The position numbers and the translations under genes were made by a program. Shown here piece after piece: positions 1 through 64,000 of a DNA stretch of 64,000 nt. Position 1 is the stretch's first letter; every line of letters starts with the position of its first letter. Below the pieces are notes generated by a model that made no database searches, was not told the origin of the DNA, and worked only from the letters and a program-made list of their open reading frames with translations. Location: the NCBI RefSeq assembly GCF_014696065.1, contig NZ_JACJPL010000010.1:1-64000 (forward strand), written 5' to 3'. Source of the stretch: Leptolyngbya sp. FACHB-261. Its GTDB lineage: Bacteria > Cyanobacteriota > Cyanobacteriia > FACHB-261.

Positions 1-1735
1 TGAGCTAACTGTTTACCCTTCAAGTCCCACAAGCGAGCTGTGCCATCGTCGAATCCACCGGTTGCTAACTGCTGGCCATCGGGGCTGAAATCGATGCTAG
101 TGACACCGCCTGTAGCAGGCTTAAACTGAGCTAACTGTTTACCCTTCAAGTCCCACAAGCGAGCTGTGCCATCCAATCCACGGGTTGCTAACTGCTGGCC
201 ATTGGGGCTGAAATCGATCCTATAGACACCGCCTGTGGGATGCTTAAACTGAGCTAACTGTTTACCCTTCAAGTCCCACAAGCGAACTGTGCCATCTAAT
301 CCACCGGTTGCTAACTGCTGGCCATCGGGGCTGAAATCGATGCTAGTGACATGGCCTGTGGGATGCTTAAACTGAGTTAACTGTTTACCCTTCAAGTCCC
401 ACAAGCGAGCTGTGCCATCTGCTCCACCGGTTGCTAACTGCTGGCCATTGGGGCTGAAATCGATGCTAGTGACACCGCCTGTGGGATGCTTAAACTGAGC
501 TAACTGTTTACCCTTCAAGTCCCACAAGCGAGCTGTGCCATCTGCTCCTGATCCACGGGTTGCTAACTGCTGGCCATTAGGGCTGAAATCGATGCTAGTG
601 ACACCGCCTGTGGGATGCTTAAACTGAGCTAACTGTTTACCCTTCAAGTCCCACAAGCGAGCTGTGCCATCGTCGAATCCACCGGTTGCTAACTGCTGAC
701 CATTGGGGCTGAACTCGATGCTATCGACACTGCCTGTGGCATGCTTAAACTGAGCTAACTGTTTACCCTTCAAGTCCCACAAGCGAGCTGTGCCATCTTC
801 TCCACCGGTTGCTAACTGCTGGCCATTGGGGCTGAACTCGATGCTATCGACACTGCCTGTGGCATGCTTAAACTGAGCTAACTGTTTACCCTTCAAGTCC
901 CACAAGCGAGCTGTGCCATCTTCTCCACCGGTTGCTAACTGCTGGCCATTGGGGCTGAACTCGATGCTATCGACACTGCCTGTGGGATGCTTAAACTGAG
1001 CTAACTGTTTACCCTTCAAGTCCCACAAGCGAGCTGTGCCATCTAATCCTGATCCACGGGTTGCTAACTGCTGGCCATTGGGGCTGAAATCGATGCTATC
1101 GACACCGCCTGTAGTAGGCTTAAACTGAGCTAACTGTTTACCCTTCAAGTCCCACAAGCGAGCTGTGCCATCTAATTCTGATCCAAGGGTTGCTAACTGC
1201 TGGCCATTGGGGCTGAACTCGATGCTAGTGATATAGTCTATGGAATGCTTAAACTGAGCTAACTGTTTACCCTTCAAGTCCCACAAGCGAGCTGTGCCAT
1301 CTGCTCCACCGGTTGCTAACTGCTGGCTATTAGGGCTGAACTCGATGCTAGTGATATAGTCTATGGAATGCTTAAACTGAGCTAACTGTTTACCCTTCAA
1401 GTCCCACAAGCGAGCTGTGCCATCTGCTCCACCGGTTGCTAACTGCTGGCTATTAGGGCTGAACTCGATGCTAGTGACACCGCCTGTAGCAGGCTTAAAC
1501 TGAGCTAACTGTTTACCCTTCAAGTCCCACAAGCGAGCTATGCCATCTTCTCCACCGGTTGCTAACTGCTGGCTATTAGGGCTGAACTCGATGCTATCGA
1601 CACGGCCTGTAGCAGGCTTAAACTGAGCTAACTGTTTACCCTTCAAGTCCCACAAGCGAGCTATGCCATCTTCTCCAAGGGTTGCTAACTGCTGGCCATT
1701 AGGGCTGAACTCGATGCTATCGACACTGTCCTGAT
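1..1735 (-). repeat. Tandem WD40-coding repeats, 123-129 bp units
   Basis: Fourteen copies of a unit containing the same core recur with starts near 2, 128, 251, 374, 497, 626, 752, 875, 998, 1127, 1256, 1379, 1502 and 1625, so the periods are 123, 126 or 129 bp (41-43 codons). The block coding WDLKGKQLAQ is almost invariant; variation is concentrated in the loop before ARLWD (GADG, GEDG, GFDDG types) and in the spacer after the block. The rightmost copy, which codes the N-terminal blade, is the most diverged. The array continues past the left edge. Confidence 0.93.
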
Positions 1736-3908
1736 GGCTCTGAAAACGGTTACGTTCTTGAGAACTGTAAGCCGCTTGTTGCAAGGTCCCTCTCACTTGA
1801 TTGCGGGTACTGACATCGCTCCAAATGGCTTGCTTGAGTTTCCTCGCTGCTCTCAAACTCTCCAGCAGGGCATCAAAGTTTAGGTCAGACGCTAGCAGTA
1901 ATTCTGAGGACTTACTGAGGGTTACACTCTGACTAATAATGGCCCCGTGCAGTTGCCACCCAGCGAAGACGACCAGCACCAAGGCTCCGACTAAACCGCC
2001 TGTCAGACTTCTCGTAATCCACTGCTGACGGCGTTTGCGCGCAGCCTCCTCTTGCTCTCGCAGCCTCAGACTGACCTGAATGAATTCTCGCTCCGTCAGG
2101 CTCAGTTCCCCTTGACGCTTCTCCAACCAGTCCGTTGCTTCTGCTAATGGAGCCCCCCGTAGGAGTGCGCCTTCATCGTGGCTACTTGTTTCCCACTGGC
2201 GCATCGCTGCCCTTAGCCGCTCCTGCCAGGTGCGAAATGTCCGGTCAGCTCTCATCCAATCACGCAGGCGCTGCCACTCGCGAATCAGCGCTTCATGCAC
2301 TACCTCCACAGTTTCCGATTCACTGGCTTCATTGCGCCCTGTCACCACTAGCCGTGCTCCTGCCAGCTTCGCGACCAGTTCCCAGTTGTCTTCCCCAACA
2401 TCAGAGCGAGTTGCCAGACGGCGAGTGTCTTCAGTCCCTTCCCCAGGCCGTATCAATTGCAGAAAAATGCGCTGTGCCTGCGTCTGCTCTGTCTCGTTCA
2501 GTTGGCTGTAAACCGCCTCTGCATGCTTCGCCAGCGCTGCGGCCACTCCACCAATCTCGTCATAAGCCCGATGGGTCAACTGCTCCTCTTCTTGTCTCTG
2601 CCACAGCAGCGTCAATGCAAACTCCAACAACGGCAGATTCCCCGGCTCCCCTCCGACTTCATCTAAAATGCGCCGCGTCAGTCCCTCCTCCAAGCGCAAG
2701 CCCCAGCGCTCGGCAGGCTCCTCGATCGCCCTTTGCAGCTCTTCACGGTACATCGAGCGCAGTTTCAAGTCAGCGTGCTGCAAGGCATCGGCAAAAGGAC
2801 CATAGGAGAGCGCTTGCCCCAAAAAGTCTGCTCGTAAGGTCAACACCAGCGTCAAACCCGCAGACCCTTGCCCCGGCTCATCCCCTTGAATTGCTTTGAG
2901 CAACTCATCAAGAAAACGTTTTTGCTCCTCTGAGTCTCGGCAGAGCGTGTACAGCTCCTCAAACTGATCCACCACCAGTAACAGACGACGGTGATTGGGA
3001 TGGCTCTCTAGAATGCGAGCCACACGCTCCCGTAATTGCCGCTTGCCCCCAAGCAGATCAAGGGCTAATTCCTCAGCATCTCTATCCCGTCTGGCTTTGC
3101 TTTCCTCTGGCTCCCACAACTCGATGAGGACAGTGGCCAGTTCATAGAGCGGGCGCTCCTTAGGCCGAAAGGAAGCAACCAGCCACTCTCCCTCTACCCG
3201 TAACTCAGGCATCAGCCCAGCAAACACCAGTGAGGATTTGCCGCTTCCAGAAGGACCGAGCACGGCCACTAAGGGCTGTGTTCGCACCGCCTCAACCAAT
3301 GGCCCAATAAACGCCTCTCGCCCAAAGAAGAAGGGGGCATCCTCTTCTCGAAACGCAAACAACCCTCGATAGGGGCACAGCAGCGCTGTCTGCTCCCCGC
3401 TCCTAGCCCGTAAAGCCTTCCACAGAACCGCTCTGCGGATCCCTTGAGCCACCTCTAGAAATGCCTGGTCCTGGTTAGTCCAACGAGTGATCGGCTCCCC
3501 ATTCCTCGGTAGGGGTTGCAGCTTGCCCAAAGGAGTGTTCTCCCAATCCACTGGACGCAGTAGCACCGGAATCACCCGAGCTTCCCCCGCCTGATGTCGT
3601 TCCAAGGCTCGCTTCAGCTGAATGTTGTAGAGGTCATCCGAGGCGAAAAAGTCAGCACTAGCCAGCAGCAAAATGATTTGAGCGGTGTTCAAATGCTGGT
3701 CCAGCTCCCGGTCCAGCTCTCCACCTGCAATGATCTCCCGGTCATGCCAAGCCGTGATCACGCCCTCCCGCTGCAGGGTACTGAGGTGCTTGGCTAGTTC
3801 GTCCCGTAGAGCCTCATCCTCACGGGCATAGGAGAAGAAAACTTCGATAGCTCCAGACTGCCCTAGCGTGGTTACTGCTCCAGCTGAATCTGGGAGAGCG
3901 TCTACCAT
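1..3908 (-). CDS. TIR - nSTAND NTPase - TM - WD40 repeat protein (partial, runs off left edge)
   Basis: At least 1,302 codons, read leftward; the stop lies outside the window. Domains in order: TIR-like (about residues 20-135, opening VFFSYAREDEALRDEL); nSTAND1-type NTPase (about 165-570) with Walker A GPSGSGKS near 217-224 and Walker B LLLVVDQFEELY near 307-318; one predicted membrane helix near 633-655 after an RKRRQQW positive patch; then a WD40 array from about residue 724 onward with at least 14 nearly identical blades (WDLKGKQLAQ motif). The ATG is preceded by a TAGGAGA-like ribosome site. By family, such proteins are signal-transducing STAND ATPases, often in conflict or defence systems, where the repeats sense and TIR is the effector. 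The position usually holding the TIR catalytic Glu reads Gln (Q97, in LYNIQL), so NADase activity is doubtful. Location at the far end of a possible tRNA-Val island fits horizontal acquisition. Confidence 0.9.
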   Translation of the reverse strand, partial: MVDALPDSAGAVTTLGQSGAIEVFFSYAREDEALRDELAKHLSTLQREGVITAWHDREIIAGGELDRELDQHLNTAQIILLLASADFFASDDLYNIQLKRALERHQAGEARVIPVLLRPVDWENTPLGKLQPLPRNGEPITRWTNQDQAFLEVAQGIRRAVLWKALRARSGEQTALLCPYRGLFAFREEDAPFFFGREAFIGPLVEAVRTQPLVAVLGPSGSGKSSLVFAGLMPELRVEGEWLVASFRPKERPLYELATVLIELWEPEESKARRDRDAEELALDLLGGKRQLRERVARILESHPNHRRLLLVVDQFEELYTLCRDSEEQKRFLDELLKAIQGDEPGQGSAGLTLVLTLRADFLGQALSYGPFADALQHADLKLRSMYREELQRAIEEPAERWGLRLEEGLTRRILDEVGGEPGNLPLLEFALTLLWQRQEEEQLTHRAYDEIGGVAAALAKHAEAVYSQLNETEQTQAQRIFLQLIRPGEGTEDTRRLATRSDVGEDNWELVAKLAGARLVVTGRNEASESETVEVVHEALIREWQRLRDWMRADRTFRTWQERLRAAMRQWETSSHDEGALLRGAPLAEATDWLEKRQGELSLTEREFIQVSLRLREQEEAARKRRQQWITRSLTGGLVGALVLVVFAGWQLHGAIISQSVTLSKSSELLLASDLNFDALLESLRAARKLKQAIWSDVSTRNQVRGTLQQAAYSSQERNRFQSHQDSVDSIEFSPNGQQLATLGEDGIARLWDLKGKQLAQFKPATGRVDSIEFSPNSQQLATGGEDGIARLWDLKGKQLAQFKPATGGVTSIEFSPNSQQLATGGADGTARLWDLKGKQLAQFKHSIDYITSIEFSPNSQQLATGGADGTARLWDLKGKQLAQFKHSIDYITSIEFSPNGQQLATLGSELDGTARLWDLKGKQLAQFKPTTGGVDSIDFSPNGQQLATRGSGLDGTARLWDLKGKQLAQFKHPTGSVDSIEFSPNGQQLATGGEDGTARLWDLKGKQLAQFKHATGSVDSIEFSPNGQQLATGGEDGTARLWDLKGKQLAQFKHATGSVDSIEFSPNGQQLATGGFDDGTARLWDLKGKQLAQFKHPTGGVTSIDFSPNGQQLATRGSGADGTARLWDLKGKQLAQFKHPTGGVTSIDFSPNGQQLATGGADGTARLWDLKGKQLTQFKHPTGHVTSIDFSPDGQQLATGGLDGTVRLWDLKGKQLAQFKHPTGGVYRIDFSPNGQQLATRGLDGTARLWDLKGKQLAQFKPATGGVTSIDFSPDGQQLATGGFDDGTARLWDLKGKQLA

Positions 3909-4323
3909 AGTTATGGTCTCCTAGCGGAAGTGTCCAAAGCTCTGGCTGCTCATTACACAGCTTTGGCACCCACATCATGACAGAAACCCCTGAAGCTGTC
4001 GTTGACAAGCTTCAAGGGTTTGGTTGAGATCAAGTTGTGAGCAGCTCCAAGCCTTGCAGAGGCACATTAAATTTCGATCAACCCTCGTAGTAAGGAGCGG
4101 TTTCGGCTTAGCCATTAAGGTCTTGCTTAGGTAGATTTTGGAACAATGGATAATGGATTGCCGTTTGACTCGCTGTACTACTACGGGAGCGATTAACTGA
4201 CTCATATCAGCTATGGGCCACAGCACAAACAATATGTTCAGGCACTCGCAGAAAAACGAGTGCCTATACGGAAAGGACTTGAGAGATAGTTAGAGTGAAC
4301 TAAAGTTTAACGGCTCATGTCGT
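3909..4323. other. Intergenic spacer between the STAND gene and the pentapeptide gene
   Basis: No convincing gene. Short open frames on the minus strand here lack family resemblance. The spacer holds the promoter-proximal region of the leftward STAND gene and one copy of a 52-bp sequence (3946-3997) that recurs at 8544-8595. Read on the plus strand, a 16-codon frame starting MTETPEAVV opens at 3976 inside it, but nothing supports its translation. Confidence 0.6.
3946..3997 (+). repeat. 52-bp imperfect direct repeat, left copy
   Basis: Matches 8544-8595 in the same orientation with 5 differences in 52 bases by eye. It begins 38 bp upstream of the STAND start codon. The two copies enclose the pentapeptide/HEAT operon and a degraded segment. 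Confidence 0.8.
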
Positions 4324-6480
4324 CTAAATAAACGCTAGGAGAGCAGCGATCGCAGGAAGTAACTTGGTACATTCCTGAACTAGCTTGGTCATGTCTGGTA
4401 GGGTTGACACTGTTCCTTTCAAAATCTTGATTGATGTTTTTGCGGCTTTTTGCAGAGCACCGTCTCCAGGTTGCTGTCCTGCTTGAGCAAGGTTTTCAAC
4501 CTGTTCTAGTGCCTCAATCTTATCTTCCTCCGTCAACTCAGGTTCAGTTTCGATGGCTGCTTGTAACTGAGCCAAAAGATCTTTAAGGCTAGGTTGGTCA
4601 GGATCAGAGGACTCTGGTAGCTGATTGATAGTGTTAGTGACGCTGCCGCTGATGGCCCCAAGGGCAACTCCAGTCATTGTTTGATTTTCGCCAGCTGCAG
4701 CTACGCCACTAACGTTGCCTTGAACACCGCTAATGCTGACATTTCCCTTACTTTGCGACATGATGTAATCTCCTCTAGTGTAGGTTTCGACGTAAAATTT
4801 GGGTTGGCCCAAGGCATTCTCTAATAGTTTTTCCAAACTACGGATTCTTTCATCTTTCTCTCCCATTCCGGCCAACAGAGCTTGCAAATCGTTGATAGGT
4901 AAGGACTTGATTTGGCTATAGGTTTTAAAGTATTCGCGATGAAGTTCCGATTGATTAGCATCACTAGACACTTTTGCCTGTAGTCGGATCTTCTCATGGC
5001 CTCGACCTTCGAGGGTCAACAGTTCTAATTCTGCTTCTGGATGGTTTTCTGCGAGCCTTTGAATTGCAATGGCAGCAGCACTCGGATCAAGCCCTCCGTG
5101 ATGAAATAAGTCGAGAGTTTTGAATTGGCTAGCCACCTCTCGCATATCGACATTTTGGCTTTTGTAAAGGTCAAGCGTTTTGATAATAGGAGAGATAAAA
5201 TCAGCAAAATCCCCCTCTTTGAAATTCTCCTGACGGTTATCCGGCTTTCTCCAGGGATCAGGATCATCAGCGGTAGGTAAACGCATGTAAATGTATTCAC
5301 AGCGAGCCCTAGTCAGACAGGTATCGGTAGAAATTGCCCAATCTTGGATGAATGTTCCGGTAAGACAAGCTTTAGATAAATCAGTTCGATATAACTGCGC
5401 CTGAACGAGCTTCGCTCTAGATAGGTCAGCCTCTTGCAAATTTGCTTCGCTCAGATCTGCCCCTACGAAGCTAGCATCTGTTAGGATAGCCTCCTGCAAA
5501 TTCAGTCCTCGCAAATCGCATCGATCAAAATTTTCTCCACGCCCAAGTTTCGTAATAGCGAGTTGATGGACTTTGGAGCTTTCTAAATAAGTTCCATCTG
5601 TACGAGCTTGATCTAATTTTCGGGCGTGAAACCAATTAGTGCGGGTTAGGGTTGCTTGTCTAAAGTCTGTGCTTTTAAGCGTGGCTTCAGTAAAGTTAGC
5701 ATCTGTTAGGTTTGCACCATGAAAGCTAGTTCCTCCTTTGGTTACTAAGGCAGTTGCAAGGGACTGAATGATTTGATACTTGTTATTTTTTGCTGTGATT
5801 GCCAGCCAACCAATATAGCCTCCGGTGACAATTGTAGCTAAGGCAACCGAGCTAGAGATCAGATAACCTATAACTTCTATGTTTCCTAGCAGAACCCCAA
5901 ATACTAATCCTAAAAATGCAGCACCCCCGGTGATGATTCCAGGTTTCCAAAGTGGTATTAATCTAGCGATGGCAATCCCTACTGCTATATTACCCACCCC
6001 GGCTAGGCTACCCGCAAGTGCTAAGGCAGTAAATTGAACATCAACAGCAAGGTTAGCTTGAGAAGTTGGCAAAAACGCGATGATCGCGATAAGAATAGCG
6101 GCAACAATTTCAGTGAGTATGACTAGCAGGGTACCCAACCCTAGAAACAGTATCACTGCTAGAAAAGTAAACAGGGCAACTAGAGCAAAAATACCGAAAA
6201 TGGGACCAGATGCATTACCAACCCATAAGTTGCTTAAGAGAGCAGCAGAATAGCCGGAGACCAGCCCTGCCAAAAGTGCCAACGCTAATGATGAAGCACC
6301 TAAGCTAAACGTCCAGGTACGCGACAGGCCAGCCTTAGCGTGGCTGAAATCTGCACCGACTAAAATTGCTTTTCTAAAACTAGTACCACGGATATCAAAG
6401 TGGCTAAAATCCTGTCCAACTAGATCTCGCCCACTAAGATCTGCTCCTCGTAAATTAGTGTCTTGTAACTTCGCCACCAT
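4324..6480 (-). CDS. Membrane pentapeptide-repeat protein with helical C-terminal region
   Basis: 718 residues. A short pentapeptide-repeat run (LRGADLSGRD and following, about 9-50) is followed by a hydrophobic region of roughly six or seven membrane segments (about 55-245), a second pentapeptide-repeat block (about 255-380, ANLTDANF, ADLSEANLQEADLS), a charged helical region (about 400-570), a Gly/Val/Ser segment near 577-615 (NVSISGVQGNVSGVAAAG) and a C-terminal helical domain with a hydrophobic end (LLPAIAALLAFI). Pentapeptide repeats form a right-handed beta helix; no enzymatic motif is visible. It lies 18 bp downstream of the secreted HEAT-like gene and is probably in one operon with it. 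Two repeat blocks split by a polytopic membrane domain is unusual. Function unknown; a membrane-attached scaffold or a conflict-system component are guesses from context. Confidence 0.85.
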   Translation of the reverse strand: MVAKLQDTNLRGADLSGRDLVGQDFSHFDIRGTSFRKAILVGADFSHAKAGLSRTWTFSLGASSLALALLAGLVSGYSAALLSNLWVGNASGPIFGIFALVALFTFLAVILFLGLGTLLVILTEIVAAILIAIIAFLPTSQANLAVDVQFTALALAGSLAGVGNIAVGIAIARLIPLWKPGIITGGAAFLGLVFGVLLGNIEVIGYLISSSVALATIVTGGYIGWLAITAKNNKYQIIQSLATALVTKGGTSFHGANLTDANFTEATLKSTDFRQATLTRTNWFHARKLDQARTDGTYLESSKVHQLAITKLGRGENFDRCDLRGLNLQEAILTDASFVGADLSEANLQEADLSRAKLVQAQLYRTDLSKACLTGTFIQDWAISTDTCLTRARCEYIYMRLPTADDPDPWRKPDNRQENFKEGDFADFISPIIKTLDLYKSQNVDMREVASQFKTLDLFHHGGLDPSAAAIAIQRLAENHPEAELELLTLEGRGHEKIRLQAKVSSDANQSELHREYFKTYSQIKSLPINDLQALLAGMGEKDERIRSLEKLLENALGQPKFYVETYTRGDYIMSQSKGNVSISGVQGNVSGVAAAGENQTMTGVALGAISGSVTNTINQLPESSDPDQPSLKDLLAQLQAAIETEPELTEEDKIEALEQVENLAQAGQQPGDGALQKAAKTSIKILKGTVSTLPDMTKLVQECTKLLPAIAALLAFI

Positions 6481-6498
6481 TTTTATCTGCTTATCAAT

Positions 6499-7749
6499 TT
6501 ACCTGCACTTCCACGGCAACAAAGTACGCAGCGCTGAATAGCGGCAGAAATGGGGTGTGGAAGAATACGTCCTCTCGATACTAGCATCTCTAAATGGGGC
6601 AGGCAGAAATGGTGGCTGAAGGAGATCTTGTTCAGCTTCAGCCACCACTTCTCTGACTGATGAGTTCTCCTGAAGAAGTCGATTAAATCTATCAGGGTCG
6701 ATTTCCTTTAATTCCCGGAGCCAAAGTCTTCGCTCATAGCCAGATTTGCTAGTATCTAAGACTGTAGTAATCAGCCAAGGAAGTGCTAGGGAACCTAGGC
6801 TCATTCGATCTAGAACTCTGAAAGCTGCTACATCGTCAGCCTCACTTTCAAGCATAGAAACTATTGTAGAAACAGTAGAAGAGTCGATCCTTCTAAATTG
6901 GTTCAATACATGCATACATGTATTAAACTCTAAAGTAGTTACGTCACGACCAGATACATGAACTAGATCTCTTACTATCAACTCTCTTTCTCTCGAAGTC
7001 GTATTCAAACCAATTTCACCTAAAGCGGTGATGACTAGAATTCTGGTAAAACCAGAAAGATACATAGTCTCAACACCACTTCCTCTAACAGAACGAGGGA
7101 TTAGAATCTCTCGAAGAACAGGTATTGCCTCTGAACCACAAGCAATGATCGCATCAATAACAGAAGGGTTCTCCTCCAGTTGATTAATGCTTTTTCTGAC
7201 ATCACCATCAGTACATCGTGAAGCACGGTTTAATACTTGTACTTGGCTCTCTCCTCTGTCAAGCTGCCCCACTACTGAATTTTGTGCTGGTGTCTCTGTA
7301 GAAACTGACAAATCATAACGACCTCGAAGATTAGGATCAGGTGCCAAGATCACGACTCGATAAAGACCAGCACGAGACATACTAAACCTTGCTGAAGCTC
7401 CTGCAGGGCTTCCCTTTACTTCAAGACCTTGAATCAAAGGAGATCTTGACTCTCCTCCCCGTAGTCTGCCACCTGTACCAATCAGGGCGAGAACATTACC
7501 CTCTGAGTCAAGCAGTGCGAAAAAGGGAAGAACCCCTCGGCTTAACCAATCTACTGCGAAATCTATTTGGATTGGGACATTGGCACCAATTTGAAAAGTA
7601 TGACCATCTGCTAAGTTAGAGCGACTTTCTCCAAAAGAACCTGTTTCTCGTAATAGAATTCGTGAACTAGACTGTGCTTTTGCTTCTAAACCAACTAGAA
7701 GGCTTAAGGATGCAACTAAAGAAATCAGAAAAAGGGGTAATACTCTCAT
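6499..7749 (-). CDS. Secreted protein with PPC-like beta domain and HEAT-like helices
   Basis: 416 residues. It begins with a clear Sec signal peptide (about 1-26, hydrophobic core, AKA-Q cleavage region). Residues about 30-150 look like a beta-rich pre-peptidase C-terminal type domain (GRYDLSVSTE at its end); residues about 175-365 are helical and HEAT-like (GSEAIPVLREIL, LGSLALPWLITTVL). The C-terminus is short and Cys/aromatic containing. First gene of a two-gene leftward unit with the pentapeptide protein, 18 bp apart. Likely periplasmic or exported. No catalytic residues are evident; binding or adaptor role is inference only. Confidence 0.8.
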   Translation of the reverse strand: MRVLPLFLISLVASLSLLVGLEAKAQSSSRILLRETGSFGESRSNLADGHTFQIGANVPIQIDFAVDWLSRGVLPFFALLDSEGNVLALIGTGGRLRGGESRSPLIQGLEVKGSPAGASARFSMSRAGLYRVVILAPDPNLRGRYDLSVSTETPAQNSVVGQLDRGESQVQVLNRASRCTDGDVRKSINQLEENPSVIDAIIACGSEAIPVLREILIPRSVRGSGVETMYLSGFTRILVITALGEIGLNTTSRERELIVRDLVHVSGRDVTTLEFNTCMHVLNQFRRIDSSTVSTIVSMLESEADDVAAFRVLDRMSLGSLALPWLITTVLDTSKSGYERRLWLRELKEIDPDRFNRLLQENSSVREVVAEAEQDLLQPPFLPAPFRDASIERTYSSTPHFCRYSALRTLLPWKCR

Positions 7750-7984
7750 TAACGTATCCTTACTTATTTAAGTAAAGGTATGTGCTTGCACTTGATTTAT
7801 CTGTGTTTTTGTGAAGATCTGCCAGTGGCCATGCTCAACAGTAGGCACGTGAAGTGCAGAAACCAACTTTTAACTTGTATTCTTCTCAGGGTGCCATAGT
7901 GATCAGAGAATTTACCGAGAACCACATAATATTTATTACATCTTTACGAGTTGTCAATCATTCCTTCTCAAGCTTTTTGATCAG

Positions 7985-8313
7985 TATCTATAGGATGTCG
8001 CTCGTTGCCCCTTTAACTCTCTGCCGCTGTACTGCCTGCACTAACTTCACCCGATACGGCTTAGCATCCTTGCGCCATACCACCTGCTGCCCTTTCAACT
8101 CTGCACAGTGGCCTTCCAATGACTTCTGCCAACCTCGATGGGGTCAAAAATTGTACCCAAACCGTTCAGCAGTCTCCAATCCTTCTCTTGGCGGGTCAGT
8201 TTGGCAATTTTCTCATGTGGGTAGCCAACTGTACCAATAAGCCCTTGTGCAAGATTAAATGGATTGTTCTCTGAGCCACAGCTCATAGCTGATGTGTAGG
8301 TCTTGCAGGTCAA
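7985..8313 (-). pseudogene. Possible degraded small gene, frameshifted
   Basis: Reading leftward, one frame gives a plausible segment (8313-8095, with KIAKLTRQEKDWRLLNGLG) that stops at TVQS. A second frame then continues with a well-composed basic stretch (ELKGQQVVWRKDAKPYRVKL) ending in VKGATSDIL at about 7990. The two pieces join only if one frameshift is assumed near 8120-8150. No family recognised. It could equally be chance coding-like sequence. Confidence 0.3.
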
Positions 8314-8543
8314 CCTGCCTACTAGGTGGGGGCAGGGGGCAGATCAGATTCAAAGTCTGATTAGAAAGGATAAAAATTTTTGGGTTTGTGGAGATGGAAC
8401 CTGAGCGTTCTCTTCCCCAGAATTCTGAGCCATCCCTCTACCTGGAAGACCCTCCCATCCCAAGGTCCTAAGGTTCTTAGCCAGTCTGTTCTGTATGTAT
8501 CGTCGTCCATCCTAGAAATAGAAAAAGCATCAATAGCTATAGA

Positions 8544-8595
8544 CTACTCATTACACAGCTTTGGCACACACATCACGGCAGAAACCTCTGAAGCT
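8544..8595 (+). repeat. 52-bp imperfect direct repeat, right copy
   Basis: Copy of 3946-3997 in the same orientation, about 90% identical by eye. It ends 30 bp before the stop codon of the integrase. The translated plus-strand frame (SLHSFGTHI, ETSEAS) resembles that of the left copy, so both may descend from one coding or upstream sequence. Confidence 0.8.
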
Positions 8596-8625
8596 TCATT
8601 AGCTCAAGAAGGTCGTGAGCTGACC

Positions 8626-9807
8626 TTAAAACATCTCTGGCAGAATCGGGCGTGAAGAAACACAACCAGCATAGTTCTCATAGAGTGTCTGCACATCATG
8701 CCCTGTAACAGCAGCAACTGTTGTTGGGGGCAGCCCATCGGCTAAACAGTGGGAAATAAATGTGTGTCGAGTGATGTATGGCTTTCGATATAGAATCTCC
8801 AATCGTTCTAAAATCGTCACCCAAGCTCGGTTCCGGAAATTGTGGTCGTCGATTGCATTGCCCTGCCTGGTAGTAAATACCAGATCATCTGGTTGAGCTG
8901 CTTCGGGCTTCTTGTTCCGGAGAAGTGAGGAGATTTTGCCATTAAGAGGGATTGTCCTAGCCTTGTTAGTTTTCGTTGATTTTCGGACCCCTCGACTCAG
9001 TGACTCGCCTATCCAAACACTGCCAAAGTCATCAGAGATATGCTCCCATCTGAGACCAATTGCTTCAGAGGTTCTCGCTCCAGTGCCAAACAAAAACTGA
9101 ACGAATTCAGCATAGTGTTTATAGTGAGGATCATCTTTGAAAGCTTTTATGATTGCCTTTATCTCATCCTTAGTGAATGGCTTAGGCATTTGTTTAGGTG
9201 GCACCTTAACCCTGTTCTGCAATTCCTTCCAAGGATTAACTTCTACGTAATGTCTCCCCTTGCCCCAGTCCCAGCAAGCTGAGAGTAGACCCAACCGTTC
9301 CTTGAGAATTCGCTCGCCATTTCCCTTCGAGCGAAGAAATTCGACAAAGGGCTCAGCAGACATCAAGCCTAAAAACTCTACCTTCTTATCGGCATAGAAC
9401 TCAGAAAGGTACTTCTCCGTAGTCTTATACTTTTCAAGAGTTCTTGAGTAGACGCCCTTCGATTTGTAGTCGGTGAATAACTGAAATAACTCGACACAAG
9501 TGATGAGCACAACCTCATCTTTCTTTGGCTCTACGTATCCCTCTGGCTTGTACTTTACCAGAGTAGGGTCAAAATTCCCTGAGAGGATGTCTAACTCAAT
9601 TTGCCTAGCTTTGCCTTCCGCTGCCTTTCTGGTTTCCTGGGCATCGATCAGGCCAAGGGACAAGGAATAGCGTTTTCCGCCACAACTCCAGCGCAGTCTT
9701 AGACGTCCCTGGAAGGGCTCCACCTTCACAGTTCCTTTGCTTGCATTTTTACGCTTTGCTGTCCCTGGCTGTTGGCTCATAGTTGGTATTCGATCGTTGT
9801 GCTCCAA
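8626..9807 (-). CDS. Tyrosine recombinase / phage-type integrase
   Basis: 393 residues from a TTG at 9807; an ATG at 9780 (MSQQPG) is an equally possible start and neither has a good ribosome site. N-terminal arm-binding-like region (RLRWSCGGKRYSLSLGL, about 35-50), SAM-like core-binding segment (about 100-200), and catalytic domain with the first Arg in TGARTSEAIGLRW (about 245), the YITRHT box in place of HxxR (about 345), TGHDVQTLYENYAG with the candidate nucleophile Tyr near the end. It would catalyse site-specific strand exchange. It sits next to tRNA-Val, the commonest kind of integrase target, and the 11-bp iterons between them are candidate arm sites. Probably drives or once drove mobility of the accessory DNA to its left. 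Confidence 0.93.
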   Translation of the reverse strand: MEHNDRIPTMSQQPGTAKRKNASKGTVKVEPFQGRLRLRWSCGGKRYSLSLGLIDAQETRKAAEGKARQIELDILSGNFDPTLVKYKPEGYVEPKKDEVVLITCVELFQLFTDYKSKGVYSRTLEKYKTTEKYLSEFYADKKVEFLGLMSAEPFVEFLRSKGNGERILKERLGLLSACWDWGKGRHYVEVNPWKELQNRVKVPPKQMPKPFTKDEIKAIIKAFKDDPHYKHYAEFVQFLFGTGARTSEAIGLRWEHISDDFGSVWIGESLSRGVRKSTKTNKARTIPLNGKISSLLRNKKPEAAQPDDLVFTTRQGNAIDDHNFRNRAWVTILERLEILYRKPYITRHTFISHCLADGLPPTTVAAVTGHDVQTLYENYAGCVSSRPILPEMF

Positions 9808-9813
9808 CTGAGC

Positions 9814-9846
9814 ATACCAAATTCATACCAAATTCATACCAAATGA
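9814..9846. repeat. Three 11-bp iterons upstream of the integrase
   Basis: ATACCAAATTC occurs twice in tandem (9814-9824, 9825-9835) and once more with a changed end (9836-9846). An inverted partial copy (TTGGTAT, 9783-9789) lies at the start of the integrase frame. Placement between int and tRNA-Val suits arm-type recombinase sites or an autoregulatory operator; that role is inferred. Confidence 0.75.
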
Positions 9847-9909
9847 CTGCCGAAACAGAGTGATTTTTGTTACTCAAGAACCTGTCTTAGGACCCTTCAG
9901 GACAAAACA

Positions 9910-9950
9910 AAAACCCCGGAACCCTTATCTAGCGTGGGTTCCGGGGTTTT
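9910..9950 (-). terminator. Rho-independent terminator of tRNA-Val
   Basis: A perfect 15-bp inverted repeat (9910-9924 with 9936-9950) around an 11-base loop. On the minus strand it is followed by a T-rich run (TTTTTGTTTTG) and begins 10 bases after the tRNA 3' end. Confidence 0.88.
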
Positions 9951-9959
9951 ATGACATAT

Positions 9960-10032
9960 GGACACAACTGGACTCGAACCAGTGACCCCCACGATGTCAA
10001 CGTGGTGCTCTAACCAACTGAGCTATGCGTCC
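9960..10032 (-). tRNA. tRNA-Val (anticodon GAC)
   Basis: 73 bases, minus strand. The 7-bp acceptor stem pairs GGACGCA with TGTGTCC (one G-T). D arm GCTC/GAGC; anticodon stem CCACG/CGTGG with loop TTGACAT giving anticodon GAC; T arm ACTGG/CCAGT with TTCGAGT loop. CCA is not encoded. The adjoining integrase suggests its 3' half served as an attachment site. Confidence 0.97.
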
Positions 10033-10099
10033 TTGCTATCACCAGGTTTCGCCCCAGCAGCTTGGCTATCGTAGCACATTTTTTTCGTCTTGGCAGTAG

Positions 10100-11686
10100 T
10101 TATTCCAGGCCAGTTCCATAGCGCAGAGCATCGTAGCGGGCTAGCTCCCGAAAATAGGCTTTAGAAGCCTGGGGCTGCGTCCAATCTGGAACTGGTGCCA
10201 TTTTTAGTCTCAAGCTTGAGACCCCCAAGCGTAGGTAGTGCGAGAGCCACTGCGCTAAGGTGGGCAAACCGACCTGCGTGACAGAGGCCAGAGTCAGGTC
10301 AGGAGCCTGGAGCAGGGTGGCAATCAACGTCTGCGTGAGGCTATCCCAACGCGGCTTGTCTTGCAAAAAGGTTTGCATAGCCTCTGGCCCTAGCTGGTCG
10401 AGCACTGTAAACACCTGATTAAGCAGTTGGTTGATGCGATCTGGAGGCAGAGAGCTACGCCAAGGAACCTGCATCGTGCGGGCAAATAGCCAGGTGACAC
10501 TGATATTGGGGGCGTAGGGTTGAAGCTCTGCCAAGCTGAGCCGGTCGAGACAGTCAGCAGCAAGAGCCGCCTGGATGCCGCGTAGCAGACGCGGTAGATG
10601 CCTGACCATTGCCCCAAAACCACCAAAACTCAGGGGTGACTGTTGAGCTGCGGCATCACCTACGGCCAGAGTTCGGCCCCAAGGCAGGCGAAGAGGACTA
10701 TCTGGATAAGCTGGAAACAAACCTGCCAGCAAGCGCAAAGGCTGCAAAGCTGCTAACTCACACTGCTGATACTCCGGCAGCAAGGTTGCATAGTCCTCAA
10801 AAAAAGCCTGGAGAGAGCCACGCCCTGGATCAAGATCTAAATAAGTAAATAGATAGGTCGTCCGTCCGCCTGCGCGTGCCGGAAAAGCTTCCCAGAAATA
10901 CTGCATCTGCTGGCGAATCGGTGTAGTAGTGACCAGCAGATCGCCTTTGTCATTGTCTGGAAAACCAGTCGCACAGGAGCCCACTACGGCACAGATCAGG
11001 CTAGGTGTTTGACCCTGTCGGGCTTGAGCCACGATAGGCGAGAAATGTCCCATTGCATCAATCAGCAAACGGGTATTGAGCGTCAGTCCGTTTTGGGTAG
11101 AGACACAGGCATGGTGAGGGCTGAGGACAGCACTGGCAAAGCCAGTGTTCTCTAGCAACTTGCCGCCTAATGTCAGAAACTTGTTTTTCAGAAGCTCCAG
11201 CAAAGTCACAGGGTAGATGCCGATATTGAGGACACCTGTAGCCCAATGATCTGGGCCACCCAGAAAAGCAATTCGTCCTCGGGAGTACTCACTGGTGATG
11301 ACCTGCTCTCGCTCGTCAGGAGTGAGCAATTCCAATTGAACTAGTGTCTCTAGTTCCTCACGCGAGAGATTCCATTCTTGTTCGCGACCCTGTAGAAGCC
11401 CAGCTTCTAGGAGGGCAACGCGCCAGCCTTGAGCTTGTAGACCAGTCGCCAGTAAAATCCCCAGCGTACCGCCACAGATCACCACATCCAGTTCAGGCTC
11501 TACCTCAGTGTCGCTGAGCTGAATCGGCTGTGGGGGTTGCTCCAAACCCTTGCAATAACTTTGCCAGCGGTGATCGACACGGGTGAGAATCTGCCTTGTC
11601 GTTTCTGGGTGGCTGAGGCGGCTCAGGTATTGCTCAAGAGGCGAGGAAAAAAGCATCTTGTGGCGGGCCATCCGGAAAGCTTGCAT
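10100..11686 (-). CDS. cruP: CruP-type FAD-dependent oxidoreductase (lycopene-cyclase family)
   Basis: 528 residues. The dinucleotide-binding motif DVVICGGTLGILLATGL lies near 68-84 followed by an acidic strand end (VALLEAG). A second conserved stretch (GRTLAVGDAAAQQSPLSFGG, about 340-360) fits the FAD-contact region of this family. Length and layout match cyanobacterial CruP, the paralogue of lycopene cyclase CruA; CruP has been linked to carotenoid metabolism and oxidative stress rather than bulk cyclisation. It is the first gene beyond the tRNA and stands alone on the minus strand. CruP rather than CruA is inferred from length and the GGT variant of the nucleotide motif. Confidence 0.8.
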   Translation of the reverse strand: MQAFRMARHKMLFSSPLEQYLSRLSHPETTRQILTRVDHRWQSYCKGLEQPPQPIQLSDTEVEPELDVVICGGTLGILLATGLQAQGWRVALLEAGLLQGREQEWNLSREELETLVQLELLTPDEREQVITSEYSRGRIAFLGGPDHWATGVLNIGIYPVTLLELLKNKFLTLGGKLLENTGFASAVLSPHHACVSTQNGLTLNTRLLIDAMGHFSPIVAQARQGQTPSLICAVVGSCATGFPDNDKGDLLVTTTPIRQQMQYFWEAFPARAGGRTTYLFTYLDLDPGRGSLQAFFEDYATLLPEYQQCELAALQPLRLLAGLFPAYPDSPLRLPWGRTLAVGDAAAQQSPLSFGGFGAMVRHLPRLLRGIQAALAADCLDRLSLAELQPYAPNISVTWLFARTMQVPWRSSLPPDRINQLLNQVFTVLDQLGPEAMQTFLQDKPRWDSLTQTLIATLLQAPDLTLASVTQVGLPTLAQWLSHYLRLGVSSLRLKMAPVPDWTQPQASKAYFRELARYDALRYGTGLE

Positions 11687-11775
11687 TGCTCCCCGAATTG
11701 TAGCGAATGGAGAGTCCAGTAAGATTGCCCTAGGCTATTCGTCTAAAGCAGGCTACGACTAATCTGCTTAACCTC

Positions 11776-11799
11776 AATTGACTTAAGAATTGACTTAAG
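11776..11799. repeat. 12-bp tandem direct repeat upstream of cruP
   Basis: AATTGACTTAAG occurs twice back to back, each unit carrying the palindrome CTTAAG, about 90 bp upstream of the cruP start and about 130 bp before the first pilin. Could be a regulator site; no regulator is identified. Confidence 0.5.
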
Positions 11800-11930
11800 T
11801 GTTAACGATCGGGTGACCTGTAAAAAGTGATTGAACCTGATTGTCAATCCAACTCACAGGGTACTTTAAGAGAAATAGATGAGCCGACTTTCTAGGTCCG
11901 GCTCGGTTACACAGTTTATTGTGACAAGCA

Positions 11931-12500
11931 ATGACAAATGCTACCCTTCGGCTCAAGTTCTTATTCCTCTTGGCTAGGAAGAATCGTAATAAGGGATTTA
12001 CTCTTATTGAGCTATTAGTGGTGATTATTATTATCGGCATCCTATCAGCGATTGCTCTGCCTGCCTTCCTCAATCAGGTGAACCGCGCACGGCAGTCGGA
12101 AGCAAAAACCTATGTCGGTGCCATGAATCGGGCGCAGCAAGCCTATCGGCTAGAAAATCCTACTTTTGCCAACAATCTTGCCAACCTTTCTTTAGGTATT
12201 AGATCCAGTACCAGTTATTACAGCTATTTTATTTCCGATGCTAATGTTGGCGGCTCTTTGCAAATAGGTATGGTCAAAGCAGAACTGTCGCTTAAAGCCT
12301 ATATTGGACTTGTGCAGTTTGTTCAAGCTCTGGGTCAAGACGCCTCATCTCAATCAATTATTTGTGAAGCCCGTCAGTCTAATACTCCGGTTGCGGGCAC
12401 TGCTCCTACCACAGCAGATGTCAGTAACGAAAACCTCTCAACGGTGGTTGATGACTCTAATCCCATCGCCTGTGGTAGCAACTTCAGGCCAATGAATTAA
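11931..12500 (+). CDS. Type IV pilin-like protein
   Basis: 189 residues. A basic leader ends at KG, followed by the class III signal FTLIELLVVIIIIGILSAIA with the conserved Glu at +5 after the prepilin peptidase site, then the spine helix NQVNRARQSEAKTYVGAMN and a globular domain of the cyanobacterial pilin G/H type. It is a paralogue of the pilin at 13163-13735 with near-identical first 70 residues. Probably exported and assembled by the type IV pilus machinery for motility, adhesion or DNA uptake. Compared with its partner it has a diverged C-terminal half. Confidence 0.9.
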   Translation: MTNATLRLKFLFLLARKNRNKGFTLIELLVVIIIIGILSAIALPAFLNQVNRARQSEAKTYVGAMNRAQQAYRLENPTFANNLANLSLGIRSSTSYYSYFISDANVGGSLQIGMVKAELSLKAYIGLVQFVQALGQDASSQSIICEARQSNTPVAGTAPTTADVSNENLSTVVDDSNPIACGSNFRPMN

Positions 12501-12760
12501 CTAATGGGTTGAGCTTGCGTTAGAGACTGCTTTGAGCAGGCGATTTAGGGTGGTGGTATGGCCACACTGGAGCCTGTAGGATTCTTGTCAATCTTGCCTA
12601 GATCTTTGCCTAGATCATGGGGTCACGAACTCTAGCCATGCTGGCTTCAAGGGCTCTCTGTCTTCAACCTCCCCGGCTGCAAAAAAGTCTGGAGGACAGT
12701 ATTTCAGGGATTTCTGATAGCTTGATACAGATACAGATAGACGCCCAAGCACCTAACCCC

Positions 12761-12988
12761 ATGCCCCACACGATTGTTACCAACACCTGCGAAGGTGTTG
12801 CCGACTGTGTAGATGCCTGCCCAGTGGCTTGCATTCATCCCGGTCCTGGCAAAAATACCAAAGGTACCGATTGGTACTGGATTGATTTTGCGACCTGTAT
12901 TGACTGTGGTATCTGTCTTCAGGTTTGTCCAGTAGAGGGTGCGATTGTACCTGAGGAGCGCCCAGACCTCCAGAGTACGCCTACTTAA
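12761..12988 (+). CDS. Small two-cluster 4Fe-4S ferredoxin
   Basis: 75 residues from ATG 12761 (MPHTIVTNTC). A longer upstream frame exists but the ferredoxin homology starts at this ATG. Cys spacing in the N-terminal half is C-x7-C-x3-CP (CEGVADCVDACP, then CIHPG), with a complete C-x2-C-x2-C-x3-CP set in CIDCGICLQVCP. This is the bacterial-type ferredoxin family found in many cyanobacteria, a soluble electron carrier. It sits between two paralogous pilin genes in the same direction but is probably unrelated in function. Confidence 0.88.
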   Translation: MPHTIVTNTCEGVADCVDACPVACIHPGPGKNTKGTDWYWIDFATCIDCGICLQVCPVEGAIVPEERPDLQSTPT

Positions 12989-13162
12989 GCTGGCCTCGGT
13001 GGAACTACGGCAGCAGGAGGTGTAACTGCGTGGATTTGCTGGAAGATTTTCAGTCAGAGTGATCGCTGATCCGGACGGAATGGGTAAAGTTAGCTCGTGA
13101 GTTGGGAAGCAGATCCCTGCGGTTCCCGACATGGCCTACATACTCATCGCAAGGAGTCACTC

Positions 13163-13735
13163 GTGGACGCACGTACCAAAACCAAGCTGCTGTTCTTTCT
13201 GGCTCGCAGAAACAATAGCGAGGGTTTCACCCTGATCGAACTGCTGGTGGTCATCATCATCATCGGTATTCTGTCCGCCATTGCTCTGCCTTCCTTCTTG
13301 AACCAGGCCAACCGCGCCAGACAGTCGGAAGCCAGAACCTATGTGGGTTCGATGAACCGAGCGCAGCAGGCTTACCGCTTGGAGAACACAGCCTTTGCTC
13401 CCGACATCAGCACCCTTTCGGTCGGGATCAACTCCAACACGGTTTACTACACCTATTCCGTTACGCCTAACGTTGCTAGCCCCAACTACGCGCTCCAGCA
13501 AGCCACTGTCAAGTCTGATCCTGGTCTGAAAGCTTACATCGGCGCGGTTCAAATCGCTCAGCAGAGCGGTCAGGACGCAACAACGCTGGCTGTTCTTTGT
13601 GAAGCTAAGCAAGCAAACACACCAGCTGCCGGTTCAGAACTGACTGCAGGAAATATTGCCAACCTTGTCACGGGTGGTGTACTAACCAGCAACAACAACA
13701 TTGGTTGCCAGGGTGCAGCCAAGGCAATTCAGTAA
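13163..13735 (+). CDS. Type IV pilin-like protein (second copy)
   Basis: 190 residues. The start is taken as GTG 13163, because AAGGAG lies 9 bases upstream and the leader then matches the first pilin (DARTKTKLLFFLARRN versus TNATLRLKFLFLLARK). Prepilin motif EGFTLIELLVVIIIIGILSA, spine helix NQANRARQSEARTYVGSMN, and a single late Cys pair (C near position 154 and C near 184) that could form the disulphide of the D-region. Followed by a hairpin terminator, so it ends the transcription unit. Confidence 0.9.
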   Translation: MDARTKTKLLFFLARRNNSEGFTLIELLVVIIIIGILSAIALPSFLNQANRARQSEARTYVGSMNRAQQAYRLENTAFAPDISTLSVGINSNTVYYTYSVTPNVASPNYALQQATVKSDPGLKAYIGAVQIAQQSGQDATTLAVLCEAKQANTPAAGSELTAGNIANLVTGGVLTSNNNIGCQGAAKAIQ

Positions 13736-13785
13736 CGCTGGCTAACGTGATTGGCTGGAATTGAATCAGTTAGGACATAAAAATG

Positions 13786-13820
13786 GAGGTGGGACAGCAG
13801 TTGTCTCACCTCTATTTCGT
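13786..13820 (+). terminator. Hairpin terminator after the second pilin
   Basis: GAGGTGGGACA pairs with TGTCTCACCTC (one G-T) around GCAGT, followed by TATTTCGTTT. It lies 50 bp after the pilin stop codon; the gene on the other side converges on it. Confidence 0.75.
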
Positions 13821-13834
13821 TTGAGGATAGAAAA

Positions 13835-14248
13835 CTAAGAGCCTCGCTTGGGTGGCTTTTGCTGGAGCAGGTCGCTGCGCAGCTCGGAGAAAGAGTCCTT
13901 GATGGTTTCGGCCACTTCGTCTGCTTTGGCTTTGGCTTTGGCCTGCAGATTCTTGCGGGTAGTGGTGGCCTTGGTCGAGAGATCACCAGCAGTTTTACGA
14001 GCGCTTTTCTGGGCAGCTTCGACTTGTTCCACTGCCTTTTCAGTTAAATCTTCCGCGGCTTCCTGTAGATTGCCTCTGACTTCTTTGGCAACCTCACTGG
14101 CTTTTTGCGAAAGCTTAGCAGCTTGCTGCTGGGTCTGCTTTTGCAGGTTGCGATTGGCTTCCTGAGCGGCCTCACGAGCCTTTTGCGCGAGCTTGGCGGC
14201 CTGTTCCTTGGCTTGATTCAACAGATCCATGAGAGCTTGCTGCGCCAC
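13835..14248 (-). CDS. Ala/Lys/Gln-rich amphipathic helical (LEA/apolipoprotein-like) protein
   Basis: 137 residues from GTG 14248, which has GAGGT 4 bases upstream; ATG 14230 is a shorter option. Almost the whole chain is repeated 11-residue-like amphipathic helix (AAKLAQKAREAAQEA, AAKLSQKASEVAKEV), no Cys or Trp, ending in KPPKRGS. This composition is typical of LEA-like or phasin-like proteins that coat membranes or protect proteins under stress. Function is inferred from composition only. Last gene of the leftward run after the ABC exporters, 110 bp downstream of the second permease. Confidence 0.75.
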   Translation of the reverse strand: MAQQALMDLLNQAKEQAAKLAQKAREAAQEANRNLQKQTQQQAAKLSQKASEVAKEVRGNLQEAAEDLTEKAVEQVEAAQKSARKTAGDLSTKATTTRKNLQAKAKAKADEVAETIKDSFSELRSDLLQQKPPKRGS

Positions 14249-14357
14249 TGCACCTCAAGCTTAGCCTGCTCTTTCGGGGCCGAAGGCTTCGCTTACGATC
14301 ATTTAAAGAGAACCCTCGCTGGAACGGGGCCAGAAGTTAAAGCGCTGGTTGAATCAC

Positions 14358-15143
14358 TTAGTAGCCACTGAGAATACCCTGCCGCTTGGCTTGGCGCTCG
14401 GCCCAAGTAAACACCAGCAGACCCAGGCTGAAATAGCCCACTCCACTCAACAGGGCTAGGGCTAACTGACCTACATCGAGGGCCTGCTCCCTTGCCATAA
14501 GATCGCGTAGGAGACCGGCACCTGAAGCCATCGGCAGCAGCAGCCCTAGCAGCCGCGAGGGACCAGTCCAGGTTTCAATGGGCGTCGCCAGCAGGAAAAA
14601 CAGCGCGAACTGAAAAATTCCCAACAACTGCTGGATGCGCTTAAGTAATAACGACAGGGCTCCCAACAGGAAGGCCAAACCGTAGGCTCCGAGCAGCACG
14701 GCAGCTAAAGGTAGTAGCAAACTGGGTGGAAATGCGAGACGGCTACCTGTGAGCAGCAGGATGGCTAATAGGATGCTGAGGGTCAAAATCAAGCGCAGCA
14801 CTAAACTGGCTAAGCCGCGAGCCAGGAAAATTTTAGCTGCTCCGAAGGGAGACAGAAACAGTTGCTCCAGGGTGCCAGTCTGAGCTTCGATTTGCAGGCC
14901 GATGGCGATGTCATTCATGACTAGAACTACTAAATCCCAGAGCACATAGCCAACCACAATCGAATCTAGGCGGTCGCCAAATTGCAAGCTAGGACCTGCA
15001 ATGTAGCGAGCACTGAGAAAAATGCCATAAAAAATCAGAGTGGCAATGACAATGCCACCGATGGTTTCGCTAGGGTAGCGCCAGGACTGGATCCAACTGC
15101 GCTTAAACTCTGCCCGCAACAGCTCACGCACCTTCACGGCCAT
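14358..15143 (-). CDS. ABC-2 type transporter permease
   Basis: 261 residues with about six membrane segments. N-terminal LLRAEFKRSWIQSWRYPSE precedes the first helix, as in ABC-2 exporters. It overlaps the ATPase gene upstream by 20 bp (15124-15143), which indicates translational coupling and a shared complex. Substrate not identifiable. Confidence 0.88.
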   Translation of the reverse strand: MAVKVRELLRAEFKRSWIQSWRYPSETIGGIVIATLIFYGIFLSARYIAGPSLQFGDRLDSIVVGYVLWDLVVLVMNDIAIGLQIEAQTGTLEQLFLSPFGAAKIFLARGLASLVLRLILTLSILLAILLLTGSRLAFPPSLLLPLAAVLLGAYGLAFLLGALSLLLKRIQQLLGIFQFALFFLLATPIETWTGPSRLLGLLLPMASGAGLLRDLMAREQALDVGQLALALLSGVGYFSLGLLVFTWAERQAKRQGILSGY

Positions 15144-16047
15144 GCACCAATTTCAAGAAAATCTCTGTCAGGTCAGCTTGGTCTTTGGCAACACGAACCA
15201 GAGGTAGAGGCTTTAGGACGGACAGCACACTGTAGATTTGGTCTGATTGTCCTGTGTAGATGATTTGTCTGCCCTCGATTCGTGCGTCCAAGGTTTTGAG
15301 TTGGTTGCTCTGGTCAAGTGTTAGATCGCCTTCGACCTCAATTACATAGGCGGACCCAGAAAACTGGCGAACTAGCTCGTGAGTCGGCTTCTCAGTAATA
15401 ATCTCCCCAGCGTTGATGATCGCTACCCGGTCTGATAGCTCCTCTGCCAGGTTGAGTTGATGCGTTGTGAGCAGAATTGCCCGTCCTTCCTGCGCAATTT
15501 CCCGCACTAGAGTCTTAACACTCTGAGTTGCCTCAACGTCCAAACCCAAGGTCGGTTCATCTAGCAATAAGAGCTTGGGTTGATGGATCAGCGCCACAGC
15601 CAATGCCAACTTCTGCTGCATGCCTCGGGAAAGAGACTGAACGGGAGTGTGCCGTTTGCCAACTAGGTCGAAGCGGTCTAAAAGCTCTAAGCCTCGTCGT
15701 CGGGCTATTGGCTCACTCAAGCCTTTGAGGGTGCCGAAATAGGCCAGGTTTTCTTCTGGAGTGAGACGCCAGTAGGTGTTGCGATTGCCCTCCAACACGG
15801 CCCCAACCTGGCTGAGTGCCTGGGAGTCGTGGTGAGGATCTCGATCGGCAATTCGAACCCAACCAGCATCTGGTCGAATTAGGCCAGCGATCATCTTGAT
15901 CGTCGTTGTTTTACCTGCACCGTTTGGCCCCAAAAACGCCAGCACCTCCCCAGCTGCAATGCTTAGGGAGACGCCACGGACTGCTGCAACTGTTTTGCCT
16001 TGCTGCCGGTAAATTTTTCTGAGGTTGTTGGCCTCAAGTACCTTCAT
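15124..16047 (-). CDS. ABC transporter ATP-binding protein
   Basis: 307 residues. Walker [14 protein letters not shown] (about 39-51), signature LSRGMQQKLALA (about 139-150), Walker B LLLLDEPTLGLD (about 158-169), and the H-loop TTHQ. A C-terminal extension of about 90 residues is typical of DrrA/CcmA-like exporter ATPases. Pairs with the overlapping permease at 14358-15143 and starts 7 bp after the end of the other permease, so both exporters are in one transcription unit. Confidence 0.92.
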   Translation of the reverse strand: MKVLEANNLRKIYRQQGKTVAAVRGVSLSIAAGEVLAFLGPNGAGKTTTIKMIAGLIRPDAGWVRIADRDPHHDSQALSQVGAVLEGNRNTYWRLTPEENLAYFGTLKGLSEPIARRRGLELLDRFDLVGKRHTPVQSLSRGMQQKLALAVALIHQPKLLLLDEPTLGLDVEATQSVKTLVREIAQEGRAILLTTHQLNLAEELSDRVAIINAGEIITEKPTHELVRQFSGSAYVIEVEGDLTLDQSNQLKTLDARIEGRQIIYTGQSDQIYSVLSVLKPLPLVRVAKDQADLTEIFLKLVHGREGA

Positions 16048-16054
16048 GCAGCAG

Positions 16055-16942
16055 CTAGGCGAGAGAGCGTTTCAAGATGCCACGGACTGACAAAATCGCC
16101 ACCAAGTCGAACGCCAGGAGTGCCAGTAACGCGCCACCCAAGGTCATCACACCCCAAGGCGCGCTCAGAATAGGGCTGCTAAAGCTCCAATCGGCATGCG
16201 TGTAGAGATAGCGAATCGGCTCAATGGCATGGGTGAGAGGATTGAGGCTCACCACCCACTGCAACCAGGTCGGCATAAAGCTCAGGGGAGCCAGGGCACT
16301 GCTAGCAAACAGCAGTGGCAGGTTCACGACAAAAATGACCGCAATCAGCTCGACGTGACCAGGCATGGCGAAGGCCAGACCCAGGCTGAGCGCCGTAACA
16401 CCCAGCACCAGCAAGAGCACAATCAGCCCCATGAGGCCCAAGCCCAAGGCTCCAGGCAACCTCGTGCCCATCAGTGCACTGGCTCCCACTAACACAGCGG
16501 CCTGAATCAAGCTCAGGGTAGCGATGAAAATTGAGGACGCTAGCACAATCGAAAAGCGCGAAACCAGGGGTGCTACCAACAGCCGGTTCAGGAAGCCAAA
16601 TTCCCGGTCGAACATCACCGGCAAGCCGGCATTAAGGGCTCCACCAAAAGCTGTGAAGACAATTACGCCTGCTCCCAAAAATTGGGCATAGCTTTGCTCA
16701 GTACCGAACAGACCAGCCGGAGCATTCTGAAACAGGGCCCCAAACAAAATCAGCCACATCAACGGCTGGATGATCCCCGCAACCAAGGTGGAGGGACGCC
16801 GTTGCAGTTGAATAAATAGGCGGCGAGTGAGAGCTGCCGTTTCTTGCACAAACTCAGAAAATGCTGAGCGTTCGGTCGCCTGAGGCGATGCGGAAAGCTC
16901 TGACAGACGAGACTGGGTCAGTATGTCAAAGGTGTTGCTCAT
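16055..16942 (-). CDS. ABC-2 type transporter permease (DrrB-like)
   Basis: 295 residues from ATG 16942 (MSNTFDILTQ), with GAGG 7 bases upstream; the longer frame starts only at a TTG. Six membrane segments with FNRLLVAPLVSR and NPLTHAIEPIRYL, features of the drug/polysaccharide exporter permease family. Downstream of its ATPase (17070-18074) by 127 bp. In cyanobacteria such a pair often follows ctaB; the substrate is unknown. Confidence 0.9.
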   Translation of the reverse strand: MSNTFDILTQSRLSELSASPQATERSAFSEFVQETAALTRRLFIQLQRRPSTLVAGIIQPLMWLILFGALFQNAPAGLFGTEQSYAQFLGAGVIVFTAFGGALNAGLPVMFDREFGFLNRLLVAPLVSRFSIVLASSIFIATLSLIQAAVLVGASALMGTRLPGALGLGLMGLIVLLLVLGVTALSLGLAFAMPGHVELIAVIFVVNLPLLFASSALAPLSFMPTWLQWVVSLNPLTHAIEPIRYLYTHADWSFSSPILSAPWGVMTLGGALLALLAFDLVAILSVRGILKRSLA

Positions 16943-17069
16943 AGCAGACCTCAAAGGCGGATTCAAAACCGAGAACAAACTAGAAATTTAGACGTAGGTG
17001 CTCAAAAAGGGTCAAAGCCGTTTCCAGCAATCGTACCCTGCCCATTGCACCCTATAGGCTGATCCTACC

Positions 17070-18074
17070 TCAACGCTTCTTAACCATCGCCTGTTGCTCA
17101 GCAGCAGCTAGGTCAGCATCACCCAATGTGCGCCCTGTGGCCTTGAGATAAACGTCGTCTAGGCTAGGCCGGGATTGAGACAGACCAAACACCGGCAAGC
17201 CTACTTGGGCAAGCGCTTCACGCACCCCCAGAGTTGCCTGCTCTGGTTCTTTAACCACCAGATTCAGCGCATTGCCTTGAGCCAGATTGACGACTACTGC
17301 TTGTACAAAAGGTAGGGGTTCCAGGACCGAGATCGCTCGCTCCACCTCAAACTGGGGCGTAAACTCGCGGATGCGCAGAGTAATTCGGTCGCCGCCCACG
17401 CGGTCTTTCAACTCAGAGGGAGTTCCTTCAGCAATGACAATGCCCCGATCGATAATTGCGACGCGATCGGATAGGGCATCAATTTCCTCTAAGTAGTGGC
17501 TGGTAATCACAACTGTGATCCCTGCTTCCTTGAGTTGTCGGAGCAGCTCCCAAATGGTGACTCGGCTCTCAATATCCAAGCCAGCGCTAGGCTCATCCAG
17601 GACCAAGACTTGAGGGCGGTGCAATAAGCCTGCTGCTAGATCTAGCCGTTTGCGAATGCCGCCGGAGTAGGTGCCTGTGCGGCGGTCGATCCACTCCTGC
17701 AAACCCATCAGTTTGATCATGCCTTCAATGCGATCACGCGCTAAGTCGCGAGGCAGGTGATACAGATCAGCTTGAAATTGCAGCAGTTCACGGCCGGTCA
17801 GAACTTTATCGAGCGCAACCTCCTGCGCTACATAACCCAAAAGCCGCCGCACAGCGCGGGGATTGGTAGTCACCGACTGCCCCGAAACCTCTAAGCTGCC
17901 AGAGTCCGGCTGAGCTAGGGTGCAAAGGCAGCGTAGGGTAGTAGTTTTGCCTGCACCATTGGGACCCAGCAGACCGTAAATCTGACCAGCTTCCACGGTG
18001 AGCGACACACCTCTGACGGCTTCGACGGATCCGTATCGCTTGTGCAAATCTCGGATCACGACGGCTGCACTCAT
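17070..18074 (-). CDS. ABC transporter ATP-binding protein (DrrA-like)
   Basis: 334 residues from ATG 18074 ([15 protein letters not shown]). The 32 extra codons of the longer frame lie inside ctaB and have no family likeness. Start and ctaB stop share ATGA, a coupling overlap. Walker [15 protein letters not shown], signature [14 protein letters not shown], Walker [14 protein letters not shown]-loop TSHYLEE; the C-terminal region matches DrrA-type exporters ([10 protein letters not shown] near the end). Works with the downstream permease. Co-expression with heme A/O synthesis genes may be only operon hitch-hiking, or the exporter may serve the oxidase or membrane; not decidable here. Confidence 0.92.
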
Positions 18075-19063
18075 GCCAACAAGCCTCCCAATGTCTTCAG
18101 GGCTAGAGCTGAGTATGTCTGGACAATCGGTAGGCTGTCTACACCCATTGCGGCGAACAACAGCATGCAATAGAAGATCGAGAACTTGAATAGCTCGCGC
18201 GCCGCTTGTTGCTCTTGGGCATTGCGGAACAATTTGACAGCTTTAACAACGAAGACTCCACCCAAAAGCGTGGCGGCAACTCCGTAAAATAAGCCAGCCG
18301 CTCCGAGCGGGCACAGCAGTAAGGTGAAGGGCACCATCACCAAGGTGTAGCCGAGGATTTGATTGGCTGTCGGCTGCTCGCCGACCAAGACAGGCAACAT
18401 TGGTATGCCGACTTTCTCGTAATCCTTGCGGATCATCAAGGCCAGTGCCCAAAAGTGAGGGGGGGTCCACAGCAGAATAATGCCGAACAAGACCCAGGCA
18501 GCCCAACTTAACTCTCCTGTTACGGCGGCCCAGCCCACTAGTGGGGGGATCGCACCGGCCGCCCCCCCAATCACAATGTTGTTGGGAGTCGACCGCTTGA
18601 GCCAGAGTGTGTAAACAAAGACATAGGTCAGGATGCCTGACATTGCCAGCAGGGCACTAAGCAGGTTCGCAAAAACGGTCAACAGGGTAAACGACAGACT
18701 AGCCAACACCAGCGCAAACACAAACGCCTGTCGCGGCTGCACTCGGCCTGAAGGAATCGGGCGCGACCGAGTGCGCTCCATGATGTAGTCAATATCTTGG
18801 TCGAGGATGCAGTTGATTGTGTTAGCGGAACTGGCAGCCAGCCAGCCTCCCAGCAGCGTGACAACAAATAAAACTGGATCAACCTGTCCTCGGCCCGCTA
18901 ACCACATCGCGCCTGCGGTCGTCACAATTAACAGAACAATGATCCGGGGCTTGGTGAGCTGGTAGTAACACTTAACCGTTTCCTGAGTTCGATGAAGCCA
19001 GCTCCAGTCAGAGCCAGCAGGCGTCGGGGACTCAGCAATGAACTTCGAAACCGATGTAGACAT
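18071..19063 (-). CDS. ctaB: Protoheme IX farnesyltransferase (heme O synthase)
   Basis: 330 residues, UbiA prenyltransferase family, about nine membrane helices. The first Asp-rich site is [19 protein letters not shown] (about 108-126), the canonical N-x3-D-x2-D-x2-M-x-RT; the second conserved loop follows [20 protein letters not shown]. It farnesylates protoheme to heme O for the aa3-type oxidase encoded by the divergent ctaCDE. Second gene of the leftward unit after ctaA, 127 bp apart; the exporter ATPase overlaps its stop codon. Confidence 0.96.
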
Positions 19064-19190
19064 TTAGTTCAACTAATTCAGCTATTTCTCTTCCCACTGA
19101 CCTAGAGGACTGAGCAGTCTATGGTCACTGAGACTTGAATGAAGATCTCAAAATTAATTAAGTGTAGGTAATCAGAGGCGTAGCCGAGGT

Positions 19191-20195
19191 TCACGATGCT
19201 TGAGCTTGCTGGAGCTGAACTCGCTGCTTCCAAGCAAGGGTAGTGAGTACCACCAATGAGCCAAACATTGTGACGCCAGTGACCAGATGAGCCACGGTTA
19301 GGGGCTGCACCTGCAACTGCAGACGGAAGGTTGCCAATCCTAAACCCAATTGCAGCAACAGCAAACTACCGGAGACAAAGGCAACTCGTCTCAGACCTGG
19401 GGACAGGTTCGAGGTTCGCCAAGCAACTACCACGACTGCCAGAATCGCTACCACTGCTGGCACAATGCCCAGCAAGTGATTGTTCATGACACTGCAAAGC
19501 AGCGAAGATCCTAGACAGGCATGCAGTGCCCACTGAGAAGCAACTAAACCCCCGAGCAAGCTTTGGGCATAGAGAGTGATGGCAGCGCCCAGGGCGACCC
19601 AAGGCATGGATCCCACACTAGTTTTGGCACCCGCTTGCTGAGTTATTGAGCGGGATACCTGGATAGCCGTGGGTGCTAGACCCACAGCCAGTACTAGCAC
19701 CACGCTCAGGAACAGCATGGCTGTACCCAAGTGGGCAGTGACAATGTCGAAGCGCAGCAGCTCAGTGACGGTCAGGCCGCCTAGCAGCCCTTGGACTAGT
19801 ACCAGAAACAACGATAGAACTGACAAGCCGCTCACCCAACGGGGCAGATTGCGGTAGTTCCAGAGGGCTGTAGCTGCTAAGGTCACGGTGAGCAGACCAA
19901 CACCGCTGGCAACCAAACGATGAAACCACTCCAGAAATACCTGGAGATTCATTTGCGCCTTGGGGACAATTGTGCCGTAGCACAGGGGCCAATCGGGGCA
20001 AGACAAGCCTGCATTCATCACCCGAGTTGCCCCGCCAAGGCCGATCAGAAATAAGGTGACCCCTGCGATCAGAAACGCGAGAACCTTCAAAAACTTTGCA
20101 GAAGTCTGGTCACGCCAGGGCGAGTGCTGGGTCTTTAGACTCGTCTTCTCAGCAGAAGCGCCGAGCGCTTCTTGCAAAACATTTACATCAGTCAT
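19191..20195 (-). CDS. ctaA: Heme A synthase (COX15/CtaA family)
   Basis: 334 residues with eight predicted membrane helices. Heme-ligand His and the following region are visible in GGATRVMNAGLSCPDWPLCYG (split: GGATRVMNAGLSC, PDWPLCYG), EWFHRLVASG, DIVTAHLGTAMLF, NHLLGIVP and TVAHLVTGVTM, matching the four conserved His sites of the family, with a Cys pair in the loop (ACLGSSLLC). Converts heme O to heme A, the next step after CtaB. Divergent from ctaC across a 519-bp gap, so both arms may share regulation. Confidence 0.95.
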   Translation of the reverse strand: MTDVNVLQEALGASAEKTSLKTQHSPWRDQTSAKFLKVLAFLIAGVTLFLIGLGGATRVMNAGLSCPDWPLCYGTIVPKAQMNLQVFLEWFHRLVASGVGLLTVTLAATALWNYRNLPRWVSGLSVLSLFLVLVQGLLGGLTVTELLRFDIVTAHLGTAMLFLSVVLVLAVGLAPTAIQVSRSITQQAGAKTSVGSMPWVALGAAITLYAQSLLGGLVASQWALHACLGSSLLCSVMNNHLLGIVPAVVAILAVVVVAWRTSNLSPGLRRVAFVSGSLLLLQLGLGLATFRLQLQVQPLTVAHLVTGVTMFGSLVVLTTLAWKQRVQLQQAQAS

Positions 20196-20714
20196 GTCGT
20201 ACGTTCAAAACGTTGGTTCAGGTTCAGGCCCCTTCAAACGCCTTTTGAGGAGATCAGGCTTTGAACTTACGTCTTTACCGTAATGAAGGTTTCGGCTCAC
20301 GAGCAGAGCCTTAGGGATTTCTTTAGTTTGCTGTTCGAAACATTAAGTTGTTGCCTGTTTCATTTCTAAACAAAATACAATAGTGCTTACTTTTGCAGAC
20401 GGGATCGCCTCAGTTAGGATCTTCCGGAAGGTAGAGACTTGCCTAGTTTTTCCTAAGAGTGCTAGCCCAACTTTCCAGGGGCAATGACCTCAGAAACGGG
20501 GATGTATGCTATCGAGGAAACAGGTGTGATGCCAGCCACGAAGCGATGAATTGAGCCTCAAAACCCAAGCGGCTTACAGGTCTTGATCCTGAAGAAATGG
20601 CTAAGGCTGGTCTCTCAGCGGAGGAGGAATTCATAGCGTAGTAGCAGTCTATCCAACAGCAGAGTTTCCTCGAATGTTACGGTCGCAAGTATTGAGAGAG
20701 TTATTAGGAAAGTT
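20196..20714. promoter_or_regulatory. Divergent control region between ctaA and ctaC
   Basis: 519 bp with no convincing gene. It must contain promoters for the leftward ctaA unit and for rightward ctaCDE. A TTGCCT - 19 - TACAAT arrangement is present around 20354-20384 on the plus strand, but the spacing is poor and I do not assign it. A 21-codon ATG frame near 20484 is not supported. Confidence 0.45.
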
Positions 20715-21866
20715 GTGAGTATTTTTGCAGTTCTACTTCGAACCGTGCTGGTCACCGCTGTAGGCGTACTAGTTGTCCTGGTAAGTATCTGGTACGGCCA
20801 GCATCACAATCTCCTGCCGGTGGCTGCCTCCAAAGAGGCCTCTCTGGTAGATGGGCTGTTTGAGTTCATGTTGATGATCTCCACCGGCCTGTTCATCTTT
20901 GTACAGGGCATAATTATTTATTCTGCTATCGCCTTCAGACGGCGCAAAGGAGACGATACCGATGGTCCACCCGTCCATGGCAACGTGCCATTGGAGATCA
21001 TCTGGACCGGTATTCCAACCGTCATCGTTTTGTTCCTGGCAATCTACAGCTTTGATGTTTACAAGGCAGAGGGTGGCATCGAGATGATGTCTCATCCAAA
21101 TATGTCTCACGCCCATCATGAGCAGCCCTTCGCCTTAGGGGCCAGCCCAGCTTATGCAGCGACCCTCCCAGAACCCCAGGAAACTGTGCCTGCTTCTGAA
21201 ACTCGTAACCAGCAGATGAAGGATGAGGCCATGTCTGATCCTGCGACTGCTGCGGTGCGCAATGGAGCGATTCCGCAACTGCGAGAAGCACCTGGGGCCG
21301 GTGTGACTTCTCCCGAAATAGGCGCGTCTCCAGAAAACCAGGGCAAACCTCCTGATGTAGTTATCAATGTGACGGCGCTACGCTACGGCTGGCTCTTCAC
21401 CTATCCAGGTTTGGAGAATGTAGAAGGCGAACTGCATGTGCCAGCAGGTCGTGAAGTCAGTTTGAACATCAGCGCTAATGATGTTATCCATGCCTTCTGG
21501 GTGCCTGAGTTCCGGCTCAAGCAGGACGCTGTTCCGGGCCGCGAGACTAACATCCGCTTTACCCCTGTGCGTCCAGGCGAGTACACAGTGCGTTGCGCTG
21601 AACTCTGTGGCCCCTACCACGGTGCCATGAACACCAAACTGATCGTGATGAGCCAGGAAGATTACGACGCCTGGCTGCAAGAACAAGAAGTTGCTAGCAG
21701 TGAGACGTCCGATCAATCTGATCAACTCATGGCTACTACCCCCAGCCCTACAGAGCCTGCCTTTTTGACAGCTCACCTCCAGGAGATGGGCATTGAATCT
21801 GAGTCTTTAGCGGCAATTCGTGCTGCTATGCCTCATGCTCACCACTCTGCAACTTTGTATCCCTAG
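20715..21866 (+). CDS. ctaC: Cytochrome c oxidase subunit II with inserted linker
   Basis: 383 residues from GTG 20715. Two membrane helices (about 5-27 and 45-68, and a following one near 95-112) precede the periplasmic CuA domain. The CuA site is intact: His in NDVIHAFWVPEF and the C-x3-C-x3-H-x2-M set in CAELCGPYHGAM. Between the helices and the CuA domain is a roughly 90-residue Ala/Pro/Glu-rich insert with a His cluster (MSHPNMSHAHHEQ), and the C-terminus has another (HAHHSATLYP). First gene of ctaCDE. It receives electrons from cytochrome c or plastocyanin and passes them to subunit I. Confidence 0.95.
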   Translation: MSIFAVLLRTVLVTAVGVLVVLVSIWYGQHHNLLPVAASKEASLVDGLFEFMLMISTGLFIFVQGIIIYSAIAFRRRKGDDTDGPPVHGNVPLEIIWTGIPTVIVLFLAIYSFDVYKAEGGIEMMSHPNMSHAHHEQPFALGASPAYAATLPEPQETVPASETRNQQMKDEAMSDPATAAVRNGAIPQLREAPGAGVTSPEIGASPENQGKPPDVVINVTALRYGWLFTYPGLENVEGELHVPAGREVSLNISANDVIHAFWVPEFRLKQDAVPGRETNIRFTPVRPGEYTVRCAELCGPYHGAMNTKLIVMSQEDYDAWLQEQEVASSETSDQSDQLMATTPSPTEPAFLTAHLQEMGIESESLAAIRAAMPHAHHSATLYP

Positions 21867-21946
21867 GGAGTATTTGTCTCCTCTAGCCTCTGCTGCCCAT
21901 TCGCGACTTACCAAAGTGGTGCTCGCATCCGTCACAAGGACTGGTT

Positions 21947-23722
21947 ATGACTCAAGCGCAGCTTCAAGAGAACGCTAACTTCGCTGCCCACCCTGAGGAA
22001 GGTGGCAATCGAAATTGGCGAGATTATTTCGGCTTTAGCACCGACCACAAAGTGATCGGCATTCAATATCTGGTCACCACTTACTTCTTCTACTTAGTGG
22101 GAGGTTCCCTAGCGACAGCTGTTCGCACGGAGCTTGCAACACCAGAGTCAGATTTCGTTTCGCCGGAGCTGTACAACAGCCTGTTCACGATCCACGCCAC
22201 AGTAATGATTTTCTTGTGGATCGTGCCGACCTTAACCGGTGGCTTTGGCAACTATCTGGTGCCTCTGATGATTGGGGCTCGCGATATGGCGTTCCCCAAG
22301 CTCAACGCCGTTGCCTTCTGGATGATCCCACCTGCAGGGGTGCTGTTGATCAGCAGCTTTTTCGTTAAAGGCGGTGCGGCTAGCGCTGGTTGGACTTCCT
22401 ACCCGCCCCTGAGCACGCTCACGGAAACTCAAATTGGCGAGGCAATGTGGATCATGAGTGTGCTGGTGTTGGGCACCTCCTCGATCCTGGCGGCGCTGAA
22501 CTTCGTCGTCACGATTCTGAAGATGCGCACCCCCGGCATGGGATTGTTCCAGATGCCCCTCTTTTGTTGGGCAATGCTGGCAACTTCAGCTTTGGCACTG
22601 ATCGCCACGCCAGTCCTCGCGGGAGCACTCATTCTGCTTGCCTTTGACCTGCTAGCGGGGACTACCTTCTTCAACCCCACCGGTGGCGGGGACCCAGTGG
22701 TTTACCAGCACTTGTTCTGGTTCTACTCTCACCCAGCGGTCTACATCATGATCCTGCCTGCATTTGGCATGATCTCAGAGATTCTGCCAGTGCATGCGCG
22801 CAAACCGATCTTTGGTTACGCAGCCATTGCTCTATCTAGCTGTGCCATTAGCTTTTTAGGCTTGATTGTTTGGGCGCATCACATGTTCACCAGCGGTACC
22901 CCAGACTGGCTGCGCATGTTCTTCATGGTCACCACGATGGTGATTGCAGTGCCTACAGGGATCAAAGTCTTTAGCTGGCTGGCAACAATTTGGGGGGGCA
23001 AATTGCGCCTCAATAGCGCCATGCTGTTTGCAATGGGCTTTGTGTCCATGTTTGTGATTGGCGGTTTGAGCGGCGTGATGGTCGCAGCTGTACCGTTCGA
23101 TATTCACGTGCATGACACCTACTTCGTGGTAGCGCACCTGCACTATGTGCTGTTCGGTGGCAGCGTCTTCGGCATCTACGCGGGCATCTACCACTGGTTC
23201 CCAAAGATGACTGGGCGCATGCTGGATGAAGCCTGGGGGCGGATCCACTTCGTGCTGAACTTCGTCGGCTTCAATATGGCCTTTCTACCTATGCACAAGC
23301 TAGGCCTGGAAGGAATGCCGCGGCGGATTGCTATCTACGACCCTAAGTTCGCCACCCTCAACCTGATTTGCAGTATTGGGGCCTATATTCTGGCGATCTC
23401 GACTATTCCCTTCCTGGTCAATGCTGCTTGGAGTTGGTTTTACGGCCCCAAAGCCAGTAGTAACCCCTGGAATGGTCTCACGTTGGAGTGGATGACTACT
23501 TCGCCACCCCCGGTTGAAAACTTTGACGCTGATCCTGTGTTGGCAACTGGTCCCTATGACTACGGCATGGGTGACCGCAGCACCGAGGTGGATGTTCCCT
23601 TCTCGGATGCGGAATCTCCTTCCCTATCAGCTGGTCCAGCCTCGGCTCTACGGGCTGAGCCAGATCCAGCGGTTGCAGTTCACCCTGATGACCGCCAAGG
23701 TGAGAGCCACAACCGCGACTAG
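21947..23722 (+). CDS. ctaD: Cytochrome c oxidase subunit I
   Basis: 591 residues, twelve membrane helices. Heme and CuB ligands are present: the low-spin His in NSLFTIHATVMIFLW, the CuB/Tyr motif YSHPAVYIM, the His pair WAHHMFTSG, and the heme ligands in HDTYFVVAHLHYV. The YSHP motif with Ala in place of the A1-type Glu matches the A2 subclass of heme-copper oxidases. A roughly 60-residue polar tail (about 530-591) follows the last helix. Catalyses oxygen reduction and proton pumping in respiratory membranes; 80 bp after ctaC. Confidence 0.97.
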   Translation: MTQAQLQENANFAAHPEEGGNRNWRDYFGFSTDHKVIGIQYLVTTYFFYLVGGSLATAVRTELATPESDFVSPELYNSLFTIHATVMIFLWIVPTLTGGFGNYLVPLMIGARDMAFPKLNAVAFWMIPPAGVLLISSFFVKGGAASAGWTSYPPLSTLTETQIGEAMWIMSVLVLGTSSILAALNFVVTILKMRTPGMGLFQMPLFCWAMLATSALALIATPVLAGALILLAFDLLAGTTFFNPTGGGDPVVYQHLFWFYSHPAVYIMILPAFGMISEILPVHARKPIFGYAAIALSSCAISFLGLIVWAHHMFTSGTPDWLRMFFMVTTMVIAVPTGIKVFSWLATIWGGKLRLNSAMLFAMGFVSMFVIGGLSGVMVAAVPFDIHVHDTYFVVAHLHYVLFGGSVFGIYAGIYHWFPKMTGRMLDEAWGRIHFVLNFVGFNMAFLPMHKLGLEGMPRRIAIYDPKFATLNLICSIGAYILAISTIPFLVNAAWSWFYGPKASSNPWNGLTLEWMTTSPPPVENFDADPVLATGPYDYGMGDRSTEVDVPFSDAESPSLSAGPASALRAEPDPAVAVHPDDRQGESHNRD

Positions 23723-23760
23723 CGTCAATTTGTGTCTAGGAAGTTAGCCCTTAAGAACTC

Positions 23761-24384
23761 ATGCAAGCTTCAACCACTGACCTAAAGGCTGAACTCAATC
23801 ACTCCGCTGTTGCTGAGAAGGCAGCTGCTCATCATGCAGAACACCCAGACCATCGCATGTTGGGAGTCATCGTCTTTCTGATTTCAGAAAGCATGATCTT
23901 TCTGGGTCTGTTCGCTGCCTATCTCACTTTTCGCTTGGTAGCACCCAGTTGGCCACCGGAAGGAACTCCCAGGCTGGAAACGTTGTTGCCAGGAGTCAAC
24001 ACCCTGATTCTGATCTCTAGCAGCTTTGTGATCCACAAAGCAGATACAGCGGTCAAGAAGAACGACGTTGCTGGCCTACGACTTTGGCTCGTAGCCACGA
24101 TTGCGATGGGCGCTGTCTTTCTGGCGGGCCAGATTTATGAATACAAACACTTGGAGTTTGGTCTTAAGTCGGGCCTCTTTGGAAGTACCTTCTACGTGTT
24201 AACCGGGTTTCACGGTTTGCATGTTTTGGTTGGGCTGCTACTCATGGCGGCTGTTCTTTGGCGCTCCCGGAATATTAAGCACTACTCCCAGGAACACCAC
24301 TTTGGAATAGAAGCAACAGAAGTTTACTGGCACTTCGTAGACGTTGTGTGGATTATTCTATTCCTGCTGTTGTATATCCTTTAG
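23761..24384 (+). CDS. ctaE: Cytochrome c oxidase subunit III
   Basis: 207 residues, five membrane helices, without the first two helices of the mitochondrial form, as usual in bacteria. Conserved FLISESMIFLGLFAAY, TGFHGLHVLVGLLLM and EVYWHFVDVVWIILF. Supports stability of subunit I. 38 bp after ctaD, last gene before a strong terminator. Confidence 0.97.
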   Translation: MQASTTDLKAELNHSAVAEKAAAHHAEHPDHRMLGVIVFLISESMIFLGLFAAYLTFRLVAPSWPPEGTPRLETLLPGVNTLILISSSFVIHKADTAVKKNDVAGLRLWLVATIAMGAVFLAGQIYEYKHLEFGLKSGLFGSTFYVLTGFHGLHVLVGLLLMAAVLWRSRNIKHYSQEHHFGIEATEVYWHFVDVVWIILFLLLYIL

Positions 24385-24404
24385 AGTTGCGATAAGGCAG
24401 AAGA

Positions 24405-24441
24405 AAAACAAGCTCCAAGTCAAAGACTTGGAGCTTGTTTT
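24405..24441 (+). terminator. Terminator of ctaCDE
   Basis: A perfect 17-bp inverted repeat (AAAACAAGCTCCAAGTC and its complement) around AAA, ending in TTTT. It lies 20 bp after the ctaE stop codon. Confidence 0.92.
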
Positions 24442-24595
24442 CGATCGGGACAAGCCCAAGACTTTCGTTCGTTGCGCTTTGTCACATTCATGAGAAAAAT
24501 TCTCTACATTCCTCTACAATTCCAGAAGTAGATAGGCTAAAGTTCACCCTTGCCTAGTCTTGATTAGTTTTTTTAGCAATTATGAGGTGATAGCG

Positions 24596-24889
24596 ATGGA
24601 AGAGCTGGGAAAATACCGCTTTGCCTGCACTCTATCCTTTGGCGATATTTATGGTCAGATTATTGTCTGGCTAATCGTAGTTTTCGTAGCTCTAGCAACA
24701 TCCTTAGCATTAGGAATGAGCAACCCGCTCTACGGTGCCTTGGCTGTTGGCTTAGTGATTGTTCTGTCTTTACCTTTCCTGCTATTTGCCTTTGTCACTA
24801 CCCTGTTTAACCACATCGAAATTTACCCAAAAACTTCGGATACCCAAAGCATCAGTGACAAGGTGCCGAGCGTTGCTAGCCGCTCCTAA
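24596..24889 (+). CDS. Small membrane protein of unknown function
   Basis: 97 residues from ATG 24596, chosen because GAGGTGA lies 5 bases upstream; the longer frame opens only at a TTG. Two hydrophobic helices (IIVWLIVVFVALATSLAL and ALAVGLVIVLSLPFLLFAFV) with a short polar turn, a charged N-terminus (MEELGKYRF) and a Ser-rich tail. No family recognised. Independent of ctaCDE because of the intervening terminator. Confidence 0.75.
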   Translation: MEELGKYRFACTLSFGDIYGQIIVWLIVVFVALATSLALGMSNPLYGALAVGLVIVLSLPFLLFAFVTTLFNHIEIYPKTSDTQSISDKVPSVASRS

Positions 24890-24948
24890 ATTCTCTGATT
24901 TCCGAGTGCCTGAGTGTTAGGCGAAGCTACGGCAAATACCACAGGAGG

Positions 24949-24971
24949 GACAGCCTAGCAATAAGGCTGTC
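24949..24971 (+). terminator. Weak hairpin after the small membrane protein gene
   Basis: GACAGCCT pairs with AGGCTGTC around AGCAATA. There is no T run after it, so it is only a possible terminator. The rest of the 335-bp gap to the MFS gene shows nothing else. Confidence 0.4.
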
Positions 24972-25224
24972 CATGTGTTGAGATTTTCGACTCAGCTTGC
25001 GAGAGTCTACTTCTCGTCCTGGAACTTAATAGAGTCCCGTAGTCGTCTAGGAGTTTGAGCTTTAAAAATCTGTGGGGCCACCCGGCTTTATCTCCGTGCC
25101 CTGTTGTTACAAAGCCAGTCCGGTCAACACTGAGATTGTTTAGAAGGGTTAGGTAGCCTGACGCGAATGCTCTCAGTGGTCTGGCAACTTCAATTAAGGG
25201 GACATTAAGGGAGTCAGGAGTTTG

Positions 25225-26490
25225 ATGTCGGAGTCTCATAAACCTACGCCTGAGCCACTCACTGGTTTTCGGCAGGTGCTTCAGAATCAAGGGTTTCTGA
25301 TGCTTTGGGGGAGTCAGATCAGCGCACAGATAGCGGACAAAGTCTTTTTTACGCTGCTGATTGCTACCCTCAGCAGCTATCCAACGCTCCACAGTTCAAA
25401 CTCCATGCGCTCGGCTGTGATGGTTGCTTATACCCTGCCGGCAATCCTGTTCGGCTCAGCTGCGGGTATCTATGTCGATCGCTGGCCTAAGCAACGGGTT
25501 CTTTTGGCCTGCAACATGCTGCGAGCTCTACTGGTTCTGGCTTTGACAGTATTTCCAGCACATTTTCTGTTGTTGCTGCTATTGACCTTTTTGGTCTCAA
25601 CGCTCACGCAGTTTTTTGCACCGGCTGAGCAGTCAGCAATTCCCCTACTCATCCGCCCGGATGGTCTATTGGCTGCTAACGCCCTGTTTACTAATTCGCT
25701 TGTGGGCTCGTTGCTGGTCGGCTATGCCATTGGGGAGCCGCTCCTAAGCTGGGCCAAGTCTTGGTCGCCGACCTTTGGGCGTGAAGTCTTAGTAGCTGGG
25801 ATGTACCTGCTCGCTGGGCTGTTGGTCCTGCGTCCAATTCCAGAAGTGATTGCCCTCAAGGCAGGGCAGAAGACTCATTTCTGGGCTGACCTGTGGGAGG
25901 GCATCGATTACCTGCGGCTGAATCGTCAAGTCAGCAGTGCGCTCATGCAACTGACCGTGTTGTTCTCGACGCTGGCGGCACTCTTCGTACTCAATATTGG
26001 TTTAGCGCAAGAAATGGGCTTGAAGTCGGAGCAGTTCGGCTTCTTGATTGCACCAGTAGGTCTGGGGCTGGCCGTTGGTAGCGTTTGGCTGGGTCAAGTC
26101 GGCCATCGCTTTAGTCATTTGCCGCTGCCCTTGTTTGGCTTCCTAGGTATCGCGGTCAGCCTAGCGGTGTTTACTATTGCCCCGAACTTGTGGGCTGGCT
26201 TGAGCCTGAGTGTCTTGCTGGGATTTAGCGCCTCGCTAGTGGCGGTGCCAATGCAAACTCTGATCCAGGAACAAACCCCCGAGCACATGCGCGGCAAGGT
26301 GTTTGGCATTGAAAACAACGCCACCAACATTGCCCTCTCCTTGCCCCTAGTTCTAGCAGGGATTTTGGCGGATGCCTTAGGCTTGCGAGTGGTTCTGTTA
26401 GGCCTAAGCGTACTCGTGGCCTTATCGGGAACCTGGGCCTGGAGCATCACCAGTAAGGGTTTCCTGGGCTTCTGGACCTGGTGGAGATAG
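25225..26490 (+). CDS. MFS transporter, probable drug/siderophore exporter type
   Basis: 421 residues from ATG 25225 with CAGGAG 4 bases upstream (a TTG just before it is in frame). Twelve hydrophobic segments. The opening NQGFLMLWGSQISAQIAD and the loop YVDRWPKQRVLL fit the MFS_3/enterobactin-exporter branch; a second conserved loop is QTPEHMRGKVFGIENNATN. Inner-membrane proton-driven efflux is likely; substrate unknown. It stands alone between two terminators or spacers. Confidence 0.88.
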   Translation: MSESHKPTPEPLTGFRQVLQNQGFLMLWGSQISAQIADKVFFTLLIATLSSYPTLHSSNSMRSAVMVAYTLPAILFGSAAGIYVDRWPKQRVLLACNMLRALLVLALTVFPAHFLLLLLLTFLVSTLTQFFAPAEQSAIPLLIRPDGLLAANALFTNSLVGSLLVGYAIGEPLLSWAKSWSPTFGREVLVAGMYLLAGLLVLRPIPEVIALKAGQKTHFWADLWEGIDYLRLNRQVSSALMQLTVLFSTLAALFVLNIGLAQEMGLKSEQFGFLIAPVGLGLAVGSVWLGQVGHRFSHLPLPLFGFLGIAVSLAVFTIAPNLWAGLSLSVLLGFSASLVAVPMQTLIQEQTPEHMRGKVFGIENNATNIALSLPLVLAGILADALGLRVVLLGLSVLVALSGTWAWSITSKGFLGFWTWWR

Positions 26491-26584
26491 AAGCAAGTGT
26501 TCCCTCAAAACTGCTTCTCAGCAGTCCCTAAGAGGCTGTGGAAACAGCTATCTATCACCTGTCACCAGCTTTTCTGTCAGTAGC

Positions 26585-27265
26585 TTAGAGAAAGCCATGC
26601 TCACTGAGGAAAGCTGCCGTCACAGGTTGCCTCGTAACCGTACGACCCCCATTTTGGGTGCTCTGCCCCAAGCCTAAGAACTTCTCGACGTATTTCCCTA
26701 ACAAATCGGCTTCCAAATTGACGGCTGCCCCAGGGGCTAACTGACTGAGGTTAGTCTCTGCAAAGCTATGAGGGATGACCGCTACGCTGAACAAGCTGCC
26801 CTCAGAGTTGCAGTCTGCAACCGTCAAGCTCACGCCGTTCACAGCAACGCTGCCTTTAGGCACGATATAGCGAGCCACACTGGGTGGTGCTTCAAAACTC
26901 AGTAGCCAGGAGTCTGCAGTTGACTGGCGCTCTCGCAGATGGCCCACGCCATCAACGTGTCCACTGACAAAATGTCCCCCCAATTTGCTACCCACCCGCA
27001 AAGCCGCCTCAAGATTGACCATGGCCCGACTAGGGTGTTCGAGCGTGGTATCGCGCAGCGTAGTCCGGCCTAATGTCTCTGGAGAAACTCCAGCCACAAA
27101 GCCATCGCTCAAGATTTCCACCACCGTTAAGCAAATGCCATCTACAGCCACGCTGTCACCCAGTTCTAAGGACTGAGTTAGAGCTGTCGCTGAGCAACGA
27201 ACGGCAACTCGGGTGGGGCTGAGGGCCTGAACGGCGCCCAGCGCTTGAATAATGCCGGTGAACAT
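26585..27265 (-). CDS. ribE: Riboflavin synthase alpha chain
   Basis: 226 residues from ATG 27265 (MFTGIIQALGAV), the family's standard start; the TTG five codons upstream is ignored. Two lumazine-binding half domains: GDSVAVDGICLTV with GVSPETLGRTTL in the first, and KGSVAVNGVSLTVAD with VNLEADLLGKYVEK in the second. Dismutates two 6,7-dimethyl-8-ribityllumazine molecules to riboflavin, as a trimer in the cytoplasm. No FMN riboswitch was seen upstream. Monocistronic here. Confidence 0.96.
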   Translation of the reverse strand: MFTGIIQALGAVQALSPTRVAVRCSATALTQSLELGDSVAVDGICLTVVEILSDGFVAGVSPETLGRTTLRDTTLEHPSRAMVNLEAALRVGSKLGGHFVSGHVDGVGHLRERQSTADSWLLSFEAPPSVARYIVPKGSVAVNGVSLTVADCNSEGSLFSVAVIPHSFAETNLSQLAPGAAVNLEADLLGKYVEKFLGLGQSTQNGGRTVTRQPVTAAFLSEHGFL

Positions 27266-27505
27266 GACAAAGCTCCTCAAAGCGAGGCACCAACTGCTTC
27301 TTAGGATACAGGGAGCCGTCTAAGTCTCTACAATAGTTAAGGGGATCTGCCATGCTGTTCGGAACTGTGCAAAGAGTTGTCAACAGGCTATTGTGCGCTT
27401 GTCAAACCTTTGAAGCCGCCGATACGATCAGGTCTGAATCTGTGACTACATTGTGATCACCTTCTTCCTCCCCTCTTGGCCTAGAGATTTTTAGGGACAA
27501 CGCCG

Positions 27506-28009
27506 ATGATTGAGATGAGAGTGGCTGGGATTGGCATCGACGCAAATAGCCGCAGCCCTGTCGTTCTCCTGCGCGATGCTACTGAGCGCCGAGCTTTACC
27601 TATTTGGATTGGTCAGCCGGAGGCGAAGGCGATTATTAGCGCACTAGAGAACCAAACGCCGCCTCGCCCTATGACCCACGATTTAATCATCAACCTCCTG
27701 GAGGGAGGTAGCATGGTGCTGCAACGGATCGTGATTCACTCCCTGCAGGACAATACCTTCTACGCAGCCCTGACTGTTAAGCAGGGAGAAGTGACTAAAG
27801 ATATCGATGCACGACCCAGTGATGCTATTGCCATTGCCCTGCGCGCCGACTGTCCAATTTGGGTGATGGAAGAGGTCGTCTCCCAAGCTTCGATTCCGGT
27901 TGATCAAGAGGCAGATGAAGCTGAGCGGCGTGCCTTTCGTGAATTTATTTCAAACTTGCGGCCTGAGGATTTTGTCCAACGGGGCGATTTGCAGGGGGGT
28001 GGCAACTAA
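27506..28009 (+). CDS. Bifunctional nuclease (BFN/DUF151) family protein
   Basis: 167 residues. IDANSRSPVVLLRDATERRALPIWIG and the following helix EAKAIISALE, with RPMTHDLI and the SDAIAIALR stretch, are the hallmark of the family. Plant members have been reported to have nuclease activity; the bacterial role is unsettled. 41 bp upstream of the aldo/keto reductase and likely co-transcribed. Confidence 0.92.
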   Translation: MIEMRVAGIGIDANSRSPVVLLRDATERRALPIWIGQPEAKAIISALENQTPPRPMTHDLIINLLEGGSMVLQRIVIHSLQDNTFYAALTVKQGEVTKDIDARPSDAIAIALRADCPIWVMEEVVSQASIPVDQEADEAERRAFREFISNLRPEDFVQRGDLQGGGN

Positions 28010-28050
28010 GGAGTTGGTCGGCCTCGAATCCCTTTCCGATTGGCCCAATC

Positions 28051-29157
28051 GTGAAGTATCGTCGTTTTGGCAAAACTAATCTGAACCTGTCGGTATTTTC
28101 TCTTGGCACCATGCGTTGCTTGGCGAGCGAGGAGAATGCCATCCAGACTGTTCAGCGTGCGCTTGAGTTAGGCATCAACCACGTTGAAACAGCACGAGGT
28201 TACGGCGAGAGCGAGCGTTATTTGGGGCGTGCGCTAGCTCACCTGAGCCTGCGCCCTTTTATCACTACTAAACTCGTTCCGCCTACAGACCCGGTTGAGC
28301 TGCGCCGTCAGCTAGAAGAGTCCCTCAACCGCCTGGGTTTGCAGTCTGTAGATGCTTTGGCTCTCCACGGTATCAATACCCCTGAGCACCTGCGTCTGGC
28401 ACTGGCCTGCCAAGAAACGCTCCACCAGTTACAACAGGAGGGCTTGTTTCGGCACCTGGGATTCTCCACGCATGGCTCACTGGAGCTCATTCAAACCACG
28501 CTGCGCACAGGTCTATTTGAATTTGTCAATTTGCACTACTACTGGTCCAACCCTCGCAATGTAGTGGCAGTGCAGCTGGCAGCAGACCTAGATATCGGCG
28601 TCTTTATCATTTCACCGGCTGACAAAGGCGGTCTGCTGCATACTCCCTCCACCAAGCTGAGAGACTTATGTCAGCCCTTCTCGCCCTTGGCCCTGAACTA
28701 CCGCTTTCTGCTAAGCGACTCCCGAATCCACACTCTCAGCTTGGGCGCGGCCACACCGCAGGAACTAGATACACCTTTGGCCTTTGCCGATCAAGATGAG
28801 ACTTTGAGTGCTGAAGAACAGGTTGCTCTGGCGAGGTTGGAGGCAGCCCTTCAGACTTTAGGACCAGAGCGTTGTGCTCAGTGCTATGCCTGTATTCCCT
28901 GCCCTGAGGAGATTCAAATTCCTGAGGTGCTACGGCTCCGGAACTTAGCAGTGGCCTTAGACATGGAAGCCTACGGCCAATATCGCTATCGCATGTTTGA
29001 AAATGCTGGCCACTGGTTTCCGGGCCGCAAGGGTAATCGTTGTAACGATTGTGGGGATTGTCTACCGCGTTGCCCTCAGGAGCTGGATATTCCAGCCTTG
29101 CTCCGAGACGCCCATGAGCAGCTACATCAGGGGGAGGGGCGTCGCCTATGGGGCTGA
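28051..29157 (+). CDS. Aldo/keto reductase with C-terminal 4Fe-4S domain
   Basis: 368 residues from GTG 28051. N-terminal AKR barrel (MKYRRFGKTNLNLSVFSLG), with ETARGYGESE in place of the usual DTA-YG motif, Lys in FITTKL and His in ALALHGIN. The C-terminal part carries two Cys clusters, CAQCYACIPCP (about 277-287) and CNDCGDCLPRCP (about 331-342), the pattern of two 4Fe-4S clusters. This fused family is widespread in cyanobacteria; the substrate is not known. The iron-sulphur part suggests electron transfer from ferredoxin rather than NADPH alone. Confidence 0.93.
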   Translation: MKYRRFGKTNLNLSVFSLGTMRCLASEENAIQTVQRALELGINHVETARGYGESERYLGRALAHLSLRPFITTKLVPPTDPVELRRQLEESLNRLGLQSVDALALHGINTPEHLRLALACQETLHQLQQEGLFRHLGFSTHGSLELIQTTLRTGLFEFVNLHYYWSNPRNVVAVQLAADLDIGVFIISPADKGGLLHTPSTKLRDLCQPFSPLALNYRFLLSDSRIHTLSLGAATPQELDTPLAFADQDETLSAEEQVALARLEAALQTLGPERCAQCYACIPCPEEIQIPEVLRLRNLAVALDMEAYGQYRYRMFENAGHWFPGRKGNRCNDCGDCLPRCPQELDIPALLRDAHEQLHQGEGRRLWG

Positions 29158-29424
29158 GCATTGCCTTTGGGTAAGGCTACGATAAACATAGAGTAGAGAC
29201 ATCCGAGGAAGTTCAGTTAGTCCTCAACCCAAAGTTTAGTCGGCGAAATTGATTTACATCTCCTGTATACAATCGACTCAATCCGGGTCGGCTCAATTCA
29301 GGATTTCAAGGTGATCAAATCAGGTGCAGACTAAATTGACCAGGTAAGCAAGACCTGACTGAGCATTTCCTAGAGGAGCCGCAACCTCGAACACTAAACC
29401 TCGTACCTCAGAAGAGAGCGGGCT

Positions 29425-29934
29425 ATGACGACGCGCAACCCCAATTCACCTAGGGTCTTCAAAAACGCCATGGAGGAGTTAGTGCTGGAGGAGGTAGACC
29501 GCCAGATGCAGCGTCTACCTGTGGCTATGCGAGAGTATGTCAGCCCAGCTGAGGTCGCAGCCTATGCACTGAATCGTTTGCCTCCGCTCTATGCCACCAG
29601 TCAAAAGGGCTGGCGAGCCCAACGCTTAAGGGCCAAGAATGAAGCCAGTAGCCAGGTGGTTACGGCGGTACGGCAGGCGATGGTCGCTGTGCAACGCGAT
29701 CCCCTGCGCGTTTCGGCTCCACTGCCCATCAACCTGGAAGGGATGCAGCAGGAGATGGCCTTAAACGAATTGCGTGAGATTTTGCAGCAGGATGACATCA
29801 GCTGGAATAACCTGGCTGAGATCATTGAGCAAACACTAGTTAAGACGGCCCGAGGCCAGATTAGCTGGCACAAGCGAGGCAGCTCATTGCCCAACCAATC
29901 TTATGACTGGCACGATGACCGCCGCCTGCTGTAG
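29425..29934 (+). CDS. ComFB family protein (late competence)
   Basis: 169 residues. The ComFB domain covers about 13-62: KNAMEELVLEEVDRQM, YVSPAEVAAYALNRLPPLYATS. The rest is a helical extension with conserved EIIEQTLVK. Cyanobacterial ComFB-domain proteins have been reported as cyclic-dinucleotide receptors affecting cell size and competence; that property is not shown by this sequence. Its 3' end overlaps the start of the next gene by 32 bp. Confidence 0.9.
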   Translation: MTTRNPNSPRVFKNAMEELVLEEVDRQMQRLPVAMREYVSPAEVAAYALNRLPPLYATSQKGWRAQRLRAKNEASSQVVTAVRQAMVAVQRDPLRVSAPLPINLEGMQQEMALNELREILQQDDISWNNLAEIIEQTLVKTARGQISWHKRGSSLPNQSYDWHDDRRLL

Positions 29935-30388
29935 GGGACTGGCTGGTATAGGGCTAGTACTCAGCCTACTCCTGCCGGGTTCAGCAGCTCTGGCTCAGTC
30001 AGTGCCTGTAGAGTCACCGCCCATCTCTGAGAGTGGGCTCACTATCCCTAGCCTCTGGTTGGCCCAGCAGCAGTTTGGCGGCAAGCTCGTGAACGGCTGG
30101 CGACCCCGTCCCCGTCAGGGTAGGGTGGACCTGGTGGTGCGCCGCGAGGTATGGCGCTTGATGGATTATCTAGAGCGCTATAACTTCATCAACCGCTTTG
30201 GTACAGCGGCTAATGATTTTCGCTATGAGCTGCGCGTGCTAGACACTCAAAACAATGTTTTGGGAGCTTATGCCTGTCAAGCCAATGGTCCTGTGGCAGC
30301 CTCTGGACAACCGAGCCGTGACTGTCAGGTTCTCTTGGAGTCTGGGGGAGTCAGCAGCATCCGAGGCGGCTCGCGCCTGTCATTTTGA
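29903..30388 (+). CDS. Small secreted protein of unknown function
   Basis: 161 residues from ATG 29903 (ATG 29915 is an alternative). A Sec signal peptide is clear (hydrophobic LAGIGLVLSLLLPGSAALAQ, cut near residue 33). The mature part is basic and compact (VVRREVWRLMDYLERY, ANDFRYELRVLD) with two Cys that may pair. No family recognised. Overlaps comFB by 32 bp in another frame, so likely translated with it; its 3' end also overlaps the convergent solute-binding gene by 9 bp. Confidence 0.75.
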   Translation: MTGTMTAACCRGLAGIGLVLSLLLPGSAALAQSVPVESPPISESGLTIPSLWLAQQQFGGKLVNGWRPRPRQGRVDLVVRREVWRLMDYLERYNFINRFGTAANDFRYELRVLDTQNNVLGAYACQANGPVAASGQPSRDCQVLLESGGVSSIRGGSRLSF

Positions 30389-31555
30389 GCCGCTGTCTAT
30401 CGGGTTGGGTTTCTGTCCCGTTCTGAGCTCCTGCCAGAGCTGACGGTACTGCTCTGTGGTACTTGGACTCAAAGGCAGGAGTGGTTCGCAGCGTTGCAGA
30501 ACTATGGCTGGGGGTTGCAGAACTGCTTGGGCTATCTCACCTACCGTAGAATCTGCCAGGGTATTGGCTTCTATCGGTACGGGTGATGTGCCGTTAGTAA
30601 ATACGGTAATGCGGGCAGCGGCATCAGGTTGCAAGCAGAAGTTGAGCCAGCTCTCGACTTGTGTGGTCTCTGTTGCTGATGTCGAATTGGGTGTCGTCTG
30701 GGAAGAATTGCTTGAGCTGGTGGGCTGGACCCAAAAGTCAATCCACAGCGCTGTTCCTGAGCGGGGAACGACAACTTGTAGCTCAGGCTCCTGACGGGCG
30801 GCACGTAACAAGTCAGCTGACCAGCCAACAGCGGCCCAACTATCAGCCTGGAGCAAGGGCTGAAGATAGGCATCAGAGCTGTAAGTCAGAACTTGCTGCT
30901 GGAGCGCCTGAAGTTGCTCTTGGAGACCGCTTACCGTATTGAGATCGGCGGTGTTGTAGCTGGCCCCCAAGTGTTTGAGCACCAGGCCAATGACTTCGCG
31001 CGGCGAGTCTGGCAAGGTGAGGCGACGCTTCAAGGCTGGTTGCCAGAGGTCAGCCCAATCAGTAATCGCAGTTTTGAGCTTGTCCCGTCGATAGCCAATG
31101 GCCGTTGTGCCCCAGCGAAAAGGCACTCCCCAAGTCTGGCCTTGGATCTGACCCGAGCGCTGCCAGTCTATAGGGGCTTTGGCCGCTAGGTTGGACCAGT
31201 TTGAGAGGCGAGTTGTATCGATAGGCCGCAGCAGTTGCTTAGCCACTGCATCAGCTAACCAGGCATCTCCTAAAGACGCTAGTCCTGGTACTTGGGGTGT
31301 TTGCCGCCACGGAGATTTCTTAGCCGATTGATCCTGGAAACTTTGCAAGCTTGCATACAGAGCTGCAGGTGTTTTTAGCTCTCGGATTTCCAGCTTTTGA
31401 TTGTTAGTTTTACGAAATAAATCAAGAAGCTGAACAGGAATTGCATCTTGCAAAGCCAGAATTTGCAGAGGTTGCTCGCCCAAGAAGCCGCACCCCTCAA
31501 GCCCTGAACTTAGCGTCAGTGCCCCTGCACCTAACAGTAACGTGCGTCTTCTCAT
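30380..31555 (-). CDS. Solute-binding lipoprotein, polyamine-type ABC family
   Basis: 391 residues. A lipoprotein-like signal (MRRRTLLLGAGALTLSSGLEGC, split: RRRTLLLGAGALTL then lipobox LEGC at about 22). PotD-like features include WGVPFRWGTTAIGYRRDKL and LPDSPREVIGLVLKHLG. Its ATG shares four bases (ATGA) with the dnaB stop. No ABC membrane partner is encoded beside it, so it may pair with a transporter elsewhere. Ser/Thr-rich low-complexity insert near 285-300. Confidence 0.88.
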   Translation of the reverse strand: MRRRTLLLGAGALTLSSGLEGCGFLGEQPLQILALQDAIPVQLLDLFRKTNNQKLEIRELKTPAALYASLQSFQDQSAKKSPWRQTPQVPGLASLGDAWLADAVAKQLLRPIDTTRLSNWSNLAAKAPIDWQRSGQIQGQTWGVPFRWGTTAIGYRRDKLKTAITDWADLWQPALKRRLTLPDSPREVIGLVLKHLGASYNTADLNTVSGLQEQLQALQQQVLTYSSDAYLQPLLQADSWAAVGWSADLLRAARQEPELQVVVPRSGTALWIDFWVQPTSSSNSSQTTPNSTSATETTQVESWLNFCLQPDAAARITVFTNGTSPVPIEANTLADSTVGEIAQAVLQPPAIVLQRCEPLLPLSPSTTEQYRQLWQELRTGQKPNPIDSGSK

Positions 31556-34500
31556 CGGTTAGAAGAGGCCATATTCAGAAACTGCGTAAATTGCGGCTCA
31601 AAAAGCAGTTTTACTGTCCCTACCGGCCCATTACGATGTTTGGCAATAATCACTTCACCGATGCCGCGATCTGGAGTGTCGGGATTATAGTATTCATCTC
31701 GATAAAGCATAATTACAACATCCGCATCCTGCTCAATAGAGTTGTGAACAACGATGTTGTTAGCGACAAAGTTGTGATGACCTGGAACTGTGAGATCAAA
31801 AACCTCTTCCTCACCAGACTCTGTGATCGATGCTATCTCATCCCAATAAACATCACTCTCGGCTAAGTAAGTTAACTCAAGAGATTGAACGGCTTGAGCG
31901 AGTCTAGCAGCACGTCCACGACTCAAATTTTGCTGGTAAATTGTTGTACCTGCATGTGCTGTACCAATTCGCTCGTACATCTGTCGAAGTGTGATTCCAT
32001 GCTGCTGCATCGCTGGCACGGCATACATTCTCCAAACGGAATAGGGGATTACATCTCGATTGGTGTTCTCAATATGTGAGGCAAGGTAATCTGATACTTC
32101 GCTCAGGCTTTGTTGTTTGTAGCCACCAACCGCTCCTACAAAACTCACAAATCTGCTTAGATCAGAGTTCCCTGTGATAACTAGATGATATTGATCGCGC
32201 CCCTTGCCGCCTTGGGAGATAACTTTCAATCTGGCGTTGATTTGTAGTCGCAAAAGCAAGGCTTGTACGTCTCGGGCTAGCCGTTCGCTACTGGTGGCAT
32301 AGTAAGCCATTGGACGAACTGCTTTGCCTTGGATCAGCTTGATTGAACCATCTGTACTCCATAAGTGCCGTAGGAACAGAGCTACTGCATCTTCAGATTG
32401 CTCAAAAACCTGGTTAGGAATGTATTTCTCATGGGATCGGAGACCGAAGATTCCCATCCCAGCTAACCAACTTGCGATCGGGTTTCTCAAACCGTGAGTC
32501 AAACGGTAAGCCGCAGGCAGGTAAACCTGATACCATTCTCTTTCTCGTTTGATTCGAGGCTTAATCTGCTCTCCAAACGATGTCACCGCCAAGGAAGCAA
32601 CGGTCTGAGCCAAGTCTTCTTCTCTGGTCGTGTACTGGATGGCATGCCGTGGCAACGTACAGCCATCACCAATCAGGTGCCCTAGCAGGGCTAATTGGCT
32701 AGCTGGCATCGATGCTTCAGATTGGCTACTCAAAGAACGGGGTATGGCAATGCGCTCCCCTACGGTCAGCTCGTCTAATCGTTTCCAACCATGAATAGTA
32801 CGGAATTTGTGATTTCCTGTTGCTCGAATGGCGCGGCCTAATTGGGTCTGAAGTCGCAGGGTCGGTTTTACACCGGTTGAAAAAGCATTGCTGACTAGTG
32901 CTCGCTCTAGCTTCAAAGTCGATTCGTTCAGTGCCCAAACAGCAAAGTCAGACTTACCAACCAATTCACGAATCGGTACTTGAACTCCAGTGTCTGCTAA
33001 TGTAACTAGACTGTCACCGGTCAAGCATCCACTCTCGCGTAAATCTGACAGCATCGGCCTTTTATTGGTACGACCTTCTACGCCCCGTGAAAGTTGCGAG
33101 AGTGCAATCACAGGTACGGAAAGTTCACGGGCGAGAGCTTTTAAGGAACGGGTAATGCGCGAAAGTTCCTGTACTCGGTTTTCATTACCTGCACCCTCCA
33201 TCAATTGCAGGTAGTCGAGTATGACCATGCCCAATGCCCCTCCCTGCTCTGCCTGGAGACGGCGGCACTTGGACCGAACTTCGGTGACGGAAGGGTTGGG
33301 AGTATCGTCAATAAACAGTGGAAATTGCGACAGGGCACTGATTGCATGGCCCAAAGGTTCCCACTCATGGGCAGTAATGCGTCCACCACGCAAGCGGCTA
33401 CTCTCGATGCGTGACTCCGTGGATAAAAGGCGCTGCATCAACTGTTCTTTGGACATTTCCAAACTGAAAACTGCCACAGGTAACTTATGCGCAGCCGCCA
33501 CATTACGGGCAATATTTAAAACGAACGCAGTGTTATGAACACAGATGTCATTGGCAACAAAATTATGAGTTTCTGGGATCGTCAAGTCATAAACCTGCTT
33601 GCATCCTACTGATTCAATAGAGACGATCTCGTCCCAATAAACATCGCTTGTCGCCAGCTGTTGAAGCGGCAGATCATCAAGAGCAAAAGCTAACTGGAGT
33701 AGCGTTTCCCGGGATAGAGCATGTTTGCCAGCATGAATATTTAGATCCTCTCGAATGCCCGCTCTCTTCGCTAGCGCCTGCCAAGACTCAGTACCTTTCG
33801 CCTGAGCAATCTGTTGCCATTCAACTGGAATTAGATCGCACTCGCTCTGATAGGGCTTCTCGGTGAGTGCTGCTTGCACTTGTGCCAGAGCCTCTTCTTT
33901 GCCCAAGATTCCTATCTCGGCAATGAAGGTCTTAATGGACTGGAGATCAGTAATGTCAAGTTGCCAATGTGCCAGAGCCTCTTCTTTGCCCAAGATTCCT
34001 ATCTCGGCAATGAAGGTCTTAATGGACTGGAGATCAGTAATGTCAAGTTGCCAAGCAGACTGACTGTTGCTTTTATTCTGAGGTGATGTTTTTTTGAGGG
34101 CAGCAACGATTCCAAACCGCAGTAGCAGATGCTGAACTTGACGCGCTAGCCGTTCGCTAACCGTCGCATAGCCCAGTTGCGATTGCCCACTTGCAAGAAC
34201 TGTGGCCCAGCCGTCTGTCGAGAACAGGCGATTGAGGAATAAAGCAACCTGAATGCGATTGAGTTTGAAAACAAGTGGGGGAACAGCTTCAGCTACTGGT
34301 CCAAGTGCTTCAAGCTCACTATTAGCTATGACCTCTGAGCCAAAGATCTCTAGTTTGCGAGGGACAGCAATCACATGACCAGGTTCTAATTCTGCTAGTT
34401 GCTTCCAGCCTTTAGCCGTTAGAAATGGATGGGTAATTGTGCTCTCAATAACTCGGCCTAGGCCAGTTGTTACTTTGAAGACAGGTTTGTGGCCGTCGTC

Positions 34501-35298
34501 CACAAAGGCGGAGGGAGAAGTGAGATGGAATCTCCAGTCTTGTCCGAGGGTCAAAAGTTGCGCTTGGCGACGCTGATAAATCGCTTCGATGGTGGCAATA
34601 CTGCCATCTGCTAATACAATTTCTGAGCCGTGGGCTAGGCACTTGCCCATGGACGGCCTTGCAGCCAGGATGATCAGATCTGAGCGTTGAAAGCCTTGGG
34701 TCATTGCGTCTAGGTCATAGAAGCTAGTCGCGAGACCCGGCAAAATAGTATTGGTTGCCCGCCCCTCAATTTCGGCAAAGGTTGCTGTGAGGATCTCTGC
34801 GGCAGAGGCTAAGCCACCTTGCGGTCGGTCCTGAGTGACGTTGAACAGGTCCTGCTCGCAGGCCGACATGACAGTGTTGAGTTCGGTGCTGGTGTCGTAG
34901 CCCCGACGCACCACATCCATCCCCACCCGAATCAGGCTGCGCCGTTGATAGCGCTCCGCCACCATGCGGGCGTATTGATCGATGTTGACGGCACTAATGG
35001 TGCGCTCTAGCAGAGCTGCTAGCTTCTTTTGCCCACCCACCCGCTCCAGCAGGTCTCGATCTACGAGCCAGGCGGCCACACTCATCAGATCTGTGGGGAT
35101 GCCCTGGGCATGCAGGGCCATGGCAGCCCGGTAGATTTCCTGGTGGGCCGTGAGGTAGAACGACTCTGGCTTGAGCAGATCGGTAATCCGCGTGACCGCC
35201 TCTGGGTCAAGCAAAATGCCCCCCAAGATCGCCTCCTCTGCCTCAATGTTTTGGGGAGGCAGACGGTCGTTGAGGGGCTCGATATTGAGTTCCTGCAT
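31552..35298 (-). CDS. dnaB: Replicative DNA helicase DnaB with two inteins
   Basis: 1,248 residues as translated, 449 after removing two inteins. N-terminal domain (NIEAEEAILGGILLDPEAV), linker, then the RecA-like ATPase: Walker A ARPSMGK is interrupted after Lys219 by intein 1 (220-589), resuming TAFVLNIARN; Walker B VILDYLQLM; then DLRESG is interrupted by intein 2 (758-1186), resuming SIEQDADVVIMLYRDEYY. Both sites match the known DnaB-a and DnaB-b insertion points. The mature protein is the hexameric 5'-3' helicase. Directly follows rplI, 39 bp apart, and its stop overlaps the next gene's start. Confidence 0.97.
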   Translation of the reverse strand: MQELNIEPLNDRLPPQNIEAEEAILGGILLDPEAVTRITDLLKPESFYLTAHQEIYRAAMALHAQGIPTDLMSVAAWLVDRDLLERVGGQKKLAALLERTISAVNIDQYARMVAERYQRRSLIRVGMDVVRRGYDTSTELNTVMSACEQDLFNVTQDRPQGGLASAAEILTATFAEIEGRATNTILPGLATSFYDLDAMTQGFQRSDLIILAARPSMGKCLAHGSEIVLADGSIATIEAIYQRRQAQLLTLGQDWRFHLTSPSAFVDDGHKPVFKVTTGLGRVIESTITHPFLTAKGWKQLAELEPGHVIAVPRKLEIFGSEVIANSELEALGPVAEAVPPLVFKLNRIQVALFLNRLFSTDGWATVLASGQSQLGYATVSERLARQVQHLLLRFGIVAALKKTSPQNKSNSQSAWQLDITDLQSIKTFIAEIGILGKEEALAHWQLDITDLQSIKTFIAEIGILGKEEALAQVQAALTEKPYQSECDLIPVEWQQIAQAKGTESWQALAKRAGIREDLNIHAGKHALSRETLLQLAFALDDLPLQQLATSDVYWDEIVSIESVGCKQVYDLTIPETHNFVANDICVHNTAFVLNIARNVAAAHKLPVAVFSLEMSKEQLMQRLLSTESRIESSRLRGGRITAHEWEPLGHAISALSQFPLFIDDTPNPSVTEVRSKCRRLQAEQGGALGMVILDYLQLMEGAGNENRVQELSRITRSLKALARELSVPVIALSQLSRGVEGRTNKRPMLSDLRESGCLTGDSLVTLADTGVQVPIRELVGKSDFAVWALNESTLKLERALVSNAFSTGVKPTLRLQTQLGRAIRATGNHKFRTIHGWKRLDELTVGERIAIPRSLSSQSEASMPASQLALLGHLIGDGCTLPRHAIQYTTREEDLAQTVASLAVTSFGEQIKPRIKREREWYQVYLPAAYRLTHGLRNPIASWLAGMGIFGLRSHEKYIPNQVFEQSEDAVALFLRHLWSTDGSIKLIQGKAVRPMAYYATSSERLARDVQALLLRLQINARLKVISQGGKGRDQYHLVITGNSDLSRFVSFVGAVGGYKQQSLSEVSDYLASHIENTNRDVIPYSVWRMYAVPAMQQHGITLRQMYERIGTAHAGTTIYQQNLSRGRAARLAQAVQSLELTYLAESDVYWDEIASITESGEEEVFDLTVPGHHNFVANNIVVHNSIEQDADVVIMLYRDEYYNPDTPDRGIGEVIIAKHRNGPVGTVKLLFEPQFTQFLNMASSNR
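31741..33027 (-). other. Intein 2 of DnaB (429 residues, DnaB-b site)
   Basis: Begins with Cys758 (CLTGDSLVTLADTG, block A), has block B ATGNHKFRTIHGW, two LAGLIDADG-type motifs (LLGHLIGDG and VALFLRHLWSTDGS), and blocks F/G FDLTVPGHHNFVAN then VVHN with +1 Ser. Looks complete for both splicing and a DOD homing endonuclease. Confidence 0.95.
33532..34641 (-). other. Intein 1 of DnaB (370 residues, DnaB-a site)
   Basis: Begins with Cys220 (CLAHGSEIVLADG, block A), block B STITHPFLTAKGW, and blocks F/G YDLTIPETHNFVAN then CVHN with +1 Thr. Splicing blocks look intact. Only the second LAGLIDADG motif is visible (VALFLNRLFSTDGW); the first is missing, so the endonuclease is probably dead. Contains the 29-residue tandem duplication. 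Confidence 0.94.
33881..34054 (-). repeat. 87-bp perfect tandem duplication inside intein 1
   Basis: 33881-33967 and 33968-34054 are identical by eye. In frame they give two copies of a 29-residue block (residues 416-444 and 445-473, beginning WQLDITDL and ending in LGKEEALA plus H or Q). The reading frame is kept. Confidence 0.95.
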
Positions 35299-35337
35299 GG
35301 GGCAAGGCTATCTGGACGTGCTGAACGTGCTAGAAGC

Positions 35338-35802
35338 TTAACTCCCTGGTGTGACCTGTACCCGGATTGTGGCGGTCACTTCTGCGTGAAACTTGACATG
35401 GACCTCGTAGACGCCGGTTTTGCTGATTTCCGGTACCGTCACTTCGCGAGGATCGATCTCTAGACCTGAAGCCTCCTGGATTACCGTAGCGACGTCGCGG
35501 TCGGTTACGGTACCGAAGATGGCATCGCCTTCACCAACCTTCTTGCGAATCACAAAGCGGTTGATGGTCTCTAGCGCGGTCTTGCGGCTTTCGGCCTCTT
35601 CACGCTCCGCTTGCAAGCGTACTTGTTCGCGTGCCTTGGTCCGCTCAACTTGCTTGAGAATACCAGTGGTCGCCCGGACGCCTAATCCTTGAGGGATCAA
35701 ATAGTTGCGGGCGTAGCCGGGGGCAACCTTGACCAAATCTCCAGCGCGACCTAGTTTGCTGACGTCGCGACTCAGCATAATCTGCGTGTCTTTCTTTGCC
35801 AC
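35338..35802 (-). CDS. rplI: 50S ribosomal protein L9
   Basis: 154 residues, the usual size. N-terminal VSKLGRAGDLVKVAPGYARN (rRNA-binding domain), long connecting helix (VERTKAREQVRLQAEREEAE), C-terminal domain with GTVTDRDVATVIQEA. 39 bp upstream of dnaB, the common rplI-dnaB arrangement. Confidence 0.97.
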   Translation of the reverse strand: MAKKDTQIMLSRDVSKLGRAGDLVKVAPGYARNYLIPQGLGVRATTGILKQVERTKAREQVRLQAEREEAESRKTALETINRFVIRKKVGEGDAIFGTVTDRDVATVIQEASGLEIDPREVTVPEISKTGVYEVHVKFHAEVTATIRVQVTPGS

Positions 35803-35928
35803 AGTCCGTACTCCTTAACCTGCCCGTTCGTTAATTCAAGATACTCGAAAGCACTCCAGTATACCTGGAAACCAGGTTTCACGGCTCTAGGTTTGCGTGG
35901 CTACCAGGTCATTTAGGTAAGCACGTTA

Positions 35929-35984
35929 CAGAAACCCGGCGATTGAAATCGCGGCTACACGGGCGAAACCCGCCTTCGCGGGTT
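35929..35984 (+). repeat. Left REP arm of the RAYT element
   Basis: Contains the conserved arm core and the hairpin 35967-35984 directly in front of the transposase start. Differs from the right arm at several positions, including compensatory hairpin changes. Confidence 0.8.
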
Positions 35985-35991
35985 GAAGAAG

Positions 35992-36405
35992 ATGAGAGCT
36001 AATTTCACGCAACTGTATTTGCATTTAGTTTGGGCGACTTGGGATCGCCTTCCCCTAATCACACCGGATATTCAGAAGCGAATCTATGGGGCAATTATCC
36101 AATCCTGCGAACAGCTCGCTTGTACTGTTGTTGTAGTGGGTGGCATTGAAGATCATGTGCATTTTTTAGTTGGAATTCCACCGACGCTAACTGTGTCTGA
36201 CCTCATTAAGAACGTGAAAGGTAGTTCCTCCCATCGCATTACTCACGAAGCTAAACCCGATACTTTTTTCAAATGGCAGGGTGGTTACGGAGCATTCACT
36301 GTTAGCCATGAAAACTTAGAACAAGTAGCTAAATACGTCAGAAACCAAGCTACTCACCATCACCAAAAACCAACCATCCCAACCTGGGCATTATCTCCCC
36401 AATGA
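35992..36405 (+). CDS. IS200-like REP-associated tyrosine transposase
   Basis: 137 residues from ATG 35992 (MRANFTQLYLHLVW); a TTG three codons upstream extends into the hairpin. HUH motif in GGIEDHVHFLVGI (HVH), a catalytic-type Tyr in QVAKYVRNQ, and conserved WQGGYGAFTVS. Single-strand DNA transposase of the Y1 class that acts on REP hairpins. Length is full for the family and no frameshift is present, so it may be active. Confidence 0.93.
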   Translation: MRANFTQLYLHLVWATWDRLPLITPDIQKRIYGAIIQSCEQLACTVVVVGGIEDHVHFLVGIPPTLTVSDLIKNVKGSSSHRITHEAKPDTFFKWQGGYGAFTVSHENLEQVAKYVRNQATHHHQKPTIPTWALSPQ

Positions 36406-36410
36406 TTTCC

Positions 36411-36468
36411 AGTCCGCCTTCGCGGACTTTGCCTGTCTAGCCGCAATTTCAATCGCCGAGTTTCTCTG
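36411..36468 (-). repeat. Right REP arm of the RAYT element (inverted)
   Basis: Hairpin at 36411-36428 five bases after the transposase stop, then the arm core inverted relative to the left arm. Confidence 0.8.
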
Positions 36469-36527
36469 AAGGTTTTCTACAAGCTCACGCTGCATCCCTG
36501 CAAGCTCACACTAGTTCTCCCCATAGT

Positions 36528-36693
36528 TACGGTAAACAGCTACAAGGTCTAGCCTTTTCCTTGCTCGTTTACGCCCAATGGCTACAAGGCCAAATCAAAT
36601 CCCTACATGTCTGTGCTGGATAACTACAAGCTCTAGCTGAACCTCCACACGTTTGTGCTGAACAACTACAGGCTCTAGCTGGATCTGCGCAAC
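36528..36693 (+). repeat. Degenerate direct repeats in the spacer
   Basis: Two clear copies (36612-36652 and 36654-36693) share TGTGCTG, then AACTACA-GCTCTAGCTG. A looser third copy (AACAGCTACAAGGTCTAGC) begins near 36533. They are not coding in any frame seen and lie between the RAYT element and the Uma2 gene. Confidence 0.6.
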
Positions 36694-36755
36694 CTTTGGG
36701 GAAGTGCAGCACTTGTGAGCCTGGCAGCATAGACGCTAGTTAAATCTGAAGGAGT

Positions 36756-37502
36756 CTATAGAGTATCCGGGTCAACCCCTAGCTCTCGCAACTTAGCATC
36801 TAGAGACTCTGCTCGTTGTTGTGCCAGTTCCTTCTGCTGTCGTTCAACTTCTGCTTGTTGCTGAGCCAGTTCCTTCCGCTGTGGCTCGCTTTCTCCCTCT
36901 GTCGGGACCAGTTGTCCTTCAGGCGTAAAGAATCGCGGTTGTCGTTCGTGGAGACCCAGGTAAAGTTCTAGTTGTTGACTCCACAGCCATCCCTTAGCGG
37001 TAGGTTCTAGCGGCTGATATTGCCCTTCAACCAAGTGAAATCCGGCGAACTCTAAAGTCTCAGGATCAAACCAGAAGTAGTCGGGAGTGCGGAAGATCCG
37101 CTCGTAAATTTCCTTCTTGAGTCCCCGGTCGGTATTGGCCGTGCTCTGCGAGAGCAACTCCACAATCACATTGGGGTACAAACCATCCTCATGCCAGACA
37201 GTCCAACTCCTTCGGGGTTTGCGCTCAGTCCCCAGGACCACAAAGAAGTCTGACCCTCGAAAGTCCTCACACTTACGCTGGCGAGGACTGTAATAAATGG
37301 TGAGATTTCCAGCTGCATAGAAGTCGCTGCGTTCGCGCCACCACCAGTTGAGACAGGCCAACAGCAATACCATTTGCTGCAAGTGCAGATCGCTTTCTAA
37401 GGGCGGCTCGTCACTCCATAAATCACTGGGAGGAAAGGCAATTTCCTCGGACTCAGGCGAGGGTAACTTTGGAGGAAGCTCTGGATCTTGGGTGAGGAAC
37501 AT
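36756..37502 (-). CDS. Uma2 (DUF820) family putative endonuclease
   Basis: 248 residues from ATG 37502 (MFLTQDPELPPKLP); the upstream 49 codons of the longer frame do not resemble the family. Restriction-endonuclease-like fold signature: SDFFVVLG with Asp, PNVIVELLSQSTANTDRG (E-x-L-S-x-ST) and the YERIFRTPDYFWFDP stretch. Ends in a Gln/Glu-rich coiled coil (about 205-245). Uma2 proteins are abundant in cyanobacteria; their role is unknown. Next to a mobile RAYT element. Confidence 0.88.
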   Translation of the reverse strand: MFLTQDPELPPKLPSPESEEIAFPPSDLWSDEPPLESDLHLQQMVLLLACLNWWWRERSDFYAAGNLTIYYSPRQRKCEDFRGSDFFVVLGTERKPRRSWTVWHEDGLYPNVIVELLSQSTANTDRGLKKEIYERIFRTPDYFWFDPETLEFAGFHLVEGQYQPLEPTAKGWLWSQQLELYLGLHERQPRFFTPEGQLVPTEGESEPQRKELAQQQAEVERQQKELAQQRAESLDAKLRELGVDPDTL

Positions 37503-37698
37503 TGCAGATCCGCCTCGATAAGCGCTAGCTGATGCAATCAGTTTATCGGGACCAGTTTGCAGCAAGCGAGACCCTTGCAAGAACACCGCGAGAACATCGA
37601 GAACGTCTAGATCAGCTCTGGCCAGCAAGCAATCTAGTGAACAATCCATCTATGCCTATGCGAGAATGCCTCTGCTTGGCATAAAACACTCTGGGTAA

Positions 37699-38622
37699 AT
37701 GGTTACAAGTTCTCCTGTCAACAAAACAGAATTGCCCCCAATGCTGCGGCTGGTCACAGGCTTGCTGGCAGTGAAACCAGTAGCGGCGCTGGCTAAATTG
37801 GGCGCTCGCAACATGATGATCAACCGCGCAGAGTCAATGGGCGTGATGTGGCGTTCGGAAGTGCAAAAGCTGCGCCAACGCGACTGGCAGTCAGATCTTG
37901 AGGCAGTGACCAACCCCGAGGTCACCTATCCGGACTACTATCTCACCTCCTTTCATGCCTACGAAGACGGGAACATGAACCTGGAGGCCGCACTAGAAGT
38001 GGAGGTTGCCGCTTACGCGGTTCACTCTCGCGTTTGGTCTGAGCCCAAGAGAGATGGGGATGCTTGTCTACGCCAGTCCTATCACAGCCTATTGCAGCAG
38101 GCCGTCCCGGCCCCCCAGAACATCCTGGACATCGGTTGCAGCGTGGGCATGAGCACAATGGCGCTCCAAGAGGTTTATCCAACAGCGCAGGTAGTCGGCC
38201 TAGATTTGTCACCCTACTATCTGGCCGTGGCCCAACACCGCTACCGCGAGCAAGGACGACAGGTTCAGCTAGTTCACGCTGCCGCTGAGCAGACAGGCCT
38301 GCCAGACCAGTCTTTTGATCTGGTATCGATGTTCCTGGTTTGCCATGAACTGCCGCAAGCTGCAACGGTGGCTATCTTTCGGGAGGCACGACGATTGCTG
38401 CGTCCAGGTGGCTCGTTGGCAATTATGGATATGAATCCCAGCTCAGAGATTTACCGCAAAATGCCACCCTATGTGCTGACCCTACTCAAAAGCACAGAGC
38501 CTTACCTGAACGAGTATTTCACCCTGGATATCGAACAAGCGCTGGTTGAGGCCGGGTTCAACTCTCCCACCGTGACCAGCAATAGCCCTCGCCATCGGAC
38601 GGTGATTGCTACTGTTGCTTAG
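37699..38622 (+). CDS. Class I SAM-dependent methyltransferase
   Basis: 307 residues. Motif I NILDIGCSVGMSTMAL (about 137-152), motif II end VVGLDLSPYYLAVA, motif IV region FDLVSMFLVCHELP, then LLRPGGSLAIMDMNP. An N-terminal helical extension of about 100 residues precedes the Rossmann domain. Substrate unknown. Divergent from the Uma2 gene across 196 bp. Confidence 0.93.
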   Translation: MVTSSPVNKTELPPMLRLVTGLLAVKPVAALAKLGARNMMINRAESMGVMWRSEVQKLRQRDWQSDLEAVTNPEVTYPDYYLTSFHAYEDGNMNLEAALEVEVAAYAVHSRVWSEPKRDGDACLRQSYHSLLQQAVPAPQNILDIGCSVGMSTMALQEVYPTAQVVGLDLSPYYLAVAQHRYREQGRQVQLVHAAAEQTGLPDQSFDLVSMFLVCHELPQAATVAIFREARRLLRPGGSLAIMDMNPSSEIYRKMPPYVLTLLKSTEPYLNEYFTLDIEQALVEAGFNSPTVTSNSPRHRTVIATVA

Positions 38623-38641
38623 TAGGGGATAAAAGCTAGTC

Positions 38642-38676
38642 GTCTTGCTTGAGTAATCAAAGTTCTCAAGCAAGAC
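38642..38676 (+). terminator. Hairpin after the methyltransferase gene
   Basis: GTCTTGCTTGAG and its exact complement (38642-38653, 38665-38676) with an 11-base loop, 20 bp after the stop codon. No T run follows, so termination is probable rather than certain. Confidence 0.6.
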
Positions 38677-38730
38677 AACTTAAGCAAAAGTTGAGTGCTA
38701 GCAGTTTTTATTGTGATGCGATTAACCTCT

Positions 38731-38767
38731 ATGCAACCTTTGGCAGGTCTCATACAAAAGGTTGCAT
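38731..38767. other. Hairpin in the convergent gap before cysC
   Basis: ATGCAACCTTT pairs exactly with AAAGGTTGCAT across a 15-base loop. It lies just beyond the cysC stop codon; no clear T run in either direction. Confidence 0.5.
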
Positions 38768-38788
38768 AAAAATTAATTGCTAACTCTG

Positions 38789-39373
38789 CTAGGCGTTGGC
38801 TCGACTGAGATAGCCATTATCGAACAAATATTGCAGCACCTGGTTTGCAGATTCCTCGACTGATTCGTCGCGGGTGTGGAGAGTCAAAGCTGGATCCAGG
38901 GGTGGCTCGTAGGGATCAGAAACGCCAGTGAATTGAGGAATTTCACCCGACAGCGCTTTCTGATATAGACCTTTGACATCCCGACGAATGCACTCTTCCA
39001 AAGGGGCATCAACGAAGATCTCAATGAAGTTGGGAATGCGTTCCTTGAGTTCTTCGCGCACTTCACGATAGGGCGAAATTGCGGCGGTCATCACAATCAC
39101 ACCATGCCGCGCCAGCAACTCGCCCACAAAACCAATCCGACGAATGTTAGTATCTCGATCTTCTTTGCTGAAGCCCAAGCCCTTGCTTAAATTGGTGCGC
39201 ACCACATCGCCATCGAGCAGTTCAACATGGGGGCAGCCCAATTCATTCAGGATCGCGTAGAGCCGCTCCGAAACCGTAGACTTGCCTGCGCCTGACAAGC
39301 CTGTAAACCAAAGCACCGCGCCCTTATGTTGCACGATGGTCTGAGTCACTACAGCTGAAGGGGTATTCTGCAC
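38789..39373 (-). CDS. cysC: Adenylylsulfate kinase
   Basis: 194 residues from GTG 39373, which has AGGAG eight bases upstream; the longer frame start has no support. P-loop GLSGAGKST (about 26-34), [30 protein letters not shown], and the lid region [25 protein letters not shown] with [11 protein letters not shown]. Phosphorylates APS to PAPS in sulphate activation, in the cytoplasm. Downstream of lnt and an unknown gene on the same strand. Confidence 0.96.
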
Positions 39374-39455
39374 GAACTGGGCTCCTGAAATCGTCCAATT
39401 TACTCTACACCAGGCGCAGCACCACATCGGGCGTAGCGCTACATCAGGCGCAGTG

Positions 39456-40187
39456 CTATGTCAGGCGTACCACTGGTAGCTGCCAGTGGGCATTGTTCGC
39501 AAACCGTAGGGCACGAGCAACTTGAGGCTGGCTAGCTTTTAAGCGTCCGCTAGGGCTGTAGAGTTTGCCCTCTGCAGCCATTGGCTTGGAGAACTGCGCC
39601 ATTGCCCACTCTACGGCTGCCAGTCTGCCCAGCGCTGCCAGGGAATGAGCTTCTGCTTCTGGCACGACGCCGGTGAACACTGGCTCTTCTCCAGACAAAG
39701 CCACCTGATCCAGAATCCAGAACAGGTCGCCGCCCTGATTGCGAATCACCAGGTTCTCAACGACCCCACCGGCTTCTAGTTCCTGCGGTAACTGTGGAGC
39801 CGCCAAGGGCTGAGGTTGGGCGGCCAGAATTTGCTCAGGAGTGGCTTCTAAACTCAGGCAGGTCATTGTCCAAGGCTTCAAGTTCTCAATCAGCGAGCAG
39901 TAAAACTGCACCAAATAGTTGAGCCGCAAGTCATCATCAGCCAGTGGTGAAAGCAAAATATAGCGGTCTAGGATGCGACCGGCCAAGTGCTGATCCAGCA
40001 GCGAACGCACTAGCCCTAACGGAGTCCAAAGGTCAGCGGCACTGCTCACTAACAGCCCCAAGCCCGGCTGTTGATCCAGACTGTAGAGCCGATAGTTCTC
40101 CCGGTCCAGCCAAACTTCGTAGCGACAGGCGAACTGCTCGATCAGGTTTAAGGCAGGTTCAAGAGCGGCACAAATAGAGCTGAGCAT
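39456..40187 (-). CDS. Conserved hypothetical protein
   Basis: 243 residues, acidic, no signal peptide or membrane helix. Visible features: [20 protein letters not shown] near the N-terminus, a Gln/Pro/Ala-rich segment near 127-140, and an ordered C-terminal half ([20 protein letters not shown]). No family recognised. It begins 22 bp after lnt and is probably translated from the same message. No enzyme motif seen. Confidence 0.75.
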
Positions 40188-40209
40188 CCTTTCAGCTTCC
40201 CACAGGATG

Positions 40210-41808
40210 CTAACGCCTAGGCAGAAACTGTTTGTTGGTCCAGGCGGCCAAAGCCAGAAGCCCCAACAACGGTGTCAGCCAATCCCCCCAGCGCACATAG
40301 GCAGTCTGGGTAGTGCGTCGGTAAACGGTATCGACATGGGTTTCATAAGACCTCAAGCCAGAACGCCAACGCGTACGGCCATAAGGATCAACAATGCCGG
40401 AGTAGCCAGTGTTAGTAGCGCGGACCGTCCAACGATCGGTTTCGATGGCTCGCATCACATCCTGAGCGTGGTGCTGCGCAGGCATGGTAGCGCTGTAGTG
40501 GGCGTTGTTGGCCGCACTGAGAATTAGCGTGCCACCTGCACGGGCTTGCGCCTGAAAGTGCTGAGGATAGGCAGATTCGTAGCAAATTCCCATGATCATG
40601 CGCCCGAAAACCGTGTCAAATATCTGACCGGGACGACCGGCCTGTAGATGGGCATTCAGGGGTGAAAGCCGGTCGATTAGGCCTCCCAGCACCGATTCAA
40701 AGGGGATGTACTCGCCGAGCGGGACTAACTGCACCTTGTCGTAGCGGTTGACGACCTGCCCCTGGCTATCCAGTGCAAATAAGCTATTGGTGTAGTGATT
40801 GGGGGCTCCTGGTACCTGCCCAAAGCCACCCACCCATATAGGCACGCGCAAGCGCTGGACTGCCTGCTCTAGGCTAGAGGCTTCGCGGGCTCCAGGGTCA
40901 GTCCAGAGAATGGGTACCGCTGTTTCTGGTGTGAGAACTGCTTGGACGCCCTGACTGACTAGGGTTTCATAGCCAGTGGTGTAGCCCTCAAGTGCCTGCC
41001 GTAGGCCACCCGGATAGAGCTTGATTTCGTTGGGGATATTGCCCTGGATGATCCCCACTCTGAGAGTGGCATTGACAGGCTCCACCAGAGGCCGGCTCAG
41101 CAGCAAGCTGCCGTACAAACTCAAAACCGCTACTAGACCTAGGGCGCTCAGGGCATAGCGCCGTTGTTGCTGTCGCCAAGCTTCTGCCAGCAGGCCATTC
41201 ACCGCGACAATGGCTGCCGTAATAGCCAGGGGACCCGATAGGCGACCCAGTTGCAGAATTACCAGATCGTGTGGGCTCTGCGTGTAGCTGAGGGAAGTCC
41301 ACCACAGCGGCCCGTGGCTCCAAATGGCTTCTAAGACACACCACAGGGCTACGCCAACCAGAATTCGAGCGACGCTTCCCAATTTTGGGGTCAAGACAGT
41401 CATGCCCCAGGCCCAGATCGCGCTGATCGCTAGGCCCCAAAAGGTGATGAAGCCCCAGCAAAACAGGGCAATGGCCAAGCTTGCCAGCCAGGGAACCCCC
41501 ATCCAAGTCATAGGGTGAACGCCTGTAATCCAAGACAAGGCAATGCCGTGGTAAAACAGCCCCCAGACTGCGCCAAGCTTCAAGGCTTGCCAGCCAGGGG
41601 AGGTGAATCGCTGACCCGGTTTACCGGATAAGCTCCGCCCTGGTTCGCTCAGCTTGGCGCCCAACTTCTGCACGCCTAACCATAGGGGAACTAGTGCCAG
41701 CCAGGCCAGAGGCCACAGCGACAGAGGGGCAGGGGTTAGGCCCATCAGCAGACCACCGAAAGCCGCCAGGGCCACTGGAGAATTTAGCCGTTTCAGCATC
41801 AGTGTCAT
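40210..41808 (-). CDS. lnt: Apolipoprotein N-acyltransferase
   Basis: 532 residues: about six to eight membrane helices in the first 220, then a nitrilase domain. The catalytic triad is visible as Glu in LTPETAVPILW, Lys in NRYDKVQLVPLGEYIP and Cys in GICYESAYP; a final membrane helix (LTPLLGLLALAAW) ends the chain. Adds the third acyl chain to lipoproteins at the periplasmic face. ATG at 41808 (an alternative ATG lies three codons inside). Divergent from hom. Confidence 0.95.
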   Translation of the reverse strand: MTLMLKRLNSPVALAAFGGLLMGLTPAPLSLWPLAWLALVPLWLGVQKLGAKLSEPGRSLSGKPGQRFTSPGWQALKLGAVWGLFYHGIALSWITGVHPMTWMGVPWLASLAIALFCWGFITFWGLAISAIWAWGMTVLTPKLGSVARILVGVALWCVLEAIWSHGPLWWTSLSYTQSPHDLVILQLGRLSGPLAITAAIVAVNGLLAEAWRQQQRRYALSALGLVAVLSLYGSLLLSRPLVEPVNATLRVGIIQGNIPNEIKLYPGGLRQALEGYTTGYETLVSQGVQAVLTPETAVPILWTDPGAREASSLEQAVQRLRVPIWVGGFGQVPGAPNHYTNSLFALDSQGQVVNRYDKVQLVPLGEYIPFESVLGGLIDRLSPLNAHLQAGRPGQIFDTVFGRMIMGICYESAYPQHFQAQARAGGTLILSAANNAHYSATMPAQHHAQDVMRAIETDRWTVRATNTGYSGIVDPYGRTRWRSGLRSYETHVDTVYRRTTQTAYVRWGDWLTPLLGLLALAAWTNKQFLPRR

Positions 41809-41906
41809 CTTATCGGTCCAGAGTACTAACCGGAGCCAGAGCAGTTGCCCCGCGAAGCTAAACTTGATCGGTCAGCGACCTCTGCGTTCAGATAGGCAGG
41901 CTTTTC

Positions 41907-43211
41907 GTGATCAAAATTGGGCTACTGGGGTTAGGAACCGTTGGCACAGGCGTTACCAAAATTTTGCTGGATCCGGCTCAGCGCCATCCACTGCTCAAAG
42001 ACATCGAAATTGCTCGCATTGGCGTGCGCTCTCCTGATAAGCCTCGCCGCTTTTCTATTGACGCCGCAAAACTAACCTCAGATCTGGAGAGCATTGTCAC
42101 CGACCCAGATGTTGACCTGGTGGTTGAGGTGCTAGGTGGCTTGGAACCGGCTCGCAGTCTAATTCTCAAGGCCATTGGGACGGGCAAGCACGTGGTTACG
42201 GCAAACAAGGCCGTGGTGGCCCGTTACGGCCATGAAATCTTCTCAGCAGCTAACCAGGCGGGCGTCTATGTCTTGCTAGAGGCTGCGGTGGGTGGAGGGA
42301 TTCCGGTAATTGCCCCGCTCAAACAGGCTCTGGGGGTAAATCGACTGCGCGGCGTGACTGGCATTGTCAATGGCACCACCAACTATATTCTGACGCGCAT
42401 GCAGAATGAGGGGGGCGATTTTGAGGCGATCCTACAAGACGCTCAGCGCTTGGGTTATGCCGAAGCTGACCCCACCGCCGATGTTGACGGCTATGACGCA
42501 GCTGACAAATTAGCCATCCTGGCGAGCTTAGCCTTTGGCGGGCGCATTCACTTGGAAGAAATCCACCGTGAAGGCATCCGCAATGTCAGCGCCACAGATA
42601 TTTCGTATGCCCGTACTTTGGGTTTTGTGATCAAGCTGTTGGCGGTTGCCCGCCGAGATCCCGGCGCCGATCCTAACGAAGTGGAATTGCGGGTGCATCC
42701 GACTCTGGTTCCTCGAGAGCACCCACTAGCGAGCGTTAATGATGTCTATAACGCCATTGTGATCGAGGGCGATCCTTTGGGGCAGGTGATGTTCTTTGGT
42801 CCGGGTGCTGGTGAAGGGCCGACTGCCAGTGCTGTGGTCTCAGACATTTTGAATATTGTGGCAGCCCTGAAAACAGGTGGTGCTACCCAGCCTGCCCAGA
42901 CAATTAACCCACTGCTGGCCTGTCCCCACGATCACTATTCCAAAGTGCGCCCGATGGCCAGTCTGGAAACCCGCTTTTACATTCGTTTCCTGACACGGGA
43001 CGAGTTGGGCGTGATTGGCGCCTTGGGCACTTGTTTCGGCAATCAAGGGGTGAGTTTAGAATCGGTTGTGCAGAAAGACCTGCGCGATGGACTCGCCGAA
43101 ATTGTGGTGGTTACACACACTGTACGTGAGGGCAATGTGAATGCAGCCCTGAACGAAATTCGTCAGCTCAAGGCATTGCACAGCATTGCTAGCCTACTGC
43201 GAGTTCTGTAG
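41907..43211 (+). CDS. hom: Homoserine dehydrogenase
   Basis: 434 residues from GTG 41907. NAD(P) motif GLLGLGTVGTGV, then VVTANKAVVARYG, the substrate-binding GVTGIVNGTTNYIL, and Lys/Asp residues in GYDAADKLAILASLAFG. A C-terminal ACT domain (about 350-430, FLTRDELGVIGALG) is expected to bind threonine for feedback control. Second reductive step from aspartate to threonine and methionine. Confidence 0.97.
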   Translation: MIKIGLLGLGTVGTGVTKILLDPAQRHPLLKDIEIARIGVRSPDKPRRFSIDAAKLTSDLESIVTDPDVDLVVEVLGGLEPARSLILKAIGTGKHVVTANKAVVARYGHEIFSAANQAGVYVLLEAAVGGGIPVIAPLKQALGVNRLRGVTGIVNGTTNYILTRMQNEGGDFEAILQDAQRLGYAEADPTADVDGYDAADKLAILASLAFGGRIHLEEIHREGIRNVSATDISYARTLGFVIKLLAVARRDPGADPNEVELRVHPTLVPREHPLASVNDVYNAIVIEGDPLGQVMFFGPGAGEGPTASAVVSDILNIVAALKTGGATQPAQTINPLLACPHDHYSKVRPMASLETRFYIRFLTRDELGVIGALGTCFGNQGVSLESVVQKDLRDGLAEIVVVTHTVREGNVNAALNEIRQLKALHSIASLLRVL

Positions 43212-43274
43212 CACCATCGCCACCCCTGATCGCAATAAGCTAGCACCTCTAGATTGCAAACGCAGCCTCATTCA

Positions 43275-44948
43275 CTAGAAGGTGAACGTGGTTCTGAGCG
43301 TGCCGACTACATAGTCGGCATTGTTGCTGTTTTGCTCGGGTGCTGTGACCCAAATTAAACCCGGTGTAATCGAAATGTTGTCGGTCAGTTGATGCTTGTA
43401 AAAGGCTTCAATGTGCAGCGAAGTATCGTTCGTCAATCCTTGCACGCCACCAATGTTAGGTGAGCCTAAGTAGGGCTCCACACCGACTAAAACGCCGCCC
43501 AAGTTGCCCTCTTTGAAGAGATCGGGCAAGGCAAGCCCCAGGCCGTAATACCAAATATCGCTGTCGCCTCGGTTGAGTAAAGTCAGCGAGGTGTAGCCGC
43601 CAAAGGCATTGAGCACAAATCGAGGTGTGATTTGCCAGGAGGCTTGAAGGCCATAGGAATTGGTAACAGCTGAGGTGTTGAGCGCAGTATGCAGCGCGTT
43701 AGCAGGTACAGTCCCGGTTACAAACTCATTGCCATTGCCGATATCGAAAATGAAGTTGCCACTGGTGTGATAGCCGTGGACGTAGGTTAAACCAATTTGA
43801 ACAGTTTTCGTGGGGGTAAAGGTTAACTGACCAAGTGCGGCATAATCACCGTTAAATAAGCCATTACTACCTGTAGCAAGCGCCGCATTCTCAGCTAGAT
43901 AGCCAGCGGTGAATACGAAGCGGCGTTCTGAGTCAAAGGCGAAGTTGAGACCAATGCCGGAGCCACCGCCAATGCGGTAAATAGGGCTTTCCTGACCAAA
44001 GGCGGAAATCGCACCGTTACCGCCATCAAAGTCTTCAAAGAACGGGTTGATTGTGCTGAAGACGTAATCACTGTGAATACCACGGGCAGCAATAAACGCT
44101 TGCAGCCGTTCACCAACCGGAAACGCATAAGAAAGCCGTTCTAGCTCAATGCCATTGCCAGTCAAAGCTCCAATTCGAGTAGCTAGAACTCCCTCGGCTG
44201 TACCTCGATCAATCGCATCTAGACTGCCTGGCGTGAGGAAGCGTTCGGCATTACCGGCGGTCAAACGAGTGCGCAGTAGGTCGCGACCATTGAAGCTGGT
44301 ATTGAAATTTAAGCGGACCCGATCTTGAAATACGATGTTTGAGTCAACATCATCGCCAGCTAAACCTGAGAAGCTAAAAACAGCCTCCCCAGTTAGCTTT
44401 GTGGTCGTTGAGAACTGATTGGCTTCTAGCTCAGCGGTGCGAGCTTCTAGCGAATCAACACGCCCCCGTAGAGTTGCCAATTCAGCTGCAAATTCTTCTT
44501 GTAACCGTTGCAGGGTAATCAAGTCTTCCCGGCTTGCCAAATTAGAAGTGCCGGTGGCAATGAGATCGTTGACCCGATCCAAACAAGCGTTTAAACCGGC
44601 TGCAAATTCATAACGGGTAAGTGCACGATTACCCCGGTAAGTACTATCTGGGTAACCAACAATACAGCCATAGCGCTCGACTAGGGACCGTAATGCTTCA
44701 AAGGCCCAGTCAGTCGGCTTGACATCGGACAGTTGCGAAACTGAGGTGAGCTGCTCCTGCTCTGTGGTTGCCAGCTCACTAGCTTGGGGGCTACCCGTGC
44801 TGTATTCGCTGATCTGCGCAATTGTCTCCTGAACTGATTGGGACCGCTGAGTTTTCTGAGCTTGAGCTGCTGGCGCATCTGCCACTATCCAGGCGGTAGC
44901 TAAGATGGCCGGAGTTGCTAGTAGAGAATTCCAAAAAGTTTTAGACAT
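43275..44948 (-). CDS. SLH-domain outer-membrane porin (OprB/iron-uptake porin family)
   Basis: 557 residues. A Sec signal (about 1-29, VADAPAAQAQ), one SLH domain (about 75-130, LSDVKPTDWAFEALRSLVERYG, split: VKPTDWAFEALRSLV), a coiled coil (about 135-180), then a beta-barrel that ends in an aromatic residue (TLRTTFTF). This is the common cyanobacterial porin type, in which SLH binds the peptidoglycan-linked polymer. Solute range cannot be read from sequence. Monocistronic. Confidence 0.93.
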   Translation of the reverse strand: MSKTFWNSLLATPAILATAWIVADAPAAQAQKTQRSQSVQETIAQISEYSTGSPQASELATTEQEQLTSVSQLSDVKPTDWAFEALRSLVERYGCIVGYPDSTYRGNRALTRYEFAAGLNACLDRVNDLIATGTSNLASREDLITLQRLQEEFAAELATLRGRVDSLEARTAELEANQFSTTTKLTGEAVFSFSGLAGDDVDSNIVFQDRVRLNFNTSFNGRDLLRTRLTAGNAERFLTPGSLDAIDRGTAEGVLATRIGALTGNGIELERLSYAFPVGERLQAFIAARGIHSDYVFSTINPFFEDFDGGNGAISAFGQESPIYRIGGGSGIGLNFAFDSERRFVFTAGYLAENAALATGSNGLFNGDYAALGQLTFTPTKTVQIGLTYVHGYHTSGNFIFDIGNGNEFVTGTVPANALHTALNTSAVTNSYGLQASWQITPRFVLNAFGGYTSLTLLNRGDSDIWYYGLGLALPDLFKEGNLGGVLVGVEPYLGSPNIGGVQGLTNDTSLHIEAFYKHQLTDNISITPGLIWVTAPEQNSNNADYVVGTLRTTFTF

Positions 44949-45061
44949 GGCAAGTTATATCCTCACACTGGATCGATCACACTATCCCACAGTCGGTCCT
45001 TGGGAGTCCTTAAGCCTGCCTAGAATTATGTAGCCGTTAGTCTATAAGACTGACCATAGAA

Positions 45062-45113
45062 CTCATTAGTCAGAGTAAGATTGGGCAAGCAAAATCTCAA
45101 TCTGACTAATGAG
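45062..45113. other. Long stem-loop in the intergenic region
   Basis: CTCATTAGTCAGA pairs exactly with TCTGACTAATGAG (45062-45074, 45101-45113) with some internal pairing in the 26-base loop. Next to the terminator hairpin below. Confidence 0.55.
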
Positions 45114-45122
45114 GAGACTAAA

Positions 45123-45148
45123 CAACTGGGGCGAGCGTACCCCAGTTG
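45123..45148 (-). terminator. Terminator of the fibro-slime gene
   Basis: CAACTGGGG and CCCCAGTTG around an 8-base loop, followed on the minus strand by TTTAG; 6 bp after the stop codon. Confidence 0.7.
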
Positions 45149-45153
45149 CTAGA

Positions 45154-47577
45154 TCAACCTTGGGGCTTATTTCTCGCCCCAACCTGGATGGTTACCAGTG
45201 CCTTGTTTTGACCTGCTGGATCCAGACGATAACCTGCCCCATTTTGCAGAAATATGACTACAGTTTCAGGGGTTTCGTTGTAGACCAAATCTGCTTTGGG
45301 AACTACATTCAATCTGGCTTGAAGCTGACCTTTGGGAATGACAATATTGCCTGCTAGCTGTTTATTCGGTAGTTGTCGATTGTGCAGTGGCTGATAATCA
45401 CCGCCCGGAGTTGCGCTACCACCCACAAAATAGGTGACGTTCACATCTTGAGCCGCAGCTTTGTCGAGCCGCACAAAGCAGATGCCGATGTCTGTGGCGG
45501 GCCCTTGACCCGGTTCAGTGGCATTGGGATCCGTCGCGACAATGCTCACGGTTGGTAACACTGCTGCTTGAACATCATTACTGCCGAGGGTCACAGTTGC
45601 CGTAGTGCTAGCGCCTAAGCGATAACCTCCACCAGGCTGTAGGCTGACCACTATAGTTTCAGGGGCTTCAACCAGAGCGTCATCAATCGGGTTAACTGGA
45701 ATTTTGACCTGGGTCTGACCTTGGGGAATGATTACACTGCTGCTCAAGGTTTGATAATCCACGCCAGGGGTGGCACTGCCGCCCACACTGTAGCTGATGC
45801 TGAGATCGCTGAGCGCAGCCTGATCAAAGCTGATCGTGAACTCACCAGGATCCCAGGGAGACTCTTGAGCATTTGGATCCGTGGCTACGATCGTGGCTGT
45901 GGGAGCATCATCATCCCAAATTGTCACCGTGGCGCTGCTGGCGTCGGCAAGTTGATAGCCTGCGCCCGCTTGTAGGGTCACAATCACCGTTTCAGGGGCT
46001 TCAACGGTTGCATCATCAATTGGGACAACCGGGATTTTGACTTGCGTCTGGCCCTGGGGAATCGTGACATTACCGCTAAGCGCCTGGTAATCAACGCCGG
46101 GCTGGGCGCTACCACTGACGCTATAGCTGATCGTCAGGTCAGTGAGTGCGGCTTGGTCGAGATTAATCGCAAACTCGCCTGTATCAGCGGGTTCCGCCGC
46201 ACCTGGATCTGTCCCAATAACTGTCACGACCGGCGCATCATTGTCCCAAATCGTTACCGTTGCGCTGGCTGCGGTTCCAACCTGATAACCACTGCCAGGT
46301 TGCAGTGTCAAAATGACGGTCTCAGGCCCTTCAATGAGCCGATCGTCAATCGGCGAGACGACAATTTTGGCCTGGGTCTGACCTTGAGCTAGGGTGACGC
46401 TGCCCGCTAAGGGCTGATAGTCTACTCCAGGCTCAGCCGTACCCCCGACCAGGTAATTCACACTCAGATCTTTTAACGCTGGCTGATCAAAGCTAATTAT
46501 GAATTCGCCCGTATCTGCTGGCTCAGCTGAACTCGGATCGGACGCGACAATCGTGGCCGCTGGCAGATCGTTATCGGCAATCGTTACCGTAGCGGTTGAA
46601 TTGGAGCCCATCTGGTAGCCAGTTCCCGGCTGCAGCGTGGCGATCACAGTTTCGGTGGCTTCAATCAGCGGGTCATCGATTGGATTGACCAAAACTTTAG
46701 TCTGAGTCTGGCCCTTGGCAATAGTCACGCTACCGCTGAGCGGCTGGTAGTCAGCGCCGGGTTGAGCGGTACCAGTGACTACATAGCCGATTGTGAGGTC
46801 TTCAGTTGCAGGCTTGTCCAGCGTAATGAAGAAGGCGCCTGTATCTAAACCCGGTTCAGACGCACTGTCATCATCAGGTGCGACCAGGGTGCCTTGATTG
46901 GTTTTAGTAATGATGTTGGCCAGGGGTGGCGCAATTAGTTCAAAGGATGTATCAATGCGGAACTGAGACTCAGAGGTGTGCCGTTCGGCAAAGAAAAAGT
47001 CGAAGTCGTAGGCTTTACCTGGGGTAAGACCTAGCTTATCGAGCTCGATACTGGTGGCCATAGACTTGTGCACACCGCCAATATCGACGACCCGCTTACC
47101 ATCAATGAAGATCCAGAGGTCGTCGTCGCCAAAGAACTTGAAAACCTGTCCTGGCTGATAGGTAAACCGCCAATGCCCTTCGAATGTGAAGTGGTAATTG
47201 TGGTCGGGATAAGCCCGTCCCATTTCATTGCCAAATAGCTTACCGTCGATTGGAAAGAAGGCTTTATTTTCGTAGGTATAGACGTTGTTTGAACCCCTTT
47301 TTAAAGTGATCGAAAAATCGATCGCTTTGTTAATACCAGGAACATTGCGGTACCACTGATCAAAGTTTTCTTTACCCGTTGTCCAGGGTGTACGGGGTTT
47401 GCCAGCGTAGATCGGCTTTCTGCCTTCCGGCGTGTTTTGCAGAGTGGTTTCGACGATCCCTAGATCCAAGCCGAAACCACCGGGGATTTGGGTGTCATCC
47501 ATCTCAAAATCCGGATGGGATTTATGAAAATCGCGAATAACCCCGGTCAAAACAAGCTTGTCTGGCAATGTGGACAT
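45154..47577 (-). CDS. Fibro-slime domain protein with five Calx-beta repeats
   Basis: 807 residues. The N-terminal fibro-slime/PA14-like domain covers about 8-220 (DFEMDDTQIPGGFGLD, then WRFTYQPGQVFKFFGDDDLW and FIDGKRVVDIGGVH). About 230-800 holds five Calx-beta repeats of roughly 112-118 residues, each with SAEPADTG, GVDYQPL, GQTQVKI and PETVIVTLQPGAGY-type motifs. Calx-beta domains bind calcium. No signal peptide is visible, so export would be by a non-Sec route, such as a type I system. Likely an extracellular or surface adhesive matrix protein; this is inference. Confidence 0.85.
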   Translation of the reverse strand: MSTLPDKLVLTGVIRDFHKSHPDFEMDDTQIPGGFGLDLGIVETTLQNTPEGRKPIYAGKPRTPWTTGKENFDQWYRNVPGINKAIDFSITLKRGSNNVYTYENKAFFPIDGKLFGNEMGRAYPDHNYHFTFEGHWRFTYQPGQVFKFFGDDDLWIFIDGKRVVDIGGVHKSMATSIELDKLGLTPGKAYDFDFFFAERHTSESQFRIDTSFELIAPPLANIITKTNQGTLVAPDDDSASEPGLDTGAFFITLDKPATEDLTIGYVVTGTAQPGADYQPLSGSVTIAKGQTQTKVLVNPIDDPLIEATETVIATLQPGTGYQMGSNSTATVTIADNDLPAATIVASDPSSAEPADTGEFIISFDQPALKDLSVNYLVGGTAEPGVDYQPLAGSVTLAQGQTQAKIVVSPIDDRLIEGPETVILTLQPGSGYQVGTAASATVTIWDNDAPVVTVIGTDPGAAEPADTGEFAINLDQAALTDLTISYSVSGSAQPGVDYQALSGNVTIPQGQTQVKIPVVPIDDATVEAPETVIVTLQAGAGYQLADASSATVTIWDDDAPTATIVATDPNAQESPWDPGEFTISFDQAALSDLSISYSVGGSATPGVDYQTLSSSVIIPQGQTQVKIPVNPIDDALVEAPETIVVSLQPGGGYRLGASTTATVTLGSNDVQAAVLPTVSIVATDPNATEPGQGPATDIGICFVRLDKAAAQDVNVTYFVGGSATPGGDYQPLHNRQLPNKQLAGNIVIPKGQLQARLNVVPKADLVYNETPETVVIFLQNGAGYRLDPAGQNKALVTIQVGARNKPQG

Positions 47578-47978
47578 AAGGTACCTCTTACAGTTGCGAC
47601 TGCGACATGGGCCTACCCTTCACACCCCTATTGGGCAGGATGCAGGCTGGCGGTTAATGCTACAAACTGTTAACAAGTCGAGAGCCAACTGAGCTCTGGC
47701 CGTCTAAGAGAGTGGCGCTTTAAGCTTCTCCCTCAGAAACACAATCTGATATTAGGTGATCAACACTAGGCGACATTTCAAGAAATCATGAAGTAGAACT
47801 TAGAACCATCATCCTCCACGGATTTCCCAAGCATCATATCGGCTATCCGGGAGGTTTTAGTAAACTTTTTGTAAGAAGATGCCTACACAGAACTGTTAAA
47901 ACCGAGCCACAAAATTATGCTTGCATCCAGTAAAGGCTGTGATGCAAGACAGATATTCTGGGTGATCAGCCGCACTGC
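47578..47978. other. Spacer between the fibro-slime gene and an HTH-like gene
   Basis: About 400 bp. It must contain the promoter of the leftward fibro-slime gene. No gene, terminator or repeat that I can support. Confidence 0.5.
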
Positions 47979-48320
47979 TCAACGTTTAACGGGTTGCTCG
48001 ATCCGCCCTTCTAGCTTATCTAGCCGCTCTGTTACCTGCTCTAACGTTTCCTGAAGCTGCTGGATTTGTTGACTCAAGTTTTTAAGCTGAAAGTCACTAT
48101 CGAGCTTACGAAAGGGTGAGGCGCCTAGAGCCGATAGAATCTTTTCAACTGTCGAAAAACTGGGGTCATAGTCGGGATCATTGAGAATACGGGTGATTTG
48201 CTGGGTGAAGCCCAAGTCACTGCCGCCATTCTCCGCTGCGATCAAACTCGATAACCGTCGAATACTGATTTTCTGAACCTTCATTAGCGTGCGAATCAAC
48301 TCCACCACACTGGCTTGCAT
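47979..48320 (-). CDS. Small HTH-like protein with coiled-coil tail
   Basis: 113 residues. An XRE-like helical segment covers about 18-70 (ISIRRLSSLIAAENG, FTQQITRILNDPDYDPSFST, VEKILSALG), then a coiled coil (about 80-108, LSQQIQQLQETLEQVTERLD). No recognised family name. Resembles small DNA-binding regulators of the XRE type. A separate gene after the terminator at 48442-48475. Confidence 0.75.
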   Translation of the reverse strand: MQASVVELIRTLMKVQKISIRRLSSLIAAENGGSDLGFTQQITRILNDPDYDPSFSTVEKILSALGASPFRKLDSDFQLKNLSQQIQQLQETLEQVTERLDKLEGRIEQPVKR

Positions 48321-48441
48321 TCGTAGTCCCTATCTATTAGTGTTAAACCTGTAACTTGAATTCACTGGTAACCTTCCCCTGGCGGCGGAGGTTACTTTTT
48401 TAAGCCGCCTTCTGCACCACTTCTGTTGTGAAAATTGGCGC

Positions 48442-48475
48442 AAAAAAACCAGCAGGACGGCAAGGCTCCTGCTGG
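48442..48475 (-). terminator. Terminator of the three-gene small operon
   Basis: CCAGCAGG and CCTGCTGG (48449-48456, 48468-48475), followed on the minus strand by seven T. It is 60 bp after the last gene of the operon. Confidence 0.9.
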
Positions 48476-48535
48476 CAAGGTCACTCACACTTGAATAACT
48501 CACAGTTAAAAGTTTCTAAGGCAGCACCCAAGAAC

Positions 48536-48904
48536 CTATAGTCCTACCAATTCACGGGACTCCAAGCCAGTAAGCTTCTGAGCAATGGTGAGTCTTGCTT
48601 CTAGCTTGGCAACGCTAAAGGCATTGCGCAGACGCTCTAGCTCGGCGATGGCATTGGACTTTTCGGTGGTCAGGCGCAACAGCGTATTGACCCCGCGCGA
48701 ATACTCCAGATTGGACTGAAGCACTTCGAAGCGACGGGCTTTGCGCTGGGCATCGTTTTTAAGGTGGTTCTCGAAGGCCACAACCATCTCGGCACTGCCC
48801 TCTAAACGAGCAATGTGGGCACGGGCTTCGGCAATGCGCTCATCAATGTCGTTGGCAGTTTGAGCGGCACGGGCAATGGCGGCGGGGTAATCACTTAGAT
48901 GCAT
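48536..48904 (-). CDS. Helical coiled-coil protein, third gene of the LexA-box operon
   Basis: 122 residues from ATG 48904, with AGGAAG eight bases upstream. Helical throughout: IDERIAEARAHIARLE (about 19-34), ENHLKNDAQRKARRFEVLQ, TTEKSNAIAELERLRNAFSV. No Cys. Highly charged coiled coil. Faintly like phage-type nuclease-inhibitor or gp157-like helical proteins, but I do not assign a family. It ends before a strong terminator. Confidence 0.75.
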   Translation of the reverse strand: MHLSDYPAAIARAAQTANDIDERIAEARAHIARLEGSAEMVVAFENHLKNDAQRKARRFEVLQSNLEYSRGVNTLLRLTTEKSNAIAELERLRNAFSVAKLEARLTIAQKLTGLESRELVGL

Positions 48905-48958
48905 AAGGCTTCTTCCTAAATCCAAGGAATTCCAAACGTTGAACCTTGAGACCAAACG

Positions 48959-49228
48959 CTAAGCAACCAATTCTTCCAGCTGAGGCAGGGGGGCTGGCAT
49001 GGACGGTTCAGACAAATGTTCAGAGGGCTTCTCTGGCAGGGGGGAGTGCTCTAGCACGTCTACTTCGAGGCGCACCGAAATCAGATAGGAGCCGTTCTGA
49101 TCACCAACCGTCTGAGCAATCAGCTGGGCTAGATCAGGACGTTCAGCCGTAATTGGATCGCGTAGAACACAACGGTCCCATTCGTAGCGAGCGTCCGGAT
49201 CTAGGTGAAGGATGTAGTGCTTGGTCAT
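48959..49228 (-). CDS. Small protein of unknown function, second gene of the LexA-box operon
   Basis: 89 residues. The N-terminal half is compact (YILHLDPDARYEWDRCVL, LAQLIAQTVGDQNGSYLISV) and the C-terminal third is Pro/Glu-rich and probably disordered (SPLPEKPSEHLSEP). One Cys. No family recognised. Spacers of 52 and 54 bp separate it from its neighbours on the same strand. Confidence 0.7.
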   Translation of the reverse strand: MTKHYILHLDPDARYEWDRCVLRDPITAERPDLAQLIAQTVGDQNGSYLISVRLEVDVLEHSPLPEKPSEHLSEPSMPAPLPQLEELVA

Positions 49229-49280
49229 GGGCTAGAACTTGAACTCACTCTTATTATTGTAGTGCAAAGACACAACAAGA

Positions 49281-49613
49281 TCAAGCAGCTAGACTGGCTG
49301 GCAAGGGGCGCTGACGAGCGTCAAGTCGGTCTCGCCCAGCCAGACGTTTTGCCAGGTCTAGATGCCCCCAAACTCGCACCTCAAGTGGCCAGGTCATGAC
49401 CTCTCCTGCCTGCAAGCTAAAGGGGATGCTCCGCGCTGCCAAAGACTGCGTGAACCGCCGGGCTGAGCGCAAATCGCTGAAGCCAAACACGCAGATTTCG
49501 GAAGCGCCGAAGCGGAATTGGGAGCGCCGAAAGGGAGTTCGCACCACCAAAACTCGGTCAGACAAGTACTGTCCAACGCGGCCCTCACCCAGGGAAAAAA
49601 AGCGACTACTCAT
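49281..49613 (-). CDS. Small protein of unknown function, first gene of the LexA-box operon
   Basis: 110 residues. A mixed alpha/beta look (DRVLVVRTPFRRSQF, ICVFGFSDLRSARRFTQSLA, PLEVRVWGHLDLAKRLAG) with a basic C-terminus. Its first half resembles small sheet-and-helix nucleic-acid or protein-binding folds, but no family can be named. About 128 bp of leader separate it from the promoter/LexA box. Confidence 0.72.
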   Translation of the reverse strand: MSSRFFSLGEGRVGQYLSDRVLVVRTPFRRSQFRFGASEICVFGFSDLRSARRFTQSLAARSIPFSLQAGEVMTWPLEVRVWGHLDLAKRLAGRDRLDARQRPLPASLAA

Positions 49614-49741
49614 AGCGCGACACCTGGTGACTGCTGTTTCTCTATTTTAGAAAATGTGTAGTGGGTTTGCACTCCGAAACCTCACTGCATCTTGTCGTGG
49701 TCTCCCCCACACCGAGGGACGGAAATCCGACCGGGATTTAT

Positions 49742-49776
49742 AGTACAAATGTACTCTCTAGTTGGGGTTTTGTCAA
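49742..49776 (-). promoter_or_regulatory. Sigma-70 type promoter overlapped by a LexA-like box
   Basis: On the minus strand TTGACA (49771-49776) is 17 bases from TACATT (49748-49753). The palindrome AGTACAAATGTACT (49742-49755) covers the -10. It fits the published cyanobacterial LexA consensus RGTAC-N3-D-GTWC-B. It therefore predicts DNA-damage control of the leftward operon. Binding is inferred; hisH on the other side starts about 150 bp away. Confidence 0.75.
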
Positions 49777-49908
49777 GGTTGCTATCGGGGGAGCTATCAG
49801 CCGCTTCCCCTCGATAGCGGCTGGGGTCAGACCAGGTAAGATCACCAGTAATGGCCTAAGCCACGGGTAATGTCGTGGTCGGGCCTAGCCCCTTTGCTGA
49901 GACAAGTC

Positions 49909-50589
49909 ATGCAGTCTGCGACCCTAGAAGCCTCGGAGCCCGTCTTGATCGCTGTTATTGACTACGACATGGGCAACCTGCACTCTGCTTGCAAAGGCTT
50001 AGAGCGAGCAGGTGCTAGAACCCTAGTGACTAACCGACCTGAGGACCTTGAGCAGGCAGCGGCGGTTGTGTTGCCGGGCGTAGGGGCTTTTGACCCAGCG
50101 ATGCAGCATCTACGCTCCCGTGACCTCGAAGGACCAATCCGCGCCGTAGTAGCCTCAGGCAAGCCTTTTTTGGGCATCTGCCTGGGCTTGCAGATTTTGT
50201 TTGAGGGCAGCGAGGAGGGCATTGAGCCTGGCTTGGGGCTACTGCCAGGGGTGGTCAAGCGCTTTGCCACCGAACCTAGTCTGACGATTCCTCACATGGG
50301 CTGGAACCAGTTGGACTTGGTGCAGAAGGATTGTGCGCTGTGGCAAGGTTTGTCGGAGCAGTCCTGGGTTTACTTTGTGCATTCGTATTACGTTCAGCCC
50401 AGCGATCCTGCTGTTTGTGCGGCGACGGTTTGTCACGGTAGCCAGACTGTGACTGCTGCTGTGGCACAGGACAATTTGATGGCGGTACAGTTCCACCCTG
50501 AGAAATCCTCGACGGCAGGGCTACAGATACTCGCTAACTTTGTGGCTCAGGTGAAGAGGCGGCAGCAGCAGTACGCTCTGGCTCACTGA
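49909..50589 (+). CDS. hisH: Imidazole glycerol phosphate synthase, glutamine amidotransferase subunit
   Basis: 226 residues from ATG 49909; ATG 49870 gives 13 extra residues and neither has a strong ribosome site. IAVIDYDMGNLHSACKGLE at the start, nucleophile Cys in PFLGICLGLQILFEGSEEG, and His/Glu in AVQFHPEKSSTAGLQ. Releases ammonia from glutamine and passes it to HisF in histidine synthesis. hisF is not adjacent. Confidence 0.95.
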   Translation: MQSATLEASEPVLIAVIDYDMGNLHSACKGLERAGARTLVTNRPEDLEQAAAVVLPGVGAFDPAMQHLRSRDLEGPIRAVVASGKPFLGICLGLQILFEGSEEGIEPGLGLLPGVVKRFATEPSLTIPHMGWNQLDLVQKDCALWQGLSEQSWVYFVHSYYVQPSDPAVCAATVCHGSQTVTAAVAQDNLMAVQFHPEKSSTAGLQILANFVAQVKRRQQQYALAH

Positions 50590-50738
50590 CTAGCTCATTA
50601 ACATTTGAAAGCTTGGCTCTAGCTCCGTGCGTAGTCTTATCGCTCAGTGTTATAACGGGCACAAGTGGCTTGATCTGACAAGCACTAAGCGGAGTTCACT
50701 CATAATTCTCTGGGCTAGTTGCTCAGACGGAGGAAGTT

Positions 50739-50924
50739 GTGGTCGCTCAGCCAAGCTCTCAGGGGTCAGAAGATTGCACTGCTGGCCAAGCGCAAAACTG
50801 GGATGACCCAGTACATCAACCGGTTGATCCTACTTCCCTCAAACCAAAAGTTGAGCCAGATCAAGACATGGAGCCACTGCTTCAAGCGTTCCTGGAAGTG
50901 CTAACGCAAGAGTTGGAAGAGTAG
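50739..50924 (+). CDS. 61-residue acidic protein of unknown function
   Basis: 61 residues from GTG 50739, with GGAGG five bases upstream and a strong terminator 31 bp after the stop, which together make it likely real. Acidic and Pro/Gln-rich first part (SSQGSEDCTAGQAQNWDD), then a short amphipathic helix (EPLLQAFLEVLTQELEE) at the C-terminus. Not recognised. Confidence 0.65.
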   Translation: MVAQPSSQGSEDCTAGQAQNWDDPVHQPVDPTSLKPKVEPDQDMEPLLQAFLEVLTQELEE

Positions 50925-50954
50925 TGTTTCGGTCCAAGTTTCAGTTAATTGATT

Positions 50955-50985
50955 AGAGCAGGTGTTGTGCCTGCTCTTTTTGTTT
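50955..50985 (+). terminator. Strong terminator after the 61-residue gene
   Basis: AGAGCAGG with CCTGCTCT around a 7-base loop, then TTTTGTTT. Confidence 0.92.
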
Positions 50986-51394
50986 CTAATGATGATTTCT
51001 ATTAGCTATCAAGGGGGTCAATAGAGGCGCTTAGGTTCGGTGCTCAGTTTTGATGCTCAGCCTCTTGCAAAAGTAATAGATTGAAAAGTGTTGGGTAGCA
51101 GTTCGCAACGTAACTACAGGGGCAGATCATAGACTCAAGCTTTCCAATCTGAATGCAAGCAGTTGCAATCTGAGCAATAGTCAGGAGCAATAGCCAAATG
51201 ACAATGATTCGACCTGTTGAATGGCAACAACTTAAGTATTGTCTCCTCAGCTACGCTCTCTTCCATTGCAGATCATTCAGTATAGAAATCGTTTGATTCT
51301 GGCCCAGATTTGGCTCAAGTTCGGCCCAAGTAACTATATTTGCAAACTACTACCCAAGAGGGCTTTAATCTTTAGAATTTAAGCTTATCGAGAG
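50986..51394. other. Spacer before the SRPBCC gene
   Basis: About 410 bp between converging genes. No gene, hairpin or repeat that I can support. Confidence 0.5.
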
Positions 51395-51889
51395 TTACTG
51401 ATTGGCGGCAATCTCCTCTTTACCGCCCTTACCTTCACAGATGCGCTTAATCGATTCGAGGGTTTTGGAGATGCCCTCATGCATTGCGGCCTCAAAGCTG
51501 TGGCCTGGGGAGCGCTCAGCCATCTTCTGTGCCATCTCCGGTCTGGGGGCGTAGTGGATGTGAACCTTCACCTCCGATTGTGGTCCGCCGTTGCCCTGGA
51601 CTTCGAGCCAGCCGTTGTAATCATTCTCGCCGTCAGAACCCCATTGAAGACGGCGAGCTTGCTGATCTACTCGGAAATGGCCGTCGGAATCATAAGAATG
51701 ATCACCAACTTGGCCTTGAGTGCGAATACGTTCACCTTCTTGGGGCTGAGCATTCTTAATTGTGGGGAGATACTGAGGCACGTTTTTGACGTCAGAAATG
51801 AACGCAAATATGCTGTCTGCAGCTGCGTTTACAGTGATCGATTGCTCGAATTCGGTCTTGGTATCAGCACTTTCATTCGTGGAATGCAT
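51395..51889 (-). CDS. SRPBCC (START-like) family protein
   Basis: 164 residues. SRPBCC fold signature from about 15: EQSITVNAAADSIFAFISD, VPQYLPTIKNAQPQEG, then WGSDGENDYNGWLEVQGNG and a long C-terminal helix (HSFEAAMHEGISKTLESIK). The fold has a hydrophobic ligand cavity; the ligand is unknown. Monocistronic. Confidence 0.88.
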   Translation of the reverse strand: MHSTNESADTKTEFEQSITVNAAADSIFAFISDVKNVPQYLPTIKNAQPQEGERIRTQGQVGDHSYDSDGHFRVDQQARRLQWGSDGENDYNGWLEVQGNGGPQSEVKVHIHYAPRPEMAQKMAERSPGHSFEAAMHEGISKTLESIKRICEGKGGKEEIAANQ

Positions 51890-52131
51890 GGTTTAGCCTC
51901 AGCTAGAAAGTTACTGCAATTGTATGTAGAGCTAGCTGTTGAATATTAAGCAGAATTTGCATTTCTACCCTGCGGCAGGAAATCCATGTATCCAGGTTTA
52001 CATTGTGATTTGCCAAGGCAGCAAATGCGCGGCTACTTGTTGTGAGTTATCACAAGCTCAGGTTGCTATCCTCTAGTTCGGGATGTAAGCTTGCCCCAAG
52101 CGCTTGAGCTTATGAGCCAAACTCGCCAGCT

Positions 52132-52170
52132 GGCTGCGTGAATTGGCCGCGTGAATTGGCTGCGTGAACT
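52132..52170 (+). repeat. Three 13-bp direct repeats just upstream of the TIR gene
   Basis: GGCTGCGTGAATT, GGCCGCGTGAATT and GGCTGCGTGAACT follow each other without gap (52132-52144, 52145-52157, 52158-52170), 21 bp before the ATG at 52192. They could be an operator, or only slippage. Confidence 0.7.
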
Positions 52171-52191
52171 GTCGCAAATGAGAGCATCGAC

Positions 52192-53658
52192 ATGGCTAGC
52201 AGTAATCCTGGCTCCTCTAATCAAGCCCAGCCCTTTGGCTCATCCCTTGGCCCATCCCTTAGCCAGTCTCTTGCTGTTAGCTCTGAGGCGCCTGGCAACG
52301 ATGTTTTCATTTCCTATTCCCGCCGAGATAAGGCCTTTGTCGAAACCCTGGCTGCTGCCTTTAAGCGCTTGAATCGAGCCCCCTGGGTAGATTGGGATAA
52401 CATTCGCAAGGGCGAGGAATGGTGGGAAGCAATTAAACGCGGGATTGAGGCAGCCGATACCTTTATCTTTGTGGTCAGCCCGGACTCTGTTGCCTCGCCA
52501 GTCTGTTGGGATGAGGTCGAATATGCGGCCAAGCACAAGAAGCGGTTCCTGCCGATTGTCTGGCGAGAAGGCTTCGATGAAAAGCGGGTTCATCCCTCGA
52601 TATCGAGCCATAACTGGCTGTTTTTTCGTGAAACTGACGACTTTGAGCCAGCCTTTCAAGAACTGCTCAAGGCGATGGATACAGACCTGGGGCATGTCCG
52701 TGCCCACACACGCCTATTGGTTCGGGCGCTTGAGTGGCAAAACAAAGACCGCAACGCTAGCTATTTGCTGCGAGGCAGTGATTTGCAAGATGCGGAACGC
52801 TGGTTGACGCAGGCAGTTGATAAAAACCCTCAACCGACAGAACTGCAATCGGAGTACATCAACACTAGCCACGCAGCTCAAATTGCCCAGTTAAGAGCAC
52901 GACAAAAGGCCAAGTGGACGGTGATTTTAACTACGGTACTCGTCAATATGCTGTTGGCAATTGGTGGGGGTCTGTGGTTCTATCGCTACGCGACTGAGCA
53001 AACAACGCAACAGCTTCGAGACAATTTGGTTAGAGCCCTCAATGTTGGCTTGATTGGCATTAATGGCGACCGCTTTCAAGCCCTGGCAAACTGGGACGCT
53101 AATGCTTTCCCGGCGGGTAATCCAACTAGCAACTCCCCAGCTAGTAACCTGCTGAGCAGCAACCCTCTATACCAAGAACATCAAGACTGGCTGTATAAAG
53201 TTCACACGGTCATTCCCAACGCCACTTTGCGCAGCTATGTTCAAGGGCCGGAGGCTGGCGAAATTCTCTGGATTGGCGATGTTTCTAGAGTGCTGCATTC
53301 CAATCCGACTGACTACCGTCAGGCTTATCCGGCTCAGCATTTTGAGTCTCAAATCTTTGACGGGGTGACCCCAAGAGTTGTGGTGATGACTCCCTACACG
53401 GATAACCTTGGGCGCTGGGTTTCTGCAGTTGGGCCAATCAAAAACTCTCAGGGACAAGTCGTCGGTGGGCTGAAAGTCTATTTCAAAGAGGACTATATTC
53501 TGCAAGTACAGGCAGCAGTTCGCAATAGGCTGACGGTTGCTTATGTGATCATCTTTGTCTGGCTGTTGGCTCTGAGTTTGATTATTCTGCGGGTCACTCG
53601 TCCTAATGATGAAGGATTGGAGCAGCGCAAGCTTCCCTTGTCTCAGGATGTGCCTTGA
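52192..53658 (+). CDS. Membrane TIR-domain protein with extracytoplasmic sensor-like domain
   Basis: 488 residues. A Ser/Gln-rich tail (1-35) leads to a TIR domain (about 38-165): FISYSRRDKAFVETLA, WVDWDNIRKGEEWWEAIKRG, FVVSPDSVASPVCWDEVEYA, in which the SxxCxxE Glu expected for NADase activity is present. A linker (HTRLLVRALEWQNKDRNAS, LLRGSDLQDAERWLTQA) is the same type as found before WD40 arrays in other cyanobacterial TIR proteins. A membrane helix (about 242-264) is followed by a roughly 195-residue external domain (YQEHQDWLYKVHTVIPNA, GRWVSAVGPIKNSQGQVVGG, PDC/CACHE-like) and a second helix (about 450-472). It looks like a membrane receptor with a TIR effector; the ligand is unknown. 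Confidence 0.88.
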   Translation: MASSNPGSSNQAQPFGSSLGPSLSQSLAVSSEAPGNDVFISYSRRDKAFVETLAAAFKRLNRAPWVDWDNIRKGEEWWEAIKRGIEAADTFIFVVSPDSVASPVCWDEVEYAAKHKKRFLPIVWREGFDEKRVHPSISSHNWLFFRETDDFEPAFQELLKAMDTDLGHVRAHTRLLVRALEWQNKDRNASYLLRGSDLQDAERWLTQAVDKNPQPTELQSEYINTSHAAQIAQLRARQKAKWTVILTTVLVNMLLAIGGGLWFYRYATEQTTQQLRDNLVRALNVGLIGINGDRFQALANWDANAFPAGNPTSNSPASNLLSSNPLYQEHQDWLYKVHTVIPNATLRSYVQGPEAGEILWIGDVSRVLHSNPTDYRQAYPAQHFESQIFDGVTPRVVVMTPYTDNLGRWVSAVGPIKNSQGQVVGGLKVYFKEDYILQVQAAVRNRLTVAYVIIFVWLLALSLIILRVTRPNDEGLEQRKLPLSQDVP

Positions 53659-53709
53659 AGCTGGCCCTTAAAACTGGGCCTTAAAATTAGGTTGTCATTG
53701 CACTTCAGG

Positions 53710-54996
53710 TCATTGCGGATCAGCAGGGTACAGCGCCAGGAACTGACCGACTAGATAGAGCGAACCGCAGAGCACCACTGGGTAATCCTGGGCAAAGGCG
53801 GCACTGAGGGCTGAGGTGAATTCCTGATGTGCTTCGGTCTGGCTCAGTTTGGGCTCTAGGGCTCGCGCCAACTGGACTAGGGACTCGGGCTGGAGGGTGC
53901 TGTGGTCAGGAACGGGCAGGGCAAAGAGCCGATCCTGAGGCCGCAGCAGGGTCTTGAGGATGCCGACATGGTCTTTGGTCGAGAGCATGCCCATGACCCA
54001 GGTGGTTGGGTCAGTGGTTGGGCTATTCGTTGGGCTGAGCCAAGCATCAACAAACTGCCGTAGGTACTCAGCGGCGGCGACGTTGTGGGCACCGTCGATT
54101 AGCAACTTGTGGGGCTGACCGGCTGCATCGGTCCAGGTCACCCACTGCAAGCGTCCCGGCCATCGAGTCTGGGCAAAGCCGGCTTCCAGGGCCGCATCTG
54201 AGATTTGCCAGCCCTGCTGACGCAGGCATTGCAGCACGGCCAAAGCAATGGCGGAGTTGGTCAACTGCATCGCGCCAAACAAGGCCAGGGGATACTCAAT
54301 GCCCTGCCAAGTCGCACGACCATTGCCTAGATCCTGGGCTGGCTCCACGCGCACAGTTGGGCAGTCCAGGACTTTGAGCCGTTCAGTAACTACGGCATCA
54401 GCCTCGGCGGGCAGAGGCCCAATCACTGCGGGGCGTTGGGGTTTGAGAATGCCTGCTTTTTCGTAAGCGATATCGGCTAGGGTGGGTCCCAGGCGTTGCC
54501 AATGCTCGCGGCTGAGCGAGGTAATCACCGAGACCAGGGGCTGCTCATTGACATTGGTGGCATCAAGCCGTCCGCCTAGGCCGACCTCAATCACGGCAAC
54601 GTCAACCTGCTGTTGCGCGAAGTACCACCAGGCGGCGGCGGTAATCACTTCAAACTGGGTGGCCGAGTCTTCTGGATTGGGGTCGATGGCTTGCTGTACG
54701 GCTGTCAAAGCCGCGACTAGATCTGCCTCGGCAATCCAGGTGTCGTTGAGGCAAATGCGTTCGCGCCAGTTGACCAGGTGCGGCGAGGTGTAGCGGCCCA
54801 CGCGATAGCCAGCTGCCCTCAACACTGAACTTAAGTAAGCACAGACCGAACCCTTACCATTGGTGCCCGCCACATGGAGCACCGGTACTCGCTGCTGGGG
54901 GTTGCCCAAACGCGCCAGTAGTGCCTGGATGCGCTCCAGGCCCAGATGAACACCGAAGCGCTCGTACTGACTGAGAATCTGTGCTGCGCTAGTCAT
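53710..54996 (-). CDS. folC: Dihydrofolate synthase / folylpolyglutamate synthase
   Basis: 428 residues from ATG 54996. Nucleotide motif VAGTNGKGSVCAYL (about 42-55), folate loop TSPHLVNWRERI, then EVGLGGRLDATNV, and the C-terminal ligase domain with LIDGAHNVAAAEYLRQF. Adds glutamate to dihydropteroate and folates. Followed by an independent TIR gene in the opposite direction. Confidence 0.96.
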   Translation of the reverse strand: MTSAAQILSQYERFGVHLGLERIQALLARLGNPQQRVPVLHVAGTNGKGSVCAYLSSVLRAAGYRVGRYTSPHLVNWRERICLNDTWIAEADLVAALTAVQQAIDPNPEDSATQFEVITAAAWWYFAQQQVDVAVIEVGLGGRLDATNVNEQPLVSVITSLSREHWQRLGPTLADIAYEKAGILKPQRPAVIGPLPAEADAVVTERLKVLDCPTVRVEPAQDLGNGRATWQGIEYPLALFGAMQLTNSAIALAVLQCLRQQGWQISDAALEAGFAQTRWPGRLQWVTWTDAAGQPHKLLIDGAHNVAAAEYLRQFVDAWLSPTNSPTTDPTTWVMGMLSTKDHVGILKTLLRPQDRLFALPVPDHSTLQPESLVQLARALEPKLSQTEAHQEFTSALSAAFAQDYPVVLCGSLYLVGQFLALYPADPQ

Positions 54997-55130
54997 AGTC
55001 AAACTGCAATATCAAATTGCGATATCCAATGCGATCCACCCTTCAATCACATTAAACAGGGGGATTAACCAGTAGGGCTGGGATATGAGTGGGGGTAATA
55101 CCAACTCACTTTTTAATTGCTACTAAATAA

Positions 55131-55175
55131 CCCCTCCCAGCCTCCCCTTGGCAAGGGGAGGAGCCGAAGGCGATG
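55131..55175. repeat. Dispersed GC-rich hairpin repeat (copy 1)
   Basis: CCCCTCCCAGCCTCCCCTTG then GCAAGGGGAGGAG; a hairpin of CTCCCCTTG with CAAGGGGAG. A nearly identical element is at 58947-58980, and a related one near 56420-56450. Intergenic, non-coding. Confidence 0.75.
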
Positions 55176-55229
55176 AGGTTTTGATGCGTAGCGCTCGTTT
55201 AGAGAATGGGTATAAGCCCTGACCACTGC

Positions 55230-55853
55230 TCAAGCTGGCTCGATGGCTGGTTCAAGGGCTGGTTCTGCTTGCAAGTAGCCCGCGGCGATGCAGTCTTCGA
55301 TGATCTGCTGAACTAGCGGCCAGAGGGCGGGGGCTCCAGTTTGGATAGAACTCATGCGCTGCAGGACCTGGGCTTGGGTAATGCCGTGTAGACGCCAAGT
55401 GCCACCTCGGGTTTGCTGGTTGTGCAGGAGGGGTTGCAGGCGGTCGAGGGCAGCGGCGAACTGAGCTTCTGGGGTTGCCTGAGCTTCAAATTCTTGCCAA
55501 AGCTCATGCAATTCAGTGCCCTGGTCGGGTGGTAACAGGCCAAACAACCGAGTCGCCGCCTGGGTTTCCCGAAGTGCTTTGTCTTGATTGCCCAGGCTGT
55601 CGTAGCAGAAGGTGTCGCCCGCATCGATTTCAACCAGGTCGTGAATCAGCAGCATCTTAATGACCCGCAGCACGTCGATGCTGGTTGGCACGTATTCGGC
55701 TAATAGAATCGCCATCATCGCGAGGTGCCAGGAGTGCTCGGCACTGTTTTCGCGACGCGATTCATCAGTGAGTAGGGTTTGGCGGAGAACCTGTTTGAGT
55801 TTGTCGATTTCAATGATGAATTCGATCTGCTGCGCCAGCCGCTTCGGGGCCAT
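55230..55853 (-). CDS. HD-domain hydrolase (HDDC2/YfbR-like)
   Basis: 207 residues. HD metal motif in LLIHDLVEIDAGDTF (about 68-82) with an upstream His in ENSAEHSWHLAMMA (about 37-50) and a later Asp in AALDRLQPLLHNQ (about 135-147). This is the family that includes 5'-deoxynucleotidase-type enzymes; substrate not assigned. Ends in a run of Glu/Pro/Ala. Alone between folC and a small gene. Confidence 0.9.
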   Translation of the reverse strand: MAPKRLAQQIEFIIEIDKLKQVLRQTLLTDESRRENSAEHSWHLAMMAILLAEYVPTSIDVLRVIKMLLIHDLVEIDAGDTFCYDSLGNQDKALRETQAATRLFGLLPPDQGTELHELWQEFEAQATPEAQFAAALDRLQPLLHNQQTRGGTWRLHGITQAQVLQRMSSIQTGAPALWPLVQQIIEDCIAAGYLQAEPALEPAIEPA

Positions 55854-56066
55854 CGTGAGTCTCCAATGGGCATGGCTACTTTAGCAGAGTTGATAAAGTG
55901 CAAGGGAGAAAAGACTAGGGACAAGGCATACCTTGTCCCTACAGGTGTTAACGACGGGTGTTAATGGCAGGTGTTAATGGCGTGAAGGGATAAGCTGTTT
56001 TTGAACGTGGCGCTTTGCACGCAGCCTTGCCAATTGATGAAGGTGCGTCTCTTCGGTCAGTTCCTG

Positions 56067-56321
56067 TTAGGTCAATTCCCGCTCTTGGGGCGGCCAGAGC
56101 AGATCGTCGACGCGTACGAGGGTGACGACGGCCTCAGAATTCTGGAACTTGCGCAGACAGACGCGTAAGATGCCAACGTGGGCGTGCAGTCTTGAGAAGA
56201 TCTGAAAGGTTGGAGCTGCAATGAGCAATTCGCCACCGGCTAGACGCCAGGTGCAGGTATCTAGAAGGCCACCGATATAGGCGCTCAAGCTACGCCTGAA
56301 CTCAGCCTGAAACGTAGTCAT
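56067..56321 (-). CDS. Small conserved-looking hypothetical protein
   Basis: 84 residues from ATG 56321 (MTTFQAEFRRSLSAYIGG), with a longer frame upstream that has no support. Compact mixed composition (LDTCTWRLAGGELLIAAPT, LHAHVGILRVCLRKFQ) and a C-terminal DDLLWPPQE. No family recognised. Moderate support because the base composition and frame are better than background. Confidence 0.55.
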   Translation of the reverse strand: MTTFQAEFRRSLSAYIGGLLDTCTWRLAGGELLIAAPTFQIFSRLHAHVGILRVCLRKFQNSEAVVTLVRVDDLLWPPQERELT

Positions 56322-56471
56322 GGGAAATTTTGTTTTTAAAAGCAATAATCGCAAAATATCGAGGACGGTGCTCCGGTTTCATCTGCCTTAGCGCATATCA
56401 AAACCCCAGCGCCTACGGCACCTCCCCTTAATAAGCTCTTGCTAAGGGGCGGTTGGAAGGGGGCTTGAGAG

Positions 56472-56870
56472 TTACGACTTTTCGGGGGGCAGGTGGCAGA
56501 CGGCTTCGAGGCGGTTGCCGTCTGGGTCGGTGACGAAGGCGGCGTAGTAAGAGGAGTGATATTCCGGGCGCAGGGCAGGGCCGTGAGCATCGTCCTTGCC
56601 GCCGGTTGCGACAGCAGCTACGTAGAAGCGGTCAACGGCAATGCGGCTGGTTGCTCGGAAGGCCCAATGGCGACGGTCGGCGATTACTTTGGGGCTTGCG
56701 AACACTGAGATGTAGGTGTGGCTATCGTCTTCGGGGGAGTTGCGCAAGCCGTAGCCGATGCCTTGCTCGGTCTTATAGACACAGGGATAGCCCAGGGCTG
56801 TCATAATCGCGTCGTAGAACTCCCCAGCCTTCTTCAGGTCGCTGACTGTAATCGACACGTGGTCAATCAT
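56472..56870 (-). CDS. VOC family (glyoxalase-like) protein
   Basis: 132 residues. The VOC start MIDHVSITVSDLKKAGEFYD (His at 4), mid-fold ISVFASPKVIADRRHWAFRA, and AFVTDPDGNRLEAVCH with Glu near the end; together these are typical metal ligands. Substrate unknown. Cytoplasmic. Confidence 0.92.
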   Translation of the reverse strand: MIDHVSITVSDLKKAGEFYDAIMTALGYPCVYKTEQGIGYGLRNSPEDDSHTYISVFASPKVIADRRHWAFRATSRIAVDRFYVAAVATGGKDDAHGPALRPEYHSSYYAAFVTDPDGNRLEAVCHLPPEKS

Positions 56871-57079
56871 GCGTTTGCCTCACCACCTGTTTAACTGGCT
56901 CAATCATGAACTCTGGAGTGAATTCTAGGCATAAATTCTAAACACGGATTGGCAATATTGGCTCTGAGTTGAGCCTGTCTTTGGGTCCTTAAACTGGGCC
57001 TTTAATAGGTCCTGTAATAGAACCCGAAGGGGTGATTGTCGAAGGGCTGTAGAACTAGAGAGAGTAAGATTGCTGTTCT

Positions 57080-57691
57080 ATGCTCGCTATGTCCAACCAA
57101 GCGCCTTCGCTGAAGCAAACGATTGAGGCGATTTTGTATCTCAAGAGCCAGCCCCTGACTCTAGGGACTCTTGCCGAGCAGGCGGGATGTGGGCGGGATG
57201 CGGCCAAGGCTGCGCTGCTAGAGCTGATGGCTGACTACAGCGAACGCCAGAGTTCGCTGGAGGTTGTGGAAACGAGCGCGGGCTATGCGCTGCAACTGCG
57301 GGAGTCGTTTCACGGTCTGGTGCAAAAGATTATTCCAGCTGAGGTGGGGCTGGGGGCTTTGCGCACACTGGCGACGATTGTTCTAAGGGGACCGCTGAGT
57401 CAGGCGGAGCTGGTGGAGCTACGCGGCTCGGGGGTGTACCAGCAGGTTCAGGAGCTGGTGGAGCAGGGCTTTGTGCGCAAGCGGCGGCATTCGGATAGCC
57501 GCTCTTACTGGATTCAGGTTACGGATAAGTTTCACCAGTATTTCCAGTTGTCTGATTTGTCTCTGCATCTAGAGCGCCTGGCCCAAAAGCAGCGCCCGGC
57601 CCAAGAGGAGCTGGATCTCGACGCTGCTGAGGAGCTAGATCTCGCAGAGGTGGCTGAGGAGCTTGAGCCGGATCCCGTAGCGGAGGAGTGA
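57080..57691 (+). CDS. scpB: Segregation and condensation protein B
   Basis: 203 residues (alternative ATG at 57089 gives 200). Two winged-helix domains: QTIEAILYLKSQPLTLGTLA and GPLSQAELVELRGSGVYQQVQ. Binds ScpA and SMC as part of the condensin. The C-terminal tail (about 165-203, very acidic: LDLDAAEELDLAEVAEELEP) is unusually acidic and lies opposite the 3' end of the next gene. Confidence 0.93.
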   Translation: MLAMSNQAPSLKQTIEAILYLKSQPLTLGTLAEQAGCGRDAAKAALLELMADYSERQSSLEVVETSAGYALQLRESFHGLVQKIIPAEVGLGALRTLATIVLRGPLSQAELVELRGSGVYQQVQELVEQGFVRKRRHSDSRSYWIQVTDKFHQYFQLSDLSLHLERLAQKQRPAQEELDLDAAEELDLAEVAEELEPDPVAEE

Positions 57692-58754
57692 CCTCGATGG
57701 AGCTGGCTTCGGCCTGCCACTGGCCTTGGGAGTCGAAGGAGCCGAGCCGGTTGCCCTCGGGGGCATAGACGGTGACCGACTGGTCGAACTCGCGGGCGAT
57801 GTTGGCACCGACGCTGGCCTGTTGGGCGAGGGGGGGCGAGGCGCTGGGTGAGTTTTTGAAGGTGAGGCTCAAGCCTTGGTCGCTGCGGGCCAGGGTGAGG
57901 TTGCGTAGGCGGCCTCGGTAGGTGTAGCGGGCGCGTTCTAGCAGCATTTCAAAGCTGGGAGCGCCATCTTGCAGGGCTTGCCAGTCGCCTTGGGGGGAGA
58001 AGTAGCCCATGCTTTCGCCCCAGGGGGCGGCGACGACGACGTTGACGCCTAACTCCTGGGCTAGGAGCCGCCCGACGCGGCCTGCTTGCTCGTAGTTGCG
58101 CAGATCTTGGCGGGCGACTAGAGCGAGTTGGCCAGACTCCAGGCTGCTGAGTTCGAAGGCTTTGAGCTGGGCGCTGTAGTGGCGTTGGACTTGCTTGAGT
58201 TTGTCGGGGCTGAGGGGGTCGGCGGCGGGGTTGGGGGCGTAGAAGGTGCCGCTGGCTGGATCGCGGTTGAAGGTGGCCAGGGGAGATTGTTCACCGGGGA
58301 GAACCACGGCCAGGCTCTGGACTTGGTCGTAGCGGTCGAAGATGAGCTTGACGATGGGTTTGAGGGTTTTTTCGATGCTTTGCTCTAGGGGCAGGTTGTT
58401 GAGTTGCAGAAATAGCCCTTTCTGGTCGTCGCTGGCGACGGTGACGTTGTTGCGGTCGAGTTCGGCTTGTAGGCTGCGGTTGATAGTTTTGGCGAGTTGC
58501 TCTTGGACCGAGAGGGGCTCGGGGGGTTTCTCGGCGATTACTTGGCCGGGGAAGGCGACGGTGCCGGTGGGCGGCGGCTGTCTGAAGGGGTTGCTGAAGC
58601 TGACGGGGGCGGCTGTTGCGGCGACGACGCGTGTGGCGGGACGCTGAGCTAGCAGTTTGCTGACTGTGACATAGCTGAGACTAAAAGTGGCTGCGGAGGT
58701 AGCAACTAAGCTGACGCCGAGAATCCACCAGGTTCTTGCTTTGCCCTGCACCAT
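57519..58754 (-). CDS. Membrane-anchored protein of unknown function, overlaps scpB
   Basis: 411 residues from ATG 58754, with GAGGA five bases upstream. One N-terminal membrane anchor (TWWILGVSLVATSAATFSLS), then a Pro/Ala linker and a periplasmic-side region with two roughly similar modules (VQEQLAKTINRSLQAELDR, LSPDKLKQVQRHYSAQLKAF, RYTYRGRLRNLTLARSDQG). Ends in a Pro-rich tail. The last 173 bp lie antisense to the scpB 3' end. No family recognised. Confidence 0.75.
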   Translation of the reverse strand: MVQGKARTWWILGVSLVATSAATFSLSYVTVSKLLAQRPATRVVAATAAPVSFSNPFRQPPPTGTVAFPGQVIAEKPPEPLSVQEQLAKTINRSLQAELDRNNVTVASDDQKGLFLQLNNLPLEQSIEKTLKPIVKLIFDRYDQVQSLAVVLPGEQSPLATFNRDPASGTFYAPNPAADPLSPDKLKQVQRHYSAQLKAFELSSLESGQLALVARQDLRNYEQAGRVGRLLAQELGVNVVVAAPWGESMGYFSPQGDWQALQDGAPSFEMLLERARYTYRGRLRNLTLARSDQGLSLTFKNSPSASPPLAQQASVGANIAREFDQSVTVYAPEGNRLGSFDSQGQWQAEASSIEVTPPLRDPAQAPQPPLRDLAPQQRRDPAPLGPGAAFGPGALDAETNQTTGNTGETYP

Positions 58755-58849
58755 GCTGTCCTCTTCTTCAATCAAGGCTCGACGAAGGCTCGACTAGAAC
58801 CGTTGCCTTTTCTGTACTGTATCGTCTACGTCCTAACAGGAAAAATGAT

Positions 58850-58985
58850 ACTGCGGGGGGAATTGGAAAAAGGCCCCCCCGGCCCCCCAATTCTGGGGGG
58901 AGCAGGCTCGTGACTGCTTCCGGCCTTTGCTTGGCAGGGCTCAGAACCCCTCCCGGCCTCCCCTTGCTAAGGGGAGGAGCAGGAT
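58850..58985. repeat. Dispersed GC-rich hairpin repeats (copy 2)
   Basis: GGCCCCCC and CCCCAATTCTGGGGGGAG (a short inverted repeat), then CCCCTCCCGGCCTCCCCTTG / CTAAGGGGAGGAGC at 58947-58980, nearly the same as 55131-55175. Confidence 0.75.
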
Positions 58986-58999
58986 GTGATGGGGTGATG

Positions 59000-59326
59000 T
59001 TACAGGGGGAAGGTTAGGGCGCGTTGGATGAGTTGGGGGGTGAGGTTGCAGAGGGTGACGGCGCGTCCGGTGTCGGTGAGGACGCGGTGGCGTTCGGTGT
59101 AGTGGCAGGCTTCGAGGGGGAGGAGCAGGCGGGTGACTTCGGGTTCTTTGAGGTTGCACTGGAGGACGAGCAGGGAGAGGGGGACGCTGGCTTTGAGGCT
59201 GCGAGGGTCGGTGTAGTTGGCGATGACGAGGAGCAGGAGTTTGGAGGGTGGGGAGAGGTTGAGGCTGCGGGTGATGTAGTCCCAGAGGATGAGGCGCGTT
59301 TGAGAAGGGTTGAGGGAGGTGTTCAT
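59000..59326 (-). CDS. Small helical protein of unknown function
   Basis: 108 residues. Helical, leucine-rich (NPSQTRLILWDYITRSLN, KLLLLVIANYTDPRSLKA, LLLPLEACHYTERHRVL). No family recognised; vaguely winged-helix. Starts 25 bp after the next gene and probably shares its message. Confidence 0.6.
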   Translation of the reverse strand: MNTSLNPSQTRLILWDYITRSLNLSPPSKLLLLVIANYTDPRSLKASVPLSLLVLQCNLKEPEVTRLLLPLEACHYTERHRVLTDTGRAVTLCNLTPQLIQRALTFPL

Positions 59327-59351
59327 GGGGGGGTGCCTTTAGGGATTGGCT

Positions 59352-59735
59352 CTAGGGGTTGGGGGTGTAGAAGCTGCGTAGGTTGAGGTCGAGGTCGAGT
59401 TGGGCTTTGCGTTGTTGCCAGAGTCGGCGTAGGTAGGCGAGGGTGTCGGCGGCGTAGGTGAAGCGTTGGGTTTCGGCTTTGAGCAGTTGGCCGAGTTCTT
59501 GCAGGGTTTGATGAGTTGGGCTGTTGCGAATGGCTTGGACGCAAGCTTCGAGCCATTGAATGAGGTTGCGATAACTAATGAACTGACCGCCGCGATCTTT
59601 GCGATGGACAAAGAGGACGTTGGCCCATTGTTCGAAGCGCAAAATACAGTCTTGGGTAATGCCTAAATAGGTGGCGAGATAGCTGAGGGAGATCTCAAAT
59701 TGACGAGGGTTGATTAGGTGCAGAAGATGGCGCAT
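59352..59735 (-). CDS. Small winged-helix-like protein of unknown function
   Basis: 127 residues. FEISLSYLATYLGITQDCIL (about 13-32) looks like an HTH segment, then NLIQWLEACVQAIRN and LAYLRRLWQQRKAQLDLD. No family recognised. Upstream partner of the previous gene. Bounded on the right by repeat-rich DNA. Confidence 0.6.
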   Translation of the reverse strand: MRHLLHLINPRQFEISLSYLATYLGITQDCILRFEQWANVLFVHRKDRGGQFISYRNLIQWLEACVQAIRNSPTHQTLQELGQLLKAETQRFTYAADTLAYLRRLWQQRKAQLDLDLNLRSFYTPNP

Positions 59736-60424
59736 GGGAGAGGGGAATTGGTGGAGAAGATTGGCCCCCCCGGCCCCTCAACGCTGGGGGGAGGAAGAGG
59801 GTGGGTTAGGGTTTAATTAGTTGGCAAAAATCAGGTCCGGTTCCCCCCAGGATTGGGGGGTTAGGGGGGCCTCAAAATACGGCCCGAGGGTAGGTGCAGG
59901 GTCTCCCTGCCCTGATGGGGGAATGGGAATTGTTAGGGGCCAATTGTTTGTGGTTGTGGGTGTGTTGCACCGGGCAGGAAGACCCTGCCCCTACGGAATT
60001 GGCCATTGAAAATTGAGGGATTTACCATTCACGGTCGTGGGTGGGGGCAGAGTTTCCCTGCCCTTCAGGAGGGCCTCAAAACGCGGCCCGAGGGTAGGGG
60101 CGAAGGTTGCCCTTGCCCTTACCGGAAAGCCGCCAAAGAGTTAGCCACCCCGGAGAGGTTTGCATAGCAAGCCGGGGTGGCTAGGTAGGTGTTAAAATCA
60201 CCTGTCAGCCGCCGGACTGCCTGATTCGCAGTTTGGGGGTTAGCTGCTCAGAGGTTCCCTAAAGCCTTTGAGTAGCGCTAAGTTGTAGGGTGTTTTTGGG
60301 TGGGTAGTTTCCTCCTAGCTTGTGGATTGAATTAAGGTATCAGAAGCAATAGCGTTGTGCAATACCTGACGCAGAACCAGAGTGAGATGTGTAGGTGAGA
60401 TGAAATTGGCATGGGCAATTCTTA
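59736..60424. other. Repeat-rich intergenic region
   Basis: About 690 bp without a supported gene. Two related units (59866-59912 and 60072-60120) share GGGCCTCAAAA, GCGGCCCGAGGGTAGG and then GC hairpins (GGGCAGG-AAGA-CCCTGCCC at about 59978). A separate 12-bp hairpin lies at 60142-60183. I see no RNA gene I can name. Confidence 0.6.
60142..60183. other. Perfect 12-bp GC hairpin
   Basis: TAGCCACCCCGG (60142-60153) pairs exactly with CCGGGGTGGCTA (60172-60183) with an 18-base loop. Not next to a gene end that would explain it as a terminator. Confidence 0.6.
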
Positions 60425-60694
60425 TCAATCAAACAATGCTTTCAGTAGCTCATCACGGTTTAGGCTCAGGTGAGCGGCAATGTCTCGAAGGATGGCGCTG
60501 AGCGTGCCAATTTTCATTGGATTGTGAGCAGGAACAGTCACGTGATGCTCACCGTTACGCTGTGTTGTGAGGCGGATGTGGCTACCGGTTTGATAGTCAA
60601 TGACGTGCCCAAAACGTGCAAGAGCTTTAGCCAACTCTTCTGCCCAGAGAGATCCCGTGGCAGCTTCAAGAGGCGATAACCTCGTCTCGCACAA
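60425..60694 (-). pseudogene. hicA: HicA toxin gene with an N-terminal frameshift
   Basis: The C-terminal part is a clear HicA double-stranded-RNA-binding fold: ELAKALARFGHVIDYQTG, SHIRLTTQRNGEHHVTV with the active-site type His in GSHIRL, then PAHNPMKIGTLSAILRDIA. The normal N-terminus (KLPRDLSG) is present but in another frame, starting at a TTG that overlaps the hicB stop (60669), and is broken near 60640-60645. A frame starting at TTG 60694 joins a different N-terminus to the intact body, so a shortened or altered toxin might still be made. HicA cleaves mRNA. Confidence 0.8.
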
Positions 60695-60875
60695 AGTGCA
60701 GGCGGATCAGCTTAGGCCGAGTCTGTTCGTCAAGGAAGTGACAGCGAACAGCATCTCGAATCATCTCTCGTAGGCCAGCAACATCGTCAGCTTCGGTGAA
60801 GATGGATTCTCCGAGGGCACGGGCTGTGTAGCCACCCTCTGGGTCGTCTTCAATCAGAAACACAATCTCAGTCAT
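60666..60875 (-). CDS. hicB: HicB family antitoxin
   Basis: 69 residues from ATG 60875 (MTEIVFLIEDDPEGGYTARA), with AAGGAG about six bases upstream. RNase-H-like partial fold: EDDPEGGYTARALGESIFT, EADDVAGLREMIRDAV, and a C-terminal IRLHFVRDEV. Lacks a separate DNA-binding domain, as in the short HicB type. Pairs with the hicA fragment that overlaps its stop codon, and lies 13 bp downstream of the STAND gene, suggesting co-translation. Confidence 0.85.
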   Translation of the reverse strand: MTEIVFLIEDDPEGGYTARALGESIFTEADDVAGLREMIRDAVRCHFLDEQTRPKLIRLHFVRDEVIAS

Positions 60876-60888
60876 TGGGGTTCTCCTT

Positions 60889-63800
60889 TCAATCTCCAGA
60901 CTCATGCAGCAGCTCATGAATCTTCTGCCAACTTGGGCTCACCCAGCTAGCAATGCGAACAGCTTCGCGCAGAACTTTCACCGATAGCCCTGGCCCAATC
61001 TGCTCAAGATTGCAGTTGCAGGTTGATATATCAGCCATGAATTTGTCTAGATTGCGAAACTCAGATGTAGCAAGCGCTTCCATCAAGTTCCCGACTTTGT
61101 CTGGGGTAACGTTTAAGTTGCGTTGCGCCTCTGCACGCCATGCATCATTCTTTATTTGCTTGATAACTTGGTGAGCCTGAGTCTGTTGCCCTGCTCGACT
61201 CATAGCGGCGGCTAACTGGCCTAACGCTTCTGCTTGTCGCCGCTCACTATCAATTTCCCTAATCACTTGCTTAGATCGGGAAAACTTCCCTGCAAAAGCC
61301 AGAGCGCTTGCCAATTGCTTCAAAGCCTCTGTCCACCATCCATCATTCTCCGTTTCCCTAGCTACTTGCTGGGCTTCTCTGAAGACAGATACAGCTTCAC
61401 CTTGACAGCCGATCTGAGTTAGTGCTATTACCAACTCCCTTAATGCCTCTGCCCGACTGTCACTGCCCTCAATAGCTAGAACTACTTCCTTGGCTTGGCT
61501 AAAGACTTCTGCTGCCTGCTGCTGTTGTCCGGCTTGAGTCAGTGCTGTAGCAAGCTCCCTTAATGCCTTTGCCCGTCTGTCACTGCCCTCAATAGCTAGA
61601 ACTACTTCCTTGGCTTGGCTAAAGACTCCTGCTGCCTGCTGCTGTTGCCCCGTTTGAGTCAGTGCTGTAGCAAGCTCCACTAATGCCCATGCCCGTCTGT
61701 TACTGTCCTCAATGGCTAGAGCTACTTCCTTGGCTTGGCTAAACTGCCCGGCTTGAGTCAGTGCTGTAGCAAGCTCCACTAATGCCTTTGCCCGACTGTA
61801 ACTGTCCTTAATGACTAGAGCTACTTCCTTGGCTTGGCTAAACTGCCCGGCTTGAGTCAGTGCTGTAGCAAGCTCCACTAATGTCCATGCCCGTCTGTTA
61901 CTGCTCTCAATAGCTAGAACTACTTCCTTGGCTTGGCTAAAGACTCCTGCTGCCTGCTGCTGTTGCCCCGTTTGAGTCAGTGCTGTAGCAAGCTCCACTA
62001 ATGCCTTTGCCCGACTGTCACTGTCCTCAATGGCTAGAGCTATTTGCTGAGCATGGCTAAACTGCCCGGCTTGAGTCAGTGCTGTAGCAAGCTCCACTAA
62101 TGCCTTTGCCCGACTGTCACTGTCCTCAATGGCTAGAACTACTTCCTTGGCTTGGCTAAACTGCCCCGTTTGAGCCAGTGCTATAGCAAGCTCCACTAAT
62201 GCCTTTGCCCGACTGTCACTGTCCTCAATGGCTAGAGCTACTTCCTTGGCTTGGCTAAACTGCCCCGTTTGAGTCAGTGCTGTAGCAAGCTCCACTAATG
62301 CCTTTGCCCGACTGTAACTGTCCTTAATGACTAGAACTACTTCCTTGGCTTGGCTAAAGACTTCTGCTGCCTGCTGCTGTTGTCCGGCTTGAGTCAGTGC
62401 TGTAGCAAGCTCCCTTAATGCCTTTGCCCGACTGTAACTGTCCTCAATGGCTAGAGCTACTTCCTTGGCTTGGCTAAACTGCCCGGCTTGAGCCAGTGCT
62501 ATAGCAAGCTCCACTAATGCCTTTGCCCGTCTGTCACTGCTCTCAATAGCTAGAGCTACTTCCTTGGCTTGGCTAAACTGCTCGGCTTGAGCCAGTGCTA
62601 TAGCAAGCTCCACTAATGCCCATGCCCGTCTGTCACTGCTCTCAATAGCTAGAGCTACTTCCTTGGCTTGGCTAAACTGCCCGGCTTGAGCCAGTGCTAT
62701 AGCAAGCTCCACTAATGCCTTTGCCCGTCTGTCACTGCCCTCAATAGCTAGAACTACTTCCTTGGCTTGGCTAAAGACTTCTGCTGCCTGCTGCTGTTGC
62801 CCCGTTTGAGTCAGTGCTGTAGCAAGCTCCACTAATGCCTCTGCCCGACTGTCACTGTCCTCAATAGCTAGAACTACTTCCTTGGCTTGGCTAAACTGCC
62901 CGGCTTGAGTCAGTGCTGTAGCAAGCTCCCTTAGTGCTGTAGCAAGCTCCCTTAATGCCTCTGCTTGACTGTTACTGTCCTTAATGGCTTGAGTTACTTG
63001 TTCTGCTTCTGCTAGCAGGCTAGGGTTGTGCGCTCCTTTTTGGCAGAGCACTTGGTAAACAGTCATCAAGCTGTCAAATCTGCTTTTTGCATCTGGTCGC
63101 AGCCGTGCATGGCTTATCGCCTCCGCTGTTTGCTCTAACCGGACCAGCGTTCCTAAATCAGTGTCTGTGTAATGGCTGACGCGCTGATACACGACTTGTC
63201 GTGCTGTGTACAGTTGGCTGAGCGTTAGTAGTTGATTAGGCTTCAGTCGGTCAGCAAAGTCATCGATTGCCAGTTTCAGGTCAGCCACGTAGGCACTGTC
63301 TCCCGTGCAGGCAGCAAACTTAGCCTCCATCCAAGCAGGTGACTTGGTGAGCAACCGATAAAGCTCCTCATTTCGTCCTGCTGCTCTGAGGTGATGGGCC
63401 AGACGCTCAAAGAAATAGCCATCGTTAGGACCAGAAGACCAGCTATCCTCACACTTTGCCCTGTAAGCATCCAGAAAACGGTTATGCAAAGCAAGTAAGT
63501 CACCTCCTTGCTTGCGCACGTAATCCCGCTGAAGATCGTGCAAGCTCAATTGTCCCTGCTCATTTCTCTGTAACAGTGACCTCTCCACCAGTCGGTCTAT
63601 TGCATCCTGAGTGTCGTACTTACCCAGCCCTTCAGGTGCCCACAAAGTCTGCAGCACAGTCTCAGGAATCAACGTGTCCTCAGGAAAGACGGCAAAGTCC
63701 AAATAGCGTGCTCTGTCTTCTGCCTCTAGGGCATCAACGCTAACTTCAATCGCCCGCAGCAGATTGGGATAAGGATAGTCTGGGAACTCTCGCTGAATCT

Positions 63801-64000
63801 TTGCTAAGTCTGCATTGCGTAGCTTGCTCAACACGTTGTCCCAACGGTCAGGCTTACCCTGTACCATTGCTCCTGCCATTGCCAACGCTAGGGGCAAGTT
63901 TCCACACTCTTGCGCCACCTCCCTAGCCTGTGACGGTAGCGCCTCTACTTTCTGGTCTGCCCATAAAGCCAACAATTCCAACGCTTGCTCATCGCTCAGC
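60889..64000 (-). CDS. NB-ARC STAND protein with TPR-like repeats (partial, runs off right edge)
   Basis: At least 1,036 residues; its N-terminus lies beyond the right edge. The start of the visible part is the ARC/winged-helix region (GNLPLALAMAGAMVQG, VERSLLQRNEQGQLSLHDLQRD). After about 330 residues come 14 near-identical 33-40 residue repeats (FSQAKEVALAIEDSDSRAK, ALVELATALTQAGQ), then about four more diverged ones. Apaf-1-like STAND ATPases sense through their C-terminal repeats and often occur in bacterial conflict systems. It is followed by hicB after 13 bp. Confidence 0.85.
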   Translation of the reverse strand, partial: LSDEQALELLALWADQKVEALPSQAREVAQECGNLPLALAMAGAMVQGKPDRWDNVLSKLRNADLAKIQREFPDYPYPNLLRAIEVSVDALEAEDRARYLDFAVFPEDTLIPETVLQTLWAPEGLGKYDTQDAIDRLVERSLLQRNEQGQLSLHDLQRDYVRKQGGDLLALHNRFLDAYRAKCEDSWSSGPNDGYFFERLAHHLRAAGRNEELYRLLTKSPAWMEAKFAACTGDSAYVADLKLAIDDFADRLKPNQLLTLSQLYTARQVVYQRVSHYTDTDLGTLVRLEQTAEAISHARLRPDAKSRFDSLMTVYQVLCQKGAHNPSLLAEAEQVTQAIKDSNSQAEALRELATALRELATALTQAGQFSQAKEVVLAIEDSDSRAEALVELATALTQTGQQQQAAEVFSQAKEVVLAIEGSDRRAKALVELAIALAQAGQFSQAKEVALAIESSDRRAWALVELAIALAQAEQFSQAKEVALAIESSDRRAKALVELAIALAQAGQFSQAKEVALAIEDSYSRAKALRELATALTQAGQQQQAAEVFSQAKEVVLVIKDSYSRAKALVELATALTQTGQFSQAKEVALAIEDSDSRAKALVELAIALAQTGQFSQAKEVVLAIEDSDSRAKALVELATALTQAGQFSHAQQIALAIEDSDSRAKALVELATALTQTGQQQQAAGVFSQAKEVVLAIESSNRRAWTLVELATALTQAGQFSQAKEVALVIKDSYSRAKALVELATALTQAGQFSQAKEVALAIEDSNRRAWALVELATALTQTGQQQQAAGVFSQAKEVVLAIEGSDRRAKALRELATALTQAGQQQQAAEVFSQAKEVVLAIEGSDSRAEALRELVIALTQIGCQGEAVSVFREAQQVARETENDGWWTEALKQLASALAFAGKFSRSKQVIREIDSERRQAEALGQLAAAMSRAGQQTQAHQVIKQIKNDAWRAEAQRNLNVTPDKVGNLMEALATSEFRNLDKFMADISTCNCNLEQIGPGLSVKVLREAVRIASWVSPSWQKIHELLHESGD
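61430..62930 (-). repeat. Homogenised TPR-like repeat array (99- and 120-bp units)
   Basis: Fourteen near-identical units of 33 residues (99 bp), some with a 7-residue QQQQAAE-type insertion (120 bp). The core (AKEV-LAIE, ALVELATALTQ) barely changes, differing mainly in two or three residues per unit. Confidence 0.9.

What the first reader, a model, noticed from the sequence alone, without database searches (positions are those of the whole stretch)
4324..7749. Two-gene pentapeptide-membrane / secreted HEAT-like operon in a mobile region
A 416-residue exported PPC/HEAT-like protein and a 718-residue protein with two pentapeptide blocks split by a polytopic membrane domain are 18 bp apart. They sit between a TIR-STAND gene and an integrase. 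A membrane pentapeptide protein with a Gly/Val-rich and hydrophobic C-terminus paired with a periplasmic helical-repeat protein could be a two-component surface or conflict device.
Basis: inference. Interest (0 to 1): 0.6.

Follow-up and report, generated by a model that had tools for sequence, protein, structure and literature searches.

The report
Envelope-sensing membrane pair on defence island
Two neighbouring cyanobacterial genes, one for an exported repeat protein and one for a membrane protein built of pentapeptide repeats, form a conserved unit that probably detects trouble at the cell envelope and passes the signal to killing or defence enzymes inside the cell.

Summary
In detail: a 416-aa exported gene and a 718-aa pentapeptide/membrane gene lie 18 bp apart between a TIR-nSTAND1-WD40 gene and an integrase. 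The pair is conserved. In a tree of 106 relatives the window falls in one 32-member clade (SH-aLRT 100); 27 of 32 members have an exported protein encoded directly upstream, against 9 of 74 outside. Twenty of 32 (0 of 74 outside) carry the same short two-cysteine basic tail, PxxC[RK]...WKC, behind a variable front (0 to many HEAT repeats; peptidoglycan-binding domains in two relatives). The membrane protein has pentapeptide helix, six TM helices, pentapeptide helix, an unlisted domain (MID), then a swappable end: a helical adaptor (window) or a CHAT protease. The adaptor also occurs on CHAT, AbiTii and membrane-anchored proteins elsewhere. Sister clades pair with NACHT ATPases. The pair sits on a >=33.4-kb element in tRNA-Val (48-bp att duplication) that also carries Pycsar and type I methylase/specificity genes. 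Best reading: an outside-in conflict receptor, with variable envelope sensor, constant tail, membrane transducer and intracellular effector. The pairing is shown by comparison; sensing and defence are inferred. The effector used in this organism was not identified.

The parts
6499..7749 (-). 416-aa exported partner, upstream gene of the pair (signal peptide, unassigned N-terminal region, helical repeats, two-cysteine tail)
   Evidence: ORF; hydrophobic N-terminus; model; homology to the Allocoleopsis HEAT partner at both ends (BLASTP E 5e-7 and 6e-7)
6619..7209 (-). helical (HEAT-type) repeats of the partner, residues 181-377
   Evidence: model blocks mostly pLDDT 64-95 (one block 52); HEAT_2 in 14 of 15 aligned partners
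6502..6555 (-). constant C-terminal tail of the partner, residues 399-416 (two cysteines, basic, ends WKCR)
   Evidence: alignment A8: both cysteines in 20 of 20 rows; E 8e-13 in the genome-wide tail search, by construction
4324..6480 (-). 718-aa pentapeptide/membrane protein
   Evidence: ORF; Pfam; model; 59% identity to the Allocoleopsis plasmid relative
6331..6480 (-). first pentapeptide beta-helix, residues 1-50
   Evidence: model, mostly pLDDT 92-96
5794..6321 (-). six-helix membrane domain, residues 54-229, inserted between the two pentapeptide blocks
   Evidence: hydropathy; model (pLDDT blocks about 49-84, low)
5257..5730 (-). second pentapeptide beta-helix, residues 251-408
   Evidence: model, mostly pLDDT above 90; Foldseek hits are pentapeptide proteins
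4807..5301 (-). conserved domain called MID here, residues 394-558 (CEYxYM...RKPDN...GDFxDFI), alpha-beta-alpha-beta-beta-alpha then a long helix
   Evidence: alignment A9 of 24 rows, 25 invariant columns; no credible Pfam or PDB sequence match
4675..4806 (-). linker and Gly/Asn/Val-rich stretch, residues 559-602, mostly unmodelled
   Evidence: pLDDT under 50 at 556-604
4327..4674 (-). helical adaptor domain (CTD), residues 603-718
   Evidence: 57% identity to the CTD of a CHAT protease and 47% to that of an AbiTii protein; PADLOC PDC-M14B E 6e-4 here and matched by 19 of 30 members
3..3908 (-). TIR-nSTAND1-WD40 gene, same strand, 415 bp beyond the pair; runs off contig C10 and its last repeats probably open contig C13
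   Evidence: Pfam; ThsB-type TIR E 1e-56; contig C13 starts in WD40 repeats
8626..9807 (-). tyrosine integrase of the element
   Evidence: Phage_integrase E 5e-22, Arm-DNA-bind_2
9958..10005 (.). att core: 48 bp of tRNA-Val (9959-10032), duplicated at 100% identity on contig C13:23463-23510
3946..3997 (+). left copy of a 52-bp, 90% identical direct repeat that brackets the pair
   Evidence: found only at these two places in the genome
8544..8595 (+). right copy of the 52-bp direct repeat

Best explanation
The pair is a two-gene, outside-in conflict receptor. The upstream gene makes an exported sensor: a variable front (HEAT arrays; in two relatives peptidoglycan-binding domains) followed by a constant two-cysteine basic tail. 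The downstream gene makes a membrane transducer: pentapeptide helix, six membrane helices, pentapeptide helix, MID domain, and a cytosolic end that is either a CHAT protease or a helical adaptor (CTD). Proposed working: when the front binds an intruder or damaged envelope material, the tail is presented to the transducer's short outer loops; the two pentapeptide helices and MID change their assembly on the inner face; this activates the fused CHAT protease or, through CTD-CTD contacts, recruits an effector. Shown by comparison: the pairing, constant tail with variable front, swapped C-termini, CTD shared with CHAT and AbiTii proteins, and the defence-island setting. Inferred: export of the partner, orientation, tail-transducer contact, ligand, activation step, and that the outcome is defence or cell death. 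In this organism the effector is unknown; the TIR-nSTAND1 gene next door is a candidate only.
For: Pairing: exported upstream partner 27 of 32 in the clade against 9 of 74 outside; HEAT-profile partner 23 of 32 against 1 of 74; tail 20 of 32 against 0 of 74 (rows are related, so the Fisher values are only indicative); the clade has SH-aLRT 100 on columns that exclude the membrane domain. Tail partners lie -49 to +51 bp away. Both tail cysteines in 20 of 20 aligned rows. In 386 genomes all 8 tail hits with E <= 2.6e-10 lie directly upstream of such a membrane gene or in its tandem partner genes, and the ninth (0.0024) is in the same operon as two of them. The partner is less conserved than the membrane protein in 170 of 171 pairs of loci (medians 41% and 59%). 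CHAT is fused to 5 of 32 clade members (Pfam CHAT for both tested, L114 and L137) and is a separate overlapping gene in L127. CTD on a CHAT protein, an AbiTii protein and three membrane-anchored proteins. Island with Pycsar (PycC E 1e-88, PycTIR E 3e-100) and type I M and S genes.
Against: The window's own protein has CTD, not CHAT, and no other CTD protein was found in this genome beyond its paralogue, so the recruited effector is not shown here. The CTD-CHAT and CTD-AbiTii fusions come from other genomes than the window's. Seven of the 8 strong tail hits belong to rows from which the tail profile was built. Five of 32 clade members lack an exported upstream partner by my criterion. Export rests on hydropathy only. 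Neighbouring amidase-like genes in three loci and peptidoglycan-binding fronts in others also fit a cell-wall housekeeping role. No expression, binding or phage data.
Confidence: 0.58

Rival explanations
1. Cell-envelope maintenance: the exported partner binds peptidoglycan or an envelope protein and the membrane protein is a scaffold that adjusts wall synthesis or cell-cell contact; it travels on elements but is not a defence device.
For: Peptidoglycan-binding domains in partners L142 and L132; three loci (L067-L069) have amidase-like genes on both sides (name recalled from sequence features); the sister clade is mostly solitary.
Against: Fused CHAT proteases; CTD shared with AbiTii and CHAT proteins; patchy distribution (C-terminal profile in 66 of 386 genomes); the window pair is in a defence element; partners diverge faster than the membrane protein.
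Confidence: 0.22
2. Toxin and immunity: the two-cysteine basic tail is a membrane-active peptide delivered by the exported protein, and the membrane protein is the immunity or target-blocking partner.
For: The tail is short, basic and cysteine-bracketed, like known cationic loop peptides (recalled); exported partner and membrane protein are encoded together.
Against: The tail is the constant part and the front the variable part, the reverse of most polymorphic toxins (recalled); an immunity role does not call for CHAT fusions; some loci have two or three partner genes for one membrane gene.
Confidence: 0.1
3. The window pair works with the adjacent TIR-nSTAND1-WD40 gene as one three-gene system, the STAND protein being the effector recruited by the CTD.
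For: Same strand, 415 bp apart, same element; sister clades have a NACHT or AAA-type ATPase gene just downstream; ThsB-type TIR.
Against: Only 2 of 32 clade members have any downstream same-strand ORF of 300 aa or more within the 170-bp limit; the STAND gene has higher GC; a 52-bp direct repeat separates pair and STAND gene.
Confidence: 0.1

Closest known systems
EAD-linked and TRADD-N conflict systems of multicellular bacteria (Kaur et al. 2020, PMC7159879; 2021, PMC8195603)
   Same: Small adaptor domains join variable sensors to caspase-like, TIR or STAND effectors; pentapeptide repeats, caspase and STAND domains linked to a constant module, chiefly in cyanobacteria (passages and two sections read)
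   Different: The passages I read describe no exported partner with a constant tail and no six-helix membrane domain inserted in a pentapeptide helix; MID lacks the TRADD-N serine
Membrane-associated two-gene EACC1 conflict system (Kaur et al. 2020, System 4)
   Same: Membrane-associated two-gene layout with extracellular periplasmic-binding-protein domains in some members (passage read)
   Different: Here the outer sensor is a separate exported gene in the window's clade, and no EACC1 domain was looked for or found
PADLOC candidate PDC-M14B
   Same: The C-terminal adaptor matches the end of this profile in 19 of 30 members, best E 1e-7
   Different: In the window the match covers only positions 181-262 of 267 of that profile; the rest of the candidate system is not present in this gene
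Pentapeptide repeat proteins of cyanobacteria (HetL, alr5209, NP275)
   Same: Right-handed beta-helix of pentapeptide repeats
   Different: Those solved proteins are pentapeptide helices alone (recalled); this one is split by a membrane domain and carries MID and CTD

Membership tests
Pentapeptide repeat proteins | Tandem A(D/N)LXX repeats above the Pfam cut-off | tested here: met
   PF00805 E 7e-30, 102.6 bits against cut-off 20.2
HEAT repeat proteins (partner) | HEAT profile above cut-off | tested here: inconclusive
   Window protein below every cut-off (API5 15.8 bits against 27.4); 14 of 15 aligned members match HEAT_2
PPC domain (partner N-terminus) | PPC profile match | tested here: not met
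   No such family at E <= 1; region not modelled
TRADD-N domain (MID) | RRM-like order of strands and helices | tested here: inconclusive
   b1-a1-b2-b3-a2 order in the model, fourth strand not seen; rows of other clades have a gap at b1
TRADD-N domain (MID) | tiny residue plus Ser in the b2-b3 turn | tested here: not met
   The turn reads E-[GKR]-[RK]-G, no Ser, in the 24 rows of A9; definition read in PMC8195603
EAD-type adaptors (CTD) | Same small domain fused both to sensor-like proteins and to effectors | tested here: met
   On pentapeptide/membrane proteins, CHAT, AbiTii and membrane-anchored proteins
EAD-type adaptors (CTD) | Copies on core and effector within one genome | tested here: not met
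   In the window's genome the family profile finds CTD only on the two pentapeptide/membrane proteins; other genomes not tested for this
CHAT effector proteins | CHAT domain in the protein | tested here: not met
   No CHAT in the window protein; 5 of 32 clade members have it
tRNA-integrating element | Integrase beside a tRNA gene, with the tRNA 3' part duplicated at the far end | tested here: met
   48-bp identical copy at C13:23463-23510 in the expected orientation; C13 starts in the same kind of WD40 repeats
Anti-phage defence system | Protection against phage | not testable with these tools

The most novel reading that the evidence does not exclude
A bacterial outside-in innate immune receptor: fast-diverging exported HEAT (or peptidoglycan-binding) sensors share one constant two-cysteine tail that acts as a protein ligand for a membrane-embedded pentapeptide scaffold, which then switches on caspase-like (CHAT) or adaptor-recruited killing inside the cell. 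The scaffold's repeat helix, split by a six-helix membrane domain, would be a new type of transmembrane signal transducer.
Probability: 0.35. Interest if true: 0.85.

Novelty: new variant of a known kind. Interest (0 to 1): 0.66.

Why it matters
To my recall, most bacterial immune systems known so far sense invaders inside the cell. A conserved cassette that ties an exported, variable sensor to a membrane protein with a caspase-like or adaptor end would put sensing at the envelope, as in animal death receptors. The constant tail gives a single short peptide with which the signalling step could be tested, and the CHAT-fused versions give a direct read-out.

Tried and rejected
The 416-aa protein looked like an orphan by sequence search: matched only in its own genome among 96 searched and in no plasmid. 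This was misleading; synteny with the Allocoleopsis plasmid showed its relatives.

The first genome-contig scan with the single 718-aa sequence found nothing; an alignment found 284 candidate places, 80 kept. I analysed those 80; the 204 others were not seen.

Viral origin: in viral contigs only weak matches, best E 5e-13, mostly within the pentapeptide region; rejected.

The whole partner profile is useless for linkage: generic HEAT hits in 350 of 386 genomes. The tail alone was used instead.

TRADD-N membership of MID: the serine motif is not met. PDB sequence search gave nothing credible (best E 0.026), nor did Pfam (one of 24 members reached E 0.00096 with LepB_N, the others weaker). Foldseek found pentapeptide proteins (or proteins with such a domain, NleL) among the 50 hits shown. 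EAD/TCAD Pfam models did not reach significance for the CTD (TCAD2 E 0.18 for the window).

Amyloid signalling motif in the Gly-rich stretch: considered; no model or motif set was available to test it, and the paper search gave no usable source.

PDC-M14: no paper in the search listing used that name.

Dropped rows: the tree used one row per distinct core and ORFs of 550 aa or more, 106 rows; fragments such as L111, L123, L125 and L145 are not in the counts. Locus pairs from the same contig (such as L067 and L108, L066 and L109) were merged only if identical. L115 was left out of the divergence test because its partner is cut by the contig end.
Full report
WHAT IS THERE. The window is the start of contig C10 of a 6.95-Mb genome for which the 96-genome relatives set holds only same-class genomes. 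On the minus strand lie the 416-aa gene (6499-7749), 18 bp, the 718-aa gene (4324-6480), then 415 bp and a TIR-nSTAND1-WD40 gene that runs off the contig. The integrase (8626-9807) sits beside tRNA-Val (9959-10032).

THE ELEMENT. Forty-eight bases of the 3' half of tRNA-Val (9958-10005) recur without mismatch at C13:23463-23510, inverted. Contig C13 starts with the same kind of WD40 repeats and the end of such a gene, so C10:1-9957 and C13:1-23462 are most simply one element of at least 33.4 kb, broken by the assembler in the repeats; the exact gap is unknown. The C13 side carries Pycsar cyclase and TIR effector genes (E 1e-88 and 3e-100), type I methylase and specificity genes (no restriction subunit was noticed in the ORF lists), a ParA-type ATPase and a large AAA_25 protein. 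Chromosomal-type genes (amidohydrolase, transporter) follow beyond the att copy (transporter named by eye). Inside the element a 52-bp direct repeat (90%) brackets the pair and occurs nowhere else in the genome.

THE MEMBRANE PROTEIN. The model (30 sequences, mean pLDDT 75.5) shows a pentapeptide helix at 1-50, six membrane helices at 54-229 (low confidence, supported by hydropathy), a second pentapeptide helix at 251-408, MID at about 394-558, an unmodelled Gly/Val-rich stretch to 602, and a helical CTD at 603-717. Since both pentapeptide blocks must lie on one side, an even number of membrane helices fits (inference). The paralogue at C22 has the same plan at 36% identity, with an Ala/Val-repeat membrane region and no partner gene. 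The C-terminal profile is found in 66 of 386 cyanobacterial-phylum genomes, and the C-terminal part on 20 plasmid records.

THE PAIR IS CONSERVED. On the conjugative plasmid pMIC7113.01 of Allocoleopsis franciscana a HEAT-repeat gene precedes the membrane gene by 18 bp; the membrane protein is 59% identical to the window's and the HEAT protein matches the window's 416-aa protein at both ends. In a tree built on the second pentapeptide block plus MID, one clade of 32 (SH-aLRT 100, quick method) holds the window and all 20 loci with a tail-bearing partner. Inside the clade 27 of 32 have an exported-looking upstream gene, 23 of 32 match the HEAT partner profile and 20 of 32 have the tail; outside the numbers are 9, 1 and 0 of 74. 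The profiles were built from members of the clade, so part of this is by construction, and relatives are not independent.

CONSTANT TAIL, VARIABLE FRONT. In 20 tails from 18 loci both cysteines are invariant and the consensus is PxMC[RK]IPxIRxVLxWKC. Partner length runs from 109 to 1,036 aa among complete tail partners; L133's 109-aa partner has signal-like start and tail but no HEAT match. The partner of L142 has two peptidoglycan-binding stretches plus HEAT, and that of L132 peptidoglycan-binding domains without HEAT; neither reaches my 30-bit tail limit. L069 has two and L072 at least two tail-bearing genes in tandem. In 386 genomes the tail profile gives 8 hits at E <= 2.6e-10, all in the gene or tandem genes just upstream of a membrane gene of this clade; 7 of the 8 belong to loci in the profile, the eighth (G128) does not. 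The ninth hit (0.0024) is in the 665-aa ORF further upstream in the L072 operon. The rest start at 0.007 and look like noise. So no unlinked tail was seen, but a divergent one could be missed. The partner is less identical than the membrane protein in 170 of 171 pairs of loci, medians 41% against 59% (local alignments, 19 loci).

SWAPPED ENDS AND COMPANY. Within the clade the C-terminus is CTD in 25 of 32, CHAT in 5 (2 of them with both), neither in 4. Pfam confirms CHAT in L114 and L137, the two tested, and in the overlapping downstream gene of L127. Outside the clade the same core is followed by NACHT genes (L141, L148, L168, Pfam; L065, as annotated). The CTD itself turns up on a CHAT protein (L271, 57% identical to the window's CTD), an AbiTii protein (L269, 47%), two proteins with signal-like start, membrane helix and CTD (L272 with a weak SBP_bac_3 match, E 7e-4; L273 without one), and a further membrane protein (L270) (membrane helices by eye). 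PADLOC's candidate profile PDC-M14B matches it in 19 of 30 members. This is what the published 'effector-associated domain' principle predicts for a coupling adaptor (PMC7159879 and PMC8195603: passages read; two sections). But in the window's own genome CTD was found only on the two membrane proteins.

MECHANISM. I propose an outside-in conflict receptor, as stated in the explanation section. Shown by comparison: pairing, tail, swapping, adaptor sharing, island. Inferred: export, orientation, tail contact, trigger and outcome. The short predicted outer loops (about 4-6 residues between helices) suggest that a small ligand such as the tail, rather than a large domain, would be what the membrane protein reads from outside; this is speculation from a low-confidence region.

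KNOWN OR NEW. Pentapeptide, HEAT, CHAT, AbiTii and NACHT parts are all known, and Kaur et al. mention pentapeptide repeats, caspase and STAND modules with TRADD-N. I found no description of the exported partner, the tail, or the split pentapeptide membrane protein in the held library (searches; listings with abstract starts, and the passages named above). MID fails the TRADD-N serine test, so I do not file it there. Overall: a new variant of a known kind.

Noticed in passing
G000:C13:9112-10769 (L289): Adjacent Pycsar cyclase and cNMP-binding/TIR effector genes on the same element as the window pair (PADLOC E 1e-88 and 3e-100).
   Followed up: partly
L290:368-3672: Type I methylase and specificity genes on the element; no restriction subunit was noticed in the ORF lists of C13:1-23462 or the window part.
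   Followed up: no
L289:4569-6854: 761-aa protein with collagen-like GRDG repeats inside the element (Pfam Collagen E 1e-7).
   Followed up: no
window 3-3908 and start of L289: Near-identical WD40 repeats of the TIR-nSTAND1 protein break the assembly between contigs C10 and C13; such uniform repeats suggest recent expansion.
   Followed up: partly
L032:8415-10529: Paralogue in the same genome whose membrane region is an Ala/Val dipeptide-like run (VAVAVAVA); no partner gene.
   Followed up: partly
L100, L104: The membrane protein ends before the CTD and the CTD lies on a separate gene just downstream: 15 bp in L104; in L100 the second gene downstream, with another ORF between.
   Followed up: no
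L269:3249-4361: AbiTii domain fused to the CTD (Pfam E 7e-34).
   Followed up: partly
L272:3610-5196, L273:2471-3880: Signal-like start, membrane helix and CTD; L272 has a weak solute-binding-protein match (E 7e-4): possible receptors using the same adaptor.
   Followed up: partly
L067, L068, L069: The pair is bracketed by two amidase-like genes, one long and one short, as if inserted after a duplication (amidase name recalled).
   Followed up: no
L107:10312-11244, L121:10311-11252: A second exported HEAT-like gene lies about 141 bp downstream of the membrane gene.
   Followed up: no
G000:C24:193987-195354: 474-codon frame with the pentapeptide/membrane part but matching the family profile only over positions 2-299, so without MID and CTD.
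   Followed up: no

Follow-up and report, generated by a model that had tools for sequence, protein, structure and literature searches.

A small chromosomal operon behind a conserved LexA-type box in cyanobacteria

Comparison across cyanobacteria shows that a LexA-type operator lying over a promoter is kept in front of P2, or of P1 and P2, genes for small proteins that form an operon with a third gene, P3, in Leptolyngbya sp. FACHB-261. Because this box is retained before the same genes in nearly all relatives checked, the operon very probably belongs to the cyanobacterial response to DNA damage as a real component that had not been described before. We favor, with moderate confidence, its reading as a chromosomal LexA-regulon operon with transient, degron-limited expression, a judgement that covers the regulatory core together with this mode of expression. 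The finding bears on the range of genes under cyanobacterial LexA and on whether this repressor drives a true SOS response. With a box retained ahead of the same uncharacterised genes in 12 of 13 families, comparison clearly points to a conserved LexA target outside the textbook set, three families devoid of annotation gain a damage-response role that can be tested, and timed destruction is suggested to be part of the design.

The operon was read in a 64-kb window (i.e., the whole stretch of DNA analysed, 64,000 nucleotides). The host genome (6.95 Mb) is the sole member of its own family and order in the genome collection searched, and the locus is chromosomal and adjoins a glutamine-amidotransferase (hisH-like) gene. 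According to the window sequence and its open reading frames, three leftward frames with their promoter and terminator span positions 49,776-48,442 of the minus strand, and the features of the region are as follows.

49748..49776, minus strand: promoter-like TTGACA-17-TACATT, from a motif scan
49742..49755, minus strand: LexA-type box AGTACATTTGTACT, a perfect 14-bp palindrome overlapping the promoter
49742-49737, minus strand: alternative -10 TATAAA, directly after the box, as TATAAT/AAAAT in relatives
49655..49675, minus strand: motif B before P1, GGAGTG-CAAACC-CACTACACA, a palindrome, locus-specific in relatives
49281..49613, minus strand: P1, 110 aa, predicted alpha/beta protein with the tail -SLAA
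49256..49276, minus strand: motif B before P2, GTTGTG-TCTTTG-CACTACAAT, overlapping the promoter-like TTGATC-17-TACAAT
48959..49228, minus strand: P2, 89 aa, the most conserved partner of the box, with the tail -ELVA
48536..48904, minus strand: P3, 122 aa from ATG, conserved, with relatives in mobile elements
48442..48475, minus strand: intrinsic terminator, a stem-loop followed by seven T, from sequence and folding
47979..48320, minus strand: PX, 113 aa, weak Cro/C1-type helix-turn-helix match and coiled coil

These coordinates bear out the three leftward genes of 110, 89 and 122 residues proposed in an earlier, sequence-only reading, in which P3 was taken for a charged coiled coil (a putative assignment), with the addition that the P3 frame could also begin at a TTG farther 5', giving 139 aa. 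The hairpin with a seven-T run that was said to close the unit was recovered as well, with a 10-bp stem, a 9-nt loop and seven U after it (-18 kcal/mol, z -2.4). The proposed TTGACA-17-TACATT promoter is present at 49776-49748 and does overlap the box, but TACATT as its -10 is uncertain: TATAAA is predicted to be at least as likely, since the box of relatives runs straight into TATAAT or AAAAT (TATAAT typically follows it directly in loci without P1). That the unit is run from the box promoter stands for this promoter but not for its being the sole one, as a separate promoter-like site for P2 (TTGATC-17-TACAAT, 49284-49256, minus strand) is conserved in relatives. At about 49229-49250 of the window, just 5' of the P2 start, lies a short element like GATTCAAGTTCT, which recurs in relatives before the starts of P1, P2 and PX (many loci, some P1 genes).

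The box matches AGTACNNNNGTACT with 0 mismatches and is the only such site within the window. Genome-wide, this pattern occurs at 8 sites in 6.95 Mb (0 for the reversed control pattern), while across eleven genomes the excess over the control is modest (52 vs. 33), so that the bare count proves little and it is position and conservation that carry weight. Li et al. 2010 (PMC3091678) published 48 cyanobacterial LexA sites; on a LexA matrix made from them the box scores 20.9 bits, the top site seen reaching 21.5. A second perfect box AGTACATTTGTACT was seen in the same genome at positions 1501-1514 of locus L006 (G000:C31:87872-90885), where it precedes a leftward operon encoding an AAA_24 ATPase (PF13479). 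The AAA_24 family includes phage recombination ATPases.

Box conservation was assessed by scoring the 300 nt 5' of the first gene in 70 P2-carrying loci with the LexA matrix and a cut-off of 12 bits. A box was present before the first gene in 55 of these loci, compared with 1.1% of random 300-nt segments from the same loci and 0/70 with the reversed matrix, and eight more loci carrying P1 have it before P2 instead. Absence of the box from orthologous loci had earlier been named as an argument against the proposal; it was found to be kept before P1 or P2 in 63/70 loci covering 12 of 13 families, counts that are not independent, as the loci come from related genomes. Nine families contribute a single locus each, and eight of these are boxed; the loci below 12 bits are six of the 29 from family f16 and the single one from f40. 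On this comparative evidence the box follows P2, the core gene, and P1 is optional. In another family (f31, loci L106-L133) a conserved leader, CACAAAGCC...GGCTCTGTG, lies between the box and P2 and could form a stem.

The regulator was examined in the same genomes. The lexA gene is itself boxed (at least 11 bits, same matrix) in 29/30 of the P2-carrying genomes checked; in the host its box is GATACAAATGTTCT (15.3 bits), and the host LexA keeps the Ala-Gly cleavage site as well as the Ser and Lys typical of a repressor that cleaves itself. With the operon box conserved, lexA boxed and the host LexA of the self-cleaving type, LexA is predicted to be much the likeliest ligand, the alternative being another protein with the same site. 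The LexA control first read from the window alone is thus strongly backed by comparison, and we regard it as highly likely, with induction by DNA damage being likely. A box of at least 12 bits precedes recA in 13/30 genomes, and none at this level was found with the same matrix upstream of the host's own recA. In loci L150, L172, and L173, LexA has Ala-Thr rather than Ala-Gly at the cleavage site, and cleavage may differ there.

Of 390 cyanobacterial genomes that are largely complete, 77 (from 41 of 157 genera) carry P2, about 36 have a clear P1, and P3 occurs in 87 when distant relatives are counted. Where P1 is present, the genes almost always run P1-P2-P3, and many such loci have PX 3' of the operon. 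P1 is missing from the large family f31, which has P2 and in some cases P3. The three-protein module of the sequence-only reading therefore needs qualification: P2 and the box form the conserved core, usually with P3 next to it, but P1 is limited to part of the clade. The claim that the genes are of unknown function held, as P1, P2, and P3 had no significant match in Pfam, NCBIfam, PHROGs, PADLOC or PDB sequences. Fold searches gave no recognisable relative for P1 or P2: the P1 search (Foldseek) returned weak LAGLIDADG/WhiA, ribosomal-protein and eIF1-like matches (best E 0.24, Z about 5), and that for P2 (model pLDDT 74) returned none. P2 had 0 matches in viral contigs and plasmids. None of the three genes was found as a known LexA target in the openly accessible main-text literature searched.

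A shared feature of P1 and P2 is their C-terminus, which is [AVLI]A in 65/70 loci for P2 and in 26/31 for P1, against a background of 11/268 for long open reading frames and 0/43 for P3, while the linkers before these tails vary greatly. The tmRNA tag of the host ends in -TVLA. Judged by sequence, the tails fit an ssrA-like degron pattern, which suggests that both proteins are short-lived. At loci with distant P3 relatives, such tails occur on the upstream small protein (24/28) and on the P3 relative (36/56), compared with 38/991 of the neighbouring open reading frames.

A second palindrome, motif B (GTAGTG-N6-CACTACAAT), lies before P1 and P2 in most loci carrying P1. Its exact pattern has nine matches in eight genomes, all nine at the operon locus. 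Of 31 loci with P1, 19 have both motif B and PX, 4 have motif B without PX, 8 have neither and 0 have PX without motif B (Fisher 6e-5, uncorrected for relatedness), and both are missing from all 39 loci without P1. This tracking implies dual control of the operon, and PX is probably the regulator acting at motif B. It is a better candidate than P1, because the eight P1-carrying loci that lack motif B all lack PX too, which weakens the case for P1 as binder. Autoregulation of PX was unsupported, as no motif B was found in front of PX in the loci examined, and an NtcA site was dropped since the spacing is GTA-N12-TAC and not N8. Motif B shares with the LexA box its AGT-N8-ACT geometry and its position with respect to the -10, and possibly descended from a LexA site. 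Of the simple LexA regulation initially proposed, the LexA part is retained, but the locus-specific second palindrome and the internal promoters imply more.

P3 relatives can occur without P1 and P2, and they were found in integrase-bearing plasmids and viral contigs, beside Cro/C1 repressors and annealing proteins. We read 56 loci with distant relatives of P3; in half of them a small gene lies immediately upstream, and several have a divergent Cro/C1 gene. DdrB-like proteins are near six of them (two nearly identical), Rad52-type proteins near two (L215, L275) and DUF932 proteins near three, of which one DdrB, one Rad52 and two DUF932 were confirmed with Pfam and the rest called by similarity to these. 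A LexA box of at least 14 bits lies within 1.1 kb upstream in 11/56 loci (control 0/159). A second type of LexA-boxed operon, consisting of a small gene, a P3 relative and a 200-aa protein without annotation, was observed in other cyanobacteria (L223, L250, L251, L253, L254, and L258). On one chromosome, a stretch of about 100 kb (G023:C1:4771300-4876500; L215-L217, L240) contains several P3 relatives, in mobile-element-like surroundings. Gene neighbourhood links P3 to LexA through two operon arrangements and, in mobile elements, to genes for annealing proteins. Since low-identity relatives adjoin DdrB, Rad52 or DUF932 genes, we tentatively propose a role for P3 around single-stranded DNA; this link comes from about 11/56 distant relatives and from none in the operon itself, and is one of neighbourhood only, as Pfam, PHROG and PDB sequence searches gave no homology of P3 to Rad52, DdrB or DUF932.

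Taken together, DNA damage would lead to cleavage of LexA and a burst of P1, P2, and P3, after which ClpXP-type proteases would remove P1 and P2 via their ssrA-like tails, making the response self-limiting. PX would bind motif B at the P1 and P2 promoters as a dedicated extra control, P3 would act around single-stranded DNA or its annealing or recombination, and P1 and P2 would be short-lived partners or modulators. In its complete form, i.e., a previously undescribed, LexA-released SOS module found widely in cyanobacteria in which degron-tagged P1 and P2 transiently tune a P3-family annealing or recombination factor with PX as second repressor, this model is speculative and rather doubtful.

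Other explanations fit parts of these data. LexA does not act as an SOS repressor in every cyanobacterium (PMC3091678, PMC4759255), and in Synechocystis it has been tied to carbon, redox or salt state (PMC4759255, PMC7567884), so that the operon could be LexA-controlled and yet serve such a response, as the unboxed recA of the host would also allow; the cleavable type of the host LexA, the other perfect box heading the AAA_24 ATPase operon and the boxed recA of 13/30 relatives argue against this, and we consider it quite unlikely. A domesticated early region of a phage or plasmid, with PX as the former element repressor and LexA control as a relic of prophage induction, is unlikely: it would agree with the P3 relatives in integrase plasmids and viral contigs near Cro/C1 repressors and annealing proteins, but P2 is unmatched in viral contigs and plasmids, and the locus is chromosomal, adjoins the hisH-like gene and is widely conserved. 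Domestication may describe the origin of the operon rather than its present function. Very unlikely is a LexA-released module of the toxin-antitoxin or growth-arrest kind, with P1/P2 as unstable antitoxin and P3 as effector, since no family match to a toxin or antitoxin was found, P1 is often missing while P2 stays, and P3 relatives exist without P1 and P2, even if the small genes, their unstable-looking tails, the operon-specific operator and the helix-turn-helix gene recall such systems.

The favored reading, a LexA-regulon operon with degron-limited expression, can be set beside several known systems. The N-terminal fragment of LexA is destroyed via an exposed C-terminal ClpXP degron (Neher 2003, as cited in PMC5742171), and the E. 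coli LexA fragment and other SOS proteins degraded by ClpXP are likewise damage-response proteins with an exposed C-terminal degron; P1 and P2, however, bear the degron-like tail at their native C-terminus, and their degradation is predicted. The Arthrospira arh cluster encodes gamma-ray-induced proteins of unknown function and an XRE regulator (PMC4398503), resembling P1-P3 with the helix-turn-helix gene PX, but Arthrospira lacks LexA and the likeness is one of cluster make-up. P3 relatives adjoin single-strand annealing genes of the DdrB/Rad52 kind in mobile elements, whereas no annealing gene was found in the operon of the window and P3 is not homologous to these proteins by the searches made. 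For cyanobacterial LexA itself, a consensus RGTACNNNDGTWCB was reportedly given by Mazon in 2004. The main text of Li et al. 2010 (PMC3091678), in which the P1-P3 genes were not found named, gives AGTACWNWTGTACT. With the cyanobacterial LexA regulon the operon shares box sequence, spacing and promoter overlap, as well as a boxed lexA in the same genomes, and to this it adds a second, locus-specific operator.
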